Origin: Dickeya fangzhongdai
GTDB lineage: Bacteria > Pseudomonadota > Gammaproteobacteria > Enterobacterales > Enterobacteriaceae
Length of the DNA stretch: 64,000 nucleotides
Reading direction: 5' to 3'
Assembly: GCF_002812485.1 (NCBI RefSeq)
Contig: NZ_CP025003.1
Location: 868,001-932,000 of the forward strand
In this document: piece after piece, positions 1-64,000 of the stretch
Position numbering within the stretch: the first letter of the stretch is position 1
Layout of the letters: each line of letters opens with the position of its first letter
The notes under the pieces: model-generated
What the model saw: only the letters and a program-made list of their open reading frames with translations
Databases searched by the model: none
What the model was told of the DNA's origin: nothing
Translations under genes and position numbers: made by a program

Positions 1-416
1 AAGTCGGTGGTCATCTCGGTGGCGAGCGTTTCGTACGGCACCATGATGGAGGTGTAAATCAGCTCGAACAGCACATAGGTCGACAGGTAGTACCAGAAGC
101 CGAGCCCTTCCATCCACAGCATCGGGTAGACCAGTACCAAAGGAATACCGAGCAGGATGAAGAAGCGACGGCGACCGAACATGCGGCCGATGCGGGTATT
201 GTAGAAGTTGTCGCTGATGTAACCCATGATCGGGTTACTGATGGCGTCGATGACGCTGGCCACGGAGAAAATGGCAGCGGCCTCAACCAGAGACAATCCA
301 CAAAAGGTGGTATAGAAGTACATTAGCCAGGCGCCACTAATGGCTAAGGCGCCACTGCCTAGCAAGTTCGCGCTGCCGTAACAGAGCGTGTGTTTCAAAG
401 TTATGGGTTTACTCAT
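1..416 (-). CDS. GPH-family (MFS) sugar/uronide:cation symporter, C-terminal part outside window
   Basis: Inner-membrane cation-coupled importer of the glycoside-pentoside-hexuronide family. About 138 N-terminal residues are present and the gene runs off the left edge. The start MSKPITLKHTLCYG, the segment IDAISNPIMGYISDN (family D-x-x-x-x-P-x-x-G region between the first helices) and a basic RMFGRRR loop are typical. The start is ATG at 416 with AGGCGA eight bases upstream. A likely KdgR operator sits just upstream, so galacturonide or oligogalacturonide import is the best guess; Dickeya TogT is a GPH protein of this kind. A rhamnogalacturonide importer (RhiT-like) remains possible. Confidence 0.85.
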   Translation of the reverse strand, partial: MSKPITLKHTLCYGSANLLGSGALAISGAWLMYFYTTFCGLSLVEAAAIFSVASVIDAISNPIMGYISDNFYNTRIGRMFGRRRFFILLGIPLVLVYPMLWMEGLGFWYYLSTYVLFELIYTSIMVPYETLATEMTTD

Positions 417-436
417 GATCAATTCGCCTAACAATA

Positions 437-463
437 TTAAAACATTATTTCATTTGAAATGAA
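437..463. promoter_or_regulatory. Probable KdgR operator(s) upstream of the GPH transporter
   Basis: Positions 437-455 read TTAAAACATTATTTCATTT, close to the pectin-regulon KdgR box with AAAC and GTTTCATTT-like halves. It overlaps a perfect inverted repeat TTCATTT-G-AAATGAA at 449-463. It lies 21-47 bases before the start codon, where a repressor would block transcription. KdgR is known to repress pectin-catabolism genes in Dickeya and Pectobacterium; binding here is inferred. Confidence 0.6.
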
Positions 464-799
464 CTTATGTTCTTATCATTTGCCCGTTCGAGACAAAAGT
501 AAACTAGCCATCCCACTCCTGGCTGCTTTTAATAGGAATCTGTCAGGGAGATCATGAAATAAGTTTTTTTAATTTGATCACGAGTATTGACCTGAAAAAC
601 GCGATGTTTGTCGGTTGGCATCATTTTTTTATCGTAAGACGATAAAAATTATCGGCGGCAGGAACGATAGCGTCGGGGAAGGTGGTGAAACTATCATCGT
701 TATTTCGCAATGCCGGCCCGCAAAAATCAAGAATAATTGTAAAAAATAGCGATGAACTGTGATCAGCTTGTGATCCTGGATATTACTCGTGACGCAAAG

Positions 800-815
800 T
801 GTGATTTATCTCACG
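800..815. promoter_or_regulatory. CRP-like site upstream of the XRE regulator gene
   Basis: TGTGA-N6-TCACG matches 9 of the 10 conserved half-site bases of the CRP consensus. It lies 55 bases before the ATG at 870, with a TATTTT-like -10 near 829. Its position argues that the in-frame ATG-like codons upstream (from 789) are promoter, not coding. Confidence 0.5.
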
Positions 816-869
816 GCACCAGACAGTGTATTTTATCGGGTCATGAGTGAATTGTTGGTAAGACGGGCT

Positions 870-1079
870 ATGCCAATCATTATCAGACTGGACGTGCTGC
901 TGGCACAAAAAAAGATGAAGTCGCGCGAGCTGGCGGGGTTGATCGGCATTACCGAGCAGAATCTTTCGCTGCTGAAATCCGGCAAGGTGAAAAGCATCCG
1001 GTTCGATACATTGCAGAGAATATGCGAGGTGCTGTCCTGCCAGCCTGGCGATGTGCTGGAGTATTCGCCGGAAGAGTGA
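870..1079 (+). CDS. Small XRE/Cro-type HTH transcriptional regulator (YozG-like)
   Basis: A 69-residue protein that is almost entirely one helix-turn-helix domain. The sequence MPIIIRLDVLLAQKK, then the recognition helix region EQNLSLLKSGK and the tail CQPGDVLEY match the compact Cro/C1 regulators often called YozG-like. The start at 870 was chosen because homologues of this family begin at MPI and a CRP-like site occupies the region before it. An alternative ATG at 843 would add nine residues. Ribosome-binding signals are weak at both. Its targets are unknown; it faces uxuB convergently. Confidence 0.75.
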   Translation: MPIIIRLDVLLAQKKMKSRELAGLIGITEQNLSLLKSGKVKSIRFDTLQRICEVLSCQPGDVLEYSPEE

Positions 1080-1214
1080 TGGCCGGTGCGCCTGAGAGGG
1101 GCGGCATCGGGATATCACGGCGTACAGACGGCATCTGAACAGCCGCGCTCCGAGTACTTTCCTGAGCGCGGCATGTGGGGATGGCGTCAGCGCCGTGTGA
1201 TATGGCGCCACACC

Positions 1215-1250
1215 GATCAGTCGTTGAATACAGATCAGTCGTTGAATAAC
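1215..1250. repeat. 18-bp direct duplication spanning the uxuB stop codon
   Basis: Two copies of an 18-bp unit beginning GATCAGTCGTTGAATA start at 1215 and 1233. The uxuB stop (1235-1237) lies in the right-hand copy, so the last codons of the gene are repeated just after its stop. It fits a slippage or short tandem duplication. Confidence 0.8.
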
Positions 1251-2731
1251 GCCGCAACGGTTGCTTTGGCGCCGTTGTCGCGCAGCGACAGATAAGCGTC
1301 GGTCAGTGCCGCTACCCACGTCGCGTTGCCGGGCAGGTCATCGCCAAACAGCGCGCTGATGGACAACAGACCGCGGACCCGCTCTGCGTCGTCACGGGTG
1401 GTGCTGACGATCTGCTGCAACGTGGCGGCCAGCGGATCGCGGATATCGATCGCCTGGCCGGCATCATCAACCCCGCCGACGTAACGCATCCAACCTGCTA
1501 CGCCCAGCGTCAGCGCGCGATGGTCACTGCCGCGCGCCAGATGCCAGCGTAACGACGCCAGCATGCGCTGGGGCAGTTTCTGGCTGCCGTCCATCGCAAT
1601 CTGCCAGGTGCGGTGTTTCAGCGCCGGGTTGGCAAAACGCTCAAGCAACTGGTCGGCATAGGCGGTCAGGTCTACGCCGGACACATGCAGGGTCGGCGCC
1701 TGCTCCTGCAGCATCAGGTGGCGCACCGCCTGCCGGTAGCAAGGGTCGTCCATAGCGTTGTTGATATGCTCGTAACCCGCCAGATAACCGAGGTAGGCCA
1801 GGAAAGAGTGGCTGCCGTTGAGCATGCGCAGTTTCATCTCTTCAAACGGCAGCACATCGTCCACCAGTTGGGCGCCCGCCAGTTCCCAGTCGGGGCGGCC
1901 GGCGACAAAGCTGTCTTCCACCACCCACTGAATAAACGGCTCGCAGGCGATGCCGCACGGATCCGCCACGCCGACGGCGTCGGCTACCTGGCTCAGTGTT
2001 TCCGGCGTGGCGGCCGGTACGATCCGATCCACCATCGTATTGGGGAAGGTGACATGCTGCGCGATCCAGTCCGCCAGCGCGGGATCCTGCAGGCGTGCGG
2101 CATCCACCACCACCTGACGCGTCACTTTGCCGTTTTCCGGTACGTTGTCGCAGGAAAGCACGGAGAAGGGCGTAATGCCTCGCTCACGGCGCAGACGCAG
2201 CGCTTCGGCCAGCAATCCCGGCACCGACGAAGGTTGGCGCGGGTGGGCCAGATCCTGCTGCACCAGTGGGTTGTCCCGATCGAGTTCTCCTTTGTTGCCT
2301 GCGCGGCAGTAGCCTTTCTCGGTGATGGTCAGCGAGACGATCGCGACGATCGGATCCGCCAGCTGTTCCAGAATCGCCGCGATCCCTTCCACTCGGGCGT
2401 GCAGCGACTTGCAGACCGCGCCAACCACGATCGCCTGATTGCCGTGGGCGGCTTTCTCCAGCACGGTAAACCGGTGATCCTGACGGCGCAGGGCGGAAAT
2501 CAGGGTATCGTCGCTGAACAACACCACTTCGCAAATCCCCCAGTCGCCGCCCTGACGGTTGAGCACCCGATCGGTCAGCAACGCCTGATGCGCGCGGTGA
2601 AACGCGCCGAAGCCGATGTGTACGATACGAGGCTTCAGCGACTGACGGTCGTAACGGGGTTGTTGCACTGCGGCGGGCAGCAGCGTGTTGGACAGATTTT
2701 TTTCGTTGCCGGACAAACTGTTACTGGACAT
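1235..2731 (-). CDS. uxuB: Fructuronate reductase / mannonate oxidoreductase (UxuB type)
   Basis: A 498-residue NAD-dependent enzyme of the mannitol dehydrogenase family. It would interconvert D-fructuronate and D-mannonate in cytosolic hexuronate breakdown. Signature stretches shared with E. coli UxuB and relatives include GFGAFHRAHQA near residue 41 (nucleotide binding), SLTITEKGYC, SCDNVPENGK, TMVDRIVPA, and KLRMLNGSHSFLAYLG with the catalytic lysine region. It carries a longer N-terminal tail than E. coli UxuB (486 residues). The gene stands alone, without uxuA, between a terminator and a convergent regulator. A YdfI-like or other polyol dehydrogenase is the alternative; the family call is firm, the exact substrate less so. 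Confidence 0.75.
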   Translation of the reverse strand: MSSNSLSGNEKNLSNTLLPAAVQQPRYDRQSLKPRIVHIGFGAFHRAHQALLTDRVLNRQGGDWGICEVVLFSDDTLISALRRQDHRFTVLEKAAHGNQAIVVGAVCKSLHARVEGIAAILEQLADPIVAIVSLTITEKGYCRAGNKGELDRDNPLVQQDLAHPRQPSSVPGLLAEALRLRRERGITPFSVLSCDNVPENGKVTRQVVVDAARLQDPALADWIAQHVTFPNTMVDRIVPAATPETLSQVADAVGVADPCGIACEPFIQWVVEDSFVAGRPDWELAGAQLVDDVLPFEEMKLRMLNGSHSFLAYLGYLAGYEHINNAMDDPCYRQAVRHLMLQEQAPTLHVSGVDLTAYADQLLERFANPALKHRTWQIAMDGSQKLPQRMLASLRWHLARGSDHRALTLGVAGWMRYVGGVDDAGQAIDIRDPLAATLQQIVSTTRDDAERVRGLLSISALFGDDLPGNATWVAALTDAYLSLRDNGAKATVAALFND

Positions 2732-2750
2732 AGATGGCGTCCTGAAAAGA

Positions 2751-2793
2751 GAAAAATTAACCGCCCAACCTTAACGGTCTTTCGGTTGGGCGG
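2751..2793 (-). terminator. Rho-independent terminator of the MarR-EmrAB operon
   Basis: CCGCCCAACC (2761-2770) pairs perfectly with GGTTGGGCGG (2784-2793). Read on the minus strand it is followed by a T-rich tract (complement of 2751-2760). It lies 40 bases after the emrB-like stop and just before uxuB, so uxuB should have its own start of transcription. Confidence 0.8.
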
Positions 2794-2832
2794 CAACTGT
2801 CATATGGCGTGTTCTGAAGCCGGTTCACAGAG

Positions 2833-4437
2833 TCATGCCGGCGCCTTGGCCGCCCCGGGTTGCGAGGTTGGGTTTAGCACCGGACGCGGTCGAATAAACC
2901 AGGCGGGCAACATTGCCAGAAAAAAGAACATCGCCACCATGAAAAAGCCGTCCTGATAGGCGAACATCTGCGCTTTTGGCGCCAGCACCGATTGCAGGTA
3001 GGTCATGATGCCGGGGTTGATGCTGGTGCTGAGCGGATCGCCGAGCGGATTGCCGCCGTGGCCGAACAGCAGACTGAGCTGGCGGATGGCGTCGGTGCTG
3101 CGGATATTGTCCAGCGTCAGCGACTGCGCCAGCATCTGGCCGTGAAAGGTGGCGCGCCGTTCGATAAATACCGACAGCAGGTTGACCCCCATCGCGCCGC
3201 CCAACTGACGGATGAAATTGAGACTGCCCGCGCCCTGCGCCAGCTGAGCGTGCGGCAGCGCCCGCAGCGCGCCGGCGTTCATGGCGGGCAACATCACCCC
3301 AAGCCCGACGCGGCCGATGACAATCCACCAGGCCATGGTCCAGAACGGGGTATCGGTGTCCGCCGCGCTGGACAGCCAGCAGGACAGCCCGAACAGCAGC
3401 AAACCCGCCACCACCAGCAGGTGGGGTTTGAGCTTGTCGCTGAGCGATCCCGCCAGCGGGAACACCATGCCGAGCGCCAGTCCCGCCGGCATCAGCAGCA
3501 GGCCGGAACGGGTCGGGGTGTATCCCTGAATGCTCTGCACAAACAGCGGGATGATGTAAGTCGAGCCGTAGATACCCGCGCCCAGCGCGAACGCCACGAT
3601 ACAGCCGGAGGTAAACGCCGGGTTGGCGAACACTCGCAGGCTGAGCAGAGGGTGCGGCGTGGTGAATTCGCGGACGATGAACGCCAGCGTGGCGATCACG
3701 GCGGTGGTCAGCAGGCAGAGAATGAAGAACGACCCCCAGCCTTCGCGCTGCCCGTTGGACAGCCCGGCCAGCAGCGAGGTCAGCGCCGTCACCAGCAGAA
3801 TAAACCCCAGGGTGTCGAAACGCCGGGGCGTGCTGTCGGTCTGTGCGCTTTTAGCCGGCAGGATCACCAGTGCGGCGGCGATCCCGGCCAGACAGAACGG
3901 TACCACCACCATGAAGACCGCGCGCCAGTCGAGTTGATCGACCATCAGCCCACCGGCGGCCGGCCCCAGCGCTGGCGCCAGCACTACCCCGACGCCATAA
4001 ATACCCATCGCTTTGCCGCGTTCCGATACCGGAAACACCTGCGAAATGATGATCATCGCCAGTGGCTGGATCACGCCGCTGGCGCCGCCCTGAAGAATGC
4101 GGGCGAGGATCACTTCGGCGCTGCTCTGACTGAAGGTGCCGAGCAGGCTGCCGGCGACGAACACCACCAGTGAGCCGACGTAGGTGGCGCGGTAGCCAAA
4201 GCGCTCCAGCGTCCAGGCGGTGATCAGCATGGTGGCGGTCATTGAGGCCAGAAAGGCGGTGGAAAGCCACTGTGCTTGATCCTGGCCCATGCCGAACGCG
4301 CCCATGATGTCATGCATCGCGACATTGACGATGGTCGCCGTGGCCGTGGTGGCGATGGTGCCCAGCATGATGGTGACCGTCGCCAGCCAGCGATAGCGGT
4401 GACCGAAACGGGCGGCCTGGGCTTCAATCGGCGACAT
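2833..4437 (-). CDS. DHA2-family MFS multidrug efflux transporter (EmrB-like)
   Basis: A 534-residue inner-membrane drug:proton antiporter with the 14-helix pattern of the DHA2 family. Visible motifs include LSTAFLASMTATMLIT, LARILQGGASGVIQPL (motif C-like region) and LDWRAVFMVVVPF. The start codon overlaps the end of the upstream membrane-fusion gene by 14 bases, so the two are translated together. With that partner and an outer-membrane TolC it would form an EmrAB-TolC-type pump for hydrophobic compounds. Substrates cannot be read from the sequence. Confidence 0.9.
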   Translation of the reverse strand: MSPIEAQAARFGHRYRWLATVTIMLGTIATTATATIVNVAMHDIMGAFGMGQDQAQWLSTAFLASMTATMLITAWTLERFGYRATYVGSLVVFVAGSLLGTFSQSSAEVILARILQGGASGVIQPLAMIIISQVFPVSERGKAMGIYGVGVVLAPALGPAAGGLMVDQLDWRAVFMVVVPFCLAGIAAALVILPAKSAQTDSTPRRFDTLGFILLVTALTSLLAGLSNGQREGWGSFFILCLLTTAVIATLAFIVREFTTPHPLLSLRVFANPAFTSGCIVAFALGAGIYGSTYIIPLFVQSIQGYTPTRSGLLLMPAGLALGMVFPLAGSLSDKLKPHLLVVAGLLLFGLSCWLSSAADTDTPFWTMAWWIVIGRVGLGVMLPAMNAGALRALPHAQLAQGAGSLNFIRQLGGAMGVNLLSVFIERRATFHGQMLAQSLTLDNIRSTDAIRQLSLLFGHGGNPLGDPLSTSINPGIMTYLQSVLAPKAQMFAYQDGFFMVAMFFFLAMLPAWFIRPRPVLNPTSQPGAAKAPA

Positions 4438-5545
4438 TGATGCTGACTTCCGCCATCAGGCCCGGTTTCAGGCCGTTATCCGGATCGTCCAGCGCGATAC
4501 GCACCGGTACGCGCTGGGTGATTTTAGTGAAGTTGCCGGACGGATTCGGGCTCGGCAACAGCGCAAATTGGTTGGTGGCTGCATCGCCGACCCGGATCAC
4601 ATGGCCGCTGAAATGTTTGTCCGGGTAGGCGTCCACCTGAATCTCCACTTTTTGGCCGACCCGAACCCGGCCGATGGCCGTCTCCTTGATGTTGGCTTCG
4701 ACCCACAGATTGCGTGGATCGTGCACCAGCATGATCCACTGTCCGGCCTGTACGTAACTGCCCACATTCACAATGGTGCGATCCACCACGCCATCCACCG
4801 GGGAACGCAACGCCCGGTCGGCGATCTCCTGTTTGAGCTGATCCACCTGCGCCTGCAACGCGATTCGCTGCTGGCGCTGCATCTCGATCTGCCGGTCCAG
4901 CACCTGCAGCGTGTTGCGTTGCGCCACGGCGTTGTTCAGCGCCGCCTGTTGAGCGCTGCGCTGGGCTTCGGCTTCCCGCAGTTCGCCCTGACGCTGCAAC
5001 AGCGTGGTGTGGGACTCATCCCAGGTTTTGCGGGCGGTGAGGTTACTTTTCAGCAGTTGATCGTCGCGCTGGAAGTTGTTCTGCGCCAGGCTGAGCTGGT
5101 AACCGGCGTTGTTAACCGCGGATTCGCTCGACGCCAGTTTCGCCCGCGCTTCATCCAGCGAGGCCTGAGTGGTGAGATCGGTGACCTGACGCTGTGTCTG
5201 GCTGTAGCTGATTTGAGCATCGGCGGCGGCCAGATTGCCCTCCTGCTCCGCCAGCCGCAAACGGGCGTCGCGATCGTCGATCTGCGCCAGCAATTGATCC
5301 TTGCGGATAGCATCGCCGTCAATAACGGGACGGGCGGTCACCCAGCCGCTTTCCCGGCTGGCCAGCGAAATCACTTCGCCCATTACGCGGGCGTCGGTTT
5401 CGCCGATATGCGTGAAACGCTGATGAAACCAGTACGCCAGTACGAGCACCGCCAGCAACAGTAAGGCGGCACCGGCCAGAAAAAAGGTACGCTGGCGTTG
5501 ACTCAGACGCCGGAACCCCGCCAGTTTGGATGCGTGAGTATTCAT
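4424..5545 (-). CDS. HlyD/EmrA-type membrane fusion protein of an efflux pump
   Basis: A 373-residue periplasmic adaptor with one N-terminal membrane anchor (about residues 22-42), a lipoyl/barrel-sandwich half near residues 60-90, a long alpha-helical hairpin rich in A, Q, R and L (about 90-235), and a C-terminal half with DRALRSPVDGVVDR and the beta-barrel segment. It links the DHA2 transporter to an outer-membrane channel. It overlaps the MarR gene upstream by four bases (ATGA) and the transporter downstream by fourteen, so the three genes form one tight operon like emrRAB. Confidence 0.9.
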   Translation of the reverse strand: MNTHASKLAGFRRLSQRQRTFFLAGAALLLLAVLVLAYWFHQRFTHIGETDARVMGEVISLASRESGWVTARPVIDGDAIRKDQLLAQIDDRDARLRLAEQEGNLAAADAQISYSQTQRQVTDLTTQASLDEARAKLASSESAVNNAGYQLSLAQNNFQRDDQLLKSNLTARKTWDESHTTLLQRQGELREAEAQRSAQQAALNNAVAQRNTLQVLDRQIEMQRQQRIALQAQVDQLKQEIADRALRSPVDGVVDRTIVNVGSYVQAGQWIMLVHDPRNLWVEANIKETAIGRVRVGQKVEIQVDAYPDKHFSGHVIRVGDAATNQFALLPSPNPSGNFTKITQRVPVRIALDDPDNGLKPGLMAEVSINVAD

Positions 5546-5997
5546 GAGTGACCGTTTTCGGTTCGGGAGAGGTTGCTGATAACCTGATTGATGATCCGGC
5601 TGACCTGTTCAATATCCTGTTCCGACACCCCAGCCAGCGCCTGATTACGCACCTGACCGGCGATAGACTCCACCTTCTCCACCAGCTCCAGCCCGAGCGC
5701 GGTGAGATGGATCTCGCGAAAACGGCGATCGTTGCCTTCACGTCTTTCGATAAATCCCTGCTTTTGCAGACTATCCAGTACCCGGACCACAGCGGAAGCG
5801 TCCAGCCCCAGCGATTCGGCCAGCGCTTTCTGGTGGATGGGGGTTTCTTCGCGGGCGATGAACAGCAACGGCAGCCAGGTCGCCTGGGTCAATCCATACG
5901 GTTGCAATTCCCGGTCGATAACCCGGCGCCACAAGCGGGAGGTCTGACCCAACTGCAGGGCGAAGCGTCGACGGGCGGAAGATTCGGTCTGTGACAT
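5542..5997 (-). CDS. MarR-family transcriptional regulator of the efflux operon
   Basis: A 151-residue winged-helix regulator. The core QKALAESLGLDASAVVRV-x-DSLQKQG followed by the wing REGNDRRFREIHLT is the classical MarR pattern. It is the first gene of the MarR-EmrA-EmrB operon, the usual arrangement for an autoregulated, drug-induced pump. A palindrome 30 bases upstream is a likely operator. The protein is SlyA/EmrR-like in length; the inducer is unknown. Confidence 0.9.
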   Translation of the reverse strand: MSQTESSARRRFALQLGQTSRLWRRVIDRELQPYGLTQATWLPLLFIAREETPIHQKALAESLGLDASAVVRVLDSLQKQGFIERREGNDRRFREIHLTALGLELVEKVESIAGQVRNQALAGVSEQDIEQVSRIINQVISNLSRTENGHS

Positions 5998-6026
5998 GAT
6001 GAAGTCCGTGGGATAGATGAAATGTT

Positions 6027-6048
6027 ATTAGTTAACAAGTCAACTAAT
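6027..6048. promoter_or_regulatory. Probable MarR operator
   Basis: Perfect inverted repeat ATTAGTT-N8-AACTAAT, 30 bases upstream of the MarR start codon. The right arm is echoed by a direct repeat AAGTCAA at about 6038 and 6052. Its position and symmetry fit a MarR dimer repressing its own promoter. Confidence 0.55.
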
Positions 6049-6142
6049 GATAAGTCAATTGATTTTGTGAAGTGAATCATAAACAGCGGTGCAACAGACT
6101 GCTAATGCAAATTACGCCTTACCGCGGCGTGGGGAGAGGGTT

Positions 6143-6196
6143 TTATCAATGAAAGGTTATCAATGAGGATTTATCGATGAGGGTTATCGATGATAG
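6143..6196. repeat. Tandem repeat, about 14 bp, four copies
   Basis: Copies of TTATCRATGA start at 6143, 6157, 6171 and 6184 with short variable joints. They lie in the 298-base gap between the MarR gene and ldtB. I see no gene in that gap. Confidence 0.75.
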
Positions 6197-6233
6197 TCAG
6201 GCGGGATGAAACGGGTGAGTGCAGGAAAGAACT

Positions 6234-6269
6234 CACCAAAAACAAACAGGGCAGCCTAAGCTGCCCTGT
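6234..6269 (-). terminator. Terminator of ldtB
   Basis: ACAGGGCAGC (6246-6255) and GCTGCCCTGT (6260-6269) form a perfect 10-bp stem with a four-base loop. On the minus strand a T-rich stretch follows. It lies 27 bases after the ldtB stop. Confidence 0.85.
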
Positions 6270-6295
6270 GAACAGGATTAAAATCCGGGGATCGA

Positions 6296-7390
6296 TCAGG
6301 ATTTGCTGGCGTCAGTCGCAGCAGCGGTTGCCGGCACGGCGTCGGTTGCCGTCTGCTGGGCCTGAGGCGCCGCCGGTTGTGCATTATCCGGCGTGCTGGT
6401 CTGCTGAATGGCCGGCGCCTGCGGAGCCGCTGGTTCAGCCGGTGCGATCGGCGCGATGTTTTCCGCCGGACCGTTCACTTTCGTCGGCATACCGATGCGG
6501 GTTTGCAGCGCCTGATTCACCGTGCTTTCACTGACGCTGGCGTCCGCCAGCACTTTGGTTACTGCCGGGGTCAGCTTCAGCGGAACCGGCGTGTCGGAGT
6601 TGAACTCTTCCTCGGTACGGGACAGCGGGTTGTGAACTTCGACATAACGTGAACCATCCGGCTCGACGGTGGCTTTCACCGGCTCGTTGATGAACTGAAC
6701 GCGGGTGCCGACCGGAACATGGTCGAACAGGTATTTGATGTCTTTGTCACGCAGACGCACGCAACCGTGGCTTACGCGCAGGCCGATGCCGAAGTTAGCG
6801 TTGGTGCCGTGGATGGCGTACAGATTGCCGATGTAGAGCGCGTACAGGCCCATCGGGTTGTCCGGACCGGCCGGGTAAACCTGAGGCAGGAATTCACCGC
6901 GGGCGGCGTATTCTGCATGCATGGCGGCGGTCGGCGTCCAGGTCGGGCGTTCTTTCTTACGCTGAACCGAGGTCACCCAGTTGATCGGGGTGTCTTTACC
7001 GAGCTGGCCGATGCCGATCGGCAGTACCACCACGGTTTTGGAACCTTTCGGGTAGTAATACAGACGCATTTCGGCACTGTTGATCACGATGCCTTCGCGC
7101 GGAGCGTCAGGGAGAATCAGTTGCTGCGGCACGGTCATGGTGCTGCCCGGTTTTGGCAGATAAACGTCAATACCCGGGTTGGCTTCCAGCAGGTTGCTCA
7201 GGCCCATCTGGTACTGAGCGGCAAAGTGTTCCAGCGCGTCGGTGCTATCGCTGGGAATGGTAACTTGGATATTTTCACCCACCAGCCGGCTATTCGGGGC
7301 TGGCAATGGATAAACCACGGCGAGTGCTGTCTGGCTGAAAGCAGCCGCCGCCACAACTAATGTCAGGATCGCGCGAATACTCATTTTCAT
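6296..7390 (-). CDS. ldtB: L,D-transpeptidase LdtB (YbiS), anchors Braun lipoprotein to peptidoglycan
   Basis: A 364-residue periplasmic enzyme with an N-terminal signal peptide ([11 protein letters not shown] to about ALA), a LysM-like segment, and a YkuD catalytic domain. The active-site motif [20 protein letters not shown] contains the essential His and Cys. Segments such as [15 protein letters not shown] and [14 protein letters not shown] match E. coli LdtB very closely. It attaches Lpp to meso-diaminopimelate in the murein. The Pro/Ala/Gln-rich C-terminal tail (about 60 residues) extends beyond E. coli LdtB (306 residues). The ATG at 7390 is preferred over an upstream in-frame ATG at 7447 because it begins the signal peptide. 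Confidence 0.92.
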
Positions 7391-7579
7391 ATCTTTGTTG
7401 AGTGTTAAAAGCCATTGCGGCAAAGGAATTGTTGTTATCCGGTACAAAAAGTCCGGATGCGCATTATATGTGCAGAAGGGCGGCAGGAAAACCAGATGTA
7501 CAATCCATTACATTATAAGCTTCGGTGCGGGGAAATAAGGCGACCAATAAAGGGAACGAACCGTGTGGCCGACGTGTGC

Positions 7580-7613
7580 CAGAAAGAATCAGGGAGCGGT
7601 TTCCCGCTCCCTG
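7580..7613 (-). terminator. Terminator of nifJ
   Basis: CAGGGAGCGG (7590-7599) and CCGCTCCCTG (7604-7613) form a perfect 10-bp stem around TTTC. On the minus strand ATTCTTTCT follows. It is 20 bases after the nifJ stop. Confidence 0.85.
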
Positions 7614-7633
7614 TGTGATCCGACTAAACGGCA

Positions 7634-10600
7634 TTATTCCTGGGCGTTTTTCTCTGCCTTGCCCGCCAGCAGGCTGAGGAAGTCATAGCGGCGGCGCAGA
7701 TCCGCCTCGGCTTCTTCATACAACAGGGCGGCGGCCTCCGGCTGCTGGCTATTGAGCCGGCGGAATCGTTGCTCGTTGAGCAGAGTTTCGCTCAGGCTGG
7801 CTGACGGCGGACGGGAATCCGTCACCAGCGCCGGTTTGCCTTCCGCCGTGCGGCGCGGGTCGAAGCGGTACAGCGGCCAGAAGCCGGTAGCGGTCAACTG
7901 GCGCATCTGGTCGTGGCTGAACGCCAGATCGTAGCCATGCTCTTCGCAAGGGCTGTAGGCGATGATCAGCGACGGACCCGGCCAGGCTTCCGCTTCCTGA
8001 ATCGCCTTCACCGTCTGGTTAAGCTGGGCGCCCAGCGATATCTGCGCCACGTAGACGTGGCCGTACATCATCACGTTGATGCCGAGGTCTTTACGCGCCT
8101 TGCGTTTGCCATTCTCGCCAAACTTGGTGACGGCGCCGAGCGGGGTGGCTTTGGATTGCTGGCCGCCGGTGTTGGAATAGCACTGGGTGTCGAGCACCAG
8201 CACGTTAACGTTTTCCGACAGGCTCATCACGTGGTCAAGACCACCGTAGCCGATATCGTAGGCCCAGCCGTCGCCGCCAATCAGCCAGATGGATTTATCC
8301 ACCAGATGATCGGCTTCCTCTATCAGTTGACGAGCGTCGGCGCTGTCGATGGCGCTGAGTGACTGACGCAGGCGGGCAATCTGTTCGCGGCGCGTATCGG
8401 CAGCAACGGATTCTTCCAGCAGGTCGGCCACCACATCGGCAGGCAATTGCGGCTTGAGCTGATCCAGCAGGCGCAGGGCGCGCTGGCGATGCTGGTCGAC
8501 GCTCAGGCGGAAGCCCAGCCCGAACTCGGCGTTGTCTTCAAACAGCGAGTTGGCCCATGCCGGCCCGCGGCCGTTGGCATCGGTGGTCCAGGGCGTTGTC
8601 GGCAGGTTGCCGCCGTAAATCGAGGAACAGCCGGTGGCGTTGGCCACCAGCAGACGATCGCCGTACAGCTGGGTCAGCAGCTTTATGTACGGGGTTTCGC
8701 CGCAGCCGGAACAGGCGCCGGAGTACTCGAACAGCGGCGTAATCAACTGCGAGGTACGGATATCGATGCGCTCCAGTTTGCTGCGGTCGATTTCCGGCAG
8801 TTTGAGGAAGAAATCGTAATGGGTTTTCTCGGTCGCCACATGGTCCAGACGCGATTCCATGTTGATGGCCTTGATTTCCGGATTCTGGCGATCTTTGGCC
8901 GGGCACACTTCCACGCACAGATTACAGCCGGTGCAATCTTCCGGCGCGACCTGCAGCACATACTTCTGACCGCGCATGTCGCGGGCTTTCACGTCCAGCG
9001 ACTGCAGCGACGCTGGGGCGTCGGCCATCGCGTCGGCGGGCACTACCTTGGCGCGGATAGCGGAGTGCGGGCAGGCGGCCACGCAGTGGTTGCACTGGGT
9101 ACACAGATCCGGTTTCCACAACGGAATCTCTTCGGCGATGTTGCGCTTTTCCCACTGGGTGGTGCCGACCGGCCAGGTGCCGTCCGGTGGCAGGGCGGAC
9201 ACCGGCAGGCTGTCGCCCAGACCGGCCAGCATCGCGGCGGTGACGGTTTTGACGAAATCGGGCGCGGCGTCGGAGACCACCGGCGGGCGGCACGGGCTGT
9301 CCGGATTCACCGGCTCCAGCGCCAGCGCTTCCAGCGCGGCCAGCGTCGCGTCCAGCGCGCGCCAGTTGCGTTCCACCAGTTCCTGGCCTTTGCTGCCGTA
9401 GCTGCTGGCGATGGCGGCGCGCAGTTTGTCGAGCGCGTCGCCGCCCGGCAGGATTTGCGTCAGGTGGAAGAACGCCATCTGCATCACGGTGTTGATGCGC
9501 GCGCCCAACTGACATTCGCGGGCGATTTTCGCCGCATTGATGCAGAACACCCGCGCCTGACGCTGGTTCAGACCGGCCTGTACTTCCTGCGGCAGCCGGT
9601 GCCACAGGTCGTCGGCGCTGTAAGGCGTGTTGATCAGGAAGATGCCGCCCGGTTTCAGGCGCTCCACCATGCTGTATTTGTCGATGAACTGCCACTGGTG
9701 GCAGGCCACGAAATCCGCCTGTTCAATCAGGTAGGCGGAATGAATCGGGTGCGGGCCGACGCGCATGTGGGAAACCGTCAGGCTACCGGCTTTTTTGGAG
9801 TCGTAAACGAAATAGCCCTGCACGAACAGCGGGGTCGAATTACCGACGATTTTGATCGAGTTTTTGGCGGCGGACACGGTGCCGTCGCTGCCCAGCCCGT
9901 AGAACAGCGCTTCCAGCGACGCCTGCGTCGGCATCGGCTGCTCGGACAGCGGCAACGACAGGTGGGTGATATCGTCATAAATACCGACGGTAAAACGCGG
10001 TCTGGGGTTAGTAAGCGCTAACTCTTTATACGTCGCCTCGACGCACTGCGGGGTGAATTCTTTCGAAGACAGACCGTAACGGCCGCCGATCACCTTCGGC
10101 ATAAGTGGGCGCTCACCTCGCGAGAACGCCTCCGCCAGCGCGGTCATTACGTCCAGATACAGCGGTTCAGCCTGGGCGCCGGGTTCTTTGGTGCGGTCCA
10201 GTACCGCGATGGACTGCGCGCTTTGCGGAATCGCCGCCAGCAGATGCTGCGCACAGAACGGCCGGTACAGCCGAACCTTCACCACGCCGACTTTCTCGCC
10301 GCGCGTCAGCAGGGTGTCGATCACCTCTTCGCAGGTGCCGACGCCGGAGCCCATCATCACGATAACGCGGGTGGCGTCGGGATGGCCGTAATACTCGAAC
10401 GGCCGGTACTGACGGCCGGTTTCGCGGGCGAAGTCGTTCATCGCCTGTTCCACATGACCGAATGCCGCGTTGTACCACGGGTTGGTGGCTTCGCGCGCCT
10501 GGAAGAAGGTATCCGGGTTGGAGGCGGTGCCGCGAATCACCGGACGCTCAGGAGTAAGCGCCCGCTCACGGTGTGCATCAATCGCCGCCTGCGGCAGCAG

Positions 10601-11167
10601 GGTGCGCAATTGCGCGTCGCTCAGCGGCTCGATCTTGTTGATTTCGTGCGAGGTGCGAAAGCCGTCAAAGAAATGAATAAACGGCAGGCGGCTGTTGAGG
10701 CTCGCCATCTGGGAAATCAGCGCGAAGTCCTGCGCTTCCTGCACGTTGCTGGCGCACAGCATGGCGCAGCCGGTCTGACGCACCGCCATCACGTCCGAAT
10801 GGTCGCAGAAAATGGATAACGCGTGGGTCGCCACGGTACGGGCGGCGACGTGCAGTACAAACGGCGTCAACTGACCGGCCAACTTGTACAGCGTCGGGAT
10901 CATCAGCAGCAGGCCCTGCGAGGAAGTAAAGGTCGTGGACAGCGCGCCGGTCTGCAATGCGCCGTGCACGGTGGCGATGGCGCCCGCTTCGGATTGCATT
11001 TCAACCACCCGAGGGGTATCTCCCCAGATATTCTTGCGTTCGTCGCTCGACCAGGCGGCCGCTTGTTCGGCCATGGTGGAGCTGGGGGTAATGGGGTAGA
11101 TAGCGATAACTTCATTGGTTCGCCAGGCGACCGAAGCGACCGCGTTATTACCGTCGGTGGTGATCAT
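7634..11167 (-). CDS. nifJ: Pyruvate:ferredoxin/flavodoxin oxidoreductase
   Basis: A single-chain 1177-residue enzyme that converts pyruvate and CoA to acetyl-CoA and CO2 while reducing flavodoxin or ferredoxin, in the cytosol. E. coli YdbK (1174 residues) has the same start, MITTDGNNAVASVAW, and the same length. Domains in order: PFOR alpha domain (IYPITPSSTMAEQ), domain II, the gamma domain, two [4Fe-4S] motifs (CTQCNHCVAACPH and CTGCNLCVEVCPA), and a thiamine-diphosphate domain (GDGWAYDIGYGG) with a further Cys pair in SGACSGCGE. The gene is monocistronic, with a terminator behind it. The 550-base gap upstream contains its promoter. Confidence 0.96.
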   Translation of the reverse strand: MITTDGNNAVASVAWRTNEVIAIYPITPSSTMAEQAAAWSSDERKNIWGDTPRVVEMQSEAGAIATVHGALQTGALSTTFTSSQGLLLMIPTLYKLAGQLTPFVLHVAARTVATHALSIFCDHSDVMAVRQTGCAMLCASNVQEAQDFALISQMASLNSRLPFIHFFDGFRTSHEINKIEPLSDAQLRTLLPQAAIDAHRERALTPERPVIRGTASNPDTFFQAREATNPWYNAAFGHVEQAMNDFARETGRQYRPFEYYGHPDATRVIVMMGSGVGTCEEVIDTLLTRGEKVGVVKVRLYRPFCAQHLLAAIPQSAQSIAVLDRTKEPGAQAEPLYLDVMTALAEAFSRGERPLMPKVIGGRYGLSSKEFTPQCVEATYKELALTNPRPRFTVGIYDDITHLSLPLSEQPMPTQASLEALFYGLGSDGTVSAAKNSIKIVGNSTPLFVQGYFVYDSKKAGSLTVSHMRVGPHPIHSAYLIEQADFVACHQWQFIDKYSMVERLKPGGIFLINTPYSADDLWHRLPQEVQAGLNQRQARVFCINAAKIARECQLGARINTVMQMAFFHLTQILPGGDALDKLRAAIASSYGSKGQELVERNWRALDATLAALEALALEPVNPDSPCRPPVVSDAAPDFVKTVTAAMLAGLGDSLPVSALPPDGTWPVGTTQWEKRNIAEEIPLWKPDLCTQCNHCVAACPHSAIRAKVVPADAMADAPASLQSLDVKARDMRGQKYVLQVAPEDCTGCNLCVEVCPAKDRQNPEIKAINMESRLDHVATEKTHYDFFLKLPEIDRSKLERIDIRTSQLITPLFEYSGACSGCGETPYIKLLTQLYGDRLLVANATGCSSIYGGNLPTTPWTTDANGRGPAWANSLFEDNAEFGLGFRLSVDQHRQRALRLLDQLKPQLPADVVADLLEESVAADTRREQIARLRQSLSAIDSADARQLIEEADHLVDKSIWLIGGDGWAYDIGYGGLDHVMSLSENVNVLVLDTQCYSNTGGQQSKATPLGAVTKFGENGKRKARKDLGINVMMYGHVYVAQISLGAQLNQTVKAIQEAEAWPGPSLIIAYSPCEEHGYDLAFSHDQMRQLTATGFWPLYRFDPRRTAEGKPALVTDSRPPSASLSETLLNEQRFRRLNSQQPEAAALLYEEAEADLRRRYDFLSLLAGKAEKNAQE

Positions 11168-11718
11168 GACTTAACCTTCTTTGTTGCTGAACGATGTCCC
11201 TGTGTGGCGGCTATTATCGCTGCCCGGCGAGTTTTTTTGACCGATTATAGCCCGCTGAGTTGTTTCAATATGTATATGGCGAGCAGGCGGCGCGCCACAG
11301 GCCGGCAATAATAGCAGTTTAGGGACATGCTGTGCAGTTCCCAACCGGATACGTTGCGGCGGATCCTTTGCCCGGCCGTTCACATCCCTGCGAGGGAAGA
11401 TGACGCTGGCGATAAACAGCGGTGTTAATGTATCGTTAATAAAATCAGACTATATCACCTATTATCGTACAGTCTGACAAGGGCGTGGCGCTGTCCGATT
11501 AAAAATCCGGCATTCGCCCGCAAAGCGGGAAATGCCAGTGGAAGGATAGGCATCTGCGCCTATGCTGAAATAAAGCGCCGGACACCTCCTGATGCGGGCG
11601 TCAGCGTCAGGCCGGCAGAAAAATCCCAGACGCGACCATTAAGGAAATCTGTTCATACTTCAGGGATAGCCTTCGCGCTCTTCGGGTTGATTATCGACTT
11701 TGACGAAGGAACAGCACT
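11168..11718. other. Intergenic gap between nifJ and the 140-residue gene
   Basis: These 551 bases hold the divergent promoters of nifJ and the downstream gene. I see no convincing gene. A widely spaced inverted repeat (TCAGACT at 11445-11451, AGTCTGA at 11471-11477) and AT-rich promoter-like sequence around 11430-11465 are the only structures noted. Confidence 0.6.
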
Positions 11719-12141
11719 ATGTTTATCGATCTGAGAGACAAAATGGTATCGGTATTAGCCAGAATCCGTGAAAGAGGCTATGGACCGGAAGAAGCCATCA
11801 ATCATATTGTTCAATCTCTGGGCAGCCGTTATAGCGATGTGTCCAAAGTCAATGTGCTGACCTCGAAACTGATAGCCGATGTGATTCACTCGACTTACCA
11901 GGATGAAACCTCACCGCAGGAGATCGCGGGGATCATCCGCATGTTGGGGTACGCCAGTTGGGATGTCGTAGGTGGTATTCATGAGCAGTTTCCACAGTTA
12001 ACTGCGGAAGAAGTTGGCCGGCTGGTGCTGCATGAAAAGGTTTACCCCACGACCGACCGTGCCGCGTTTATCTCCGCCATGACTTACGGGGGATTCTCCC
12101 GTGAGGAAAGCGAGCAGGCAGCGAACAGCCTGTATTCCTGA
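11719..12141 (+). CDS. Unrecognised 140-residue soluble protein
   Basis: A good ATG start with GAAGGAA upstream, even codon use and a length of 140 residues argue for a real gene. The product is predicted to be mostly helical and has no signal peptide or membrane segment. Two parts look loosely alike (EEAINHIVQSLG near residue 25 and EIAGIIRMLG near 70), which may reflect an internal repeat of a helical unit. I do not recognise a family. It sits between nifJ and a GNAT gene, transcribed towards the latter, but a hairpin separates them. Confidence 0.7.
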   Translation: MFIDLRDKMVSVLARIRERGYGPEEAINHIVQSLGSRYSDVSKVNVLTSKLIADVIHSTYQDETSPQEIAGIIRMLGYASWDVVGGIHEQFPQLTAEEVGRLVLHEKVYPTTDRAAFISAMTYGGFSREESEQAANSLYS

Positions 12142-12188
12142 GGGTTGTCGACCAACGAGGACGACAGGCTATCATCCTTTGCATGTGG

Positions 12189-12212
12189 GGCCGGCGCAAG
12201 CGTCGCCGGTCC
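12189..12212. other. GC-rich hairpin after the 140-residue gene
   Basis: GGCCGGCG and CGCCGGTC pair (one G-U) across a short loop. No T-run follows, so it may be a REP-like or mRNA-end hairpin rather than a classical terminator. Confidence 0.45.
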
Positions 12213-12279
12213 GGAACCATTCTCCGCCATGATGCCACCTAACAGAGCGCCCGTGGACATGACTGATGAGGAGAATCTG

Positions 12280-12825
12280 ATGCGGCAACCTACCCTGACC
12301 ACTGAACATCTGCAATTGCGGCCGCTGCAGGCGCAGGACGTCACTGATGTCTGCACCTTGCTGAACAGCGCGCCCGATATTTCCGCTATGACCATGCTGA
12401 TTCCCTATCCCTGCCCGCGTGAAACGGTGGTCAACTGGATTGCCGATTTGCAGAGCAACTGGGAGCGGCGTAAAGGGGTGGCCTACGCCATCTGTTTATC
12501 GCAGAGTCAGCAGTTGATTGGCTCGATTTCGCTGGTGTCGCTGGAAACCGACCAGCCGGAGATCGGTTACTGGCTGGGCGCCGATTTCCGGCAACGGGGA
12601 TTCGGCACCGAAGCCAGCCTGGCGCTATGCCAGTTTGCCTTTAGCCAACTGCATGTTGAGAAAATCTACGGTTGTCATTTGCCGCAGAACGTGGCGTCCG
12701 GCCGGGTATTGCTCAAATGCGGTTTTCATTCGCTGGGAATGCGCCATGTGTTTCTGGCTTCCCGCCAGCGGCAGGAGACCGTTGCCGTTTATATGATGCC
12801 GTCGCCGGCGATGGCGACGGCATGA
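12280..12825 (+). CDS. GNAT-family N-acetyltransferase (RimJ/RimL type)
   Basis: A 181-residue acetyl-CoA-dependent transferase. The N-terminal LTTEHLQLRPLQAQDV, the acetyl-CoA-binding region IGYWLGADFRQRGFGTEA, and ASGRVLLKCGFHSLG at the C-terminal end are typical of RimJ/RimL-like enzymes that modify proteins or small amines. The ATG at 12280 was chosen because GAGGAG lies just upstream; a longer reading from 12145 lacks a ribosome site and family similarity. The substrate is unknown. Confidence 0.85.
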   Translation: MRQPTLTTEHLQLRPLQAQDVTDVCTLLNSAPDISAMTMLIPYPCPRETVVNWIADLQSNWERRKGVAYAICLSQSQQLIGSISLVSLETDQPEIGYWLGADFRQRGFGTEASLALCQFAFSQLHVEKIYGCHLPQNVASGRVLLKCGFHSLGMRHVFLASRQRQETVAVYMMPSPAMATA

Positions 12826-12834
12826 GGCGCCGGT

Positions 12835-13458
12835 CTATTTTTGCAGCAGCAACCGGATGCCCAGCGCCGCCATCACCGTACCGCTGAGGCGGTCAAATAA
12901 CGTTCTGAACCGCAAATAGGCGCCGCGCGGCCCGCTGGAAGACAGCAACAACGCCACCAGCGCATACCACAGAAAATCGATCACGAACGCCAGCAACGGC
13001 AACGCCACGTACATCCAGCCCGCAATGTGCTGGCTGAGCAGCGCGGCGAACACCCCGCCGAACACCAGCGCCGTATTCGGGTTGCTGAGTTGCGTCAACA
13101 GCCCCAGCCGAAAGGCGTGCGTCTGAGGCGGCTCGTGGCCGCTGTGCAGCGCTGGCGCGGCGTGGTCTGGTCTGGCGCGAAACAGGGTAAACGCCAGATA
13201 CAGCAGGTAAATCCCGCCGGCGATTTTCAGCGTCTGATATAACCAGGGCACCGCCAGCAGCAGCGATTGCAGGCCCAGCAACGCCACCAGCGCGAAGATG
13301 GCTGCGCCGACGCCCATCCCCAGCGAGACGGCGAGACTATTGCGCCGGGATGAAGCCAGCGCGGTCCGCGCGACCAGAATGAAACTTTGCCCCGGACTCA
13401 TGGCGCCGAGCGCCAGTACTCCGCCGATGGCGGCGATAGCCAGTATGTCACTGCCCAT
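12835..13458 (-). CDS. LysE/RhtB-family amino-acid exporter
   Basis: A 207-residue inner-membrane protein with about six hydrophobic segments. The N-terminal GAMSPGQSFILVARTAL carries the family's S-P-G-x-x motif, and QLSNPNTALVFGG is the second conserved region. Such proteins export amino acids or derivatives with the proton gradient. AAGGAG lies six bases before the start. It converges on the GNAT gene with nine bases between the stops. The substrate is not determinable. Confidence 0.88.
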   Translation of the reverse strand: MGSDILAIAAIGGVLALGAMSPGQSFILVARTALASSRRNSLAVSLGMGVGAAIFALVALLGLQSLLLAVPWLYQTLKIAGGIYLLYLAFTLFRARPDHAAPALHSGHEPPQTHAFRLGLLTQLSNPNTALVFGGVFAALLSQHIAGWMYVALPLLAFVIDFLWYALVALLLSSSGPRGAYLRFRTLFDRLSGTVMAALGIRLLLQK

Positions 13459-13554
13459 TCCCTGCTCCTTGGTTGTGATGGATAGTTATCTTTATCCTCT
13501 CTTTTGGAATTGGCGTAAACTGACGCGATTCAACAGGTATCCAGGATAAGGACT

Positions 13555-14280
13555 ATGAAACTACGCGCCACGCTGCTGGCGGGCTCGGTATTACTGGCCG
13601 GGTGTGACCTGAAACCGGCCGCAGAGCCGGTGAACCCGGTACTGGCCGGGCTTTCCAATATCTTTGGCTTTGATGCGCTGCGGGGAAAGGTCAAACGCTT
13701 TACGCAAACCCAGACCGATGAGGCCGGCAAGGTGACGGCCTATGTCGAGGGCGAATTTGATGCCGAAGGGTGCCTCGCTGCGCTGCGTACCTATCAGCCG
13801 TCGATGAATCTCGACCTGGATCTAGTGCGCGATGGGCAGACGCTGGTGGAGCAGAGCGATCGTCAGGCGCTGTTTCAACTGACGGATCACTGCCAACTGG
13901 CGAAAACCACCGATGGCCGCCTGAGCTACCGTTCGAACGACCAACACGCCATCGCTGAGGTGGTTTACCGCGATAAGCCGACGCCGCTGGCGAGCTATCG
14001 CTACGACGATGACGGCTTCCCGGTCAGCATGACGTTTGTCTCGCCGGAAAACGGCAACGTGACTAAGGTCGAGATGCGCAACGATGCGCCGGCGCAAAAA
14101 CGGCTTGATGCCACCGTTATCGTGACGGAAAACAACGAACAGGTCAGCGTGACCCGCACCAGTTGTCAGTATGACCAGCATTTCAATCCGCGTTTGTGTC
14201 AGGTGCTGGTCTCGAACGGCAAAGGCGCTGCGCAAACGGTCACCACTCTGACGCATACCACCAAAATCGAGTATTACTAG
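13555..14280 (+). CDS. ynfC: YnfC-family lipoprotein
   Basis: A 241-residue predicted envelope lipoprotein. The signal sequence ends in the lipobox LLAGC, with the modified Cys at about residue 17. FGFDALRGKVKRFTQTQ-x-DEAGKV, then SYRYDDDGFPVSM, and the C-terminal KIEYY match E. coli YnfC (UPF0257) along its length. The function of the family is unknown. The residue after Cys is Asp, the inner-membrane retention signal recognised by Lol sorting. Confidence 0.88.
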   Translation: MKLRATLLAGSVLLAGCDLKPAAEPVNPVLAGLSNIFGFDALRGKVKRFTQTQTDEAGKVTAYVEGEFDAEGCLAALRTYQPSMNLDLDLVRDGQTLVEQSDRQALFQLTDHCQLAKTTDGRLSYRSNDQHAIAEVVYRDKPTPLASYRYDDDGFPVSMTFVSPENGNVTKVEMRNDAPAQKRLDATVIVTENNEQVSVTRTSCQYDQHFNPRLCQVLVSNGKGAAQTVTTLTHTTKIEYY

Positions 14281-14472
14281 GCTGCGCCTTTTCTTATGCG
14301 TGGAGCCGCTATTTAGCGGCGATCGTTTAATGCGACGACCGCGATTCTGCGTGACCGCCGCCGCGGTCATTGCCGGTGAATGCGCTCATTGCGCGTGGAT
14401 GCAACCATTGCCGTGGGTTGAATACAGCCGGCGGTTTGCCGGTGCGGCCCGGATGCGGGCCGCGACTGGCGT

Positions 14473-16038
14473 TCAGGGGGTAACGTGGAAAAAATCGACG
14501 TCGGCGCGGCCCTGACCGTGCTGTTCCGGTAACGACAGCGCATACAGCCCGATTTTGGCGCCCACCCATTTCCCCGGCCCGGCGGCGAAAGGCTCCCCGA
14601 CCGGGGTAAAACCGCCGTCAGGCGTGCGCCACGCGAACTGGCAGCGTGCGTTCGGCAGCACCGTCACCCGCAGTTCAAGCGTGTGCGCTTCCTCAAAAGG
14701 CAATGTCGCTCCGGCGTACTGGCGCAGTTCCTGTGCGTCGGTCATCCAGCCATAGCCGTTTGTCAGCGCTACGCCGTCCGCCGTTTTTTCCAGCCCCAGA
14801 AAAGCGAAGCGCTCGCTGTAGACGATCAACCCACAGCGATCGCCCACGTTTTCCAGCGTTGCCCGTAGCCGGGTGGTGACCGTAAAGGTCTCCGCCGGAA
14901 ATTTCTGCATCAGCAGGTTAGGAACGTCATACCAGGACGGCACGCCATGACGCTGTGGCATCGGCTGGCACCACAGCCGTAGTCCAGGTCGGCGCAGTTC
15001 GTACCAGCCTGCATCGGGGTTGGCCTGCCATTGCCACTGCAAACCGAGCCGGTCGGCCGTGAAATCGTCAGACGTCGCCGGCTGGGCGCGGATGTTGTTT
15101 GCTCTGACGGCGGGCATGGCCGCTTCCGCCACCGGCTCGCCCGGGCCGCCGTCGCCCGATGGCGCGCCGATCAGCGGCCAGTCATCCTGCCATTGCATCG
15201 GTTGCAGGTGCACCACACGTCCGTAAGCGTGGCGATCCTGAAAATGCACGAACCAGCTCTCGCCGTTTTCCAGCTCGACCCAGCCGCCCTGATGAGGGCC
15301 GTTAACGGCGGAAGACCCCTGATGCAGCGCCACGCGCGCCTGCCACGGCCCCTGTAGCGATGCGGCGCGCAGCACCGTCTGCCAGCCGGTGGGCACGCCG
15401 CCGGCCGGGGCAAAAATGTAGTACCAGCCATTGCGCTTGTAGAGTTTCGGGCCTTCCAGCGTCGGCTGACTGGCGGTGCCGTCGACGATAATCCGGCCTT
15501 CATCCAGCAGTTGACGGCCGTCGCTGCTCATCCGGCACAGTTGAAGCTGGTGCTTGCGCCCGCTGCGGCTGAAGGCAAAGGCGTGAACCAGCCAGGCGCT
15601 GCCGTCGTCGTCCCAGAATGGACAGGGATCGATCCAGCCTTTGGCTGCCTTCACGCAATGCGGCGCGCTCCAGTCGCCGCGTGGATCGTCGGTCTGACAC
15701 ATGAAGATCCCTTCGTCCGGCGTGCTGAAAAACACCCAGAATTTCCCGGCATGGTAACGGATGCTGGGCGCCCAGACGCCTTTTCCCGGTTGAAACCGTT
15801 CGTAGCCCGGCAGGTCGAAACGCGCAAACACGTGGTTGATCAGCGTCCAGTTCACCAGATCCCGCGAATGCAGGATCGGCAGCGCCGGCATGTGATTAAA
15901 ACTGGACGACACCAGATAAATGTCGTCGCCCACCCGCACGATATCGGGGTCGGAATAGTCGGCGAACAGAATGGGGTTACGGTAGCGGCCGTCGCCCCGA
16001 TCCGGGTTCCAGGGGGATGTCATCGGTGAAGGTTCCAC
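14473..16038 (-). CDS. GH43 glycoside hydrolase (beta-xylosidase/arabinofuranosidase type)
   Basis: A 521-residue enzyme. The N-terminal five-bladed propeller includes FADYSDPDIVRVGDD with the general-base Asp, the middle DPCPFWDDDGSAWLVH with the pKa-modulating Asp region, and LEGPKLYKRNGWYYIF with the likely acid Glu. A C-terminal beta-sandwich (about residues 330-521) is the usual second domain. There is no signal peptide, so it would cleave imported xylo- or arabino-oligosaccharides in the cytosol. The GPH transporter gene lies 20 bases upstream in the same direction and probably supplies the substrate. Confidence 0.9.
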   Translation of the reverse strand: MEPSPMTSPWNPDRGDGRYRNPILFADYSDPDIVRVGDDIYLVSSSFNHMPALPILHSRDLVNWTLINHVFARFDLPGYERFQPGKGVWAPSIRYHAGKFWVFFSTPDEGIFMCQTDDPRGDWSAPHCVKAAKGWIDPCPFWDDDGSAWLVHAFAFSRSGRKHQLQLCRMSSDGRQLLDEGRIIVDGTASQPTLEGPKLYKRNGWYYIFAPAGGVPTGWQTVLRAASLQGPWQARVALHQGSSAVNGPHQGGWVELENGESWFVHFQDRHAYGRVVHLQPMQWQDDWPLIGAPSGDGGPGEPVAEAAMPAVRANNIRAQPATSDDFTADRLGLQWQWQANPDAGWYELRRPGLRLWCQPMPQRHGVPSWYDVPNLLMQKFPAETFTVTTRLRATLENVGDRCGLIVYSERFAFLGLEKTADGVALTNGYGWMTDAQELRQYAGATLPFEEAHTLELRVTVLPNARCQFAWRTPDGGFTPVGEPFAAGPGKWVGAKIGLYALSLPEQHGQGRADVDFFHVTP

Positions 16039-16058
16039 GTTGTTCTTCTCCTTAACTG

Positions 16059-17495
16059 TCAGGCCACGCCGCGCGGGGTCAGGTGCGGATTGACGCCGTC
16101 GTCCTGCTCTGGCGCCGGCTGCGGCGCGGCATGACGGCGTGCGAGGTCGGTCTGGATCTGTTCCATAGTCTTGTCATCCAGTTTATAGAAACGCGTTAGC
16201 CAGTACAGAATCAGGTAGGACAGCGACGGGCCGATACTCAGCAGGCCAATGATGCCGGTGGTGGCAAGCGACGTCTGGGTGGGCGAACCCGCCACATAGC
16301 CGAACCAGCCCAGAGCGAACCCGACCAGCGCCCCGGCGACCGCCATTCCCAGTTTGAGAGCGAACAGATTGCCGGAGAAAGACAGGCCGGTGATGCGGCG
16401 GCCGGTTTTCCATTCGCCGTAGTCGGCGGCGTTCGCCATCATGTTCCACTTAAACGGCTGATACATCTGGTGGAAGAAACCGACCAGGAAATACAGTGGA
16501 AACACTACGGCAAGCCAGGTGGGCGGCACAAAAAACAGCACCACACCGGTAGCGACCAGCAGCAGGTTGATGTTTTTGAACAGGCTGAGGCTGCGGTAGC
16601 GTTTGGCGAAATAACCGGCCAGCATGGCGCCGATAATGGTGCCGACCACGCTGGTGGTGATAAACGCGCTTTTCATCGCGGTGCCGACGGCACCAGTATG
16701 TGCCGGGTCAACCATCAGGTAGGTGGCGTAGTACAGCGTGGCGGCGCCGCGCATCACGCCGGCCATACTGGAGAAAAAGGTAATGACGGCGACGATGCGC
16801 CACTGGTCGTTGCTCAGCAGATTTTTCACATCGTCCCAGACGTTCTGCCCTTGATCCACCTGTGGATTGATTCGCTCCTGCGTAGTGAAAAAGCAGAAAA
16901 TCAGCATGATGACGGCCAATACGCCCATCACCGCCATGGTGCCCTGATAGCCGAGCTGCTTATCGCCGCGGCCGATCCAGTCCACCAGCCACAGGGTTCC
17001 CACCGACACCAGCAGCCCGGCGGCGGAAGAGATGGTGAAGCGGTAAGACTGGGCGGAAAGCCGGTCTTTTTCGTCGGTGGTGATGACCCCGCCCAGCGAA
17101 CAGTAGGGAATGTTGATAAAGGTGTAGAACATCATCAACAGGGTGTAGGTGATGTAGGCGTAAACCAGTTTCCCGGTGCCGGCCAGGTCCGGCGTGGTGT
17201 AGGTCAGTACAGCAATGACGGCGTACGGGACCGCGAACCAGATCAACCAGGGGCGAAAATGTCCCCAGCGGGTGCGGGTTCGGTCAGCCAGCAGGCCGAT
17301 CATTGGGTCGACGACGGCGTCCAGTACGCGGGTTACCAGAAACATCACGCCCACCGCCGCCGCGGAAATGCCGTAAATATCGGTATAAAAATAGGTCAGG
17401 AACATGGTCACAGAGGAATAGACGATGCCGCAGGCCGCGTCTCCCATGCCGAAACCGATTTTTTCCGCCGTGCTTAACTTGTTATTGTTAGTCAT
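16059..17495 (-). CDS. GPH-family oligosaccharide/xyloside symporter
   Basis: A 478-residue 12-helix cation symporter. It begins LSTAEKIGFGMGDAACG and contains RVLDAVVDPMIGLLADRTRTRWG, the family signature between helices 2 and 3. It is close in type to E. coli YagG/YicJ and to XynT-like carriers. It is the first gene of a two-gene unit with the GH43 enzyme, so it likely imports xylo- or arabino-oligosaccharides. Confidence 0.9.
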   Translation of the reverse strand: MTNNNKLSTAEKIGFGMGDAACGIVYSSVTMFLTYFYTDIYGISAAAVGVMFLVTRVLDAVVDPMIGLLADRTRTRWGHFRPWLIWFAVPYAVIAVLTYTTPDLAGTGKLVYAYITYTLLMMFYTFINIPYCSLGGVITTDEKDRLSAQSYRFTISSAAGLLVSVGTLWLVDWIGRGDKQLGYQGTMAVMGVLAVIMLIFCFFTTQERINPQVDQGQNVWDDVKNLLSNDQWRIVAVITFFSSMAGVMRGAATLYYATYLMVDPAHTGAVGTAMKSAFITTSVVGTIIGAMLAGYFAKRYRSLSLFKNINLLLVATGVVLFFVPPTWLAVVFPLYFLVGFFHQMYQPFKWNMMANAADYGEWKTGRRITGLSFSGNLFALKLGMAVAGALVGFALGWFGYVAGSPTQTSLATTGIIGLLSIGPSLSYLILYWLTRFYKLDDKTMEQIQTDLARRHAAPQPAPEQDDGVNPHLTPRGVA

Positions 17496-17893
17496 TGGAA
17501 ACTCCGATGATGGATAAAAGCAGCGTTTGCTTTGTTCCCGCGTATTGTTGTGGTTAGTTGAACGGGTGACTATTGCGGAATTTCTTATGCCGATTATGTT
17601 TACTGGTATCTGTTATACCGCTCACGAATTTGTGGAAGAAGAGCAGACGATATACGGCAGTGATAGGTTTTTTTGCTTTTAAATACAGCCTATTAACCTG
17701 TCAGTCAGGTGGCGGGGTGGTATAACAATGTGGTGGCCGTTGGCTGGTCCGCTGACCGCTGGCAGCCTGCGAACCGCCGGGAACGGTTATGCCGGTCAGG
17801 CGCGCCCGGCAACGATCCGGTTAGCGGGTCATGATGGCGTTTGCGGCGGCGAAGCGGTGCCGCGAGCGAAACAGGAAACCGGCCTGACCGCCA
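17496..17893. other. Gap upstream of the GPH-GH43 operon
   Basis: These 398 bases hold the operon promoter. An inverted repeat GGTAT-N5-ATACC (17605-17619) is a possible operator, about 110 bases before the start codon. I see no gene; short readings here have no ribosome site or family similarity. Confidence 0.5.
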
Positions 17894-18133
17894 TTATTCC
17901 GGCGTCAGCCATTCGTCGGCTTCGTTAAACATCTCTTCGATAATCCGGTTAATGGTGGATTTATCCTGTTTGCTGGCGTTGGAATTAATGGCGTTGGCTT
18001 GCATCGGTTTTATTTTGATTTCCGCGTCCGGAAATACCCGATGAATGCGTTTGGCGAGTTCGTTTTTAATCTGCTCCGCCGCGTTGGGTAACCCGCTCAC
18101 GTTTCTTTTATCGTAAACCAACTCTACGTACAT
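17894..18133 (-). CDS. DinI-family SOS protein (prophage type)
   Basis: A 79-residue protein of the DinI family, small acidic proteins that bind RecA filaments and modulate the SOS response. The start MYVELVYDKRNVSGLP, the AELIKNEL-like helix, MQANAINSNASKQDK and the acidic end EEMFNEADEWL match the DinI-like proteins of enterobacterial prophages more than chromosomal DinI. The ATG at 18133 is preferred because GGAG lies nine bases upstream and homologues start there; two earlier ATGs exist at 18142 and 18148. A LexA box lies just upstream. No other phage gene is visible nearby. Confidence 0.88.
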   Translation of the reverse strand: MYVELVYDKRNVSGLPNAAEQIKNELAKRIHRVFPDAEIKIKPMQANAINSNASKQDKSTINRIIEEMFNEADEWLTPE

Positions 18134-18154
18134 TAGCTGCATCTCCATGAAAAA

Positions 18155-18174
18155 TACTGGCTAAATATACAGCA
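18155..18174 (-). promoter_or_regulatory. LexA (SOS) box of the dinI-like gene
   Basis: CTG-N10-CAG with an AT-rich centre (CTG at 18157-18159, CAG at 18170-18172) flanked by TA, a near-ideal LexA operator. It lies 24 bases upstream of the dinI-like start. Confidence 0.88.
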
Positions 18175-18207
18175 TTGATTCAAAGTCCTGCAATCGGTTT
18201 TTTAGGA

Positions 18208-18471
18208 TCAGCCAGCGATCGTTTTTTCCATATAAACGCTAAGCGGATCGTCGTCATAGGGAAAAAACGGCCTGCGCTGGCGATAGCCATGACGCAGATA
18301 GAGCCGGATCGCCTGCGGCTGATGTATGCCGGTTTCCAGCCGGATCACCCGACAACCCGCCAGACGCGCATGCTTTTCCAACTGGCGCATCAACAACCAT
18401 AAGACTCTTAAACCATAAAACTCTTCAACCATAAGACTTTTCAGCCATAAGAAGGAGTAACGCATGACCAC
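18208..18471 (-). pseudogene. GNAT acetyltransferase remnant (C-terminal part only)
   Basis: The last roughly 60 residues read RLETGIHQPQAIRLYLRHGY and PYDDDPLSVYMEK, the C-terminal end of small GNAT acetyltransferases. The N-terminal half, including the Q/RxxGxG/A acetyl-CoA loop, is missing. Upstream the reading frame passes into a 16-bp tandem repeat and the ribosome-binding site of the divergent gene. It is therefore a decayed gene, probably cut when the repeat or the neighbouring gene arrived. Confidence 0.75.
18396..18455. repeat. 16-bp tandem repeat, three copies plus a partial one
   Basis: ACCATAAGACTCTTAA at 18396, then variants at 18412 and 18428 and a partial copy at 18444. It separates the acetyltransferase remnant from the glyoxalase-type gene and ends at that gene's AAGGAG ribosome site. 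Confidence 0.85.
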
Positions 18472-18859
18472 ATTACGCGTGGCGCGGCCGGTAACGGACC
18501 TACAGCGCAGCGAGCGGATGTACTGTGACGGGCTGGGGTTGCAGAAATTAGGCTCCTTTGCGCAACACGGCGGCTTCAGTGGTGTTATGCTGGGTCGGCG
18601 GGGGCTGGCCTGGCACCTTGAGTTTACCGTTTGTCATACTCATCCGGTCATGCCAGCGCCGACGGAAGACGATTTACTGGTGCTGTACGTTTCCGACCAT
18701 GAAGGGTGGCAGACGTCCTGCGATCGCATGGTGCAGGCCGGGTTCAGCGTGGTGGCGTCATTTAATCCTTACTGGGAGCGGCAGGGCAAAACTTTCCGTG
18801 ATCCCGACGGTTATCGGGTGGTGTTGCAGCAAGGACGCTGGCCGAATGCCGACTTATAA
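18464..18859 (+). CDS. VOC (glyoxalase/bleomycin-resistance fold) protein
   Basis: A 131-residue protein of the vicinal-oxygen-chelate superfamily. It opens with LRVARPVTDLQRSERMYCDGLGL and ends with GKTFRDPDGYRVVLQQG, both typical of YycE-like members. His in WHLEFTV and Glu/Asp residues could bind a metal. AAGGAG precedes the ATG. The next gene starts 14 bases downstream, so they are co-transcribed. The reaction is unknown. Confidence 0.85.
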   Translation: MTTLRVARPVTDLQRSERMYCDGLGLQKLGSFAQHGGFSGVMLGRRGLAWHLEFTVCHTHPVMPAPTEDDLLVLYVSDHEGWQTSCDRMVQAGFSVVASFNPYWERQGKTFRDPDGYRVVLQQGRWPNADL

Positions 18860-18873
18860 CGAAGAGAATAACC

Positions 18874-19158
18874 ATGTATATCATCAATCTGACATACAAC
18901 GCGCCGCTGGATGAAGTGGAAAACTTGCTGGAACGACATGTGACCTGGCTGAAACGGGGATATGAACAAGGCGTGTTTGTGGCGTCCGGGCGTAAAAATC
19001 CGCGTACCGGGGGGGTGATTTTGGCCAAGAGCATCGAACGGGAAGAGCTGGAGGATTTTCTAAAGCAGGATCCGTTTCAGGCGGTGGCCAACTACGAGGT
19101 GATCGATTTCCAACCGTCCATGACCGTTGATACCTTCGCGGCCCTCAGCCGCATTTGA
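18874..19158 (+). CDS. YciI-family protein
   Basis: A 94-residue YCII-related protein of the dimeric alpha-beta barrel fold. RHVTWLKRGYEQGVFVASGRKNP is the characteristic His/Gly region and EELEDFLKQDPF the helix before the last strand. GAAGAGAA lies upstream. It follows the VOC gene in one operon. The biochemical role of most YciI proteins is unknown. Confidence 0.85.
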   Translation: MYIINLTYNAPLDEVENLLERHVTWLKRGYEQGVFVASGRKNPRTGGVILAKSIEREELEDFLKQDPFQAVANYEVIDFQPSMTVDTFAALSRI

Positions 19159-19164
19159 GTAATA

Positions 19165-19197
19165 CGCTCCGGTATGCGCCGCGCGCGCACCGGAGCG
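19165..19197. terminator. Bidirectional hairpin between YciI-like gene and ddlA
   Basis: CGCTCCGGT (19165-19173) and ACCGGAGCG (19189-19197) are perfectly complementary and lie between two convergent stops. There is no T-run, so termination strength is uncertain. Confidence 0.6.
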
Positions 19198-19203
19198 CAT
19201 CCA

Positions 19204-20304
19204 TCACTCGCGCACCGAGCTTTGCAGATTACTATCCTGCGCGTGGCGCTCCAGCGCCAGTTCAATCAACTGGGTGATCAGGTCGGTGTAGTTGAGGCCG
19301 CTGGCTTCCCACAGTTTCGGATACATGCTGATGTTGGTGAAACCGGGCAGGGTGTTGACCTCGTTGACGATGACCTGCTGGTCCGGCGTCAGGAACACGT
19401 CTACCCGCGCCATACCCTGACAATCCAGAGTCTGGAAAGCCCGCAGGGCGATATCGCGGATATGCTGGTGCACCTCGTCGTCCATCGCCGCCGGAATCGC
19501 TACCGCCGCGCCATCTTCGTTGATGTATTTGGTGTCGTAGGAGTAGAACTCGTCGTGCAGCACGATTTCGCCGCAGAGGCTGGCTTTCGGATAGTCGTTG
19601 CCCAGCACCGCGCATTCGATTTCACGGCCGACAATCGCCGATTCCACCAGCACTTTATGGTCGTAGCGGAACGCCAGATCCACCGCCCGCTCGAATTCCG
19701 CCTGATTGCGCACCTTGCTCACGCCGACGGACGACCCCTGATTAGCCGGTTTGACGAACAGCGGCAGCCCCAGTTGTTCGGTAACGTCGTCATAAGGATG
19801 GCGGGCGCGGTTGGCGCGGGTCAGGGTGACGAACGGCGCCACCAGCAGGCCGGCGTCGCGCAACAACCGTTTGGTGACGTCTTTGTCCATGCTGACGGCG
19901 GATCCCAGCACGCTGCTGCCGACAAACGGAATGTTCGCCATGCGCAGCAGCCCTTGCAGCGAACCGTCTTCGCCCAGCGTGCCGTGAACGATCGGGAAAA
20001 TGACGTCAATCTGCGACAGCGCGCTGGCGCTGGCGGTGTCGATCAACTGATGGTGGGTTTGGCCCGGGATCAGCGCCACGTTCTGACTGGTGCGGTTCAG
20101 GGCGATCAGCGCCGGGTTATCGGCGTTGAGCAGATAGTTGGAGGCGTCGTTGACGTGCCATTCCCCTTGCTTGTCGATGCCCAGCAACACCACATCGAAC
20201 CGCGTTTTATCAATGGCGTCTACAATGTTTTTTGCGGACTGCAGTGACACTTCGTGCTCAGAGGATTTACCACCAAAAACCACGCCAACCCGAATTTTAC
20301 TCAT
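19204..20304 (-). CDS. ddlA: D-alanine--D-alanine ligase A
   Basis: A 366-residue cytosolic ATP-grasp ligase joining two D-alanines for peptidoglycan precursors. The N-terminal [34 protein letters not shown], the ATP-grasp [25 protein letters not shown] and [17 protein letters not shown] motifs are complete. Length and sequence match DdlA rather than the shorter DdlB. The ATG at 20304 with GGAAAGAG upstream was chosen over an earlier one at 20358. Confidence 0.95.
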
Positions 20305-20486
20305 ATCACTCTTTCCATTATGGATCGTTGTACTGTTTACCGCTTGATAAGACGTCATTTGACCTGTGGTTGCAAGAGTATCACTTCATGCCGCAACGCG
20401 GGACTTTTTTCCGGCCGGCGGCGGCGCCTTTCCGGTTCTGGCGCAGAAATTGCTCATCCGGAAGACATGCGCAACAGGAGAAGGGT

Positions 20487-21311
20487 ATGCGTACCGGTTC
20501 AACGTCGCTCGCAGTCAGGCCGCTGCAGCCCTGGTTTGTGATCAATGCCGCTGAAGATTACCTGAAAAAGGCGCTTATCGACTCGCCGATTGCGCATTTT
20601 TACTGTTTTTCCGTGGCCAGAGAACAGCCGGTGACGCTGGCGGTACCGGACGGCAGCGTGGATATTCTGTTCAACATCAATCGCGACGCGCCGTTCGGGC
20701 GGGTATGCGGTAGCACCGAGGCGGCGCAGGCGACCCGACTCAGCCCGGGCGAACGTTATTTCGGCGTACGTTTTATGCCGGGCGTGATGCCGGCGTTGCT
20801 GGATCTGTCCGCCGGCGAACTGGCCGGGCAGGAGATAGCGTTTCAGGACGCGGCGCCCGGCGCCGGGCGGCTGGTGGAGCGGCTAGCCGACAGCCGGGAT
20901 TTCGGTGAGCAGGTATCGCTGTTTCTGGCCTATTTTTCCCGCCAGATGGGTAGGGTTTCTCCGCCGTTGCTGTTGCAGATGATCGATCTGATCATGGCGC
21001 ATGACGGCGTGATCCGGGTTGAACAGCTGGAGCGGAAAACCCTCTATTCCGCCCGTTATATCCACCGGCTGTTTCACGACCACTGCGGCATGTCCACCAA
21101 GGCGTTTTGCCGCACCATCCGCTTTCAGCGCGCGTTGTCGCTGCTCAATCAGGGCGAGGCGCAGAACATGGCGATGCTGGCCCAGCGGCTCGGCTATGCC
21201 GATCAGTCGCATTTCCTGCGCGAGTTCAAAGACTTCGCTTCCTGCTCGCCGAAAGCCTATCTGGCGGGGATTCAGGCCATTCGTTATCAGCACCGCATCC
21301 GGCAGTGTTGA
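20487..21311 (+). CDS. AraC-family transcriptional regulator
   Basis: A 274-residue regulator with an N-terminal sensing domain of the type found in many AraC proteins (VPDGSVDILFNI, GERYFGVRFMPG) and a C-terminal double HTH (about residues 165-270, with YSARYIHRLFHDHCGMSTKAF and LAQRLGYADQSHFLREFKDF). CAGGAGAAGGGT precedes the ATG at 20487. It is followed in the same direction by aminotransferase, alcohol dehydrogenase and permease genes, which it probably controls. Confidence 0.88.
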   Translation: MRTGSTSLAVRPLQPWFVINAAEDYLKKALIDSPIAHFYCFSVAREQPVTLAVPDGSVDILFNINRDAPFGRVCGSTEAAQATRLSPGERYFGVRFMPGVMPALLDLSAGELAGQEIAFQDAAPGAGRLVERLADSRDFGEQVSLFLAYFSRQMGRVSPPLLLQMIDLIMAHDGVIRVEQLERKTLYSARYIHRLFHDHCGMSTKAFCRTIRFQRALSLLNQGEAQNMAMLAQRLGYADQSHFLREFKDFASCSPKAYLAGIQAIRYQHRIRQC

Positions 21312-21478
21312 CGTCTTTGCGCGGGTGCCTTTTTTTAGTGCGAAAATGCACCAAAACAACGCCGGTTCTGCACCGTGGCCTGTGCCGATTTATTCTATTT
21401 TCCTACCCCGTCCTCCCGCTATAAACAGCTCACAGAACGTTTTTCTTTCTTCATCAATCAGAGTTGAGCGAGGGTGTT

Positions 21479-22849
21479 ATGGCGGATGCAAAACAGGTTG
21501 TGCCGGGGTTCTATACCATTGACGAAGCGATTGCGCTGGATGGCAAAACAACGCGGGAACTGCAATTGACCCACCTGAACCGCATGCGGTCGCTGGATGG
21601 GCATGCCAAGTATTTCGTACGGGCGGAAGGCAGCACCTTTATCGACGACAACGGCGACAAGCATCTGGATATGATCGGCGCGGTTGGGGTGGTGACGGTC
21701 GGCAACAACAACGAGTTCGTCTGGTCCTGCCTGCAGAAGTGTTTCGACAATCGCCTGTTCATGATGGGCGCCATCTCCTACCACAGCGTCACGGCGGCGC
21801 TGGCGCATAACATGGCGCTGCTCTCGCCGCAGGGCAAACTCACCAAAATGGGCACCGCCACCGGCGGCGCCGAAGCCATCGAAGGCATGATCAAACTGGT
21901 GAAGCTCGGCACCCGCCACAAGCCGGAGAAAACCCACCTGCTGGCGACGCTGGGCGCGTTTCACGGCAAGACCTCCGGCGCGGTATCGCTGGGCGGCAAG
22001 GACAAATGGCGCTTCGGCCAGCAGCCGACGCTCGGCAACATCGACCATGTGGCCTACGGCTCGGTCGACGAACTGGCGGCGGCGCTCTCCACCGGTAAGT
22101 ACAAGGCGTTCGTGGTCGAGCCGATTCAGGGCGAAGGCGGCATTCTGGTGCCGCCGGCGGGGTATCTGAAGGCCGCGCGCGAGCTGTGCGACCGTTACGA
22201 CACGTTGCTGGTGCTGGATGAAATCCAGTGCGGCGCGGCGCGTACCGGCACGTTCTGGTGCTGCGAGCACGAAGACGTGGTGCCGGATTGCATCGTGTTC
22301 GCCAAAGGATTGTCCGGCGGGCTGGTGCCGTTCGGCGGTTACCTGTGTACCGAAGCGCTGTACGAAGCGGCCTACGGTACCATCGAAACCTGTTATCACC
22401 ACACCGCCACCTATCAGGAAAATACCCTCAGCGCGGCGGCGGCGTTGGGCGCGTTGCAGTTCATCGTTGAAAACGATCTGTGCGGCATGGCGACGCGTAA
22501 AGGCGAGCGCATGATGCAGCGGTTGCGCGAGGTACAGGGGCGCTACCCCGGCGTGATCCGCGAGGTGCGCGGCAAAGGGCTGATGATCGGCATGGAATTT
22601 TGCCCGATGCCGGAAGCGCTGCGCGCGTCGCTCGGCGACTACTACTCCGCGCCCATTGCCGGCCTGATGGTGGAGAAATGGCGCATTCAGGTGAATTTCA
22701 CCATCAATAATCTGGCGGTGTTCCGCTTCCTGCCGCCGCTGACCATCACCGACGAGGAGCTGGATTACGCGCTGGATGCGTTCGAAGCCTCGGTAGCGCA
22801 GGTGGTGGAGCAGGTGAAGGCCGCCGCCCTGTCGGCGACGCCGGCATGA
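21479..22849 (+). CDS. Class-III pyridoxal-phosphate aminotransferase
   Basis: A 456-residue PLP enzyme of the ornithine/putrescine/GABA aminotransferase class. Typical parts are GTATGGAEAIEGMIKL (phosphate-binding Gly/Ala region), LGAFHGKTSGAVSLGG, VEPIQGEGGI, LLVLDEIQCGAARTG and VFAKGLSGGLVPFGG with the PLP lysine. The start at 21479 has GAGG upstream. The stop lies just before the next ATG, so it is co-transcribed with the dehydrogenase and permease. It probably removes an omega-amino group from a diamine or amino acid; the exact substrate is unknown. Confidence 0.9.
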   Translation: MADAKQVVPGFYTIDEAIALDGKTTRELQLTHLNRMRSLDGHAKYFVRAEGSTFIDDNGDKHLDMIGAVGVVTVGNNNEFVWSCLQKCFDNRLFMMGAISYHSVTAALAHNMALLSPQGKLTKMGTATGGAEAIEGMIKLVKLGTRHKPEKTHLLATLGAFHGKTSGAVSLGGKDKWRFGQQPTLGNIDHVAYGSVDELAAALSTGKYKAFVVEPIQGEGGILVPPAGYLKAARELCDRYDTLLVLDEIQCGAARTGTFWCCEHEDVVPDCIVFAKGLSGGLVPFGGYLCTEALYEAAYGTIETCYHHTATYQENTLSAAAALGALQFIVENDLCGMATRKGERMMQRLREVQGRYPGVIREVRGKGLMIGMEFCPMPEALRASLGDYYSAPIAGLMVEKWRIQVNFTINNLAVFRFLPPLTITDEELDYALDAFEASVAQVVEQVKAAALSATPA

Positions 22850-22860
22850 GAGGTGACGCC

Positions 22861-24015
22861 ATGAAATTCTCTTATCGACAACCGGTCAACCTGTGCTTTG
22901 GCCGCGGCGAGTCGCAGCGGGTCGGGCAGGTGGTGGCGCAGCTGGGCCGCAAGGTGCTGCTGGTGACCGGCACCGCCAGTTGCCGCAAAACCGGCCTGCT
23001 GGACCGGGTGACGGACGCGCTGGCGGCCAGCGGCGTGACCTGTTTTCTGTTTGAACGCATCGAGTCCAACCCGCTCAGCACTACGGTGGATGACGGCGCG
23101 CGGCTGGCGCGTATGCACCAGTGCGACGTGGTGCTGGGGGTCGGCGGCGGCAGTGTGATGGATGCCGCCAAAGCCATCGCCTTCATGGCGAAGCATACCG
23201 GTTCGGTGGTCGAGTATTTATCCGTTCCCGCCCCGGCGGGCGACGCGCTGCCGCTGGTGCTGATGACCACCACGGCGGGCACCGGCAGCGAAGGCAACTG
23301 CGTGGCGGTAGTCACCAACCCGGCCACCCACGACAAACTGGTGTTCGTCAGCCCGGCGCTGTTCGCCCACACCGCCATCATCGACCCGACGCTGATGGTG
23401 ACCCAGACCCCGGCGATGGTGGCGTCTACCGGCTTTGACGCCATGAGCCACAACATCGAAGCGCTGGTCGGGCGCTATGTTCAGCCGATGACCGCGATCA
23501 TGAGCCGGGAAGCCATCGGCCTGCTGGCGCGCTATCTGCCGCGCGTCTGGCGCGACGCCGGCGATCTGGACGCCTGGGATCAGGTGTGCTGGGCCAATAC
23601 CCTCGGCGGCATGGCGATTGGCCTGTCGGCCTGCGGCTTGCCGCACGCGATGGAACACCCGCTGAGCGGGTTGTACAACATCACCCACGGTCAGGGGCTG
23701 GCGGCGCTTTATCCGGCGCTGATGGCGTTTTCCTGGCGCGACAACGTAGCCGGGTTTGCCGCGGTGGCGCGGGCGATGAGCGACGATGTCGCGACGCTGA
23801 GCGAAGAAGAACAGGCCCAGCGCAGCATCGTGCTGGTCCGGCAGTTGCTGGGGACGCTGGCGCTGAACTTCACGCTGCGGGATCTGGGCGTTGATGAGAA
23901 AGACATTCCGTGGATGGCGGACAACTGCGTGCAGACGATGGGCTTCAGCCTGCAGCAGAACCCGCGCATCGCCACGCGGGATGAGGTGGAAGCCCTGTAC
24001 CGGGCCTGCCTGTAA
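22861..24015 (+). CDS. Iron-containing alcohol dehydrogenase
   Basis: A 384-residue family-III alcohol dehydrogenase. The NAD-binding GVGGGSVMDAAKAIAF, TTTAGTGSEGN, and metal ligands in FDAMSHNIEA, HAMEHPLSGLYNITHG are all present. GAGG lies nine bases before the ATG at 22861. Placed between an aminotransferase and a permease, it likely reduces or oxidises the aldehyde formed by transamination (for example a semialdehyde to a hydroxy acid). The metal and direction cannot be read from sequence. Confidence 0.9.
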   Translation: MKFSYRQPVNLCFGRGESQRVGQVVAQLGRKVLLVTGTASCRKTGLLDRVTDALAASGVTCFLFERIESNPLSTTVDDGARLARMHQCDVVLGVGGGSVMDAAKAIAFMAKHTGSVVEYLSVPAPAGDALPLVLMTTTAGTGSEGNCVAVVTNPATHDKLVFVSPALFAHTAIIDPTLMVTQTPAMVASTGFDAMSHNIEALVGRYVQPMTAIMSREAIGLLARYLPRVWRDAGDLDAWDQVCWANTLGGMAIGLSACGLPHAMEHPLSGLYNITHGQGLAALYPALMAFSWRDNVAGFAAVARAMSDDVATLSEEEQAQRSIVLVRQLLGTLALNFTLRDLGVDEKDIPWMADNCVQTMGFSLQQNPRIATRDEVEALYRACL

Positions 24016-24056
24016 CACAGCCATGTAGACACAACCATGTAGACACAACCATACGG
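24015..24056. repeat. 14-bp tandem repeat, three copies
   Basis: ACACAGCCATGTAG, ACACAACCATGTAG and ACACAACCATACGG follow one another directly after the alcohol dehydrogenase stop, inside the operon. Confidence 0.85.
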
Positions 24057-24126
24057 ACGCACTGCCGCCGGCGCGGCGGTGACGTCCTTCAGCTTATCAA
24101 CCCGCTGCGAGATCGCGAGGGCCGAA

Positions 24127-25551
24127 ATGAAAGAGAATCAACTGAAAAAGAACAGCCTGGGGCTGTGGTCTTTGGTGTTTTTCGTGGTCGCGGCCGCTTC
24201 GCCGTTGACCGGGGTGATCGGCGGGTTGCCGGTGGCGATGTCGGCGGGCAACGGCGCGGGCATTCCCGCCATGTATGTGCTGGCCGGGGCGATTTTGCTG
24301 GTGTTCTCCTTTGGCTATATCGCCATGAGCCGTTATGTGACCAACGCGGGCGCGTTTTACAGTTACATCGCGCTGGGGCTGGGGCAGCGCACCGGCGTGA
24401 GCGCGCTGACGGTGGCGCTGCTGGCCTATTTCGCCATCCAGATCGCGGTGGTGGCGCTGTTCGGTTTCTTCAGCCAGATGTACGTGCAGGATCATCTCGG
24501 CGTCAATTTTCCCTGGTGGGCGTACAGCGGCGCGATGCTATTGGTGATCTGCTATCTGGGAATCGAAAGCGTGGAGATCGGCGGCAAGGTGCTGGGCATT
24601 CTGATGCTGCTGGAAGTGGGCATCGTGCTGCTGACCGACGTCGCGATCCTGTGGTCGCACGGACCGCAACCGCTGACGTTCGCCTCCTTTACGCCCTCGG
24701 TGATCCAGCAGGGCAATCTGGGGATCGCGCTGGTGTTCACCATCGCCGCCTTTATTGGTTTCGAATCGACCGCCATTTACGGCGAAGAGTGTCGGGAGCC
24801 GACCAAAACCATTCCCCGCGCCACCCTGCTGGCGGTAACGTTAATCACGTTGTTCTTCGCGCTGACCAGTTGGGCGATGGTGCAGGCGTATGGGCTGGAT
24901 CAGGTGCGCGAGCAGGCGCTCAACAATCCGGGGCGGTTCGTGTTCGACGTCGCCAGCCGCCTGCTGGGGCCCTGGTCGGAGCAGGTGATGTCGCTGTTGC
25001 TGATCACCAGCCTGTTCGCCGCCGCGCAGGCGTTCCACAACAACATTTCCCGTTACCTGTTCAGCATCAGCCGCGACGGCGTCCTGTGGTCGAAGATGGC
25101 GCGGGTGCGCGGCGACAAAGGCACGCCCTACGTCGCCAGCCTGGTGCAAACCTTGATGATGCTGACGCTGCTGCTGGTGCTGGCGGCGAGCGGCGCGGAC
25201 CCGATGATGCATATCTTCGCCTGGGGATCGGCGGTGGCGACGATGGCGATCCTGCTGCTGCAGGGCGGGGTATCGGTGGCGGTAGTGATGTTCTTCCATC
25301 GCGCGGCGCCCCATTATTCGGCGTCCGCCTGGAGTCGCCTTTGGGCGCCGCTGTGCTCGGCAGTCTTGATGGGCGTGGCGTTGCTGATGGTGAGCGACAA
25401 CATGGACGTGTTGAGCGGGTCTTCGTCACAACTGGTGTTCTTCATCCCGTGGGCGGTGGTGGGGATGGCGCTGGCGGGGTATCTGTTCGCCTGCTGGCCC
25501 CGGCAAACGGGGCGCGCCTTCACGCTGGAGAACATGGATTCGCAGGGATAA
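24127..25551 (+). CDS. APC-superfamily amino-acid/amine permease
   Basis: A 474-residue, about 12-helix inner-membrane transporter. The start LGLWSLVFFVVAAASPLTGVIGG contains the helix-1 Gly/Pro-rich break of the APC fold, and FIGFESTAIYGEECREPTKTIPRA is the conserved helix-6 to loop region. The ATG at 24127 with GAGGG upstream was chosen. It ends the aminotransferase-dehydrogenase operon and probably imports the substrate of that pathway. Confidence 0.9.
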   Translation: MKENQLKKNSLGLWSLVFFVVAAASPLTGVIGGLPVAMSAGNGAGIPAMYVLAGAILLVFSFGYIAMSRYVTNAGAFYSYIALGLGQRTGVSALTVALLAYFAIQIAVVALFGFFSQMYVQDHLGVNFPWWAYSGAMLLVICYLGIESVEIGGKVLGILMLLEVGIVLLTDVAILWSHGPQPLTFASFTPSVIQQGNLGIALVFTIAAFIGFESTAIYGEECREPTKTIPRATLLAVTLITLFFALTSWAMVQAYGLDQVREQALNNPGRFVFDVASRLLGPWSEQVMSLLLITSLFAAAQAFHNNISRYLFSISRDGVLWSKMARVRGDKGTPYVASLVQTLMMLTLLLVLAASGADPMMHIFAWGSAVATMAILLLQGGVSVAVVMFFHRAAPHYSASAWSRLWAPLCSAVLMGVALLMVSDNMDVLSGSSSQLVFFIPWAVVGMALAGYLFACWPRQTGRAFTLENMDSQG

Positions 25552-25559
25552 CGGCGGAA

Positions 25560-25616
25560 CATGCCGGGGAGAAGTGTCCTGCCGGGGAGAAGAGTCCCCG
25601 GCATGCGCTGTTTTTT
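25560..25616 (+). terminator. Terminator of the aminotransferase operon, containing an 18-bp repeat
   Basis: CATGCCGGGGA (25560-25570) and TCCCCGGCATG (25595-25605) pair perfectly, followed by a six-T run ending at 25616. The loop holds a second copy of an 18-bp unit TGCCGGGGAGAAGNGTCC. The T-run abuts the stop of the convergent MFS gene. Confidence 0.85.
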
Positions 25617-26791
25617 CAATCCAGCAGCGGACGAGGCTGCCTGTCCAGCCGGCCGCTGAGCGTGATCAGCAGTAGCGCCGCGGCGACAATCACCGCGCCA
25701 ATCCACGGGGTTTGCGCCAGTCCGCCGCGGGCGACCGTCTGCCCGCCAATCACCGACCCCAGCGCGATGCCGACGTTAAACGCCGCAATGTTTAAACCGG
25801 AGGCGACGTCCACGGCGTGGGGCGCATACTGTTCGGCCTTCTGCACCACATAGACCTGCAGGCCTGGCACGTTGCCGAATGCGAACACCCCCATCGCCAG
25901 CACCGTCGCCAGCGCCGCGTATTGAATAGATGCCGTGAACTGGAACACCAGCAGCAACAGCGCCAGCGCGGCGAAGATAAATGTCAGCGCCGGCACCGCG
26001 CCGTGGCGATCCGCCAGTTTGCCGCCCCAGAGATTGCCAATCGCCACCGACACGCCGTAACCCAGCAAAATCCAGCTTACGGCGGCCGGGCTAAACCCTG
26101 CCAGATCCTGCATCATCGGCGCCAGAAAGGTGAAGGCGGTGAACACGCCGCCGTAACCCAGCGCGGTAATCGCGTAGATCATCAGCAGCCTGGGGTGAGT
26201 CAGCACCTGCAACTGCGCTTTCAGGTTGGCGATGGCCCTACCGGGGATGGTGTTCGGCACCAGCATCAGGCTGCTTAACAGTGAAATCACTCCCAGCGCC
26301 GAGACGGCCAGAAAGGTTTCGCGCCAGCCGGCGTGCTGGCCGATGAAGGTACCCAGCGGTACGCCGGTCACCAGCGCCACGGTCAGTCCGCCGAACATGA
26401 TGGCGATCGCCGAGGCGGCTTTTTCTTTCGGCACCAGACTGGTGGCGATGGTGGAGCCAATCGAGAAAAACACGCCGTGCGCCAGCCCGGTCAGCAATCG
26501 CGCCGCCACCAGCGTGGCGTAGTTGGGGGCCAGCCAGGCCAACAGGTTGCCGGCGGTGAATAGCGCCATCAGCCCGACCAGCAGCGGTTTGCGCGGTAGC
26601 GCGCCGGTCAGCGCGGTCAGCACCGGCGCGCCCACGGCGACGCCCAGCGCGTAAATGGAAACCAGCAGTCCTGCCGAGGGCAGCGAGATCGCCAGTTGGT
26701 CGGCGATGGTCGGCACCAGGCCGACAATCACAAATTCGGTGGTGCCAATTGCAAAGGCACTGATGGTCAGAGCCAGTAACGCCAGCGGCAT
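25616..26791 (-). CDS. DHA1-family MFS efflux transporter
   Basis: A 391-residue, 12-helix drug or sugar efflux protein of the AraJ/YdhP kind. AFAIGTTEFVIVGLVPTIA in helix 1, LTGALPRKPLLVG (motif A) and ARLLTGLAHGVFFSIG are characteristic. GGAG lies seven bases before the ATG at 26791; an ATG twelve bases earlier overlaps that site. It is divergent from a LysR gene, which may control it. The substrate is unknown. Confidence 0.88.
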   Translation of the reverse strand: MPLALLALTISAFAIGTTEFVIVGLVPTIADQLAISLPSAGLLVSIYALGVAVGAPVLTALTGALPRKPLLVGLMALFTAGNLLAWLAPNYATLVAARLLTGLAHGVFFSIGSTIATSLVPKEKAASAIAIMFGGLTVALVTGVPLGTFIGQHAGWRETFLAVSALGVISLLSSLMLVPNTIPGRAIANLKAQLQVLTHPRLLMIYAITALGYGGVFTAFTFLAPMMQDLAGFSPAAVSWILLGYGVSVAIGNLWGGKLADRHGAVPALTFIFAALALLLLVFQFTASIQYAALATVLAMGVFAFGNVPGLQVYVVQKAEQYAPHAVDVASGLNIAAFNVGIALGSVIGGQTVARGGLAQTPWIGAVIVAAALLLITLSGRLDRQPRPLLD

Positions 26792-26897
26792 AATTATCTC
26801 CATAGAACGGGGTTCGAATAATGGCGATCAGTATGGAGAACTGCTTAAATAACAAAAATAGCTAAAATCTCAATGGAATTTTGCTGGAGAAGCAAAA

Positions 26898-27785
26898 ATG
26901 AAGGCGACCTCGGAAGAACTGGCGATTTTTGTCTCGGTGGTGGAAAGCGGCAGCTTCAGCCGGGCGGCGGAACAGCTCGGGCTGGCGAACTCGGCGGTGA
27001 GCCGGGCGGTGAAAAAACTCGAAATGAAACTGGGGGTCAGCCTGTTGAACCGCACCACGCGGCAACTGAGCCTGACGGAAGAGGGCGAGCGCTATTTTCG
27101 CCGGGTACAGCAGATATTGCAGGAGATGGCGGCGGCGGAAACCGAACTGATGGAAACCCGGCGCACGCCGCGCGGTCTGTTGCGTATCGACGCCGCCACG
27201 CCGGTAGTGCTGCATCTGCTGATGCCGCTGGTCAAACCGTTTCGCGAGCGTTACCCGGAGGTGACGCTGTCGCTGGTGTCGTCGGAGACGTTTATCAACC
27301 TGATTGAGCGCAAGGTCGATGTGGCGATCCGCGCCGGAACGCTGACCGACTCCAGCCTGCGCGCCCGCCCGTTGTTTACCAGCTATCGCAAGATCGTCGC
27401 CTCGCCGGACTATGTGGCGAAACACGGCGCGCCGCAGCATGTGGATGCGCTGGCGCAGCATCTCTGTCTGGGGTTTACCGAGCCGGTATCGCTCAACACC
27501 TGGCCGGTGGCGCGCGCAGACGGTCAACTGTATGAGATTGAGGTGGGGTTATCATCCAACAGCGGCGAAACCCTCAAGCAACTGAGCCTGACGGGCAACG
27601 GCATCGCCTGCCTGTCGGATTACATGATTGACGGGGAAATCGCCCGCGGCGAGCTGGTGGAACTGCTTGCCGATCGGCGCCTGCCGGTGGCGATGCCGTT
27701 CAGCGCGGTCTATTACAGCGACCGCGCCGTCAGCACCCGCATCCGGGCGTTTATCGATTTTCTGAGCGAGCAGGTGACGCGGTGA
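26898..27785 (+). CDS. LysR-family transcriptional regulator
   Basis: A 295-residue LysR protein. The N-terminal HTH ([32 protein letters not shown]) and the effector domain with [17 protein letters not shown] and [11 protein letters not shown] are the usual CrgA/YafC-type pattern. It lies between a divergent MFS gene and a convergent dkgB; YafC neighbours DkgB in E. coli too, which suggests a shared role. The effector is unknown. Confidence 0.9.
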
Positions 27786-27789
27786 AAAA

Positions 27790-27830
27790 GCAAAAACCGT
27801 CCGGCGTGCGGCAAGGCGGCACGGGCCTGA
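27790..27830 (-). terminator. Terminator of dkgB
   Basis: On the minus strand CCGTC and GACGG bracket an imperfect GC-rich hairpin and TTTTTGCTTTTT follows. It lies just after the dkgB stop, and overlaps the region after the LysR stop. Confidence 0.6.
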
Positions 27831-27851
27831 CGGCTATTCGCCAGAACCGGA

Positions 27852-28658
27852 TTACCGATCCCACTCCGGCGCCAGCCCGTCCGGGCTAACCAGTCGGCCA
27901 TGGCGTTCCAGCGCGGCGATGGCCGCCATATCGTCGGCATCCAGCGTCAGCGTTGGCGCCAGCAGGTTGCTTTGCAGGTTCTCGCGTTTTGTCGATGACG
28001 GGATCACGGCGTAACCCAGCGCCAGCGCCCAGGCCAGAACCACCTGTGCGGGCGTGGCCTGATGCTTCGCGGCGATCGCGCCAATGACCGCATCCTTCAG
28101 CGCATTGCCGTAGGCCAGCGTCATATACGAGGTGATGTGGATGCCGTGCGCCCGCGCCCAGTCCGCCACGCGGCGATTTTGCAGGTACGGCGACAGCTCT
28201 ATCTGGTTGGTGGCGATTTGCCCGGCGCCGACGGCGTCAATCGCCTGCTGCATCAGCGCGATGGTGAAGTTGGACACGCCGATTTCGCGCGTCAGCCCCT
28301 GCTGTTTCGCCTCCACCAGCGCCTGCATGGATTCCGCCACGCTGACGGCGTTGCCGGGCGACGGCCAGTGGATCAACGTCAGATCCACATCATCGGTGCG
28401 CAGCTTATGCAGGCTCTGTTTCAGGCTGGGGATCAGTTTTTCCCGGCTCAGGTTTTCGGTCCAGATTTTGGTGGTGAGATATAACTCGCCGCGCGGCACG
28501 CCGCTTTCCGCCACCGCCTGACCCACCGCCGCTTCGTTGTCATAAATCTGCGCGGTATCGATAGCGCGATAGCCCAGCGCCAGCGCATCTTTGACCGATG
28601 CGATCACCACCTCGTCTTTAAGGCGGAACGTACCTAACCCGAATGCAGGAACTGCCAT
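27852..28658 (-). CDS. dkgB: 2,5-diketo-D-gluconate reductase B (aldo/keto reductase)
   Basis: A 268-residue NADPH-dependent aldo/keto reductase barrel. The start [13 protein letters not shown], the catalytic [17 protein letters not shown] (Asp and Tyr), [15 protein letters not shown] (Lys), [11 protein letters not shown] (His) and [12 protein letters not shown] (cofactor) match E. coli DkgB (267 residues) along the chain. It reduces methylglyoxal and other ketoaldehydes, including 2,5-diketogluconate. Confidence 0.93.
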
Positions 28659-28814
28659 GATTGACCTCGTTTGTCACAGGAATAAGGCGGAGAATTATCA
28701 CGAGGCGCGACTCTGTGAAAAAGGTGAACAAACGCAGAGGTTTTTTGCTGCTGCGGCAATAATACGGCGGAAGACCGGCGGTACAGGTATAGGAACGTAG
28801 CGGCAGAAAAGCAG

Positions 28815-28849
28815 AGACGGAAAAAAGCCCCGGCACAACACCGGGGCTT
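28815..28849 (-). terminator. Terminator of iolR
   Basis: AAGCCCCGG (28825-28833) pairs with CCGGGGCTT (28841-28849). On the minus strand six T follow. It lies 33 bases after the iolR stop. Confidence 0.9.
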
Positions 28850-28881
28850 CCCTTAACTTAAATCGATAATGGATGCAGCAG

Positions 28882-29739
28882 TCAGGCGCTTTTCTGGCCT
28901 TCTTCGCGCTGGCGCAGGCTGTTGCCCTGACGATAGGCCAGCGACACCATCAGCGACTGTACCAGACACAGCGTGGCCGACTGGGAGCGGAACGCGTCCA
29001 CCTGCGCTTCTTTCACCACAAAGCACACATCGCTGAGCGTCGCCAGCGGGCTTACCTGACTGTCGGTGATCACGATCTGGCGCGCGCCCGCGCTGGCGGC
29101 CATTTCGCTTACCATCACCGTTTCCTGCGCGTACGGCGAGAAGCTGATCGACACCACGATGTCTTTGGCGTTCAGGCGGCACAACTGCTCGCGGAACATG
29201 CCGCCGAGTCCGTTGACCAGCACCGGGCGGCTTTCCAGATGACTTAGCGCGTAGGACAGGTAGGTGGCGACGCTGAACGAGCGCCGCAGCCCGACGATGT
29301 AGATCGTGTCGGCCTGCGCCAGCAGGTCGACCGCTTTTTCCAGGTCTTCCGGCTGGGTACGCGCCGCCAGTTGCTGCATCGCCTGCGCGTTGGAACGGGC
29401 GAATTCGTGCAGGATGTCCTGCGGACGTTCCGGCACCGTGTCTTCCATCTCCCGAAACAGCCGCGCCCGATCGGTGTAACTGGCGGTTTCCTCCACCAGA
29501 TTCATGCGGAACAGCTGTTTCATTTCATTGAAACCGCTGAAATCGAAGGCGTTGGCGAAGCGGATCAGCGTGGAGGGCGGTACGTCCGCCTGCTCGGCGA
29601 TCACCGCCACGGTGTCGAACGCCACGCTGTTGGTGTTGTCCAGCACGTAGCGCGCCACCTGCTGCAAACGCTTGCTCAGGGAGTCGTACCGCGCGCGGAT
29701 CTGCTCCTGTAATTCTCTCAGGCTGGTCGCCATAGCCAT
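28882..29739 (-). CDS. iolR: RpiR-family repressor, probable IolR of inositol catabolism
   Basis: A 285-residue regulator with an N-terminal HTH (ADVPPSTLIRFANAFDFSGFNEMKQ) and a C-terminal SIS sugar-phosphate isomerase-like domain (TIYIVGLRRSFSVATYL, DIVVSISFSPYAQETV). It is divergent from iolA, the same arrangement as the RpiR-type IolR of Salmonella, so it is very likely the repressor released by an inositol breakdown intermediate. The ATG at 29739 has GGAG nine bases before it; an earlier in-frame ATG at 29757 overlaps that site. Confidence 0.85.
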   Translation of the reverse strand: MAMATSLRELQEQIRARYDSLSKRLQQVARYVLDNTNSVAFDTVAVIAEQADVPPSTLIRFANAFDFSGFNEMKQLFRMNLVEETASYTDRARLFREMEDTVPERPQDILHEFARSNAQAMQQLAARTQPEDLEKAVDLLAQADTIYIVGLRRSFSVATYLSYALSHLESRPVLVNGLGGMFREQLCRLNAKDIVVSISFSPYAQETVMVSEMAASAGARQIVITDSQVSPLATLSDVCFVVKEAQVDAFRSQSATLCLVQSLMVSLAYRQGNSLRQREEGQKSA

Positions 29740-30051
29740 AGTGTTGTTCTCCGTCATCCCGGCGGGATGCTGTTGATCCGATTCTAGTGAGTTGAACCGG
29801 CATTTCAAACCGATTTGTCATTTTTTCGGTGAAAAATAGAATGAATAATTCAGTTTTTCTGTGCGTTACCGGCTGATGAAACCGCGTAAAAAGCCGTTTA
29901 AACGCTGGTTACCTGCCGTTTACCGGAAAATCTATCCTGGATCACAATAATCAACATTTGTTTTATTTCTTATTAAAATGGAATTTTTATTTCATATACA
30001 GTAAGGCGATATCAGCCATCTGTCACCCTAAACCCCTGCAGAGGTGTAACC
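29740..30051. promoter_or_regulatory. Divergent iolR-iolA promoter region with candidate IolR sites
   Basis: The 312 bases between the divergent starts are AT-rich. TGGAATTTTTATTTCA (29979-29994) matches, in reverse complement, two repeats upstream of iolG. TGAATAATTCA (29842-29852) is a shorter palindrome nearer iolR. Both could be operators. No gene is visible here. Confidence 0.5.
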
Positions 30052-31563
<1,512 letters not shown>

Positions 31564-31589
31564 TTCCACCTGACTTGCGGGAGCAAACG

Positions 31590-33521
31590 ATGGACACGTT
31601 GAAAATGACCATGGCGCAGGCGCTGGTCCGGTTTCTCAATCAGCAGTATCTCCAGGTGGACGGCGAGGAAACGCCGTTGTTCGCCGGGGTGATGACCATC
31701 TTCGGGCACGGCAACGTGCTCGGCATCGGGCAGGCGCTGGAGCAGGATGCCGGGCACCTGCAGGTGCATCAGGGGTGCAACGAGCAGGGCATGGCGCACA
31801 TCGCCGTGGGTTTTGCCAAACAGCACCGGCGGCGGCGCGTGTACGCGGTGACCACCTCGGTGGGGCCGGGGTCCGCCAATCTGGTGACGGCGGCGGCCAC
31901 CGCCACCGCCAATCGCATTCCGCTGCTGCTGCTGCCGGGGGATCTGTTTGCCAGCCGTCAGCCCGACCCGGTGTTGCAGCAAATCGAGCAGTATCATGAC
32001 GCCACCATCAGCACCAACGATTGCCTGCGGCCGGTGTCGCGCTACTGGGATCGCATCAGCCGCCCGGAACAGCTAATGAGCGCGCTTGTCAACGCCATGC
32101 GGGTGCTGACCGACCCGGCGGATACCGGCACGGTGACGCTGTGCCTGCCGCAGGACGTGCAGGCGGAAGCCTGGGATTACCCGGCGGCGTTCTTCCAGCG
32201 GCGGGTACATCATCTGGAACGCCGTCCGCCGGATAGCGCCCGGCTGGCGCAGGCGGCGGCATTACTGGCGCGCAAACGCCGCCCGTTGCTGATTTGCGGC
32301 GGCGGGGTGCGTTATGCCGGCGCGCACGATGCTTTCCGCCAGTTTGCCGAGCGCTTTAATCTGCCGTTTGGCGAAACCCAGGCGGGCAAGGGCGCGCTGG
32401 TGTCGGAGCACCCGCTTAACGCCGGCGGCATCGGCGTGACCGGCGGGCAGGCCGCGAACCGGCTGGCGGCGCAGGCGGATCTGGTGATTGGCGTCGGTAC
32501 CCGGCTGACCGACTTCACCACCGCCTCCAAATCGCTGTTTACCCATCCGCAGGTCGAGTTTTTGCTGCTCAACGTGGCGGAGTTCGACGCGTTCAAACTG
32601 GATGCCGTCGCGCTGATCGCCGACGCCCGCGAAGGGTTGACGCAACTGGCGCAGGCGCTGGAGGCTCAGGGCTATCGCAGCGGCTGGGGCGATGAGGTCG
32701 CGCAGGCCCGTCTCGACTGGCAACGGGAGCGTCAGCGGCTGTTTGAGCGGCGCGACGAAGACGGGCAGGAGCTGGAAATCGCCGGACATCTGGATGCGCA
32801 ACTGGCCGAGTACCGCGAGACGCTTGGCACTCGCCTGACGCAAACCCGCGTGCTGGGGCTGTTGAACGACGCGCTGGAAGACGACGCCATCGTGGTGGGC
32901 GCGGCCGGGTCGCTGCCCGGCGACCTGCAACGGCTGTGGCAGGTGAAAACGCCGGACAGCTATCATCTGGAGTACGGTTACTCCTGCATGGGCTACGAGA
33001 TCGCGGCGGCGGTGGGCGCGCGGCTGGCGGCGCCGCGACAGCCGGTGTACGCGATGGTGGGCGACGGTTCTTACCTGATGCTGCACAGCGAGCTGCAAAC
33101 CGCGGTGCAGGAAGGCATCAAAATTACCGTGCTGCTGTTCGACAACGCCGGGTTCGGCTGCATCAACAACTTGCAGATGAGTCAGGGGATGGGCAGTTTC
33201 TGCACCGAGAACCGGCGGCGCGATCGGGACAGCGGCAAATTGACCGGTTCGCTGGTGACGGTGGATTTCGCCCGCAACGCCGAAAGCTACGGCTGTCGGG
33301 CATGGACGGTACGGGACGAGGCGTCGTTATTGCAGGCGCTGCGCGAGGCGCAGGCGCACCCCGGCCCGTGCTTGCTGGATATCAAAGTGCTGCCGAAAAC
33401 CATGACCCACGGCTACGACGCCTGGTGGAATACCGGCACCGCGCAGGTGGCGGACAACCCGGCGATTGAAACCGCGGCGCGCGAGGTGCAATTACAACGC
33501 GCAAAAGCACGGCAGTATTAG
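31590..33521 (+). CDS. iolD: 3D-(3,5/4)-trihydroxycyclohexane-1,2-dione hydrolase
   Basis: A 643-residue thiamine-diphosphate enzyme that opens the ring of the diketo-inositol intermediate to 5-deoxyglucuronate. Domains: PYR domain with [18 protein letters not shown] (activating Glu), a middle domain, and the PP domain with [19 protein letters not shown] binding diphosphate and metal, then [12 protein letters not shown]. The ATG at 31590 with GGAG upstream is preferred to an earlier TTG at 31575. Length fits IolD. Confidence 0.95.
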
Positions 33522-33561
33522 GGCTGATGACGAATACACCTTTCAGGCGGCATGTTTAGCG

Positions 33562-33601
33562 GCATCTGCGCTCACGATGATTTCGTCGTGGGCGCAGATG
33601 C
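33562..33601 (+). other. Long hairpin after iolD
   Basis: GCATCTGCGCTCACGA (33562-33577) pairs with 33586-33601 over 16 bp with one G-U pair. No T-run follows. It may protect the 3' end of the iolAD transcript or terminate it inefficiently. Confidence 0.7.
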
Positions 33602-33604
33602 GCA

Positions 33605-33690
33605 TCATCGTTACTACTCTCATCGTTACTGCTATCGCCGCTACTACATATCAATGCTGCTATATCCGTATCAATGCCGCTATCAATACG
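33605..33690. repeat. Degenerate tandem repeats (about 12-16 bp)
   Basis: TCATCGTTACT recurs at 33605 and 33620, followed by diverging copies of the kind ATCRNYGCTAYTA up to about 33690. It fills most of the gap between iolD and sbmC. Confidence 0.6.
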
Positions 33691-33715
33691 GCTGAGGCAT
33701 GCCACGTGCTATGCG

Positions 33716-34177
33716 TCACTGAACCGGAATATGCATGTCGATATCCCAGTAGCCGTCGCTATAACCGTCATTGAGGTAGACCTCGAAACAGGATCGCGTT
33801 GTGTCGACGGTGTTACCATCGCCGAGTAACGCGGCAAAAAACGCCTGCCACGATAGGCCGAAATCATCGTCGGATACGCGCGCGCGGGCAATCGCGTACC
33901 GACCCGCGGCGATCTCCGTCGCGATCGCCCCGCTGCTGTTGGCGGGCAGACGAAACTCAGCGGTCACGCTTACCACGGTATCCGCCGCCAGTTTTTCCGG
34001 CGGGGTTTCTTGCGGATTGCCGTAATAAACCGCAATCCATTCCAGCGGCTGTACCGCGTGCTCGTCCACCCATTTCATCAGTTGTTCAAATCCTTGCGGC
34101 ACCGTTTGTTCCCAGGGGCCCACCAGATGGAACCCGGCCGCATGGCGTTTATTCACATGCTGAACGTTGTAATCCAT
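33716..34177 (-). CDS. sbmC: DNA gyrase inhibitor SbmC (GyrI)
   Basis: A 153-residue GyrI-like small-molecule-binding domain protein that binds gyrase and protects cells from gyrase poisons. [22 protein letters not shown] and the end [18 protein letters not shown] are near-identical in pattern to E. coli SbmC (157 residues). AAGGA lies six bases before the ATG. It is LexA-regulated in E. coli, but I see no good LexA box here. Confidence 0.92.
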
Positions 34178-34307
34178 ATCTGATCCTTACGAAGATGATG
34201 ACTGTGTATTTATCGGTGTTACCGGCTGAGGGCATGATAGCGGCATGTTTCATCGAGCTATACCGTGTAAGATCCCATTGTGGGACAAATTAACGAGATT
34301 GATAGCC

Positions 34308-34829
34308 ATGCCGAAGTCGATAAAGAACCTCAGTGGACGTAAAGAGCGATTCGCTGCGCGTGTACTGCTTATTGACGGTTCAAACCGCGTTCTTCTCCTG
34401 AGCACCCGAGACGCCAGCAATCCGGCGTTTTTAGAATCCTGGGAACTGCCCGGCGGCGGCGTTTTAGCGGGCGAATCGATCACACAGGCAGTGATACGCG
34501 AACTCTACGAGGAAACGGGAATCACCCTCTCAGCCTCGTCCGTAAGCTCACCGCTATGGAAGCGGGACGTCCTCTATACCTACCGCGGAGAGCGCCGCCT
34601 GCAGCATGAGGCGATTTGTTGTGCCAGGATCGAGATAGCGCCTCAAACCATTGATGAGCGTTATAGAGAACCGTTCGAACGTGAGGACCACCTTCGCTAT
34701 CAGTGGTGGCCGTTGGGCGAATTAAGGGTGTCGCAAGAAACGTTCTATCCCATCACCCTTCCACGTCATGCCGATGCCCTTATAGCCGGTCGCATAATTG
34801 ATGAACCGCTCGAAGTCTGGGATGAATAA
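34308..34829 (+). CDS. Nudix hydrolase
   Basis: A 173-residue protein with a complete Nudix box, GGVLAGESITQAVIRELYEE followed by TGI (G-x5-E-x7-RE-x-x-EE-x-G), which binds the metal and hydrolyses a nucleoside-diphosphate-linked bond. WELPGGG precedes it, as usual. The ATG at 34308 is chosen as the first with GAGA upstream; a longer reading from 34245 would run through the sbmC promoter side. The substrate is unknown. Confidence 0.85.
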   Translation: MPKSIKNLSGRKERFAARVLLIDGSNRVLLLSTRDASNPAFLESWELPGGGVLAGESITQAVIRELYEETGITLSASSVSSPLWKRDVLYTYRGERRLQHEAICCARIEIAPQTIDERYREPFEREDHLRYQWWPLGELRVSQETFYPITLPRHADALIAGRIIDEPLEVWDE

Positions 34830-34864
34830 CGCTTCAAGCAGTCCCTTCAATATATATGCGCTCC

Positions 34865-34928
34865 AAACGATAGCATTAATAAACGATAGCATTAACAAAC
34901 GATAACATTAACAAACGATAACGTTAAA
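34865..34928. repeat. 16-bp tandem repeat, four copies
   Basis: AAACGATAGCATTAAT and three slightly changed copies start at 34865, 34881, 34897 and 34913. They lie between the Nudix gene and the chemoreceptor gene. Confidence 0.92.
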
Positions 34929-34953
34929 AACCGGCGGCGTATTTTACGCCGGG
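34926..34953 (-). terminator. Possible terminator of the chemoreceptor gene
   Basis: On the minus strand CCCGGCGTAAAATACGCC can fold and is followed by GCCGGTTTTTAA. It is about 90 bases after the chemoreceptor stop, next to the tandem repeat. Confidence 0.5.
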
Positions 34954-35038
34954 TCATATTTATATGATCGCCAAAATAATGATCTGGAGATTATTTATTA
35001 TCTGGTCATAAAAATAAGCCGCCGGAATCGTAGCTGAA

Positions 35039-36343
35039 TTACACGTTTAATTTATGTATCACATCGACAAACGCGGACACGCCGCTGTTAATTTCACTAA
35101 AGCCGCGCGACAGGTCGTGTATTTTCTCTCTCTCGTCCCCTAAGAATTGATTAATTTGATCCAGTTGCTGGTACATCTGTTCGATTAATCGGGCGTTGTC
35201 CTCAACCATATGGGTGATCTTTTGCGTCGCCGTCGAGGTGGAGATCGCCAGTTTTCGTACCTCTTCCGCCACCACGGAGAAACCGCGCCCGGACTCGCCG
35301 GCCCGCGCGGCTTCAATCGCCGCGTTCAACGCCAGAATGTTGGTCTGGGAAGCGATAGCGTCGATGGTACTGATAATCGCACTGATGTTCTTGGCATGCT
35401 CATTCAGGCTGGCGCCGATTTCCGATGCCGACTTGACCTGCGCGGTAATCCGTTCGGAATTGTTGACCGTTTCCGTAAGCACCTCGCTGGCATTGTAGGT
35501 GATTTGCGAGGTTTGTTCCGACGTGGTGACCGCGATATCCGCGATGCGTTTGGCGTTTTCGACTCGGGTGGTGATATCGGAAGCAAATTTTATGACTTTG
35601 TACACGTTGCCGTGAGCATCGAGAATCGGGTTATAACTCGCTTCCAGCCAGACCCGTTCATCCTGCGAGGTTTTGCGCTCAAAACGGCCGACGAACGACT
35701 CGCCGTTATTGAGCTTATCCCAGAAGCGCGGGTTTTCCCGGTAAAACATGTCGTAGCAGAACATCCGATGGTGTTGGCCTTGTATTTCTTCCAGGCTATA
35801 GCCCATGGTTTTCAGGAAGTTATCGTTGGCCCAGATAATATTTCCTTCCGGGGTGAATTCAATCACCGCCAGTGAACGGTGCAGGGCGGAGAGAATGGCG
35901 TCTTTATCCACCAGCGCCTGATGGTTCTGGGTAATGTCGGACGCCAGTTTGATGACCTTCACTACCTCGCCATTACGGTTTTTTACCGGGAAATAGGTGG
36001 CTCTCAGGAAGAACTTATCGTGTTGCTTGTTATAGCGATCGAATACGCCGGAAAAGGATTCGCCGCTGGCCAGTCGGCGCCAGAATATACGGTAATTCTC
36101 CGTGGATACGTAGTGCGGGTCGCAAAATATAAGATGATGCTCGCCCTGTATTTCATCCAGCGTATAACCAAGCAGGTCGAGGAAAATCGGGTTGGCATAA
36201 AGAATGGTGCCATCAGGCAGAAATTCGATATAAGCGATGCTTTGCTTAATCGCATTCATATCTTGTTCCGACGTGCTTGCCTTCGATGCCGTAATCTTTT
36301 TTCCTTCTGTGCTCAGCACTTTTGATAATCCAAACATCGCCAT
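35039..36343 (-). CDS. Soluble PAS-PAS methyl-accepting chemotaxis protein (BdlA-like)
   Basis: A 434-residue signalling protein with no membrane segment. Two PAS domains (about residues 30-140 and 150-260) each end in [12 protein letters not shown] or [12 protein letters not shown]. They are followed by a short MCP signalling domain with the conserved hairpin tip [19 protein letters not shown], which contacts CheA and CheW. The layout matches P. aeruginosa BdlA and other cytoplasmic redox or metabolite sensors. It sits inside the interrupted inositol locus but has its own promoter region. The ligand is unknown. Confidence 0.9.
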
Positions 36344-36375
36344 CCCCTATACCGGAAACATACCAGTGACCTTTT

Positions 36376-36440
36376 TATGCCCTAAGTAATTCGGGTTGCA
36401 GGAAGGGCAGCATGCCTGCAACCTGAAGCATGACGGGTAA
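36376..36440. repeat. MITE-like inverted-repeat element, short copy
   Basis: It begins TATGCCCTAAGTAATTCG and ends ACCTGAAGCATGACGGGTAA. The ends are imperfect inverted repeats (GGGTTGCAGG against CCTGCAACCT). A longer relative lies at 41367-41576. Confidence 0.8.
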
Positions 36441-36934
36441 ATGATGTGGAGCTGATAAGAAAGTAATAGTGCAGATTTGGATTTATGGCAGCCCCTAATG
36501 CTGTTTTATTCATTTTTGATGGGTCATACCGTTTTAGCCGAGTGGGCCGCGTTAACGGGCTCGTTTCAGGCGTTGTCCGACTGGGCCGCGCCATATCGCG
36601 CCGAATGCGGTTCCTGCGATTTATCGACCGCCCCGGCTTTGTCAGCGCCCGGTGACCCAGTCCGTCAGTATGTTAGGCGCATGCCCGTTCTGGCGTTAGC
36701 ATCGAAATGACGGCATTCAGCGGGGGATTACTGCATCGGTTTTTCCCGGCGCGGTCTTCATGATGCACGGTAATCAGTAAAATTTTTATTTCATGCCGAT
36801 GCCTTGATGATGAGGACATGACGCCTCTGTAAGGCTCTGCCTGCCGTTCTCTCGACAGAAGCGCCCGGTTGTTGGGCTACGAGAACCTTATTCGGTGATG
36901 TCGGTTTTCCTGCCGCATCACTCATCGCTGCACT

Positions 36935-36979
36935 GGCATTGGTGGCATTGGTGGCATTGGTGGCATTGGTGGTATTGGT
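36935..36979. repeat. 9-bp tandem repeat, five copies
   Basis: GGCATTGGT four times, then GGTATTGGT. It is the only array here with a codon-multiple period, which keeps any reading frame open. Confidence 0.92.
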
Positions 36980-37030
36980 CGGAGGGGGAGGCAATAGCAT
37001 CCCCCTATTTTTTCACCGCCATTCATACCG

Positions 37031-37708
37031 CTATGAATTAAGATCTTCGACAATAAAATCCATCGCGACGTGAAAATAGCCGTTCATCATTTCAGGCACT
37101 AACTCCGCTACCGCACTATCAACGTCCTGACCATAAACTTCCAGCGCCCGATCGGTTAATGTATGGGTATATACGCCATTTTTAACCTCCGTATGTAGAT
37201 CTCTCCGTGTTTGCAGAAAATCATTCGAGAAGTTAAATCTGGATATCGAGAATTTATCCTCTTTTCTGATGATAAAATCGATGGGGTTCATGAGTCGGTC
37301 TTTTTTAAGCGTAATTTTGGGGATGTGGGTGGCAAATTCCAAATGATTGCTCTCCGTCACCTCTGCCCATGTTGCATTACACGTATTATTTACTGAAGGC
37401 GTTTTCCCTTGTGCTTTGAACGCATCAGAAAGACACAGCCCTACTTTAGCGCCAGTCAGCGGCTTCATGGTGTCTTTTTCAAAAAAACGCAAAATGAATT
37501 TTACAGGGATACGGCCTTTCGAGTCTGAAAAACTGCATTGCCCCTTTTTAAAGAGAAATTTATCCAGCCTGCCGATAATTTGCTGCTCGTCGTTAATGAG
37601 TGCGGTATTTATTATGATGGGCTTTTTCGTTAGGGCACTATACGTTCGATGTGTGACGCCATAAAGCCCTAACGCTAACCCGGATATGATGAACATTCTC
37701 CTGTTCAT
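37031..37708 (-). CDS. Exported intradiol-dioxygenase-like protein lacking metal ligands
   Basis: 225 residues. The N-terminus [16 protein letters not shown] resembles a twin-arginine or Sec signal. After residue 60 the pattern [32 protein letters not shown] and [12 protein letters not shown] follows the beta-sandwich of intradiol ring-cleavage dioxygenases (PLxGAxVxxxxxDA..., DxxGxxxFxTxxP). The Tyr/Tyr/His/His iron ligands are not where they should be; the usual HIHF segment reads NPIDFII. It may be a binding protein rather than an enzyme. It is the last gene of a four-gene AT-rich operon; its ATG overlaps the ferredoxin stop by four bases and has GAGGAGG upstream. Confidence 0.7.
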
Positions 37709-37998
37709 GAGGTCAAATCCTCCTCGGCATGAGACATGATAAACATATCAGATTGTGGATAGGTGACGCATGGGAGTATATATTGTCCCCGTTGACTTTC
37801 ATCGAGAAAAGACTGATCAGAGTCATCATATTGTCCAGTTAAACGTCTGCATGCGCATGACGAGCATGCACCGGCCCGGCAACTGTAGGGCAGTTGTATT
37901 CCTTCTTGCTCCGCGGCATCCAGTATATATTGGTCATCGCTGCATTTTATTGTCTTCGTTGTTCCACAGCTCATGATGCTTATATGATAAATCGGCAT
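37705..37998 (-). CDS. Plant/cyanobacterial-type [2Fe-2S] ferredoxin
   Basis: 97 residues. The cluster ligands Cys40, Cys45, Cys48 ([12 protein letters not shown]) and Cys77 (YILPCVTYP) have the exact C-x4-C-x2-C-x28-C spacing of photosynthetic ferredoxins. Surrounding stretches ([28 protein letters not shown]-terminal HAEEDL) also follow chloroplast/cyanobacterial ferredoxin rather than bacterial ISC- or hydroxylase-type ferredoxins. AAGGAGGAG precedes the ATG. It is very tightly joined to the genes on both sides. Whether it carries electrons for a neighbour, or mimics plant ferredoxin, cannot be decided from sequence. Confidence 0.92.
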
Positions 37999-38249
37999 TA
38001 TTTGTTCTCCTCCTTTTGAACGTAAACGGTAAATCCTTTTGGCTTTAAGTCAGGGTGATCAATGGAGATTTCATTTAAAACGTTCATACACAGGGTATAA
38101 AGGAGCTCGCCTGCGATACGTTTGCAGTTGTTATATTCTTCTTCTGGCAGCTGACTTCCCAGATCGGTCAGTTCTTTTTCAATTAAAGTGATGAGTGCCG
38201 ATGATTTATTAATGACTTTCCTGGCGACGTCTTTGTCTGAAATGAACAT
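37998..38249 (-). CDS. Unrecognised 83-residue helical protein
   Basis: Good GGAG eight bases before the ATG; its stop shares one base with the ferredoxin start (TAATG). The product is charged and mostly helical ([38 protein letters not shown]), with no signal or membrane segment. No family is recognised. Its position between an exported Cys-rich protein and the ferredoxin suggests one functional unit. Confidence 0.8.
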
Positions 38250-38284
38250 GGTTATGACTCCATAATTTTATTTTTAAATAGAAA

Positions 38285-38644
38285 TTAAATATCACACATG
38301 GGGATCATTCCCATACACTCAGCCATACAGCTGTGAAAGGAGCCGCCATCAAACGAGCCAGTTGGTAATGTATATAAACATTCTTGTATGCATCGGTCTT
38401 TCTTATCTCCCATGCTTGAATTCAGCGTGCTGCTGGCTGAGTCTGGCATTGTTTTATTTTTTTTAATAGCGCATGACGCGCTGACTCTGGAATAATTTGC
38501 TAATTTTTTTATTGTCTCACGCTCATTTTTGTATGTCAATTTTGCATTTACATCTCCATCGGCGATACTTATGTTTTGATAAAATAAGGTCATGGTTAAT
38601 AGCGTTGAAGTAAATAATATTCTTTTTATAGATAGATTGATCAT
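38285..38644 (-). CDS. Exported small cysteine-rich protein, first gene of the ferredoxin operon
   Basis: 119 residues. A signal peptide (about 1-28, IKRILFTSTLLTMTLFYQNI then SIADG) is followed by a mature part with six cysteines: one in SCAIKK, then CIQEC, CMAEC and a C-terminal CD. The CxxxC pairs could form disulfides or bind metal. AAGGAATAATAG precedes the ATG. No family is recognised. It could be a partner, chaperone or protective protein for the other exported product. Confidence 0.8.
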   Translation of the reverse strand: MINLSIKRILFTSTLLTMTLFYQNISIADGDVNAKLTYKNERETIKKLANYSRVSASCAIKKNKTMPDSASSTLNSSMGDKKDRCIQECLYTLPTGSFDGGSFHSCMAECMGMIPMCDI

Positions 38645-38834
38645 CTATTATTCCTTTAAAGATGCCCTCAGAAGTACAATTTTATTGATTTGTTAAATCA
38701 GAATGATTCTGTGTGATTTCATATGGTTTTTTTAAAATTCGGTCGTTGATATTCCTCCATGAATTTATGGATGCAATGATCATTAATGGTGTATAGGCAA
38801 CTGAATGCACTACGTGGTTTTAATGGCTTTTCTA

Positions 38835-39584
38835 TTACTTCTTCATTAACTCCTGCAGCATTTTTTCAGGATTGTTCAGGAACGAACGCGTGATTTGATA
38901 ATGATCCGTGTCTTTATAATTCACCTGGGAGAGGCTATCGCCATCAAACTGATAGATTAATGCGTCCGGGTAACCCAGCAGAATCGGCGAATGGGTGGCG
39001 ATAATAAATTGGGAATCATCCAGAATCAGGTCATGCATTCTGGCGAGCATCGCCAACTGCCTGGCCGGCGACAGCGCGGCTTCCGGTTCGTCGAGCAGAT
39101 ACAGCCCTTTGCCGCCAAAACGGTTCATCATTAATGAGAGAAAAGATTCGCCGTGCGACTGCTCATGCAAGGAGTGGCCGCCATACGAATTAATCACCGG
39201 CGGGCCGAAAGACGGTTCGGCGTCAAGGTGTTCGATTTCGGAGGCCAGGTTAAAAAAGCTCTCGGCACGAAAAAAAAATCCATTACGGGGACGTGGTACG
39301 CCTTTGGCGATTCTCAGGTAATTCGATAATTCTGAATGCGACGCCCGTGTGCTGAAATTGAAGTTGCGGGTGCCGCCTTCAGGGTTAAACCCCATTGATA
39401 CGGCAATGGCTTCCAGCAGCGTTGACTTTCCGGTGCCGTTCTCGCCAATAAAAAAAGTAACCTTGGGATGGGGGTCAATAAAGTCAAACGAATGAATCGC
39501 TGGAATAGAAAACGGATAAAGGTCAAATGATGGCACCTTATCGCGATTAAGAGAGATACGGCTGATGTATTGAGTCGAAATCAT
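38835..39584 (-). CDS. Stand-alone ABC/SMC-type AAA ATPase
   Basis: A 249-residue single-domain ATPase. Walker A GENGTGKST (residues 47-55), a signature-like SHGESFLSLM, Walker B GLYLLDEPEAALSP and the H-loop IIATHSPILL are intact. It lacks an adjoining permease and any coiled-coil arm, and belongs to the AAA_15/21-like proteins close to OLD nucleases and abortive-infection ATPases. No nuclease partner is adjacent. It is separated from the ferredoxin operon by 190 AT-rich bases. The role is unknown; such proteins occur singly in many enterobacteria. Confidence 0.85.
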   Translation of the reverse strand: MISTQYISRISLNRDKVPSFDLYPFSIPAIHSFDFIDPHPKVTFFIGENGTGKSTLLEAIAVSMGFNPEGGTRNFNFSTRASHSELSNYLRIAKGVPRPRNGFFFRAESFFNLASEIEHLDAEPSFGPPVINSYGGHSLHEQSHGESFLSLMMNRFGGKGLYLLDEPEAALSPARQLAMLARMHDLILDDSQFIIATHSPILLGYPDALIYQFDGDSLSQVNYKDTDHYQITRSFLNNPEKMLQELMKK

Positions 39585-39622
39585 TCTGCGTCATTTCCTG
39601 CCATGGACTGCCCACAACTGTT

Positions 39623-39702
39623 TACCACCATAGCTATTTACCACCATAGCTATTTACCACCATAGCTATTTGCTACTACAGCTATTCACTACCACAGTGG
39701 GT
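39623..39702. repeat. 16-bp tandem repeat, three exact and two decayed copies
   Basis: TACCACCATAGCTATT at 39623, 39639 and 39655 are identical. Changed copies follow at 39671 and 39687. Confidence 0.93.
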
Positions 39703-39835
39703 CAATTATTCCAATGCCTTTATTCCCGGGCGGTATGCAATGCTGGTGAACCGTTTTGTTAAACCGCAGGCAATATCATTCGTTTGTTTTTTTATGAGGC
39801 GATGCATGGTCGCTAAAACCAACAACCACACAGAT

Positions 39836-39854
39836 AGTAATGGTTATCATTATC
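39836..39854. promoter_or_regulatory. Fur-box-like sequence
   Basis: AGTAATGGTTATCATTATC matches 15 of 19 positions of the GATAATGATAATCATTATC consensus. The nearest downstream reading is a 33-residue ORF on the plus strand; on the minus strand the AAA ATPase starts 250 bases away. No known iron gene is adjacent. Confidence 0.5.
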
Positions 39855-39908
39855 AAGATCAACGTTGTTTTTAGGGAAACCGTTATTTTCAGGAGAACCG
39901 TTATTCCT

Positions 39909-40010
39909 ATGAAAAAATATGGTGCTGAGGTTCTTGCTGCGCTGCAACAGAGGCAGCTATTGAAATATTTATTTCATTTTTATTCGCTGCCGGGGACGGC
40001 CGGGCTGTGA
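39909..40010 (+). CDS. Possible 33-residue peptide downstream of the Fur-like box
   Basis: ATG at 39909 opens MKKYGAEVLAALQQ and ends PGTAGL. AGGAG lies 14 bases before the ATG, farther than usual. The peptide could be a real small iron-responsive product, or the stub of a lost gene. Family unknown. Confidence 0.3.
   Translation: MKKYGAEVLAALQQRQLLKYLFHFYSLPGTAGL
39961..39976. promoter_or_regulatory. Candidate IolR operator 1 (upstream of iolG)
   Basis: TGAAATATTTATTTCA, a perfect inverted repeat with 7-bp arms, about 350 bases upstream of iolG. Confidence 0.45.
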
Positions 40011-40226
40011 TGCCCGCAGGTGCTCCGGCCGCTTTATCTGCGCGTCAGCCGCAAGACACGACGTCATCTTTGTTTACTAATTCCATGCCTTGATTACGTT
40101 TTTTTTCGTCCTGCAACGCGCTGACGACCCGGCCGCGGTTTCGTGATTGTGCTAACACTATTTTGCTCATATGTCACCAAAATGTTAGCTGGCGCGCAAA
40201 AACATAATTTCCAGTTTTACTGAAAT

Positions 40227-40242
40227 TGAAATAAACGTTTTA
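40227..40242. promoter_or_regulatory. Candidate IolR operator 2 (upstream of iolG)
   Basis: TGAAATAAACGTTTTA, a variant of the same motif 80 bases before the iolG ATG, where it could cover the promoter. The reverse complement of the site before iolA, TGAAATAAAAATTCCA, is a third copy. Confidence 0.5.
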
Positions 40243-40322
40243 TTGTCTTTACTCTAAAAGCACAACAGACCCTGAACCCCTACAACCAACCAGTGATACC
40301 CCGCGGTATCGAGGGAGTAGCC

Positions 40323-41309
40323 ATGTTTAACATTGCTTTACTGGGCGCCGGCCGCATTGGCCAGGTTCATGCCGTCAACATCGCCGAACATCGGGAAACC
40401 TGCCTCTATTCGGTGGTGGACCCCAACCCCGCCAACGCCCGGGCGCTGTCTGATAAATATCAGGCCCGTCTGCAAACCGTCGACGAGGCGATGGCCGACC
40501 CGGCGGTACACGCGGTGCTGATCGCCTCCGCCACCGATACCCACGCCGACCTGATTGAACTGGCCGCCCGCCACGGCAAAGCCATCTTCTGTGAAAAGCC
40601 GGTGCATCTGGATATCGCCCGGGTGCGCGACTGCCTGAAGGTGGTGGAGCAGCAGCAGGTGCCGCTGTTTGTCGGTTTTAACCGTCGCTACGACCCGCAG
40701 TTTCGCCGGATGAAAACGCTGGCGGGCGAAGGACGCATCGGCAAGCCCGAATCGCTGATGATTATCTCCCGCGACCCATCGCCGCCGCCGGCGGAGTATG
40801 TGCGTGTGTCCGGCGGCATGTTCCGCGACATGACCATCCACGATTTCGACATGGTGCGTTTCATCATGGGCGAAGAGCCGGTGTCGGTGTTCGCGCAGGG
40901 CAGCAATCTGGTGGACCCGGCCATCGGCGCGGCCGGCGACATCGACACCGCTTTGGTGGTGTTCAAATTCGCCTCCGGCGCGATGGCGACCATCGTCAAC
41001 AGCCGCCGCTCCGGCTACGGCTACGACCAGCGCCTGGAGCTGCACGGCGAGCTCGGCGTGCTGAGCGCGGGCAACATCCGTGAAAATCAGGTGGAACACT
41101 GGGGCGACGCGGGGTGCCTCGCCGCCAAACCGGAACACTTTTTCCTGCAGCGTTACCGCGATGCCTACGCGGCGGAATGGCGTCATTTCGTCGAGGTGCT
41201 GCACGGGCGTACCCCGCCCGAGTGCAGCGGCGTCGACGGCGAGCGGGCGCTGTATCTGGCCGACAAAGCGCTGGAATCGCTGGCGACGGGGCGCGCTATT
41301 TCGCTCTGA
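40323..41309 (+). CDS. iolG: myo-Inositol 2-dehydrogenase
   Basis: A 328-residue Gfo/Idh/MocA oxidoreductase that starts inositol breakdown by oxidising myo-inositol to scyllo-inosose with NAD. The Rossmann start IALLGAGRIGQVHAVNI, the FCEKPVHLDI motif with catalytic Lys, FVGFNRRYDPQF, and GGMFRDMTIHDFDM with His/Asp are all diagnostic. GAGGGAG precedes the ATG at 40323. It leads the right half of the inositol locus. Confidence 0.93.
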   Translation: MFNIALLGAGRIGQVHAVNIAEHRETCLYSVVDPNPANARALSDKYQARLQTVDEAMADPAVHAVLIASATDTHADLIELAARHGKAIFCEKPVHLDIARVRDCLKVVEQQQVPLFVGFNRRYDPQFRRMKTLAGEGRIGKPESLMIISRDPSPPPAEYVRVSGGMFRDMTIHDFDMVRFIMGEEPVSVFAQGSNLVDPAIGAAGDIDTALVVFKFASGAMATIVNSRRSGYGYDQRLELHGELGVLSAGNIRENQVEHWGDAGCLAAKPEHFFLQRYRDAYAAEWRHFVEVLHGRTPPECSGVDGERALYLADKALESLATGRAISL

Positions 41310-41366
41310 CATAACCAGAGGGCCGGCACGGCGGCGGCCCCTGACATAACAACATGACCTGACGTT

Positions 41367-41576
41367 TATACCCTAAATAATTCGAGTTGCAGGAAGGCGG
41401 CGACGCAGTGAATCCCCAGGAGCTTACATCGGTAAGTTACTGGGGTGAGCGACAAATCTGCCGGGAGCAGATTTGAACGCAGCTCGCTGCGGCCCGAAGG
41501 GCGAGGCCCAGGGATGGGCCGAGTAATAAAGCCAACGCATCGGCAACTTGAAGTATGACGGGGATAACTTACACCC
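41367..41576. repeat. MITE-like inverted-repeat element, long copy, inside the iol operon
   Basis: It begins TATACCCTAAATAATTCGAG and ends GCAACTTGAAGTATGACGGG. About 25 bases at each end are imperfect inverted repeats. The interior (about 150 bases, with hairpins such as CAGGAGCTTACATCGGTAAG and AAATCTGC-CGGGA-GCAGATTT) is absent from the short copy at 36376. It separates iolG from the binding-protein gene. The ABC genes may therefore depend on a promoter beyond it or on read-through. Confidence 0.85.
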
Positions 41577-41597
41577 AACTGATGCAGAGACAACACC

Positions 41598-42536
41598 ATG
41601 AAAAAGATAACCATCATGGCCGCGGCGATGGCCTTCACGATGTCGTCCGGTCTGGCGCAGGCCCAGAACGAGCAGATTGTGTTCAGTACCCCCAATCTGG
41701 CGATGCCATTTGAAGTTCACATGCAGCGTACCGCGGTCAAGGCCGCCAAAGAACTGGGCGTTAACCTGCAGGTGCTGGACAGCCAGGGCAGTTCCCCGAA
41801 ACAGGTGGCGGATCTGGAAAACGCCATCACCCGCGGCGCGCAAGGTTTTGTGGTGTCGCCTAATGACGTCAACGCGGTGTCGGGCGCGGTAACGGAGATT
41901 CAGGACGCCAAACTGCCGGTAGTGACGCTGGACCGCTCGGTGAAGACCGACAAGAAAGTGCCGCACTTCGGCGCCAACAACTACAAGGGCGGTCAGGCGA
42001 TTGCCGATTTCGTCAAAGCGCGCTTTCCGAACGGCGCCGACATCGTGCTGCTGACCGGACAACCGGGGTCATCGTCCAATATTGAACGCACCCAGGGCAT
42101 CCGCGACAGCCTGAAAGCGGGCGGCAGTAAGTATCGCCTGGTGGCGGATCAGACCGGCAACTGGATGCGTTCCGAAGGGATGCGCATCGTGGAAAGCGTG
42201 TTGCCGTCGCTGCCCAAGCGTCCGCAGGTGATTCTGTCGGCCAACGACGACATGGCGCTGGGGGCGATCGAAGCACTGCAAAGTCAGGGGCTGAAACCGG
42301 GCGACGTGATGGTGACGGGGTTTGACGCGGTGCCGGAAGCGCTGGCCCGCGTGCGTGACGGCTGGCTGTCGGTGACCGCCGATCAACGTCCCGGCTACGC
42401 GGTGACGCAGGCGATGACCCAGCTCACCAACAATATTCGCACCAAGTCGCCGATCACCGGCGCGGATTACCCGCCGACCATGATCACCAAAGACAACCTG
42501 AACGACGCGGAACGTATCGGCGAAGCGGGCAAATAA
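41598..42536 (+). CDS. Inositol-type ABC transporter periplasmic binding protein
   Basis: A 312-residue periplasmic sugar-binding protein (ribose/inositol class). A signal peptide ends near SGLAQAQ (about residue 23). VFSTPNLAMPFEVHM, QGSSPKQVADLENAITRG, VTLDRSVKTDKK and SANDDMALGAIEALQ follow RbsB/IbpA. It is directly followed by the ATPase and permease genes and flanked by iol genes, so inositol is the expected ligand. Confidence 0.9.
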   Translation: MKKITIMAAAMAFTMSSGLAQAQNEQIVFSTPNLAMPFEVHMQRTAVKAAKELGVNLQVLDSQGSSPKQVADLENAITRGAQGFVVSPNDVNAVSGAVTEIQDAKLPVVTLDRSVKTDKKVPHFGANNYKGGQAIADFVKARFPNGADIVLLTGQPGSSSNIERTQGIRDSLKAGGSKYRLVADQTGNWMRSEGMRIVESVLPSLPKRPQVILSANDDMALGAIEALQSQGLKPGDVMVTGFDAVPEALARVRDGWLSVTADQRPGYAVTQAMTQLTNNIRTKSPITGADYPPTMITKDNLNDAERIGEAGK

Positions 42537-42592
42537 GCGGACATACCACTCACGCACCGGCCCGGCGGCCGGTGCGCAACGAGGGCCATCCC

Positions 42593-44140
42593 ATGACTGA
42601 ACCCTTACTGAACATTACCGATCTGGCCAAGAATTTCTCCGGCGTCTGGGCGCTCAATAAGGTGCAACTGACGGTACTACCGGGAGAGATCCACGCCCTG
42701 CTGGGCGAGAACGGCGCCGGCAAGTCCACCTTGCTCAAGGCGCTGGCCGGTGCGCAACCCCAGACCAGCGGCGATATCCGCTTCAACGGCGAACTGCTGT
42801 CGCCGCAGGACTCGCCGGTAGAACGGCAGAACCGCGGCATCGTCACCATCTATCAGGAATTCAACCTGCTGCCCAACATGACGGTGGCGGAAAACATGTT
42901 TCTCGGCCGCGAACAGCAACGCAGCCGGCTGTTTGTCGATGCGCAGGCGGTCAATCAGGAAGCCCGCACGGTGCTGGAGTACCTGCAACTGAACATATCA
43001 CCGACCACGCAGGTGGCGCGGCTGAGCGTGGCGCAGCAGCAGATGGTGGAAATCGCCCGCGCATTGACCCTCAACGCCCGGTTGATCGTGATGGATGAAC
43101 CGTCCGCCGCGCTGAGCGATAGCGAGGTGGAGAGCCTGCACCGGGTGGTGCGTGAGCTGAAAGCGCGCGGCGTCAGCGTGATTTATGTGACGCACCGGCT
43201 GCACGAAGTGTTCCAACTGTGCGACCGCTTCACCGTATTGCAGGACGGCCGTTACACCGGCTCCGGCAACGTGGCCGACATCGACGTGGCGGGCATCATC
43301 CGCATGATGGTCGGGCGCGACGTGGTGTTCAGCCGTCGCCCGCCGTCGGAAACCCATCATCAGGACAAACCGGTGCGGCTGGCAGTGAAAGGGCTGTGCC
43401 GGGAAAAACCGCCGCTCGATCCGCACGGCATCGCGCTCGACAACATCGGTTTTCAGGTGCACGCGGGCGAGATCCTCGGCATCGCCGGGCTGGTAGGCGC
43501 CGGCCGTACCGAGGTGGCGCGCTGCCTGTTCGGCGCCGACCCGTTTACCTCCGGCGAATTCTGGCTTGACGGCCAGGCCTATCACCCGGTCGATCCGCTG
43601 CACGCGCTCGATCAGGGCATTGCGCTGGTGCCGGAAGATCGCAAGAAAGAGGGCGCGGTGCTGGGCTTGTCGATCCGCAACAACCTGTCGCTTTCCAGCC
43701 TGTCGTCGCTGCTGCGCTGGCGCTACTTCGTCGACACCCGCCGCGAGGACGACCTGATCGAATCCTACCGGCAGGCGTTGCGCATCAAGATGGTGGACAG
43801 CGAGCAGGAGGTGCGCAAGCTCTCCGGCGGCAACCAGCAGAAAGTGATTCTGGCGCGCTGTATGGCGCTCAACCCCCGGGTGCTGATCGTCGATGAGCCG
43901 ACGCGCGGTATCGACGTCGGCACCAAGTCCGAAGTGCATCAGGTGCTGTTCGATATGGCGAAACGGGGCGTGGCGGTGATCGTGATTTCCTCCGATCTGC
44001 CGGAGGTGATGGCGATTTCCGATCGCATCATCACCCTTAGCGAAGGCCGGATCACCGGCGAACTGCACGGCGATGACGCCACGGAAGAGCGGCTGATGAC
44101 CCTGATGGCCATCTGCCATGACGCACCACAGGCCGCATAA
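42593..44140 (+). CDS. Sugar ABC transporter ATPase (two-domain, RbsA/inositol type)
   Basis: A 515-residue cytosolic protein with two tandem ATPase domains. The first has Walker A GENGAGKST near residue 38 and LIVMDEPSAALSD. The second has the diverged VGAGRTEVA loop, signature LSGGNQQK and LIVDEPTRGIDVGTKSE. This fused arrangement is normal for the CUT2 pentose/inositol importers. GAGGG precedes the ATG at 42593. It drives the neighbouring permease. Confidence 0.93.
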   Translation: MTEPLLNITDLAKNFSGVWALNKVQLTVLPGEIHALLGENGAGKSTLLKALAGAQPQTSGDIRFNGELLSPQDSPVERQNRGIVTIYQEFNLLPNMTVAENMFLGREQQRSRLFVDAQAVNQEARTVLEYLQLNISPTTQVARLSVAQQQMVEIARALTLNARLIVMDEPSAALSDSEVESLHRVVRELKARGVSVIYVTHRLHEVFQLCDRFTVLQDGRYTGSGNVADIDVAGIIRMMVGRDVVFSRRPPSETHHQDKPVRLAVKGLCREKPPLDPHGIALDNIGFQVHAGEILGIAGLVGAGRTEVARCLFGADPFTSGEFWLDGQAYHPVDPLHALDQGIALVPEDRKKEGAVLGLSIRNNLSLSSLSSLLRWRYFVDTRREDDLIESYRQALRIKMVDSEQEVRKLSGGNQQKVILARCMALNPRVLIVDEPTRGIDVGTKSEVHQVLFDMAKRGVAVIVISSDLPEVMAISDRIITLSEGRITGELHGDDATEERLMTLMAICHDAPQAA

Positions 44141-44150
44141 CGGAGATACC

Positions 44151-45191
44151 ATGAGCATGCAGCAACCCTTATCCCGTACCAAACTGCCGGCGCCGGCTAA
44201 CGGCCGGGGACGCATCGACCCGATCGCCTTCTTCGAGCGTTTCGGGGTGTTCATTTTCATGATCCTGCTGCTGATCTTTTTCCAGTCGCAGAACAGCAAC
44301 TTCCTGACCGAACGCAACATCACCAACATCCTCACCGAGGTGTCCATCTACGGCATCATGGCGGTGGGGATGACCTTCGTGATCCTGACCGCGGGCATCG
44401 ACCTGTCGGTCGGGTCGATTCTGGCGGTGTGCGCCATGACCGCCGCCTACGTGATCAAAGGCGATAACTTCACCACCGTCGATGCTCAGGCCTGGGGCGG
44501 CATGAGCTGGCTGGTAGGGCTTGGCATCTGTCTGGCGATGGGCACCGTTATCGGTTTCCTGCACGGACTGGGCGTTACCCGTCTGCGGTTGTCGCCGTTC
44601 ATCGTCACGCTGGGCGGCATGACCATCTGGCGTGGCCTGACGCTGGTTGTCAACGACGGCGCGCCCATCGCCGGGTTTGACCCCGGTTACCGCTGGTGGG
44701 GGCGGGGTGATTTGCTCGGCATCTCCATCCCGATCTGGATCTTCGCGCTGGTGGCGCTGGTAGGCTGGCTGGCGCTGCATAAAACCCGCTGGGGGCGTTT
44801 CGTCTACGCCATCGGCGGCAACACCGAGGCGGCGCGGTTGGCCGGGGTCAACGTACAGCGGGTACTGGTCAGCGTCTACGTGGTGATCGGCGCGCTGGCC
44901 GGTCTGGCGGGGTTCATCCTCAGCGCCCGGCTGGGTAGCGCCGAAGCGGTGGCGGGCATCTCGTTCGAACTGCGGGTGATCGCCTCGGTGGTGATTGGCG
45001 GCACCTCGCTGATGGGCGGTTACGGGCGCATCAGCGGCACCATCATCGGCTCCGTCATTATGGGGATCCTGATTAACGGGCTGGTGCTGATGAACGTTTC
45101 GGCCTACTACCAGCAGATCATCACCGGGCTCATCATCGTGCTGGCGGTAGCCTTCGATACCTACGCCAAGAGCCGACGCGGCGCCATCTGA
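44151..45191 (+). CDS. Sugar ABC transporter permease (inositol type)
   Basis: A 346-residue, about 10-helix inner-membrane permease of the RbsC class. GMTFVILTAGIDLSVGSILAV, GLGVTRLRLSPFIVTLGGMTI and GNTEAARLAGVNV are hallmark regions. GGAG precedes the ATG at 44151, ten bases after the ATPase stop. It completes the CUT2 importer. Confidence 0.93.
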   Translation: MSMQQPLSRTKLPAPANGRGRIDPIAFFERFGVFIFMILLLIFFQSQNSNFLTERNITNILTEVSIYGIMAVGMTFVILTAGIDLSVGSILAVCAMTAAYVIKGDNFTTVDAQAWGGMSWLVGLGICLAMGTVIGFLHGLGVTRLRLSPFIVTLGGMTIWRGLTLVVNDGAPIAGFDPGYRWWGRGDLLGISIPIWIFALVALVGWLALHKTRWGRFVYAIGGNTEAARLAGVNVQRVLVSVYVVIGALAGLAGFILSARLGSAEAVAGISFELRVIASVVIGGTSLMGGYGRISGTIIGSVIMGILINGLVLMNVSAYYQQIITGLIIVLAVAFDTYAKSRRGAI

Positions 45192-45208
45192 CACAGGGAG
45201 CGACAGGC

Positions 45209-46357
45209 ATGAAACAGGTTCGAATCGGTTTGATCGGCACCGGCTACATCGGCCGCGCCCACGCCATCGCCTATGCGCAGGCGCCGGTGGTGTACCCGCT
45301 CAAGGGGCAACTGGTGTGCGAGATGCTGGCGGAAGTCTCGCCGGAGCTGGCAAAGCAGCGGGCGCGGGAACTGGGCTTCGCCCGTTTTACCAGCGACTGG
45401 CATCAACTGGTGGCCGACCCGGCTATCGACGTGGTGGATATCTGCGCGCCTAATTTTCTGCATCAGGAAATGGCGATGGCGGCGATTCGCCACGGCAAAC
45501 ACGTCTATTCGGAAAAGCCGCTGGCGCTCAACGCCGCCGACGCGCGTGCGATGGCGGACGCCGCCCGTCAGGCCGGAGTAAAAACGCTGGTGGGGTTCAA
45601 CTACATGAAGAACCCGGCGGCGCAACTGGCGAAAGAGATCATCGCGCGCGGCGAGATTGGCGACATCACCCATTTCTACGGCACCCATAACGAAGACTAT
45701 CTGGCCGACCCGCTGAAACCGGCGGACTGGCATTGCTTCCGGCACACCGCCGGGCTGGGCGCGCTGGGCGACGTGGGCGCGCACATCGTCAATATGGCGC
45801 ACTACCTGGTGGGCGACATCACCGAGGTGTGCGGCGATCTGCAGACGGTGGTGCCGCAGCGGCCGGTGAGCGCGGGCAGCGACGACCGGGTGGCGGTGGA
45901 AAACGAGGATCAGGCGCACGCGATGGTGCGTTTCGCCAGCGGCGCGCGCGGGGTGATCGAGGCGTCAAGAGTGGCGTGCGGACGCAAGATGGGGCTGAGT
46001 TATGTCATCACCGGCACCCGCGGCGCCATCAGTTTTACCCAGGAACGTATGGCGGAACTAAAACTGTACCGGCATGACGACCCGGTCAACCGACAGGGGT
46101 TTCAGACCTTGCTGATCGGGCCGCAGCACCCGGAGTACGCCGCATTCTGCGCCAGCGCCGGGCACGGCATCGGTTTTAACGATCAGAAAACCGTCGAGGT
46201 GCGCGACCTGATCGACGGCATCGCCGCCGGGAGTCCGCTGTGGCCCGATTTTGACGAAGGTTGGCGCGTCTCCCGGGTGCTGGACGCCATCGTGCTGTCG
46301 CATCAGGCCGCGCGCTGGGTGGCGGTACATGAGGTGACAGTGCATGAAGCGGGATAA
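45209..46357 (+). CDS. Gfo/Idh/MocA oxidoreductase, probable scyllo-inositol dehydrogenase (IolW-like)
   Basis: A 382-residue NAD(P) oxidoreductase with the Rossmann start RIGLIGTGYIGRAHAIA, the YSEKPLALNA motif, VGFNYMKNPAAQL, and GALGDVGAHIVNMAHYL. The position between the inositol importer and iolC suggests it acts on another inositol isomer, such as scyllo-inositol, feeding scyllo-inosose into the same pathway. GGGAG lies before the ATG. The substrate is inferred from context. Confidence 0.85.
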   Translation: MKQVRIGLIGTGYIGRAHAIAYAQAPVVYPLKGQLVCEMLAEVSPELAKQRARELGFARFTSDWHQLVADPAIDVVDICAPNFLHQEMAMAAIRHGKHVYSEKPLALNAADARAMADAARQAGVKTLVGFNYMKNPAAQLAKEIIARGEIGDITHFYGTHNEDYLADPLKPADWHCFRHTAGLGALGDVGAHIVNMAHYLVGDITEVCGDLQTVVPQRPVSAGSDDRVAVENEDQAHAMVRFASGARGVIEASRVACGRKMGLSYVITGTRGAISFTQERMAELKLYRHDDPVNRQGFQTLLIGPQHPEYAAFCASAGHGIGFNDQKTVEVRDLIDGIAAGSPLWPDFDEGWRVSRVLDAIVLSHQAARWVAVHEVTVHEAG

Positions 46358-46411
46358 CGGTCGTGCCGACGTGTTGTCGATTTCCTTTTTTGACTGACAG
46401 GAATGGGCGTT

Positions 46412-48334
46412 ATGAGTACGGAAAAGCAGTTTGATGTGATTTGCATGGGGCGCGTGGCGGTGGACCTGTACGGTCAGCAGATCGGCGCGCGTCTGGAAGA
46501 CATGGGCTGTTTCGCCAAATACCTGGGCGGCTCTTCCGGTAACGTGGCCTACGGTACCGCCCGGCAGGGCCTGCGTTCCTCAATGCTGGCGCGGGTGGGT
46601 GACGAGCACATGGGGCGCTTTCTGCGCGAAGAGTTGCAGCAGGTCGGCTGCGACACCAGTCATCTGATAACCGATCCGACGCGCCTGACCGCGCTGGTGC
46701 TGCTCGGCATCAAGGATCGGGAAACCTTCCCGCTGATCTTCTACCGCGATAACTGCGCCGATATGGCGATCACGCCGGAAGACGTCAGCGAGGATTACAT
46801 CGCCTCGTCGCGCTGTCTGGCGATCACCGGCACCCATCTGTCGCACCCGAACACCCGCGAGGCGGTGCTGACTGCGCTGCGTTACGCCCGTCGTCACGGC
46901 GTGAAAACGGTGCTGGATATCGACTACCGGCCGGTGCTGTGGGGGCTGACTTCGTTAGGCGACGGCGAAACCCGTTTCATCGAATCAACGGCGGTAACGG
47001 CGCAACTGCAACAGGTGCTGAACCTGTTCGATCTGATCGTCGGCACCGAAGAGGAGTTTCATATCGCCGGCGGCAGTACCGACACCCTACAGGCGCTGCG
47101 TCAGGTGCGGGCGCATACCGCGGCGGAGCTGGTGTGCAAGCGCGGTCCGCTCGGCTGTTCGGTGTTCACCGGCGACATTCCGGCGTCGCTGGATGAGGGC
47201 ATTACCGTCAAAGGCGTGCGCGTCGAAGTGCTCAACGTGCTGGGGGCGGGCGACGCTTTCATGTCCGGCCTGCTGCGTGGCTACCTGAGCGGCGAGGGCT
47301 GGGAGAAAGCCTGCGCTTACGCCAATGCCTGCGGCGCGCTGGTGGTGTCTCGCCACGGCTGCGCCCCGGCGATGCCGAGCCGCATCGAGCTGGATAACTA
47401 TCTGGCGCGCGCCCATGCGGTGCCGCGGCCGGATCTGGACCCGGAACTGAACCATTTACATCGCGTCACCACCCGGCGTCAGCGCTGGGAAGAACTGTGC
47501 GTGATCGCCTTTGATCACCGCAGCCAACTGGAGGAGATGGCGCTGGCCTGCGGCGCCGATCGCCGCCGGATCCCGGCGCTTAAACAGTTGATTTTGCAGG
47601 CCAGCCAGCAGGCGGCGCAGCAGGCCGGACTACAGAGCGCCGGACTATCGCCCGGCAAAGCCGGATTATTATGCGACGGCACCTTCGGGCAGGACGCGCT
47701 CAATACCATTACCGGGCAAGGCTGGTGGATCGGTCGCCCGATCGAACTGCCGGGTTCGCGCCCGCTGGTGCTGGAGCACGGCAACATCGGCTCGCAACTG
47801 GTGAGCTGGCCGCTGGAGCATGTGGTGAAGTGCCTGGTGTTTTTCCACCCGGAAGACGACAGCCCGTTGCGGCTGACGCAGGAACGGCAGGTGAGCGAGG
47901 TGTATCGCGCCTGCTGTCAGTCCGGCCACGAACTGCTGCTGGAGGTGATTCTGCCTGCCGACATGCCGCGCAGCGATGACCTTTACCTGCGGGCGATCCA
48001 GCGTTTCTACAACATCGGCGTCCGGCCGGACTGGTGGAAACTGCCGCCGCTGTCCGCCGACGGCTGGCAACGGCTGGAGCGATTGCTGGCAGAGCGCGAT
48101 CCCCACTGCCGCGGCGTGGTGATCCTCGGGCTGGACGCGCCGATCGAAATATTACGTCAGGGGTTCAACGCCGCCGCCGGTCAACCGGTGGTGAAAGGGT
48201 TCGCGGTGGGGCGCACGCTGTTTGCGCAGCCGGCGCAACAGTGGCTGCGCGGCGATATCGACGATCGGCAACTGATCGCCGACGTCAAAGATAACTACCT
48301 GCAGCTGATCGCCCTGTGGCGTCAACGCGGCTAA
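46412..48334 (+). CDS. iolC: 5-Dehydro-2-deoxygluconokinase with C-terminal DUF2090 domain
   Basis: A 640-residue fusion. Residues 1-330 are a PfkB-family kinase (CMGRVAVDLYGQQIG, YLGGSSGNVAYGTARQG, and NVLGAGDAFMSGLLRGYL with the catalytic Asp). Residues about 340-640 are DUF2090, an aldolase-like domain (LCVIAFDHRSQLEEMA, KAGLLCDGTFGQDAL). The domain can account for the missing separate iolJ, so the protein may phosphorylate and cleave the deoxy-keto-gluconate to dihydroxyacetone phosphate and malonic semialdehyde. The ATG at 46412 is spaced properly from AGGA; an earlier ATG at 46403 is too close. Confidence 0.93.
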   Translation: MSTEKQFDVICMGRVAVDLYGQQIGARLEDMGCFAKYLGGSSGNVAYGTARQGLRSSMLARVGDEHMGRFLREELQQVGCDTSHLITDPTRLTALVLLGIKDRETFPLIFYRDNCADMAITPEDVSEDYIASSRCLAITGTHLSHPNTREAVLTALRYARRHGVKTVLDIDYRPVLWGLTSLGDGETRFIESTAVTAQLQQVLNLFDLIVGTEEEFHIAGGSTDTLQALRQVRAHTAAELVCKRGPLGCSVFTGDIPASLDEGITVKGVRVEVLNVLGAGDAFMSGLLRGYLSGEGWEKACAYANACGALVVSRHGCAPAMPSRIELDNYLARAHAVPRPDLDPELNHLHRVTTRRQRWEELCVIAFDHRSQLEEMALACGADRRRIPALKQLILQASQQAAQQAGLQSAGLSPGKAGLLCDGTFGQDALNTITGQGWWIGRPIELPGSRPLVLEHGNIGSQLVSWPLEHVVKCLVFFHPEDDSPLRLTQERQVSEVYRACCQSGHELLLEVILPADMPRSDDLYLRAIQRFYNIGVRPDWWKLPPLSADGWQRLERLLAERDPHCRGVVILGLDAPIEILRQGFNAAAGQPVVKGFAVGRTLFAQPAQQWLRGDIDDRQLIADVKDNYLQLIALWRQRG

Positions 48335-48362
48335 ATCCATTTATTATGAGAGGGAATCGAGA

Positions 48363-49253
48363 ATGACTGTTCAACTGGGTATCAATCCGCTGACCTGGAC
48401 CAATGATGACCTGCCGTCGCTGGGGGCGGAAACTCCGCTGGAAACCTGCCTGAGCGAAGGGCGTCAGGCCGGTTTCGCCGGGTTCGAACTGGGCAACAAG
48501 TTCCCGCGCCAGTCCGGCGTGCTGGGGCCGATTCTGAAAAAACATGGGCTGAGTCTGGTTTCCGGCTGGTATTCCGGTCAGTTGCTGACCCGTTCGGTAA
48601 AAGACGAGATTGCCGCGGTGCAGGATCACCTTAACCTGCTGCGCGAGCTGGGCGCCACCGTACTGGTATTCGCCGAAGTGACCGGCGCGGTGCATGGCGA
48701 TCAGCGTACGCCGGTGCATCTGCGCCCGCGTTTTCCGGCGACGCGCTGGCAGGAATACGGCGACAAGCTCAGCGAATTCGCCCGCTATACCCAGCAGCAG
48801 GGCGTGCAAATCGCCTATCACCACCATATGGGCACCGTGATTGAAACCGCCGACGACGTGGATCAACTGATGACCCACACCGGGCCGGAAGTGGGCCTGC
48901 TGCTGGATACCGGTCACCTGACCTTTGCCGGCGCCGACCCGCTGGCGGTGGCGCAGCGCTGGATGCAACGCATCAACCATGTGCACTGTAAAGACATTCG
49001 CCCCGAGGTGTTGAAAGAGGTGAAAAACCGCAAAACCAGTTTTCTGGATGCGGTGTTGAGCGGCGTGTTCACCGTGCCGGGCGACGGCTGCGTCGATTAT
49101 CCGTCGCTGTTCCGGCTGCTGAAAGCGCATGATTATCAGGGCTGGCTGGTCGTGGAAGCCGAACAGGACCCGGCGGTGGCGCATCCGCTGACTTACGCCA
49201 CGCTGGGGTTCAACAATCTGCAGCGGTTTGCCCGCGACGCGGGTCTGATCTGA
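48363..49253 (+). CDS. iolE: Inosose dehydratase
   Basis: A 296-residue TIM-barrel (xylose-isomerase-like) enzyme that dehydrates scyllo-inosose. LGINPLTWTNDDLPSLG at the N-terminus, FELGNKFPR, VSGWYSGQLL, YHHHMGTVIETADDVD and LLLDTGHLTFAGADP with metal-binding residues match IolE. GAGGG precedes the ATG. It lies four base pairs from the reading of iolB. Confidence 0.95.
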   Translation: MTVQLGINPLTWTNDDLPSLGAETPLETCLSEGRQAGFAGFELGNKFPRQSGVLGPILKKHGLSLVSGWYSGQLLTRSVKDEIAAVQDHLNLLRELGATVLVFAEVTGAVHGDQRTPVHLRPRFPATRWQEYGDKLSEFARYTQQQGVQIAYHHHMGTVIETADDVDQLMTHTGPEVGLLLDTGHLTFAGADPLAVAQRWMQRINHVHCKDIRPEVLKEVKNRKTSFLDAVLSGVFTVPGDGCVDYPSLFRLLKAHDYQGWLVVEAEQDPAVAHPLTYATLGFNNLQRFARDAGLI

Positions 49254-49277
49254 CTGTTGCAGGCAGGGAGGTGGGCG

Positions 49278-50105
49278 ATGTCTGAATTACTGTCCCGTTA
49301 TCATGCGCCGGATAAGCAAGGTCGTATCCAGCAGATTACCCCGGCTCGCGCGGGCTGGCGTCATGTCGGGTTTGAGGTTTACCAGTTGTCGACCGGCGCA
49401 ACGCTGGCGCTACCGGCGGTGGTCGAGGAGCGCTGTCTGGTGTTGGTGGGCGGTCGGGCGACGGTGGCGACGCCGCAGGCGCGGTTTGAGCATATCGGCG
49501 ATCGCATGAACCCGTTCGAGCGCAAGAAACCCTGGGCGGTGTACGTCGCGCCGGGAGAAACGGTGACCGTCACCGCCGATACGCCGCTGGAACTGGCGGT
49601 ATGCGCCGCGCCGGGGTGGAGCAATCATCCCACCCGGTTGATCGCCCCGCAGGATATCGGCGCGCAAGCGCGCGGCAGCGGGCGCAACCGCCGTTTCGTG
49701 CACAACATCCTGCCGGAGGACAAGGTGGCGGATAGCCTGCTGGTGGTCGAGGTCTACACCGACGAGGGCTGCACCAGTTCTTACCCCAGCCACAAGCACG
49801 ATGTGGACAACCCGCCGCAGGAAACGTATCTGGAAGAAACCTACTATCACCGGCTCAACCCGCCGCAGGGGTTCTGCCTGCAACGGGTCTACACCGAGGA
49901 TCGCTCGCTGGACGAATGCATGGCGGTGTATGACCGGGACGTGGTGATGGTGCCGCGCGGTTATCATCCGGTGGCGACGCTGGCGGGCTACGACAGCTAC
50001 TACCTCAACGTGATGGCCGGGCCGGTGCGCCAGTGGCGTTTTAGCTGGGAGCAGGACCACCAGTGGGTGAATAGTGCGGAATACGCGGCAAAGCACAGCG
50101 GATAG
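49278..50105 (+). CDS. iolB: 5-Deoxy-glucuronate isomerase
   Basis: A 275-residue double-cupin enzyme. The first cupin is diverged, the second has metal ligands in YPSHKHDVDNPPQETYLEE (two His and Glu) and DRDVVMVPRGYHPV with a third His. It converts 5-deoxyglucuronate to the 2-deoxy-5-keto-gluconate used by IolC. GGAGG precedes the ATG at 49278. It is the last gene of the operon. Confidence 0.95.
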   Translation: MSELLSRYHAPDKQGRIQQITPARAGWRHVGFEVYQLSTGATLALPAVVEERCLVLVGGRATVATPQARFEHIGDRMNPFERKKPWAVYVAPGETVTVTADTPLELAVCAAPGWSNHPTRLIAPQDIGAQARGSGRNRRFVHNILPEDKVADSLLVVEVYTDEGCTSSYPSHKHDVDNPPQETYLEETYYHRLNPPQGFCLQRVYTEDRSLDECMAVYDRDVVMVPRGYHPVATLAGYDSYYLNVMAGPVRQWRFSWEQDHQWVNSAEYAAKHSG

Positions 50106-50126
50106 AGCGGTGGATGAAGCTTATTG

Positions 50127-50412
50127 TGCAAACTTCTTGAGTTCAAGGTGAGAGGTTTTTCCGGCGTTAAAAACTGTGCTGAGGTGGACGACTTCGCCGG
50201 ATGCGCGGCAGGGACGCCGCGCAAGCTCGTGCCGCGTTTGGAACGCGTCACGAGCGGTCCGAACAGCGAAGGCGAACGCCGAAGGAACCGCGCAGCGGCA
50301 CAGTTTAGCCCCTAGCCAGAGGTCAAGGAGAGGTGGCTTTTGAACCTCTCCTTGTCGTGCGTGCGGTGACGTTGCAAAGGGACAACCGACGTTATCACGC
50401 ACGAAACTTTCC
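50127..50412. repeat. Non-coding repeat element with strong hairpin after iolB
   Basis: About 285 bases without an open gene. It contains GCGGC-agggac-GCCGC, a charged-codon-like GC-rich stretch, and a perfect hairpin CAAGGAGAGGT (50324-50334) / ACCTCTCCTTG (50344-50354). The arrangement resembles non-coding repeats I recall from Dickeya and Pectobacterium genomes. No second copy is in this window, so the repeat nature is from memory and the exact ends are estimates. Confidence 0.6.
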
Positions 50413-50477
50413 ACTGCCCTGACATAAATTTTCCAGTAATAAAACAACCCGGCTGTTGTTCAACAGCCAGTCCAGAT

Positions 50478-51581
50478 TTAGTACCCCTGCCGCGCTTTTC
50501 TGACTTCTTCCCCTAACTGCCACACCGCCATCGCGTAGTGCACGCTGTGGTTGTAGCGGGTGATGGCGTAGAAGTTCGGCAGGCCGTACCAGAACTGGTA
50601 GTAGCTGCCCATGTCGAGGCGCAGCAGGCTGGCTTCCTGATAGCCGCCCAGCGCGGCACTCGGGCGCAGCCCCGCTGCCGCCAGCGTCGACAGGGAGTAG
50701 CGAGTCTTGAAGCCGGTTTCCAGCGCGAAGGTCTGACCGCTGGCGGTCACCGCTACCTGGCCGTTAGGCTGCCAGCCGTTCGATTTGAAGTAGTTGGCGA
50801 CGCTGCCGATGGCATCGACCGGGTCCCACAGGTTGGGAATACCGTCGCCGTTGAAATCCACCGCGTATTTCTTGAATGCCGACGGCATGAACTGGCCGTA
50901 GCCCATCGCGCCGGCAAACGAGCCGCGCAGCGACAGCGGGTCAAAACCGTCTTCCCGCGCCATCAGCAGGAAATACTCCAGTTCGCTTTTGAAATACTCG
51001 GCGCGGCGCGGGTAGGCGAAGGCCAGCGTCGCCAGCGCATCCAGAATGCGGGTTTTACCCATCACCCGGCCCCAGCGGGTTTCCACCCCGATAATACCGA
51101 CGATGATCTCCGGCGGTACGCCGTAAACCTGTTGAGCGCGATCCAGCGCGTCCTGATACTGGTTCCAGAACGCCACGCCGTTCTGCACGTTATCCGGGGT
51201 AATGAACTGCTTGCGGTAGCGCAGCCAGGCGCCGTTGGGAATGTTGGAGGGGGTTGCCGTTGACGGCGACGGCGCCTGTTTGTCCATTAGCCGGATCACC
51301 CAGTCCAGCCGCTGCGCCTGCGCCAGCACGTCGTGCAGTTGCTGCCGTTCGAAGCCATACTGCTGCACCATTTTGTCCACGAAACGGTCCACATCCGGGC
51401 TGTTGGCGAAATCGCCGCTGGTCAGCAGACCGCCGGCGTGGGCGGGGGATAGCAGAAAACCGCCGGAGGGAGCAGTGGCGGCGGGCGTACCGATAATTTC
51501 AGCCCCGGTGGGCTCGGCGGATTTATTGCTGCAGGCGGACAGCGCCAGCAACAGCGGAAAAACAGCAACCAGGCGACGCAT
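50478..51581 (-). CDS. mltB: Membrane-bound lytic murein transglycosylase B
   Basis: A 367-residue outer-membrane lipoprotein that cuts the glycan chain of murein. Lipobox LLALSAC at the N-terminus; catalytic Glu in IGVETRWGRVMGKTRILDA; GAMGYGQFMPSAFKKYAVDFNGDG with the calcium-binding Asp loop; LWDPVDAIGSVANYF. These match E. coli MltB (361 residues) closely. The start at 51581 begins the lipoprotein signal; an earlier ATG at 51623 does not. It stands alone. Confidence 0.94.
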   Translation of the reverse strand: MRRLVAVFPLLLALSACSNKSAEPTGAEIIGTPAATAPSGGFLLSPAHAGGLLTSGDFANSPDVDRFVDKMVQQYGFERQQLHDVLAQAQRLDWVIRLMDKQAPSPSTATPSNIPNGAWLRYRKQFITPDNVQNGVAFWNQYQDALDRAQQVYGVPPEIIVGIIGVETRWGRVMGKTRILDALATLAFAYPRRAEYFKSELEYFLLMAREDGFDPLSLRGSFAGAMGYGQFMPSAFKKYAVDFNGDGIPNLWDPVDAIGSVANYFKSNGWQPNGQVAVTASGQTFALETGFKTRYSLSTLAAAGLRPSAALGGYQEASLLRLDMGSYYQFWYGLPNFYAITRYNHSVHYAMAVWQLGEEVRKARQGY

Positions 51582-51682
51582 CAGATATCCATATAATTCA
51601 GTCAAAAACAACGTGGCGGTCATGGTAGCGCAACGTCCATAGGGAAAAAACCGAATTGTGGGTCCGTTGACGGCATCGGCGG

Positions 51683-52606
51683 TTATGCTTCCGGCTGCTG
51701 TTCCTGCTCCATGATCTGAATCAGGTGGTCGGTAAACGCGGAAACCGCTTTCGGCAGCGTGCGGCCTGCCAGCGTGTTCAGTTCGATGTTGAGTCCGTTT
51801 AGATCCTGGCCGGTGATCGGCACCGCCACCATATCGTGATCCTTCAGGTATTGCCGCACCACCAGCTCGGTGGAAATGACTACGCCGTCGCAGTAACGGG
51901 CGAATGCCAGCAGGGCGCTGATGGAGGTAGTTTCAAACGCCGGATCGATCAGCAACCCCTGACGGCTGCAGCAGGCGTCGAACAGCCGCCGGGTCAGGAT
52001 GTGGCGAACCGGCACGCCAAGCGGATAACCCGCCAGTTGCGACAGGCGCAGGCTCGATTTCTCCGCCAGCGGATGGTAGCGCTGCATCACCGCCACCAGC
52101 GGCGAGTGCAGCCGGTAGGCGACATGAATGTTGGCGGTTGGTATCTGACTGAACGTCAGCCCGATGTCGCTTTCGCCCTCATTCAGCCGGCGCGCCACTT
52201 CTTCGGCCGTCGCCACCAGCAACTGAAAACGAATATAGGGGTAATGCTGGCGAAACGAGGCGATCGCCATCGGAATAAAATCCAGGCTAAATCCCGCCGT
52301 GGAGACAATGCGTACGTCGCCGCGGCGCAAGCCCTGCAGTTCCCGGATTTCCTGCGTCACTTGCTCGGTTTCCAACTGATTGCGAAAGGCGTAAGCCGCC
52401 AGCAGTTCTCCGGCGGCGGTGGGGGTCATACCGCTTTTCCGCCGTTCAAACAGCGTGGTGTTGAGCCGGTCTTCCAGCCCACTGACCTGGCGACTGATGG
52501 CGGAACCCGCCACGTTGAGTCGCAAGGCGGCCTCACTAATGGAACCACAACGCACCACTTCCAGAAAATAGCGCAGGGCGGTGTCCTGCAGATAGCGAGC
52601 GGTCAT
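51683..52606 (-). CDS. LysR-family transcriptional regulator
   Basis: A 307-residue LysR protein: N-terminal HTH (YFLEVVRCGSISEAALRLN, SAISRQVSGLEDRL) and an effector-binding domain. GAGGGAG lies five bases before the ATG. It diverges from the MFS transporter and racemase-type gene pair 180 bases away and is their likely regulator. Confidence 0.88.
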   Translation of the reverse strand: MTARYLQDTALRYFLEVVRCGSISEAALRLNVAGSAISRQVSGLEDRLNTTLFERRKSGMTPTAAGELLAAYAFRNQLETEQVTQEIRELQGLRRGDVRIVSTAGFSLDFIPMAIASFRQHYPYIRFQLLVATAEEVARRLNEGESDIGLTFSQIPTANIHVAYRLHSPLVAVMQRYHPLAEKSSLRLSQLAGYPLGVPVRHILTRRLFDACCSRQGLLIDPAFETTSISALLAFARYCDGVVISTELVVRQYLKDHDMVAVPITGQDLNGLNIELNTLAGRTLPKAVSAFTDHLIQIMEQEQQPEA

Positions 52607-52788
52607 GCGACTCCCTCAATGATTGAAGTTTGCCGTTTCGGCAATGAGGTGGTGAAAAAGTTGAAATAGCAGTATGGATGGCGGGTGTCTAGTATGCAAT
52701 CAGGAGGGGTTGCCGGCACAGGGAAAAAGCGTCGCAGAACGCACTGGCTTCAGGCAATGACAACATCACACAGGGGGAATCAGGACAG

Positions 52789-54003
52789 ATGGGGCATTAC
52801 ACGAGAAAAAAATCATATTGGGTGCTGTTCCTGCTTTATATCGGCTGGTGCGTGGCTTTTATCGATCGCGTGGTGCTGAGTATGGGATCGACGCAGATGG
52901 CGAAAGAGCTGTCGCTGTCGCCCAGCGAGGTTGGGCTGGTGCTGAGCGCTTTTTATTTCGGCTTCTGGTTGATGCAGTTGCCCGGCGGCTGGCTGGCGGA
53001 TCGCTTTGGCGCCAGGGTGGTGGTAGCGATGGCGATCGCCATGTGGTCGCTGTTTACGTTCCTGACCGGCATCGCCTGGTCGTTGACGGCGTTACTGGTG
53101 ATTCGTTTTCTGTTCGGGGTGGGGGAAGGCGCCTATCCTTCCGCTTCCGTCAAGAATGCGGCGGAGCAGTTCCCTCCGAGTGATAAGCCGCGCATGACCT
53201 CGCTGCTGATGTCTTCCAACTATGTGGGCAGCATGATTGCGCCGTTGCTGATCGCACCGCTGATTCTGGCGTTGGGCTGGCGTCATGCATTCATGGTGAT
53301 TGGCCTGTTCGGCATCGCCTTCGTGCTGGTATATACCCTGACCGTCAGCGCCAAACCAGCATGGGTGTCCGATGAACCGGAACGCCTGAGCGGTGCGGAG
53401 TGGCGCGACGTAATGAAAAATCCGCTGTTATGGCGGCTGGCGGCGGTCTGGTTCGGTCTGAGCCTGATCAACAAGGGGCTGGACTCCTGGATGCCGATTT
53501 ACCTGATGACCGAACGCCATCTGGACCTGAAAGCGGTGGGGGTACTGTTGCCGATCCCCTACGTGATGGCCGGGGTGGCGACCGCCTGCGGCGGCTGGGT
53601 GATGACCCGTTTCTTTGATGGCCGTGAGCGGGTGATGCTGATGGGCTGCGCCTTGCTGACCGCCCTGTTCCTGTATCTGATGTACAGCGCGTCGACCATC
53701 ACCGCCGTGGTGGTGGCTCAGTCCTGCGCCTACTTTTTCAAATCGTTCGTGCTGGCAATCGCGGTGGCGCTGCCGACCAAGGTGCTGGCTTCGCGCATGG
53801 TGGGATCCGGCATCGGGGTGATCAACGTGGGCGGTCAGGCGGCCGGGTTTATTGCGCCGCTGGTCATTGGCGCGATGGTGGAGTATTTCGGCTATCCCTC
53901 GGCGTTTTTGTTTCTCATGGCGGCAGCCGCGTTCTCGGCGGTGGTGAGCCTGACTATTCATACGCGCCCGTCGGTGAAAACCGACATGGCGGCACAGGTT
54001 TGA
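52789..54003 (+). CDS. MFS transporter of the anion:cation symporter (ACS) family
   Basis: A 404-residue, 12-helix importer. WVLFLLYIGWCVAFIDRVVL (helix 1 with Asp-Arg), LPGGWLADRFGARVVV (motif A) and GVGEGAYPSASVKNAAEQF are typical of carriers for organic anions such as galactonate or N-acyl compounds. AGGACAG precedes the ATG. It lies 28 bases upstream of the racemase-type gene, with which it likely shares a substrate. Confidence 0.87.
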   Translation: MGHYTRKKSYWVLFLLYIGWCVAFIDRVVLSMGSTQMAKELSLSPSEVGLVLSAFYFGFWLMQLPGGWLADRFGARVVVAMAIAMWSLFTFLTGIAWSLTALLVIRFLFGVGEGAYPSASVKNAAEQFPPSDKPRMTSLLMSSNYVGSMIAPLLIAPLILALGWRHAFMVIGLFGIAFVLVYTLTVSAKPAWVSDEPERLSGAEWRDVMKNPLLWRLAAVWFGLSLINKGLDSWMPIYLMTERHLDLKAVGVLLPIPYVMAGVATACGGWVMTRFFDGRERVMLMGCALLTALFLYLMYSASTITAVVVAQSCAYFFKSFVLAIAVALPTKVLASRMVGSGIGVINVGGQAAGFIAPLVIGAMVEYFGYPSAFLFLMAAAAFSAVVSLTIHTRPSVKTDMAAQV

Positions 54004-54031
54004 CGTTAAACGTGTAGGTGAAGGACAGAGG

Positions 54032-55144
54032 ATGAAAATAGACAAAATTGTATTGCGTCAGATGAAAATGACGCTGAAAACCCCGTTTACCACCAGCTTT
54101 GCCACTCAGACGGAGAAGTACTTCACCGTGGTGGAGGCGCATAGCGGCGATGTGGTGGGTTACGGCGACTGTTCGGCGATTTCACTACCGTTTTACAACG
54201 AGGAAACCAACGTTACCGCCTGGCACATCATGCGCGATTTTCTGGTGCCGATGCTGCGTCAGGCCGGCGAGATTCGCCATCCTTCCGAGGTGCGCGACAT
54301 TTTCGCGCCGGTGCGCCGCAACAATTGCGCCAAGGCGGCGGTGGAGGGCGCGATATGGGACGCCTACACCAGGCAGAAGCAGACGCCGCTGTGGCGTGAG
54401 CTGGGCGGCGTGCGCGATCGGGTCGAAGCCGGCGTGAGTATCGGTATTCAGCCGACGCCGGCAGATTTGGTGCGTGTGGTGGCGGGCTACCGCGAGGAAG
54501 GCTACCGCCGTATCAAGATTAAGATCAAACCGGGTAAGGATCTGGCCTATATTCAGGCGCTGCGCAGCGAATTCGGCGACATTACGCTGATGGTGGACGC
54601 CAACTCCGCCTACTCGCTGGACGATATTCCGCTGTTCCGTGAGTTCGACAAATTCAACCTGCTGATGATCGAGCAGCCGCTGGCGCACGACGATATCGTC
54701 GATCACCGCAAGTTGCAGGCGGCGATTGAGACGCCGATCTGCCTGGATGAGAGCATTGCTTCGGTGGAAGATGCCCGCAAAGCCATCGAACTGGGCAGCG
54801 GCCGCATCATCAATATCAAAGTGGCGCGGGTGGGCGGCATCACCGAAACCAAGCTGATCCACGATTTCTGCCAGGATGCCGGCGTGCCGGTATGGTGTGG
54901 CGGCATGCTGGATACCGCGGTGGGTAAGGCGCACAACATTGCGGTGGCGACGCTGCCCAATTTCCTGCTGGCGCATGACATTCCGCCGTCATCACGCTAC
55001 TGGGCGCAGGACTTCATGCTGCCGGAAGTGACGCTGGACCAGGACAGCATGGTGGCGGTGCCGGATAAGCCGGGCATCGGCTTTGAGATCAATCCGGAAC
55101 TTTATGCCCGTTATTGCTACGGAGAGGAAACCATCCGCTTTTGA
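54032..55144 (+). CDS. Enolase-superfamily N-succinylamino-acid racemase / o-succinylbenzoate synthase type
   Basis: A 370-residue enzyme of the muconate-lactonizing subgroup. The catalytic acid-base pair sits in IKIKIKPG (Lys164 and Lys166) and Lys263 (INIKVARVGG). Metal ligands are Asp189 (MVDANSAY), Glu214 (IEQPL) and Asp239 (CLDES). The numbering is nearly the same as that known for Amycolatopsis NSAR/OSBS. It has no menaquinone genes around it, so racemisation of N-acylamino acids is likelier than menC function. It follows an ACS-type transporter gene. Confidence 0.82.
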   Translation: MKIDKIVLRQMKMTLKTPFTTSFATQTEKYFTVVEAHSGDVVGYGDCSAISLPFYNEETNVTAWHIMRDFLVPMLRQAGEIRHPSEVRDIFAPVRRNNCAKAAVEGAIWDAYTRQKQTPLWRELGGVRDRVEAGVSIGIQPTPADLVRVVAGYREEGYRRIKIKIKPGKDLAYIQALRSEFGDITLMVDANSAYSLDDIPLFREFDKFNLLMIEQPLAHDDIVDHRKLQAAIETPICLDESIASVEDARKAIELGSGRIINIKVARVGGITETKLIHDFCQDAGVPVWCGGMLDTAVGKAHNIAVATLPNFLLAHDIPPSSRYWAQDFMLPEVTLDQDSMVAVPDKPGIGFEINPELYARYCYGEETIRF

Positions 55145-55454
55145 TTACCGGAGCAAGCGGCTGCGGCAGCTCGTTGCGGCGCCACAGCCGCTGGTTCATG
55201 GTCAGTACAGCAACGCTGCCGTAAAATAATCACAATAACCAATAGCGGGACAATACCGAGTGTAATGTCCCGGAATGACGTTTTTTAGCGATCGTCAAAG
55301 TATGAATCTCATTGCGTCTTGTCTTGTTACCGGGAGGTGAGCAGCCTCAGCGGTTCTTTATTCTGATTTGTCTCTCCTTGTTTAATCACCCGTGGTGTCG
55401 GATAACGGCAGGCGCTGCGTTTGTCCGGATGTGGTGAAAAACGTTCTGGAATAT

Positions 55455-55470
55455 TGTGATGTTTATCACG
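55455..55470. promoter_or_regulatory. CRP site upstream of the Gate-domain transporter gene
   Basis: TGTGA-TGTTTA-TCACG, 9 of 10 conserved bases. It is 79 bases before the chosen ATG and overlaps an in-frame upstream ATG at 55456, which is therefore unlikely to be used. Confidence 0.6.
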
Positions 55471-55489
55471 AAAATAACCGGACTGAGAG

Positions 55490-55521
55490 CCCGGCAGGTA
55501 CCGTTGGCGGCACCTGCCGGG
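55490..55521 (+). promoter_or_regulatory. Perfect 10-bp leader hairpin before the Gate-domain transporter gene
   Basis: CCCGGCAGGT (55490-55499) and ACCTGCCGGG (55512-55521) enclose a 12-base loop. It ends 27 bases before the ATG, so it should lie in the 5' untranslated RNA. There is no T-run after it. Confidence 0.65.
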
Positions 55522-55548
55522 ACAGATTCACCCGTGCTGGGACATTAC

Positions 55549-56481
55549 ATGAACGTGATTGGAATCATCATGTCATCGGGGAAAGCCTCCGTTGACGTTG
55601 CGCTGTATACACTGTTGCCGATTATGGTCGTGATGCTGGTCATCATGCGTTTTCTGGAAGCGAAAGGCATCGTGGATGCGCTGGTTCGGTGGATGGCGCC
55701 GATTCTCAAGCCCTTCGGGCTCACCGGTATGAGTACCTTTGCGCTGATTCAGCTTAACTTTGTCAGTTTTGCCGCGCCGCTGGCGACGTTGTCGATTATG
55801 GAAAAACGCGGCGTGTCCGATCGCCATATGGCGGCGACGCTGGCGATGGTGTTCGCTATGGGGCAGGGCAACGTGTTTTATCCGCTGACTCCGTTTGGTC
55901 TGCACTGGGCGGCGGCCATCGTGATATCGATTATCGGCGGGCTGGCGGCAGCGGCGCTGACCTACCATGTGCTGGGGCGCAAACTATCCACGCTGGAAAG
56001 CGGGCGCTCCGGCGAGGTTTCTGCCGAAGAGCCGGCGGCCAGAGGCGTTATCGGCATCATTAATAGCGCCGGGGCGGACGCCATCAGGCTGGCGCTCGGA
56101 TCGGTGCCGATGCTGATTCTTTCCATGACGATTGTCGGTATCCTGGAATCCGCCGGCGCGGTGACGGCGCTTGAGCGCTTTTTCTCGCCACTGCTGGCGT
56201 CGGCCAATATTTCTCCTGTTTTCGTGATGCCGACGCTGGTGAAATGCCTGGCGGGCGGCACCGCTTATTTTGGCGTGGTGTCAGACCTGATTCAGCAGGG
56301 GAAGATGACCGCCAGTCAAATCAATGCTTCCGCCGGGCTGCTGATACAGACGTTTGATTTACCGGGCATCGGCATTTTTCTGGGCGTTGGCTCCCGCTTC
56401 ACCCGCCTGTTCCGCTATGCCGCGTTGGGGGCGGTGTTCGGTATAGTGATCAGAGCGGTGCTGCATGTGGCGGTGTTTTAG
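55549..56481 (+). CDS. Gate/nucleoside-recognition-domain membrane protein (SpmA/SpmB or YjiHG type)
   Basis: A 310-residue integral membrane protein with two Gate domains: LIQLNFVSFAAPLATLSIME-x-RGVS and GQGNVFYPLTPFGLHW in the first half, ILSMTIVGILESAGAVTALE and KCLAGGTAYFGVVSDLIQQG in the second. In E. coli the comparable halves are separate YjiH and YjiG proteins. Family members relate to nucleoside transport or are of unknown role. GGGA lies six bases before the ATG. A CRP site and hairpin upstream suggest catabolite control. Confidence 0.83.
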   Translation: MNVIGIIMSSGKASVDVALYTLLPIMVVMLVIMRFLEAKGIVDALVRWMAPILKPFGLTGMSTFALIQLNFVSFAAPLATLSIMEKRGVSDRHMAATLAMVFAMGQGNVFYPLTPFGLHWAAAIVISIIGGLAAAALTYHVLGRKLSTLESGRSGEVSAEEPAARGVIGIINSAGADAIRLALGSVPMLILSMTIVGILESAGAVTALERFFSPLLASANISPVFVMPTLVKCLAGGTAYFGVVSDLIQQGKMTASQINASAGLLIQTFDLPGIGIFLGVGSRFTRLFRYAALGAVFGIVIRAVLHVAVF

Positions 56482-56517
56482 GTGGTGTCGCGCGGCATTG
56501 CGGGACACCGCCTGGCA

Positions 56518-56790
56518 TCAGATGATGGCGTTCCCGCACTGACCGCAAAATTTTGCGCCAGCCTGTACCGAAGTGCTGCATTGCGGGCAGACTGCTGGTA
56601 CGAGCGATGTGCCGCATTGCTGGCAAAACCGCGCGGTGGGGGCATGGAGCGACCGGCAGTTTGGGCAACTTACTCCCGCATTGTTCCCGGTTGGGTAACT
56701 GCCATGAGAGCTATGATGTTCGTTGCTATGATGATGCCCGTGGTGGCCCTTCCCATGATGACCGCCCAATAATTTGTCAAAAATACCCAT
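56518..56790 (-). CDS. Histidine-rich double zinc-ribbon protein
   Basis: 90 residues. The N-terminal part MGIFDKLLGG is followed by a His/Gly/Ser-rich stretch (residues 11-32, about eleven His), then two zinc ribbons, CPNC/CQQCG and CPQC/CGQCG. The His stretch may bind nickel or zinc. GGAGG precedes the ATG at 56790. No partner gene is obvious. Similar DZR proteins have no assigned function. Confidence 0.85.
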   Translation of the reverse strand: MGIFDKLLGGHHGKGHHGHHHSNEHHSSHGSYPTGNNAGVSCPNCRSLHAPTARFCQQCGTSLVPAVCPQCSTSVQAGAKFCGQCGNAII

Positions 56791-56888
56791 GGATACCTCC
56801 GTATTCACTGTTTGAATGACCTGAATGGCTAGCCCTGATGCTGAGTTGGTAAGCATCATCGGTATGCCATATGCGGTCTATTCAACAC

Positions 56889-56905
56889 CCTGTAGTTACT
56901 ACAGG
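56889..56905. promoter_or_regulatory. Palindrome upstream of the zinc-ribbon gene
   Basis: CCTGTAGT-T-ACTACAGG, a perfect 17-base palindrome, about 100 bases upstream of the zinc-ribbon ATG. Partial echoes (CTACTACCG, CTACTTACAGG) follow to 56938. It could be an operator or a hairpin. Confidence 0.4.
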
Positions 56906-57018
56906 GTCAAGCTACTACCGTGTCAAACTACTTACAGGATTACGCTACATCGACTTGTGTGGCCGAAAGACAAGTTGGCGTGAGGAAATGATGGCAATGG
57001 CGGGACACAGCCAGAGCC

Positions 57019-57912
57019 CTAGCGGCTGACGCGCAGAGCATCAACAACCAGCGAGAAGGCCGGTGAAGGTTGCCGACGACTGGGATAATACAGGTAGTAG
57101 CCGGGAAAAGGGGGACACCATTCGTCAAGCACTTGTGTCAGGCGGCCTTCCTCAATGTGCGGCGCGAACTCTTTCTCCGGCAGATAGGCGATACCCAGCC
57201 CTGCCAGCGCGGCATCGACGATGTGAGTGGAGGTATTAAAAATGAGCTGTCCGCTCACCCGCACGTTGACCTGGCGTCCCTGATGTTCAAAATCCCAGAC
57301 ATACAGCCCTCCCGAACTGACCATTCGCATATTGATACAGTTGTGGCCCGTCAGATCATGCGGGGTTTCCGGGACGGGGTGGCCGGCAAAATAGGCTGGC
57401 GAGGCTACCGCCGCCATACGTAGCTTCGGCCCAATGGGAACGGCAATCATGTCCTTGTCGATGGTGTCCCCCAGACGTACCCCGGCATCAAAACGGTCCG
57501 CCACGATATTTCGAAAGCCGTAATTGATATCGAACTCCACGTTGATGTCCGGGTATTCGCGCAGTAAAGGCTCCAGTTTGGGGAGCAGGGTGGTTCGCAG
57601 GACGTGATCGCCACAGGTAATTCGCACCGTACCCGCCGGTTTGTCGCGCAGTTCCGTCAGGACATCCAGTTCAGACTCTATCTCATCGAAGTGTTGACCT
57701 ATCGCCAGCAAAAGGCGTTCGCCAGCGGTGGTGAGTGAAACGCTGCGTGTTGTACGGGTCAGCAGCCGGATTTGCAGGCGATTCTCCAGGCCAGTGATTG
57801 CCTGACTGAGTGCGGATTGCGTCACGCCAAGTTGTGCCGCGGCCCGGGTAAAGCTACCTTCCCGCGCCACCGTGACGAAGTACAGCAGGTCGTTGAGGTT
57901 GCGTTTCATCAT
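57019..57912 (-). CDS. LysR-family transcriptional regulator
   Basis: A 297-residue LysR protein with HTH (FVTVAREGSFTRAAAQLG, SALSQAITGLENRL) and effector domain (RFDAGVRLGDTIDKDM). Start chosen at the first ATG of MMKRNLNDLLYF; an ATG 15 bases earlier is possible. It diverges from the NepI-like exporter, 380 bases away, and may control it. Confidence 0.87.
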   Translation of the reverse strand: MMKRNLNDLLYFVTVAREGSFTRAAAQLGVTQSALSQAITGLENRLQIRLLTRTTRSVSLTTAGERLLLAIGQHFDEIESELDVLTELRDKPAGTVRITCGDHVLRTTLLPKLEPLLREYPDINVEFDINYGFRNIVADRFDAGVRLGDTIDKDMIAVPIGPKLRMAAVASPAYFAGHPVPETPHDLTGHNCINMRMVSSGGLYVWDFEHQGRQVNVRVSGQLIFNTSTHIVDAALAGLGIAYLPEKEFAPHIEEGRLTQVLDEWCPPFPGYYLYYPSRRQPSPAFSLVVDALRVSR

Positions 57913-57927
57913 GATCGTGTACCCCAC

Positions 57928-58290
57928 AGAGATTTATTAGCACTACTTATATCCTTATTAAGTATTCATTAGCTAGTCAAGGGATAGCATGTGCTCTACA
58001 TTTTCAGGACGACAATATTCCCTGCGCATTGAGGCTGAAATCCGGGCGTATCCCGTCAGGAGCGAACGCGTCAGGGAATAACCGTCATCATTACCGGGGC
58101 TGAACCCGTCCGCTTTATCAACATCAATACGTTATGTATCACCGGTCTGGATTTCCCGGTGCAGGGTTCGCTTTGCCTGCGAATCGGGTTTTAGAAAACG
58201 AATAACGCTGCGACGGATGTGAAAACGCGCCGCGTGTATTGCATCTGCTGAGACATTCCGCGTCTGGAATCTATTGAGATAACTCGTTTT
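57928..58290. other. Divergent promoter gap between LysR and NepI-like genes
   Basis: These 363 bases are AT-rich near the LysR start (TTATTAAGTATTCATTAGC region). LysR T-N11-A half-sites are probable but not uniquely defined. No gene is seen. Confidence 0.5.
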
Positions 58291-59505
58291 ATGACAACGA
58301 AAGTACATGACATCCCGGTGGGGAATGCCCTTTCCCGCCACAATACCGGGCAGCAACCGGCTTACTGGAGCGGCGTACTGGCGATGACGCTGTGCGTTTT
58401 CGCACTGGTGGCGTCTGAATTTATGCCGGTTAGCCTGCTGACGCCGATGGCAACTGATCTTCGGGTCAGCGAAGGGCTGGCCGGGCAGGGCATTGCCATA
58501 TCCGGCGCGCTGGCAGTGCTGACAAGTCTGTCTATTTCGTCACTCGCGGGGGGAATGAACCGCAAGGCGCTGTTGCTGGGTATGACTGGCCTGATGCTGC
58601 TTTCAGGCGCCGTTATCGCGCTGGCGTCGGACTACGCGACCTATTTGCTCGGCCGGTCGCTCATCGGGGTGGCTATCGGCGGATTCTGGTCAATGTCTGC
58701 CGCGACGGCGATACGGCTTGTGCCGCCTCATCGCGTGCCGCAAGCACTGGCCATATTTAATGGCGGCAACGCGCTGGCGACCATCGTAGCCGCGCCGCTA
58801 GGCAGCTATCTGGGGGCGATGATCGGCTGGCGTGGCGCTTTCTTTTGCCTGGTGCCGGTCGCGCTGCTTGCCTTGGTCTGGCAATGGATCAGTCTTCCTG
58901 CGATGCCCGCCGGCGGGCGAGAAAAAGGTTCCGGCAATGTCTTTGCGTTGCTTAAACATCCGTTGGTTGCGTTGGGGATGGCGGGGTGCGGCGTCTTTTT
59001 CATGGGGCAGTTTGCTCTGTTCACCTATCTGCGCCCGTACCTTGAAACGGTGACTCTCGTTGATGTCTCCAGTCTGTCACTCATTTTGCTGGCGATAGGT
59101 ATTTCCGGTTTTTTCGGGACCGTACTGATTAGCGCCTTCCTGAAGGCGGGCTTTTACCAAACGTTAATCATTATTCCTTTGTTAATGGCGGCGATTGCCG
59201 TGGCGCTGATTGCGTTTGGCGATCGGCTCTTTATTGTGGCGGCATTGCTCTGCATGTGGGGGATGGTGGCCACCGCTGCGCCGGTGGGGTGGTGGTCCTG
59301 GGTGACCAGAGTGCTGCCGAAAAACGCGGAAGCGGGTGGCGGATTGATGGTAGCCATCATTCAGTTTGCCATCGCATTGGGGTCGACTATTGGCGGCGGG
59401 TTGTTTGATATGAGCGGCTACCGTAGCACGTTCACCCTGAGCGCACTCTTGCTGCTGTTGGCCGCCGTTCTGGCGTACCTGACCTCGCGTGCGGACCGGC
59501 GCTGA
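58291..59505 (+). CDS. DHA1 MFS efflux transporter, NepI-like
   Basis: A 404-residue, 12-helix exporter. ASEFMPVSLLTPMATDLRVSEG and GGFWSMSAATAIRLVPPHRVP match E. coli NepI (purine ribonucleoside exporter) and relatives. APVGWWSWVTRVLP and the C-terminal IGGGLFDMSGYRST are also conserved. The N-terminus is longer by about 10 residues. Regulator LysR lies divergently. A nucleoside substrate is possible but unproven. Confidence 0.85.
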   Translation: MTTKVHDIPVGNALSRHNTGQQPAYWSGVLAMTLCVFALVASEFMPVSLLTPMATDLRVSEGLAGQGIAISGALAVLTSLSISSLAGGMNRKALLLGMTGLMLLSGAVIALASDYATYLLGRSLIGVAIGGFWSMSAATAIRLVPPHRVPQALAIFNGGNALATIVAAPLGSYLGAMIGWRGAFFCLVPVALLALVWQWISLPAMPAGGREKGSGNVFALLKHPLVALGMAGCGVFFMGQFALFTYLRPYLETVTLVDVSSLSLILLAIGISGFFGTVLISAFLKAGFYQTLIIIPLLMAAIAVALIAFGDRLFIVAALLCMWGMVATAAPVGWWSWVTRVLPKNAEAGGGLMVAIIQFAIALGSTIGGGLFDMSGYRSTFTLSALLLLLAAVLAYLTSRADRR

Positions 59506-59694
59506 CCTATTGCCGCCATTAAGCGATTGCATTTATTCGGTGCGATGAAATGAATCGCTATATCAACGAATACCTAAAGATGATGTGAAATATCAGCTTG
59601 TCATTGATAACGCCATCCTGATTTTTTGACTGAAAGGGCTTCTGAAGAGCAGGTCTTTTCATATTTAGTTGTTTCTCTAAATGAGGAAAATGTA

Positions 59695-60723
59695 ATGAGA
59701 GTATTTACTATGTTATTAGGGCTTATTATTAGCTCGTTCTCTGCAATAGGTGCGGATATGTCGAATGGTGCTGATAACTTTTATCAGAGTGATAAAGCCA
59801 CGATGCAGAAGGTGACTTTTAAAAACCAATATCAAATGAATGTCACGGGGAATCTTTTTACCCCGAAAGACATGAAGCAGAATACCAAGAATCCGGCGAT
59901 TATCGTTGGTCATCCTATGGGAGCGGTAAAAGAGCAAAGCTCTAATCTGTATGCACAGAAATTGGCTGAGCAGGGGTTTGTCACGCTGGCTATCGATTTG
60001 GCCTTCTGGGGGGAAAGCGAGGGACAGCCGCGTAACGCCGTTTCTCCGGATATGTACGCTGAAAGTTTTAGCGCTGCCGTAGACTACCTCGGCACCCGTC
60101 CGTTTATTGATAAAAACAGGATCGGCGTTCTCGGTATTTGCGGAAGCGGCAGCTTTGCTATCAGCGCTGCTAAAATCGATCCGCGTATGAAGGCTATTGC
60201 AACCGTAAGTATGTATGACATGGGGTCTGCCAACCGTAACGCGCTCCACCATTCGTTAACGCTTGAGCAGCGCAAAAAAATCATTGCCGAGGCAGCAGAG
60301 CAACGTTATGTCGAATTTACCGGTGGCCCGACTAAATATACCAGCGGTACGGTACATAAGATTGATGCAAACTCAACTCCTATCGAGAAAGAGTTCTTTG
60401 ATTTCTACCGTACGCCTCGCGGTGAGTTTACACCCAAAGGCTCATCACCAGAATTGACCACCCATCCTACGCTGACAAGCAATGTGAAATTCATGAACTT
60501 TTATCCGTTCAATGATATTGAAACGATCTCGCCGCGTCCGATGTTGTTTATTACCGGTGACAATGCGCATTCCCGTGAATTCAGCGAAGATGCGTTTAAA
60601 CGTGCCGGCCAGCCAAAAGAGTTGTACATTGTTCCAGGGGCTGGACATGTCGATTTGTATGATCGTGTCAATTTAATCCCATTTGCAAAATTGGCTTCAT
60701 TTTTCAAAGCTAATCTGAAATAA
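59695..60723 (+). CDS. Exported dienelactone-hydrolase-like alpha/beta hydrolase
   Basis: A 342-residue hydrolase with an N-terminal signal peptide (MLLGLIISSFSAIGA). VGHPMGAVKEQSS (oxyanion region), nucleophile elbow GICGSGSFA with Cys as in dienelactone hydrolase, then late GDNAHS Asp region and GAGHVDLYD His complete a catalytic triad. The start at 59695 has GAGG eight bases before it. Similar to E. coli YcjY in layout. The substrate is unknown. A strong terminator follows. Confidence 0.82.
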   Translation: MRVFTMLLGLIISSFSAIGADMSNGADNFYQSDKATMQKVTFKNQYQMNVTGNLFTPKDMKQNTKNPAIIVGHPMGAVKEQSSNLYAQKLAEQGFVTLAIDLAFWGESEGQPRNAVSPDMYAESFSAAVDYLGTRPFIDKNRIGVLGICGSGSFAISAAKIDPRMKAIATVSMYDMGSANRNALHHSLTLEQRKKIIAEAAEQRYVEFTGGPTKYTSGTVHKIDANSTPIEKEFFDFYRTPRGEFTPKGSSPELTTHPTLTSNVKFMNFYPFNDIETISPRPMLFITGDNAHSREFSEDAFKRAGQPKELYIVPGAGHVDLYDRVNLIPFAKLASFFKANLK

Positions 60724-60753
60724 CATCTCTGTTTGTTACCTGCATTAACAGAA

Positions 60754-60782
60754 AACCACATCCTGACGGTGTGGTTTTTTTC
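60754..60782 (+). terminator. Terminator of the hydrolase gene
   Basis: AACCACA (60754-60760) pairs with TGTGGTT (60770-60776) across a nine-base loop, with a T-run to 60781. Confidence 0.88.
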
Positions 60783-60950
60783 ATAAAAATTATTTCAATA
60801 ACGTCGAAACGTAGTGTGCCAGAACAGTTCGGCTTTGGGGCTACGTGGCTAGCTGTTTCCCGGCCTCGGAGTGGGCCGGGAGTGGGAAATGATTAAGCCG
60901 GAAAGGAATAGCGCGGTATTTACCAAGTCATCAGTTAACTACGCCTGGCG

Positions 60951-61733
60951 CTATTCTTTTACGCTTAAATCGATATCGCCAAAATACTGTTTCTTGATGC
61001 GGGAAAATTCACCGTTGCTCATTATGTTTTGCAACCCCTGATTGAATAGCTGCTTTATTTCCGTATCGCCCTGGCGTATACCGTATGCTGAGCCAATACT
61101 GAACAAATCAGCATCGGTTATTTCCGGGCCTTTTAACTCAAAATCCTGACCTTCCGGAGTTTGTAAAAATCCGAATGTCAGAGCAACCGATGGACACAGC
61201 GCACCTTCAACCCTCCCGGCATATAAATCTTCGTAAATTGCTTCCTGATCTGGGTAGCTTTTAACGTTAACCCCAGCAGGTTGCCAGTGTTTGTTGGCGT
61301 ATGCTTCCTGAATGGTTCCCTGTTGTACCGCTATATTTTTCCCTCGCAGCATGTCGACCTGTGGAAGAAGATTAGCCTCTTTCCTTGCGACAAATCTGGT
61401 TGGTATATGAAAAACATAGTTGCTGAAATCGATAGCTTCCTTTCTCTTTTTTGTCACACCCAGTGGCGAAATAACGTCGATTTTTTTGGCGAGAAGAGCC
61501 GAAATCTGGGCATCGAACGTGTTTACGATATAGTCACATTTTGCGTTTAATGATTTACAGATGGCATCGGTTATCTCGATATCAAACCCTGATGGATTGC
61601 CATTTTTATCCCTGCTTTGAAAGGGGGGATAAGTCAAATCGACGCCAATACGAATTATGTCCTGTTTGGCAAATGCAAATGGTGAAATAGTAAGAATGAC
61701 AATGATTTTCAGGAGCGAAAATTTTCTGAACAT
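60951..61733 (-). CDS. Periplasmic amino-acid-binding protein (polar amino-acid ABC type)
   Basis: A 260-residue periplasmic binding protein with a signal peptide ending near AFAKQD. IGVDLTYPPFQSRDKNGNPSGFDIEITDAICK, IDFSNYVFHIPTRFVARK and GIRQGDTEIKQLFNQGLQ are the arginine/lysine/histidine-binding SBP_bac_3 pattern. AGAGGTG precedes the ATG. No ATPase or permease gene is next to it, so it depends on another locus or is an orphan. Codon use is less GC-rich than in the core genes. Confidence 0.88.
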   Translation of the reverse strand: MFRKFSLLKIIVILTISPFAFAKQDIIRIGVDLTYPPFQSRDKNGNPSGFDIEITDAICKSLNAKCDYIVNTFDAQISALLAKKIDVISPLGVTKKRKEAIDFSNYVFHIPTRFVARKEANLLPQVDMLRGKNIAVQQGTIQEAYANKHWQPAGVNVKSYPDQEAIYEDLYAGRVEGALCPSVALTFGFLQTPEGQDFELKGPEITDADLFSIGSAYGIRQGDTEIKQLFNQGLQNIMSNGEFSRIKKQYFGDIDLSVKE

Positions 61734-61784
61734 GGCAATAACACCTCTTTTAACCGTATAAAATTGAATATAAATATTCGGTAT

Positions 61785-62114
61785 TCATATCATCACCAGC
61801 GATAGGAAATGAGCCGACACCGCGCTGGTTTGCCCTGTTAATTCCGTCTGAGTTCGGGCATCACCGGTCGCATTTCCGGAAGGCGCCTTAGCAGGCGTTG
61901 CAAAACAACCTCTACCGCAGCTGGGGCTGGCCAGTAACTCTGGTAGAGATGTGTACCGGCCCGGAAAGAAAAACGGCGCCTTTTCCGTCATTAAAAGCAT
62001 GCGTTCACTAAGCAAAGGCGGCCGGGAATCGAGCGGCGCAGCCGACGCTGAACCGACAAAGACCGTACGGCATATAAATAGTGAAGACAGGAAAAACGCC
62101 AGACACTGCATCAT
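61785..62114 (-). CDS. Doubtful 109-residue ORF with signal-peptide-like start
   Basis: Opens MMQCLAFFLSSLFICRTVF and continues VGSASAAPLDS, a plausible Sec signal with cleavage near ASA. The rest is low in recognisable structure. The ribosome site is weak (AAAG). A palindrome 42 bases upstream could be an operator. It may be a real small exported protein or a decayed gene. Confidence 0.35.
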   Translation of the reverse strand: MMQCLAFFLSSLFICRTVFVGSASAAPLDSRPPLLSERMLLMTEKAPFFFPGRYTSLPELLASPSCGRGCFATPAKAPSGNATGDARTQTELTGQTSAVSAHFLSLVMI

Positions 62115-62155
62115 CTTTAGCCCACATCCGGAAAATTGATGTTAAGTTATACGTG

Positions 62156-62180
62156 AAATAATAACAAATGGTTATTATTT
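62156..62180. promoter_or_regulatory. AT-rich perfect inverted repeat
   Basis: AAATAATAAC-AAATG-GTTATTATTT, 10-bp arms, between the doubtful ORF and the gene fragment. It could be an operator or a weak terminator (TTTTG follows). Confidence 0.45.
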
Positions 62181-62219
62181 TGTTTTCAGGATGTAAAAAT
62201 GATGAATCATCGAATGTCG

Positions 62220-62417
62220 CTACCGCGAAAGGATTTTTGTACCGTTGGCGATAATGACACGCTGTCGTTCGCTGCTGAGGCCATTGGGCGTGAGCTTGTT
62301 TTGTGCGGTGATCTGGTTAAAGAGATGTGAGAGCAACGTCTCTGGACAGCCTTTGTTTTCGGCCGGCAGGGTGTTGGTACCATTGCCACCTGAGCAGTAA
62401 AAGTAGGTGTCGCGCGA
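62220..62417 (-). pseudogene. C-terminal fragment of an unidentified gene
   Basis: On the minus strand 65 codons read SRDTYFYCSGGNGTNT, then ENKGCPETLLSHLFNQ and QRVIIANGTK to a stop at 62220-62222. The frame is blocked by an in-frame stop (TAA, 62418-62420) directly upstream. It has protein-like composition but no start or ribosome site. It is a remnant of a larger, unidentified gene. Confidence 0.6.
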
Positions 62418-62464
62418 TTATGCAATGTTATAGGCGCGTTCGCGGCTGTGTTAAGGGAAATTTT

Positions 62465-62498
62465 GTTATCAAGGGCGGGTATTTTGCCCTTGATAACA
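62465..62498 (-). terminator. Hairpin after the thioesterase gene
   Basis: GTTATCAAGGGC and GCCCTTGATAAC form a perfect 12-bp stem. It lies nine bases after the thioesterase stop and is weakly followed by AAAATTTCC on the minus strand. Confidence 0.7.
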
Positions 62499-62506
62499 TC
62501 TATAGC

Positions 62507-62893
62507 TTAGTCCGCTAGCGCATTCGTCACGGCTTCTGGCATGGAGGGACGGCCGTTGACCAGGCAAGTAGCGACAAAGGTGGCTTCTGCGTACGTTACG
62601 CCATCAACCTTAATTTGCTGAACAAAATTGACGCGATTGCGCTTTTCGTTTTTTTCCAACTGACAGGTAACCTCTAACCGATCGCCTTTTTGCAGGCTTT
62701 TACGGAAGCGCAGAGAATACTCAAGTACCATATAGACTTTGCCCTGCTTGAACTCCTCTTCAATATCAACGCCTAGCGATTCTTTCATGAACGCATGGCG
62801 CGTCCACTCCATATAAAATGGGTAATAGAGACCGTCGACTACGCCCTGGAAATCGATATGGCTATCCTCAACCTCATAATGCTTTGAAAACAT
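62507..62893 (-). CDS. Acyl-CoA thioesterase (hot-dog fold, 4HBT/YbgC type)
   Basis: A 128-residue hot-dog enzyme. VEDSHIDFQGVVDGLYYPFYMEWTR carries the family's catalytic Asp (usually D-x-D/N region near residue 13) and Tyr/Glu helix. It would hydrolyse acyl-CoA in the cytosol. AGGATACAGAA precedes the ATG. It stands between the fragment and transposase, with no metabolic neighbour, so the substrate is unknown. Confidence 0.83.
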   Translation of the reverse strand: MFSKHYEVEDSHIDFQGVVDGLYYPFYMEWTRHAFMKESLGVDIEEEFKQGKVYMVLEYSLRFRKSLQKGDRLEVTCQLEKNEKRNRVNFVQQIKVDGVTYAEATFVATCLVNGRPSMPEAVTNALAD

Positions 62894-63248
62894 TTCTGTA
62901 TCCTGGTCTGATTGTTACTCTAACAGGCTTGTTGATATACATTACTTAATCCACATAGTAAATGCGAAAATGTATCAATGTGATAAAAACAGCGAGGCGA
63001 GACTCAGGTGGGAGTCATGAAATACTATCAATAAAGTGGCGCCAGTATTTGTTATGGATTTATTTTCTCTGTTTTCAGAGCACAAAGAAGGCAACAAAAT
63101 GGGATTAAAATAAAACTGGAAGAACGGGGTGGCTTCCCGGATTATTTTATTTTTACCAGTTATATGGATATAAATAAGTATCTACGATGTTTTTCTGGGC
63201 TTCCTCTGTGAATGCACCCGCTTTTTGGGAGTTCCGGGTTGTCCGCCG
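62894..63248. other. Gap between the thioesterase and the transposase fragment
   Basis: AT-rich, no complete gene. A minus-strand reading ending at about 63168 (KAGAFTEEAQKNIVDTYLYP) looks protein-like but has no start and is out of frame with the transposase. It may be a second gene remnant joined at the transposase break. Confidence 0.4.
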
Positions 63249-63734
63249 TCAGCCGGTACTGAGCAAAGGGAATAGATCAATCAATTCTGTTACCTGTATT
63301 TTAACCGCATCGGTGACTTTAGATATCAGCGTGGGCGACACATCCGCATCGCGCATCTCTTTGAAGGTAGCGACGATTTCCCGCGTGGTCATGCTTTTGG
63401 CATAGAGGGATAAAATCTGGTTGTCCATCTGTGTGATGCGTGTCTGAGTTTTCTTTATCAGTTGCGGCTCAAAGGTATTTTCGCGGTCACGTGGTGTGTT
63501 CAGTTCTATCTCGCCGTTATCGCAAAGCAATGTTTTTGACGAGTAACCATTACGGGTGTTGGTGCCGGTTTTAGGCGAATTTTTCTCATGTCCGAGATGG
63601 TCGGTCAGCTCAGCATTGAGTGACGCTTTGGCAGTTAACTTCATCAGTATGCGGGAAAACTGGTTGAGATCAGCTTCGGTTTTAAGGCCTTTAGCCAGTT
63701 CAGCCGCAAGAGCCTTGAGTTTCTTTTCGTCCAT
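63249..63734 (-). mobile_element. IS256-family transposase, truncated
   Basis: About 149 N-terminal residues match the IS256 (Mutator-type) transposase: AAELAKGLKTEADLNQF, LNAELTDHLGHEKNSPKTG, TRNGYSSKTLLC, RENTFEPQLIKK and SMTTREIVATFKEM. After VTDAVKIQVTE the frame turns to unrelated LIDLFPLLSTG and stops. The DDE catalytic domain is missing, so it is dead. The 3' end was removed by deletion or another insertion. The IS left end should lie in the AT-rich 63735-63800. Confidence 0.85.
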
Positions 63735-63847
63735 CGTTTGCCAGTCTCCATTATTGGAATGAACATATCAGAAATAGGCAATTACACAATTTAAATTACA
63801 TTCTCAAAATTTTTTGGCTGATTTTATTTACTTCATCACCTAATATC

Positions 63848-64000
63848 TTATTTATTCAACAAATTCGCTCCTTCCCATATACGCTCCAGAACGTCTGTCA
63901 GATGATTGTCACTTAGATGTCTGCCATATGTCTGCCTACTGTCGTTAATATGGCGTGGTTTAAGCTCGGTGGGTGAGTCATTGTAATCTGCACACAAGAC
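63848..64000 (-). CDS. C-terminal end of a gene continuing beyond the window
   Basis: 50 codons remain open to the right edge and end in TAA at 63848-63850. The reading includes CADYNDSPTELKPRHINDSRQ, then GRHLSDNHLTDVLERI and WEGANLLNK. The product cannot be identified from this tail. It is listed because no start is needed for a gene entering from outside. Confidence 0.45.
   Translation of the reverse strand, partial: VLCADYNDSPTELKPRHINDSRQTYGRHLSDNHLTDVLERIWEGANLLNK

Follow-up and report, generated by a model that had tools for sequence, protein, structure and literature searches.

Among described systems, the pectocins of soft-rot bacteria come closest to the locus analyzed here. According to the available part of PMC3302902, a pectocin is a single chain in which a ferredoxin is fused to a domain of colicin M or pesticin type, and spinach ferredoxin inhibits pectocin M1. 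The genes fusA to fusC are known in Dickeya (available part of PMC6071955). Our locus, a four-gene cassette, resembles pectocins M1, M2, and P in that a plant-type [2Fe-2S] ferredoxin occurs in soft-rot bacteria and in that a FusA-like receptor is present in the same genomes. However, the cassette ferredoxin is a separate 97-aa protein with a Cys at position 50 and, in the best tree, a clade of its own, and it is encoded beside a Tat-signal protein and a Cys-rich protein. The cassette was rejected as a pectocin by membership because its ferredoxin stands alone, with no fusion to a killing domain. Family HMM searches recognized no toxin family in any of the four cassette proteins.

Two other systems bear comparison. 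In E. coli PaoABC, a product with a Tat signal carries the signal-less product of a neighboring gene, as we propose for the cassette (available part of PMC4273604). However, the [2Fe-2S] subunit of PaoABC is the one that bears the signal and belongs to a molybdoenzyme complex, whereas for the cassette we infer co-export only. The Cys-rich protein shares the CX3C-Xn-CX3C spacing of plant alpha-hairpinins, whose motif is CX3CX4-20CX3C (available part of PMC11591084), and satisfies it with X16-17 in 9/9 aligned frames. Even so, it is bacterial and longer and has extra Cys, homology is not demonstrated, and the likeness may be convergent. Our literature search, covering sources other than subscription papers and preprints, found no description of this four-gene set, which is weak evidence.

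The window is the whole 64,000-nucleotide stretch of Dickeya fangzhongdai DNA that was analyzed. By open reading frame (ORF) reading, the cassette lies at 37031-38644 of the window, all on the minus strand, in the order cysR, p83, fdx, tat225. Its features and upstream neighbor are as follows.

38835-39584, minus strand: AAA ATPase gene, the upstream neighbor on the same strand (family match)
38645..38834, no strand: AT-rich gap from the AAA ATPase gene to the cassette, a probable (putative) promoter region
38285..38644, minus strand: cysR, 119 aa, Cys-rich, with a Sec-type signal peptide judged by eye
38315..38392, minus strand: CX3C-X16-CX3C stretch of the cysR product, residues 85-110, with its four Cys invariant in 9/9 aligned frames (two truncated)
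37998..38249, minus strand: p83, 83 aa, without a signal peptide, open in 9/9 cassettes
37705..37998, minus strand: fdx, 97 aa, a plant/cyanobacterial-type [2Fe-2S] ferredoxin without a signal peptide
37849..37881, minus strand: ferredoxin residues 40-50, with ligands Cys40, 45, and 48 and the extra Cys50
37768-37770, minus strand: fourth ferredoxin ligand, Cys77 (alignment)
37705..37708, minus strand: 4-base stop/start overlap of the ferredoxin and Tat genes (ORF ends)
37031..37708, minus strand: tat225, 225 aa, with a Tat signal and a predicted intradiol-dioxygenase fold without conserved His
37634..37708, minus strand: N-terminal signal region of the tat225 product, residues 1-25, with Arg3, Arg4, and Phe6 invariant in 16/16 full-length rows

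Intergenic distances are +35 nt (cysR/p83), -1 nt (p83/fdx), and -4 nt (fdx/tat225). An earlier note on this DNA had described four tightly joined genes. The 1-base and 4-base overlaps agree with that, but cysR and p83 are 35 nt apart, and therefore the wording was slightly too strong. Where it had strong ribosome sites, AGGAGG stretches resembling such sites lie ahead of the ferredoxin and Tat genes, and its AT-rich operon is confirmed (GC of 0.406 in the cassette versus 0.58 in the window). Short tandem repeats flank the region, ggtggcatt-type downstream (window about 36931-36980) and 16-base taccaccatagctatt-type upstream (window about 39620-39690), both found by eye.

A search with tat225 gave 13 proteins at E<=1, and those with an organism name came only from Dickeya and Pectobacterium. 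The gene is present in 2/9 Dickeya and 6/25 Pectobacterium genomes; sampled genomes, in overlapping draws, gave 2/295 and 3/391 (family) and 2/345 (order), and a scan of genome contigs gave one locus. We examined nine loci in eight genomes, every one chosen by its tat225 hit: the window (G000), L003 (Pectobacterium versatile, taken to be G241), L072 (G313), L073 (G300), L074 (G310), L075 (G317), L076 (G316), and both L077 and L078 (G295). By tblastn, all four genes were recognizable at 9/9 of these tat225-picked loci, p83 of L072 with the P. versatile query and its cysR with the window query. The cassette is a real, conserved unit, and the earlier note was right to treat the genes as belonging together.

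The loci occupy four sites. One is common to the window and L077; a second, flanked by pectate-lyase-like and pabA-like genes (identified by eye), is common to L003 and L073-L076; and L072 and L078 each have their own. The fdx and tat225 genes are adjacent at 9/9 loci, -4 to +30 nt apart, and are the constant core. The order of p83 and cysR in the window, L077, and L072 is swapped relative to the other six loci. L072 is the most divergent cassette (tat225 34% identical). The cassette is apparently horizontally mobile. Phage or plasmid cargo was rejected: no tat225 relative was found in viral contigs, plasmids, or phage records, and plasmids gave no DNA match to the cassette. Ten proteins were compared with PHROGs, and significant matches were confined to the two of ferredoxin type. 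Cargo varies at the pel-pabA gap; in G301, the gap holds a toxin-antitoxin-like pair of 119 and 107 aa (by eye, at the L103/L104 boundary).

The cassette genes are under purifying selection. Where calculable (many distant pairs were saturated), dN/dS was 0.13-0.20 for tat225 (8 loci), 0.04-0.53 for fdx (6 loci), 0.04-0.83 for p83 (7 loci, the 0.83 reflecting only a handful of changes), and 0.21-0.47 for cysR (5 Pectobacterium loci). Judging from the alignments, the conserved elements are the Tat motif, the four Fe-S ligands, the ferredoxin Cys50, and the CX3C-CX3C of the Cys-rich protein.

The ferredoxin matches Pfam Fer2 and NCBIfam TIGR02008 (fdx_plant) far over cut-off, with 116.7 bits against a curated TIGR02008 cut-off of 81.15; competing families scored 53.5 (BenC), 35.6 (YfaE), and 15.6 bits (Isc Fdx). 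The four ligand Cys of the CX4CX2C...C pattern (Cys40, 45, 48, and 77) are present and align with those of photosynthetic ferredoxins, and cluster loading is predicted. The best solved relatives are plant-type ferredoxins. We searched about 5.8 billion proteins and considered the best 120 of 7,996 matches. The top seven of these 120 were cassette-type proteins, six of them from Dickeya or Pectobacterium. The other 113 among the best 120 of 7,996 were 51-62% identical to the cassette ferredoxin. Organism names among these listed hits were those of cyanobacteria, algae, and one land plant, and most hits were metagenome proteins; we call all 113 phototroph-type, which we infer for those without an organism name. 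Cyanobacterial and chloroplast ferredoxins (TIGR02008) share the four ligands at 51-62% identity among the matches listed. An ordinary enterobacterial or hydroxylase-type ferredoxin was ruled out by the family scores and the listed hits, in keeping with the photosynthetic character that the earlier note gave this protein.

We also built a tree of 70 rows and 96 columns, with 12 cassette rows (two identical), 12 pectocin-type rows, 4 of the 7 tail-cluster proteins, and 42 of the 113 phototroph-type proteins. The cassette ferredoxins formed one clade (98/87) amid the phototroph-type rows, and the best tree placed the pectocin and tail-cluster domains across a 100/98 branch from them. However, a topology joining all soft-rot rows was not rejected (AU p 0.388). 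Therefore, the tree suggests a separate origin of cassette and pectocin ferredoxins but does not establish it. We name no donor, since similarity to the cassette was the basis for choosing the phototroph-type rows and only one land plant (Vicia faba) is known to be among them.

Position 50 sets the cassette ferredoxins apart. It is Cys in 12/13 cassette rows, the 13th being a broken copy that ends before that column; Ala in 12/12 pectocin and 4/4 tail-cluster domains; and Gly in 112 of the 113 listed phototroph-type hits. The single listed phototroph-type hit with Cys50 is P0042, an unplaced metagenome protein, which is also the nearest neighbor of the cassette clade (92/82). The cassette would represent a second use of a phototroph-type ferredoxin in soft-rot ferredoxin piracy, beside a Tat-signal partner and not toxin-fused.

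The Arg and Phe residues of the Tat signal were read by eye. A first structure model of tat225, from 4 rows, was poor (pLDDT 46) and was superseded by a 16-row model (pLDDT 65), built without P0001, which nearly duplicates the window protein, and without the truncated P0003. The final model predicts an intradiol beta-sandwich fold. Its best structural matches are the Tetranychus urticae intradiol ring-cleavage dioxygenases 5vg2/6bdj, at 12-13% identity. The T. urticae enzymes are secreted and act on plant phenolics, and the iron ligands of intradiol dioxygenases are two Tyr and two His. In the tat225 alignment, Tyr columns reach up to 15/16 rows and His columns at most 5/16, and Cys92 is the one invariant Cys, so that no conserved metal-binding set was found. 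Therefore, tat225 would lack a 2His-2Tyr iron site and, with the His ligands absent, ordinary intradiol catalysis. At E<=1 in Pfam, the intradiol family was matched by 0/15 tat225 members, and PDB sequence searches gave chance-level matches only. The "dioxygenase-like" exported protein of the earlier note survives as a predicted fold but gains neither sequence-family support nor conserved His ligands, and an active intradiol dioxygenase was rejected on its chemistry. The family appears to be one of intradiol-fold proteins without an iron site.

The cysR product has its CX3C-X16-17-CX3C and a last Cys in 9/9 aligned frames, two of which are the truncated G295 frames. Among the five Pectobacterium loci, cysR is the fastest-evolving cassette gene, and a PDB sequence search with its product gave chance-level matches only. 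L072, in G313 only, has a fifth gene for an exported DsbA-like protein with CGKC and V-G-T-P (by eye). The three best PDB matches of this protein are thiol:disulfide interchange proteins (E of 0.035-0.1), and Pfam Thioredoxin_2 matches it below cut-off.

An exported intradiol-fold protein and a hairpin protein might be directed at the host, the one binding or handling plant phenolics and the other hitting plant cells or proteases. The T. urticae matches and the hairpinin-like Cys spacing (available part of PMC11591084) are consistent with this, as are the confinement of the cassette to two plant-pathogen genera among the genomes searched and its place between pectate-lyase-like and pabA-like genes in five Pectobacterium genomes. 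However, that gap is variable and holds the toxin-antitoxin-like pair in G301, and therefore the location says little. The missing His ligands count against ordinary intradiol catalysis, and orphan copies of p83 (see below) are left unexplained. We consider a host-directed role rather unlikely.

p83 belongs to no family recognizable in Pfam, NCBIfam, or PHROGs, and its PDB matches are at chance level. It is next to effector-candidate genes in 9/9 cassettes, but it is alone in Dickeya genomes G282 and G296, flanked by the AAA gene on one side and an IolD-like gene (identified by eye) on the other. Both orphans are open: the G282 copy has 82 codons and is 70% identical to window p83, and the G296 copy has 83 codons with a TTG start and is 61% identical. 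Neither genome had a tat225 match or a cassette-ferredoxin match at E<=1e-20, and a local check of the AAA-gene site found no ferredoxin or Cys-rich match; p83 was sought, and cysR judged absent, at that site only. Four calculable pairs that include an orphan p83 gave dN/dS of 0.11-0.14 (dS about 1-1.5). Beyond the AAA gene of G282, 49 residues match tat225 weakly (31%, E 1e-4), which we took as chance. Between G296 and G295, the flanks are about 98% identical, the AAA gene 83%, and p83 74%. Therefore, this spot has been exchanged or diversified.

G295 shows degradation of a different kind. Of its two ferredoxin genes, one carries a frameshift and one an in-frame stop. Of its two Cys-rich genes, one lacks a usual start codon ahead of the signal-like stretch, and in the other this stretch is in a different frame. 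Both loci keep p83 and tat225 open. Assembly error cannot be excluded for these breakages. p83 survives where other cassette genes were lost or broken. Bacteria often keep an antidote after the poison is lost, and we read this pattern as putative effector parts lost while self-protection by p83 is retained. The loss of weapon-like genes with p83 kept points to a possible new immunity family. Alternatively, p83 may be linked to the AAA gene in its own right. That gene was matched in 4/9 Dickeya genomes at E<=1e-80, and p83 is within one gene of it at 4/4 places and directly adjoins it in the two orphans. No p83 was found at the pel-pabA spot of G301, a Pectobacterium genome without the cassette. 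Therefore, orphan retention is not general.

We next considered the FusA link. A Fus-like operon (G000:C1 949,463-957,474) lies some 43 kb away in the same genome and comprises genes for a TonB-like protein, a receptor, an M16 protease, and an ABC-type protein. The receptor matches the solved structure 4zgv, labeled "Ferredoxin receptor," at 1210 bits, and the protease reaches 1069 bits against 6b03, which is labeled a putative zinc protease and which we take to be FusC. Of the 34 Dickeya and Pectobacterium genomes, 29 gave a match to a FusA-like receptor (a broken one in G319), and none was found in G302 and G305. Eight genomes (G304, G307, G308, G312, G313, G315, G320, and G321) have only a 44-46% identical receptor, and most other Pectobacterium genomes have one that is 62-69% identical. 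In the family, 16/295 genomes and 10/154 genera had matches. All 8/8 cassette genomes have the receptor, seven of the close type and G313 only the distant one (46%); intact close receptors occur in 20/34 genomes and 7/8 cassette genomes. The chance of 8/8 given 29/34 is about 0.24, and that of at least 7/8 given 20/34 is about 0.07, both calculated by hand and ignoring kinship. Therefore, a FusA link is possible but not supported, and we rejected the argument for FusA dependence from co-occurrence as uninformative to weak.

The same receptor bears on another explanation, in which released ferredoxin would act as a decoy, competing with pectocins for FusA, or be taken back up to shuttle iron, and would thereby protect or feed the producer. 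Inhibition of pectocin M1 by spinach ferredoxin (available part of PMC3302902) fits this, as do the nearby FusA-like and FusC-like genes and the receptor in every cassette genome. However, at each of the four places in Dickeya with a degraded or reduced gene set (two in G295, and one apiece in G282 and G296), it is the ferredoxin and Cys-rich genes that are lost or broken, and the Cys-rich protein, p83, and its orphans are left unexplained. We consider a decoy improbable.

Our preferred reading, held tentatively, is that the cassette is a mobile export system for competition with relatives, like a split pectocin with a Tat-carried ferredoxin. The ferredoxin would gain its [2Fe-2S] cluster in the cytoplasm, bind the intradiol-fold protein, and cross through Tat as its passenger. 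We assign it this passenger role because the intradiol-fold protein has no conserved metal site that would explain its use of Tat; the proposed interaction draws on gene order. If co-exported, a holo-ferredoxin of 97 aa would make an unusually simple passenger for Tat. The Cys-rich hairpin protein would cross by Sec and be disulfide-bonded outside the cytoplasm, a step beside which we set the DsbA-like gene of L072. The least secure steps are that the exported parts would act on neighboring cells, that the ferredoxin might engage FusA as pectocin ferredoxin domains do, and that p83 would protect the producer. ColM immunity protein is periplasmic and anchored in the inner membrane (available part of PMC4661593). 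p83, unlike it, has no signal, and therefore immunity through p83 would require either that the target be cytosolic or that p83 act before export.

Several results count against competition with relatives. No toxin domain is recognized in any part, the ferredoxin is outside the pectocin clade of the best tree, the FusA association is weak, and p83 could be kept otherwise, for example through the AAA-gene link. In G295, the Tat genes are open although the ferredoxin genes next to them are broken, which is at odds with strict interdependence. The split ferredoxin-based bacteriocin-like system raised in the earlier note gains support from the orphan p83 genes, but the separate clade of the best tree, with a joint soft-rot clade not rejected, and a FusA co-occurrence not clearly above expectation tell against it. 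Its most specific form would be a multi-chain bacteriocin, with holo-ferredoxin on a catalytically dead intradiol Tat carrier, a disulfide hairpin, FusA as the target, and p83 as immunity, the last being a new family that diverges and persists as orphan genes. We regard this form as unlikely.

A maturation or redox module lies equally close to the data and is just as tentative. Here, the cytoplasmic ferredoxin would give electrons or its cluster to the intradiol-fold protein before Tat export, p83 would be a chaperone, and the Cys-rich protein would be a periplasmic thiol or metal partner, yielding a periplasmic redox or metal-handling complex. The signal-less ferredoxin with all ligands kept, its gene pairing with tat225, the invariant Cys92 and extra Cys50, the DsbA-like gene, and the G295 Tat genes that stay open beside broken ferredoxin genes are all in its favor. 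However, tat225 lacks a conserved metal-binding set, none of the cassette genes was seen to encode a ferredoxin reductase, and a lone chaperone would not be expected to survive, but p83 does.

Other ferredoxin-like genes were observed in the loci compared. Seven Pectobacterium genomes (L062-L068) have tail-cluster ferredoxin-like proteins, e.g., L064:1465-1797. In L062, L064, L066, and L068, this is a 110-aa protein with all four ligand Cys replaced, and in L064 its gene is directly behind a phage tail-tube-like gene (by eye). The carotovoricin cluster is already known to contain a ferredoxin (available part of PMC6963963); the ligand loss may be new to the literature. A 289-aa pectocin M-type ferredoxin fusion (L014:907-1776) directly follows prophage-lysis-like genes (by eye) in G114, a genome of another genus. 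L048, L053, L054, and L058-L061 encode 111-129-aa ferredoxins that are pectocin-domain-like without a toxin domain, and these look like remnants or bare receptor-binding domains. By resemblance, we take the annotated PC1 neighbor ferredoxin (available part of PMC3302902) to be of this short type (L058) and not of the cassette type. In G303 and G304, short pectocin-like ferredoxins are about 4 kb from a pectocin-type gene.
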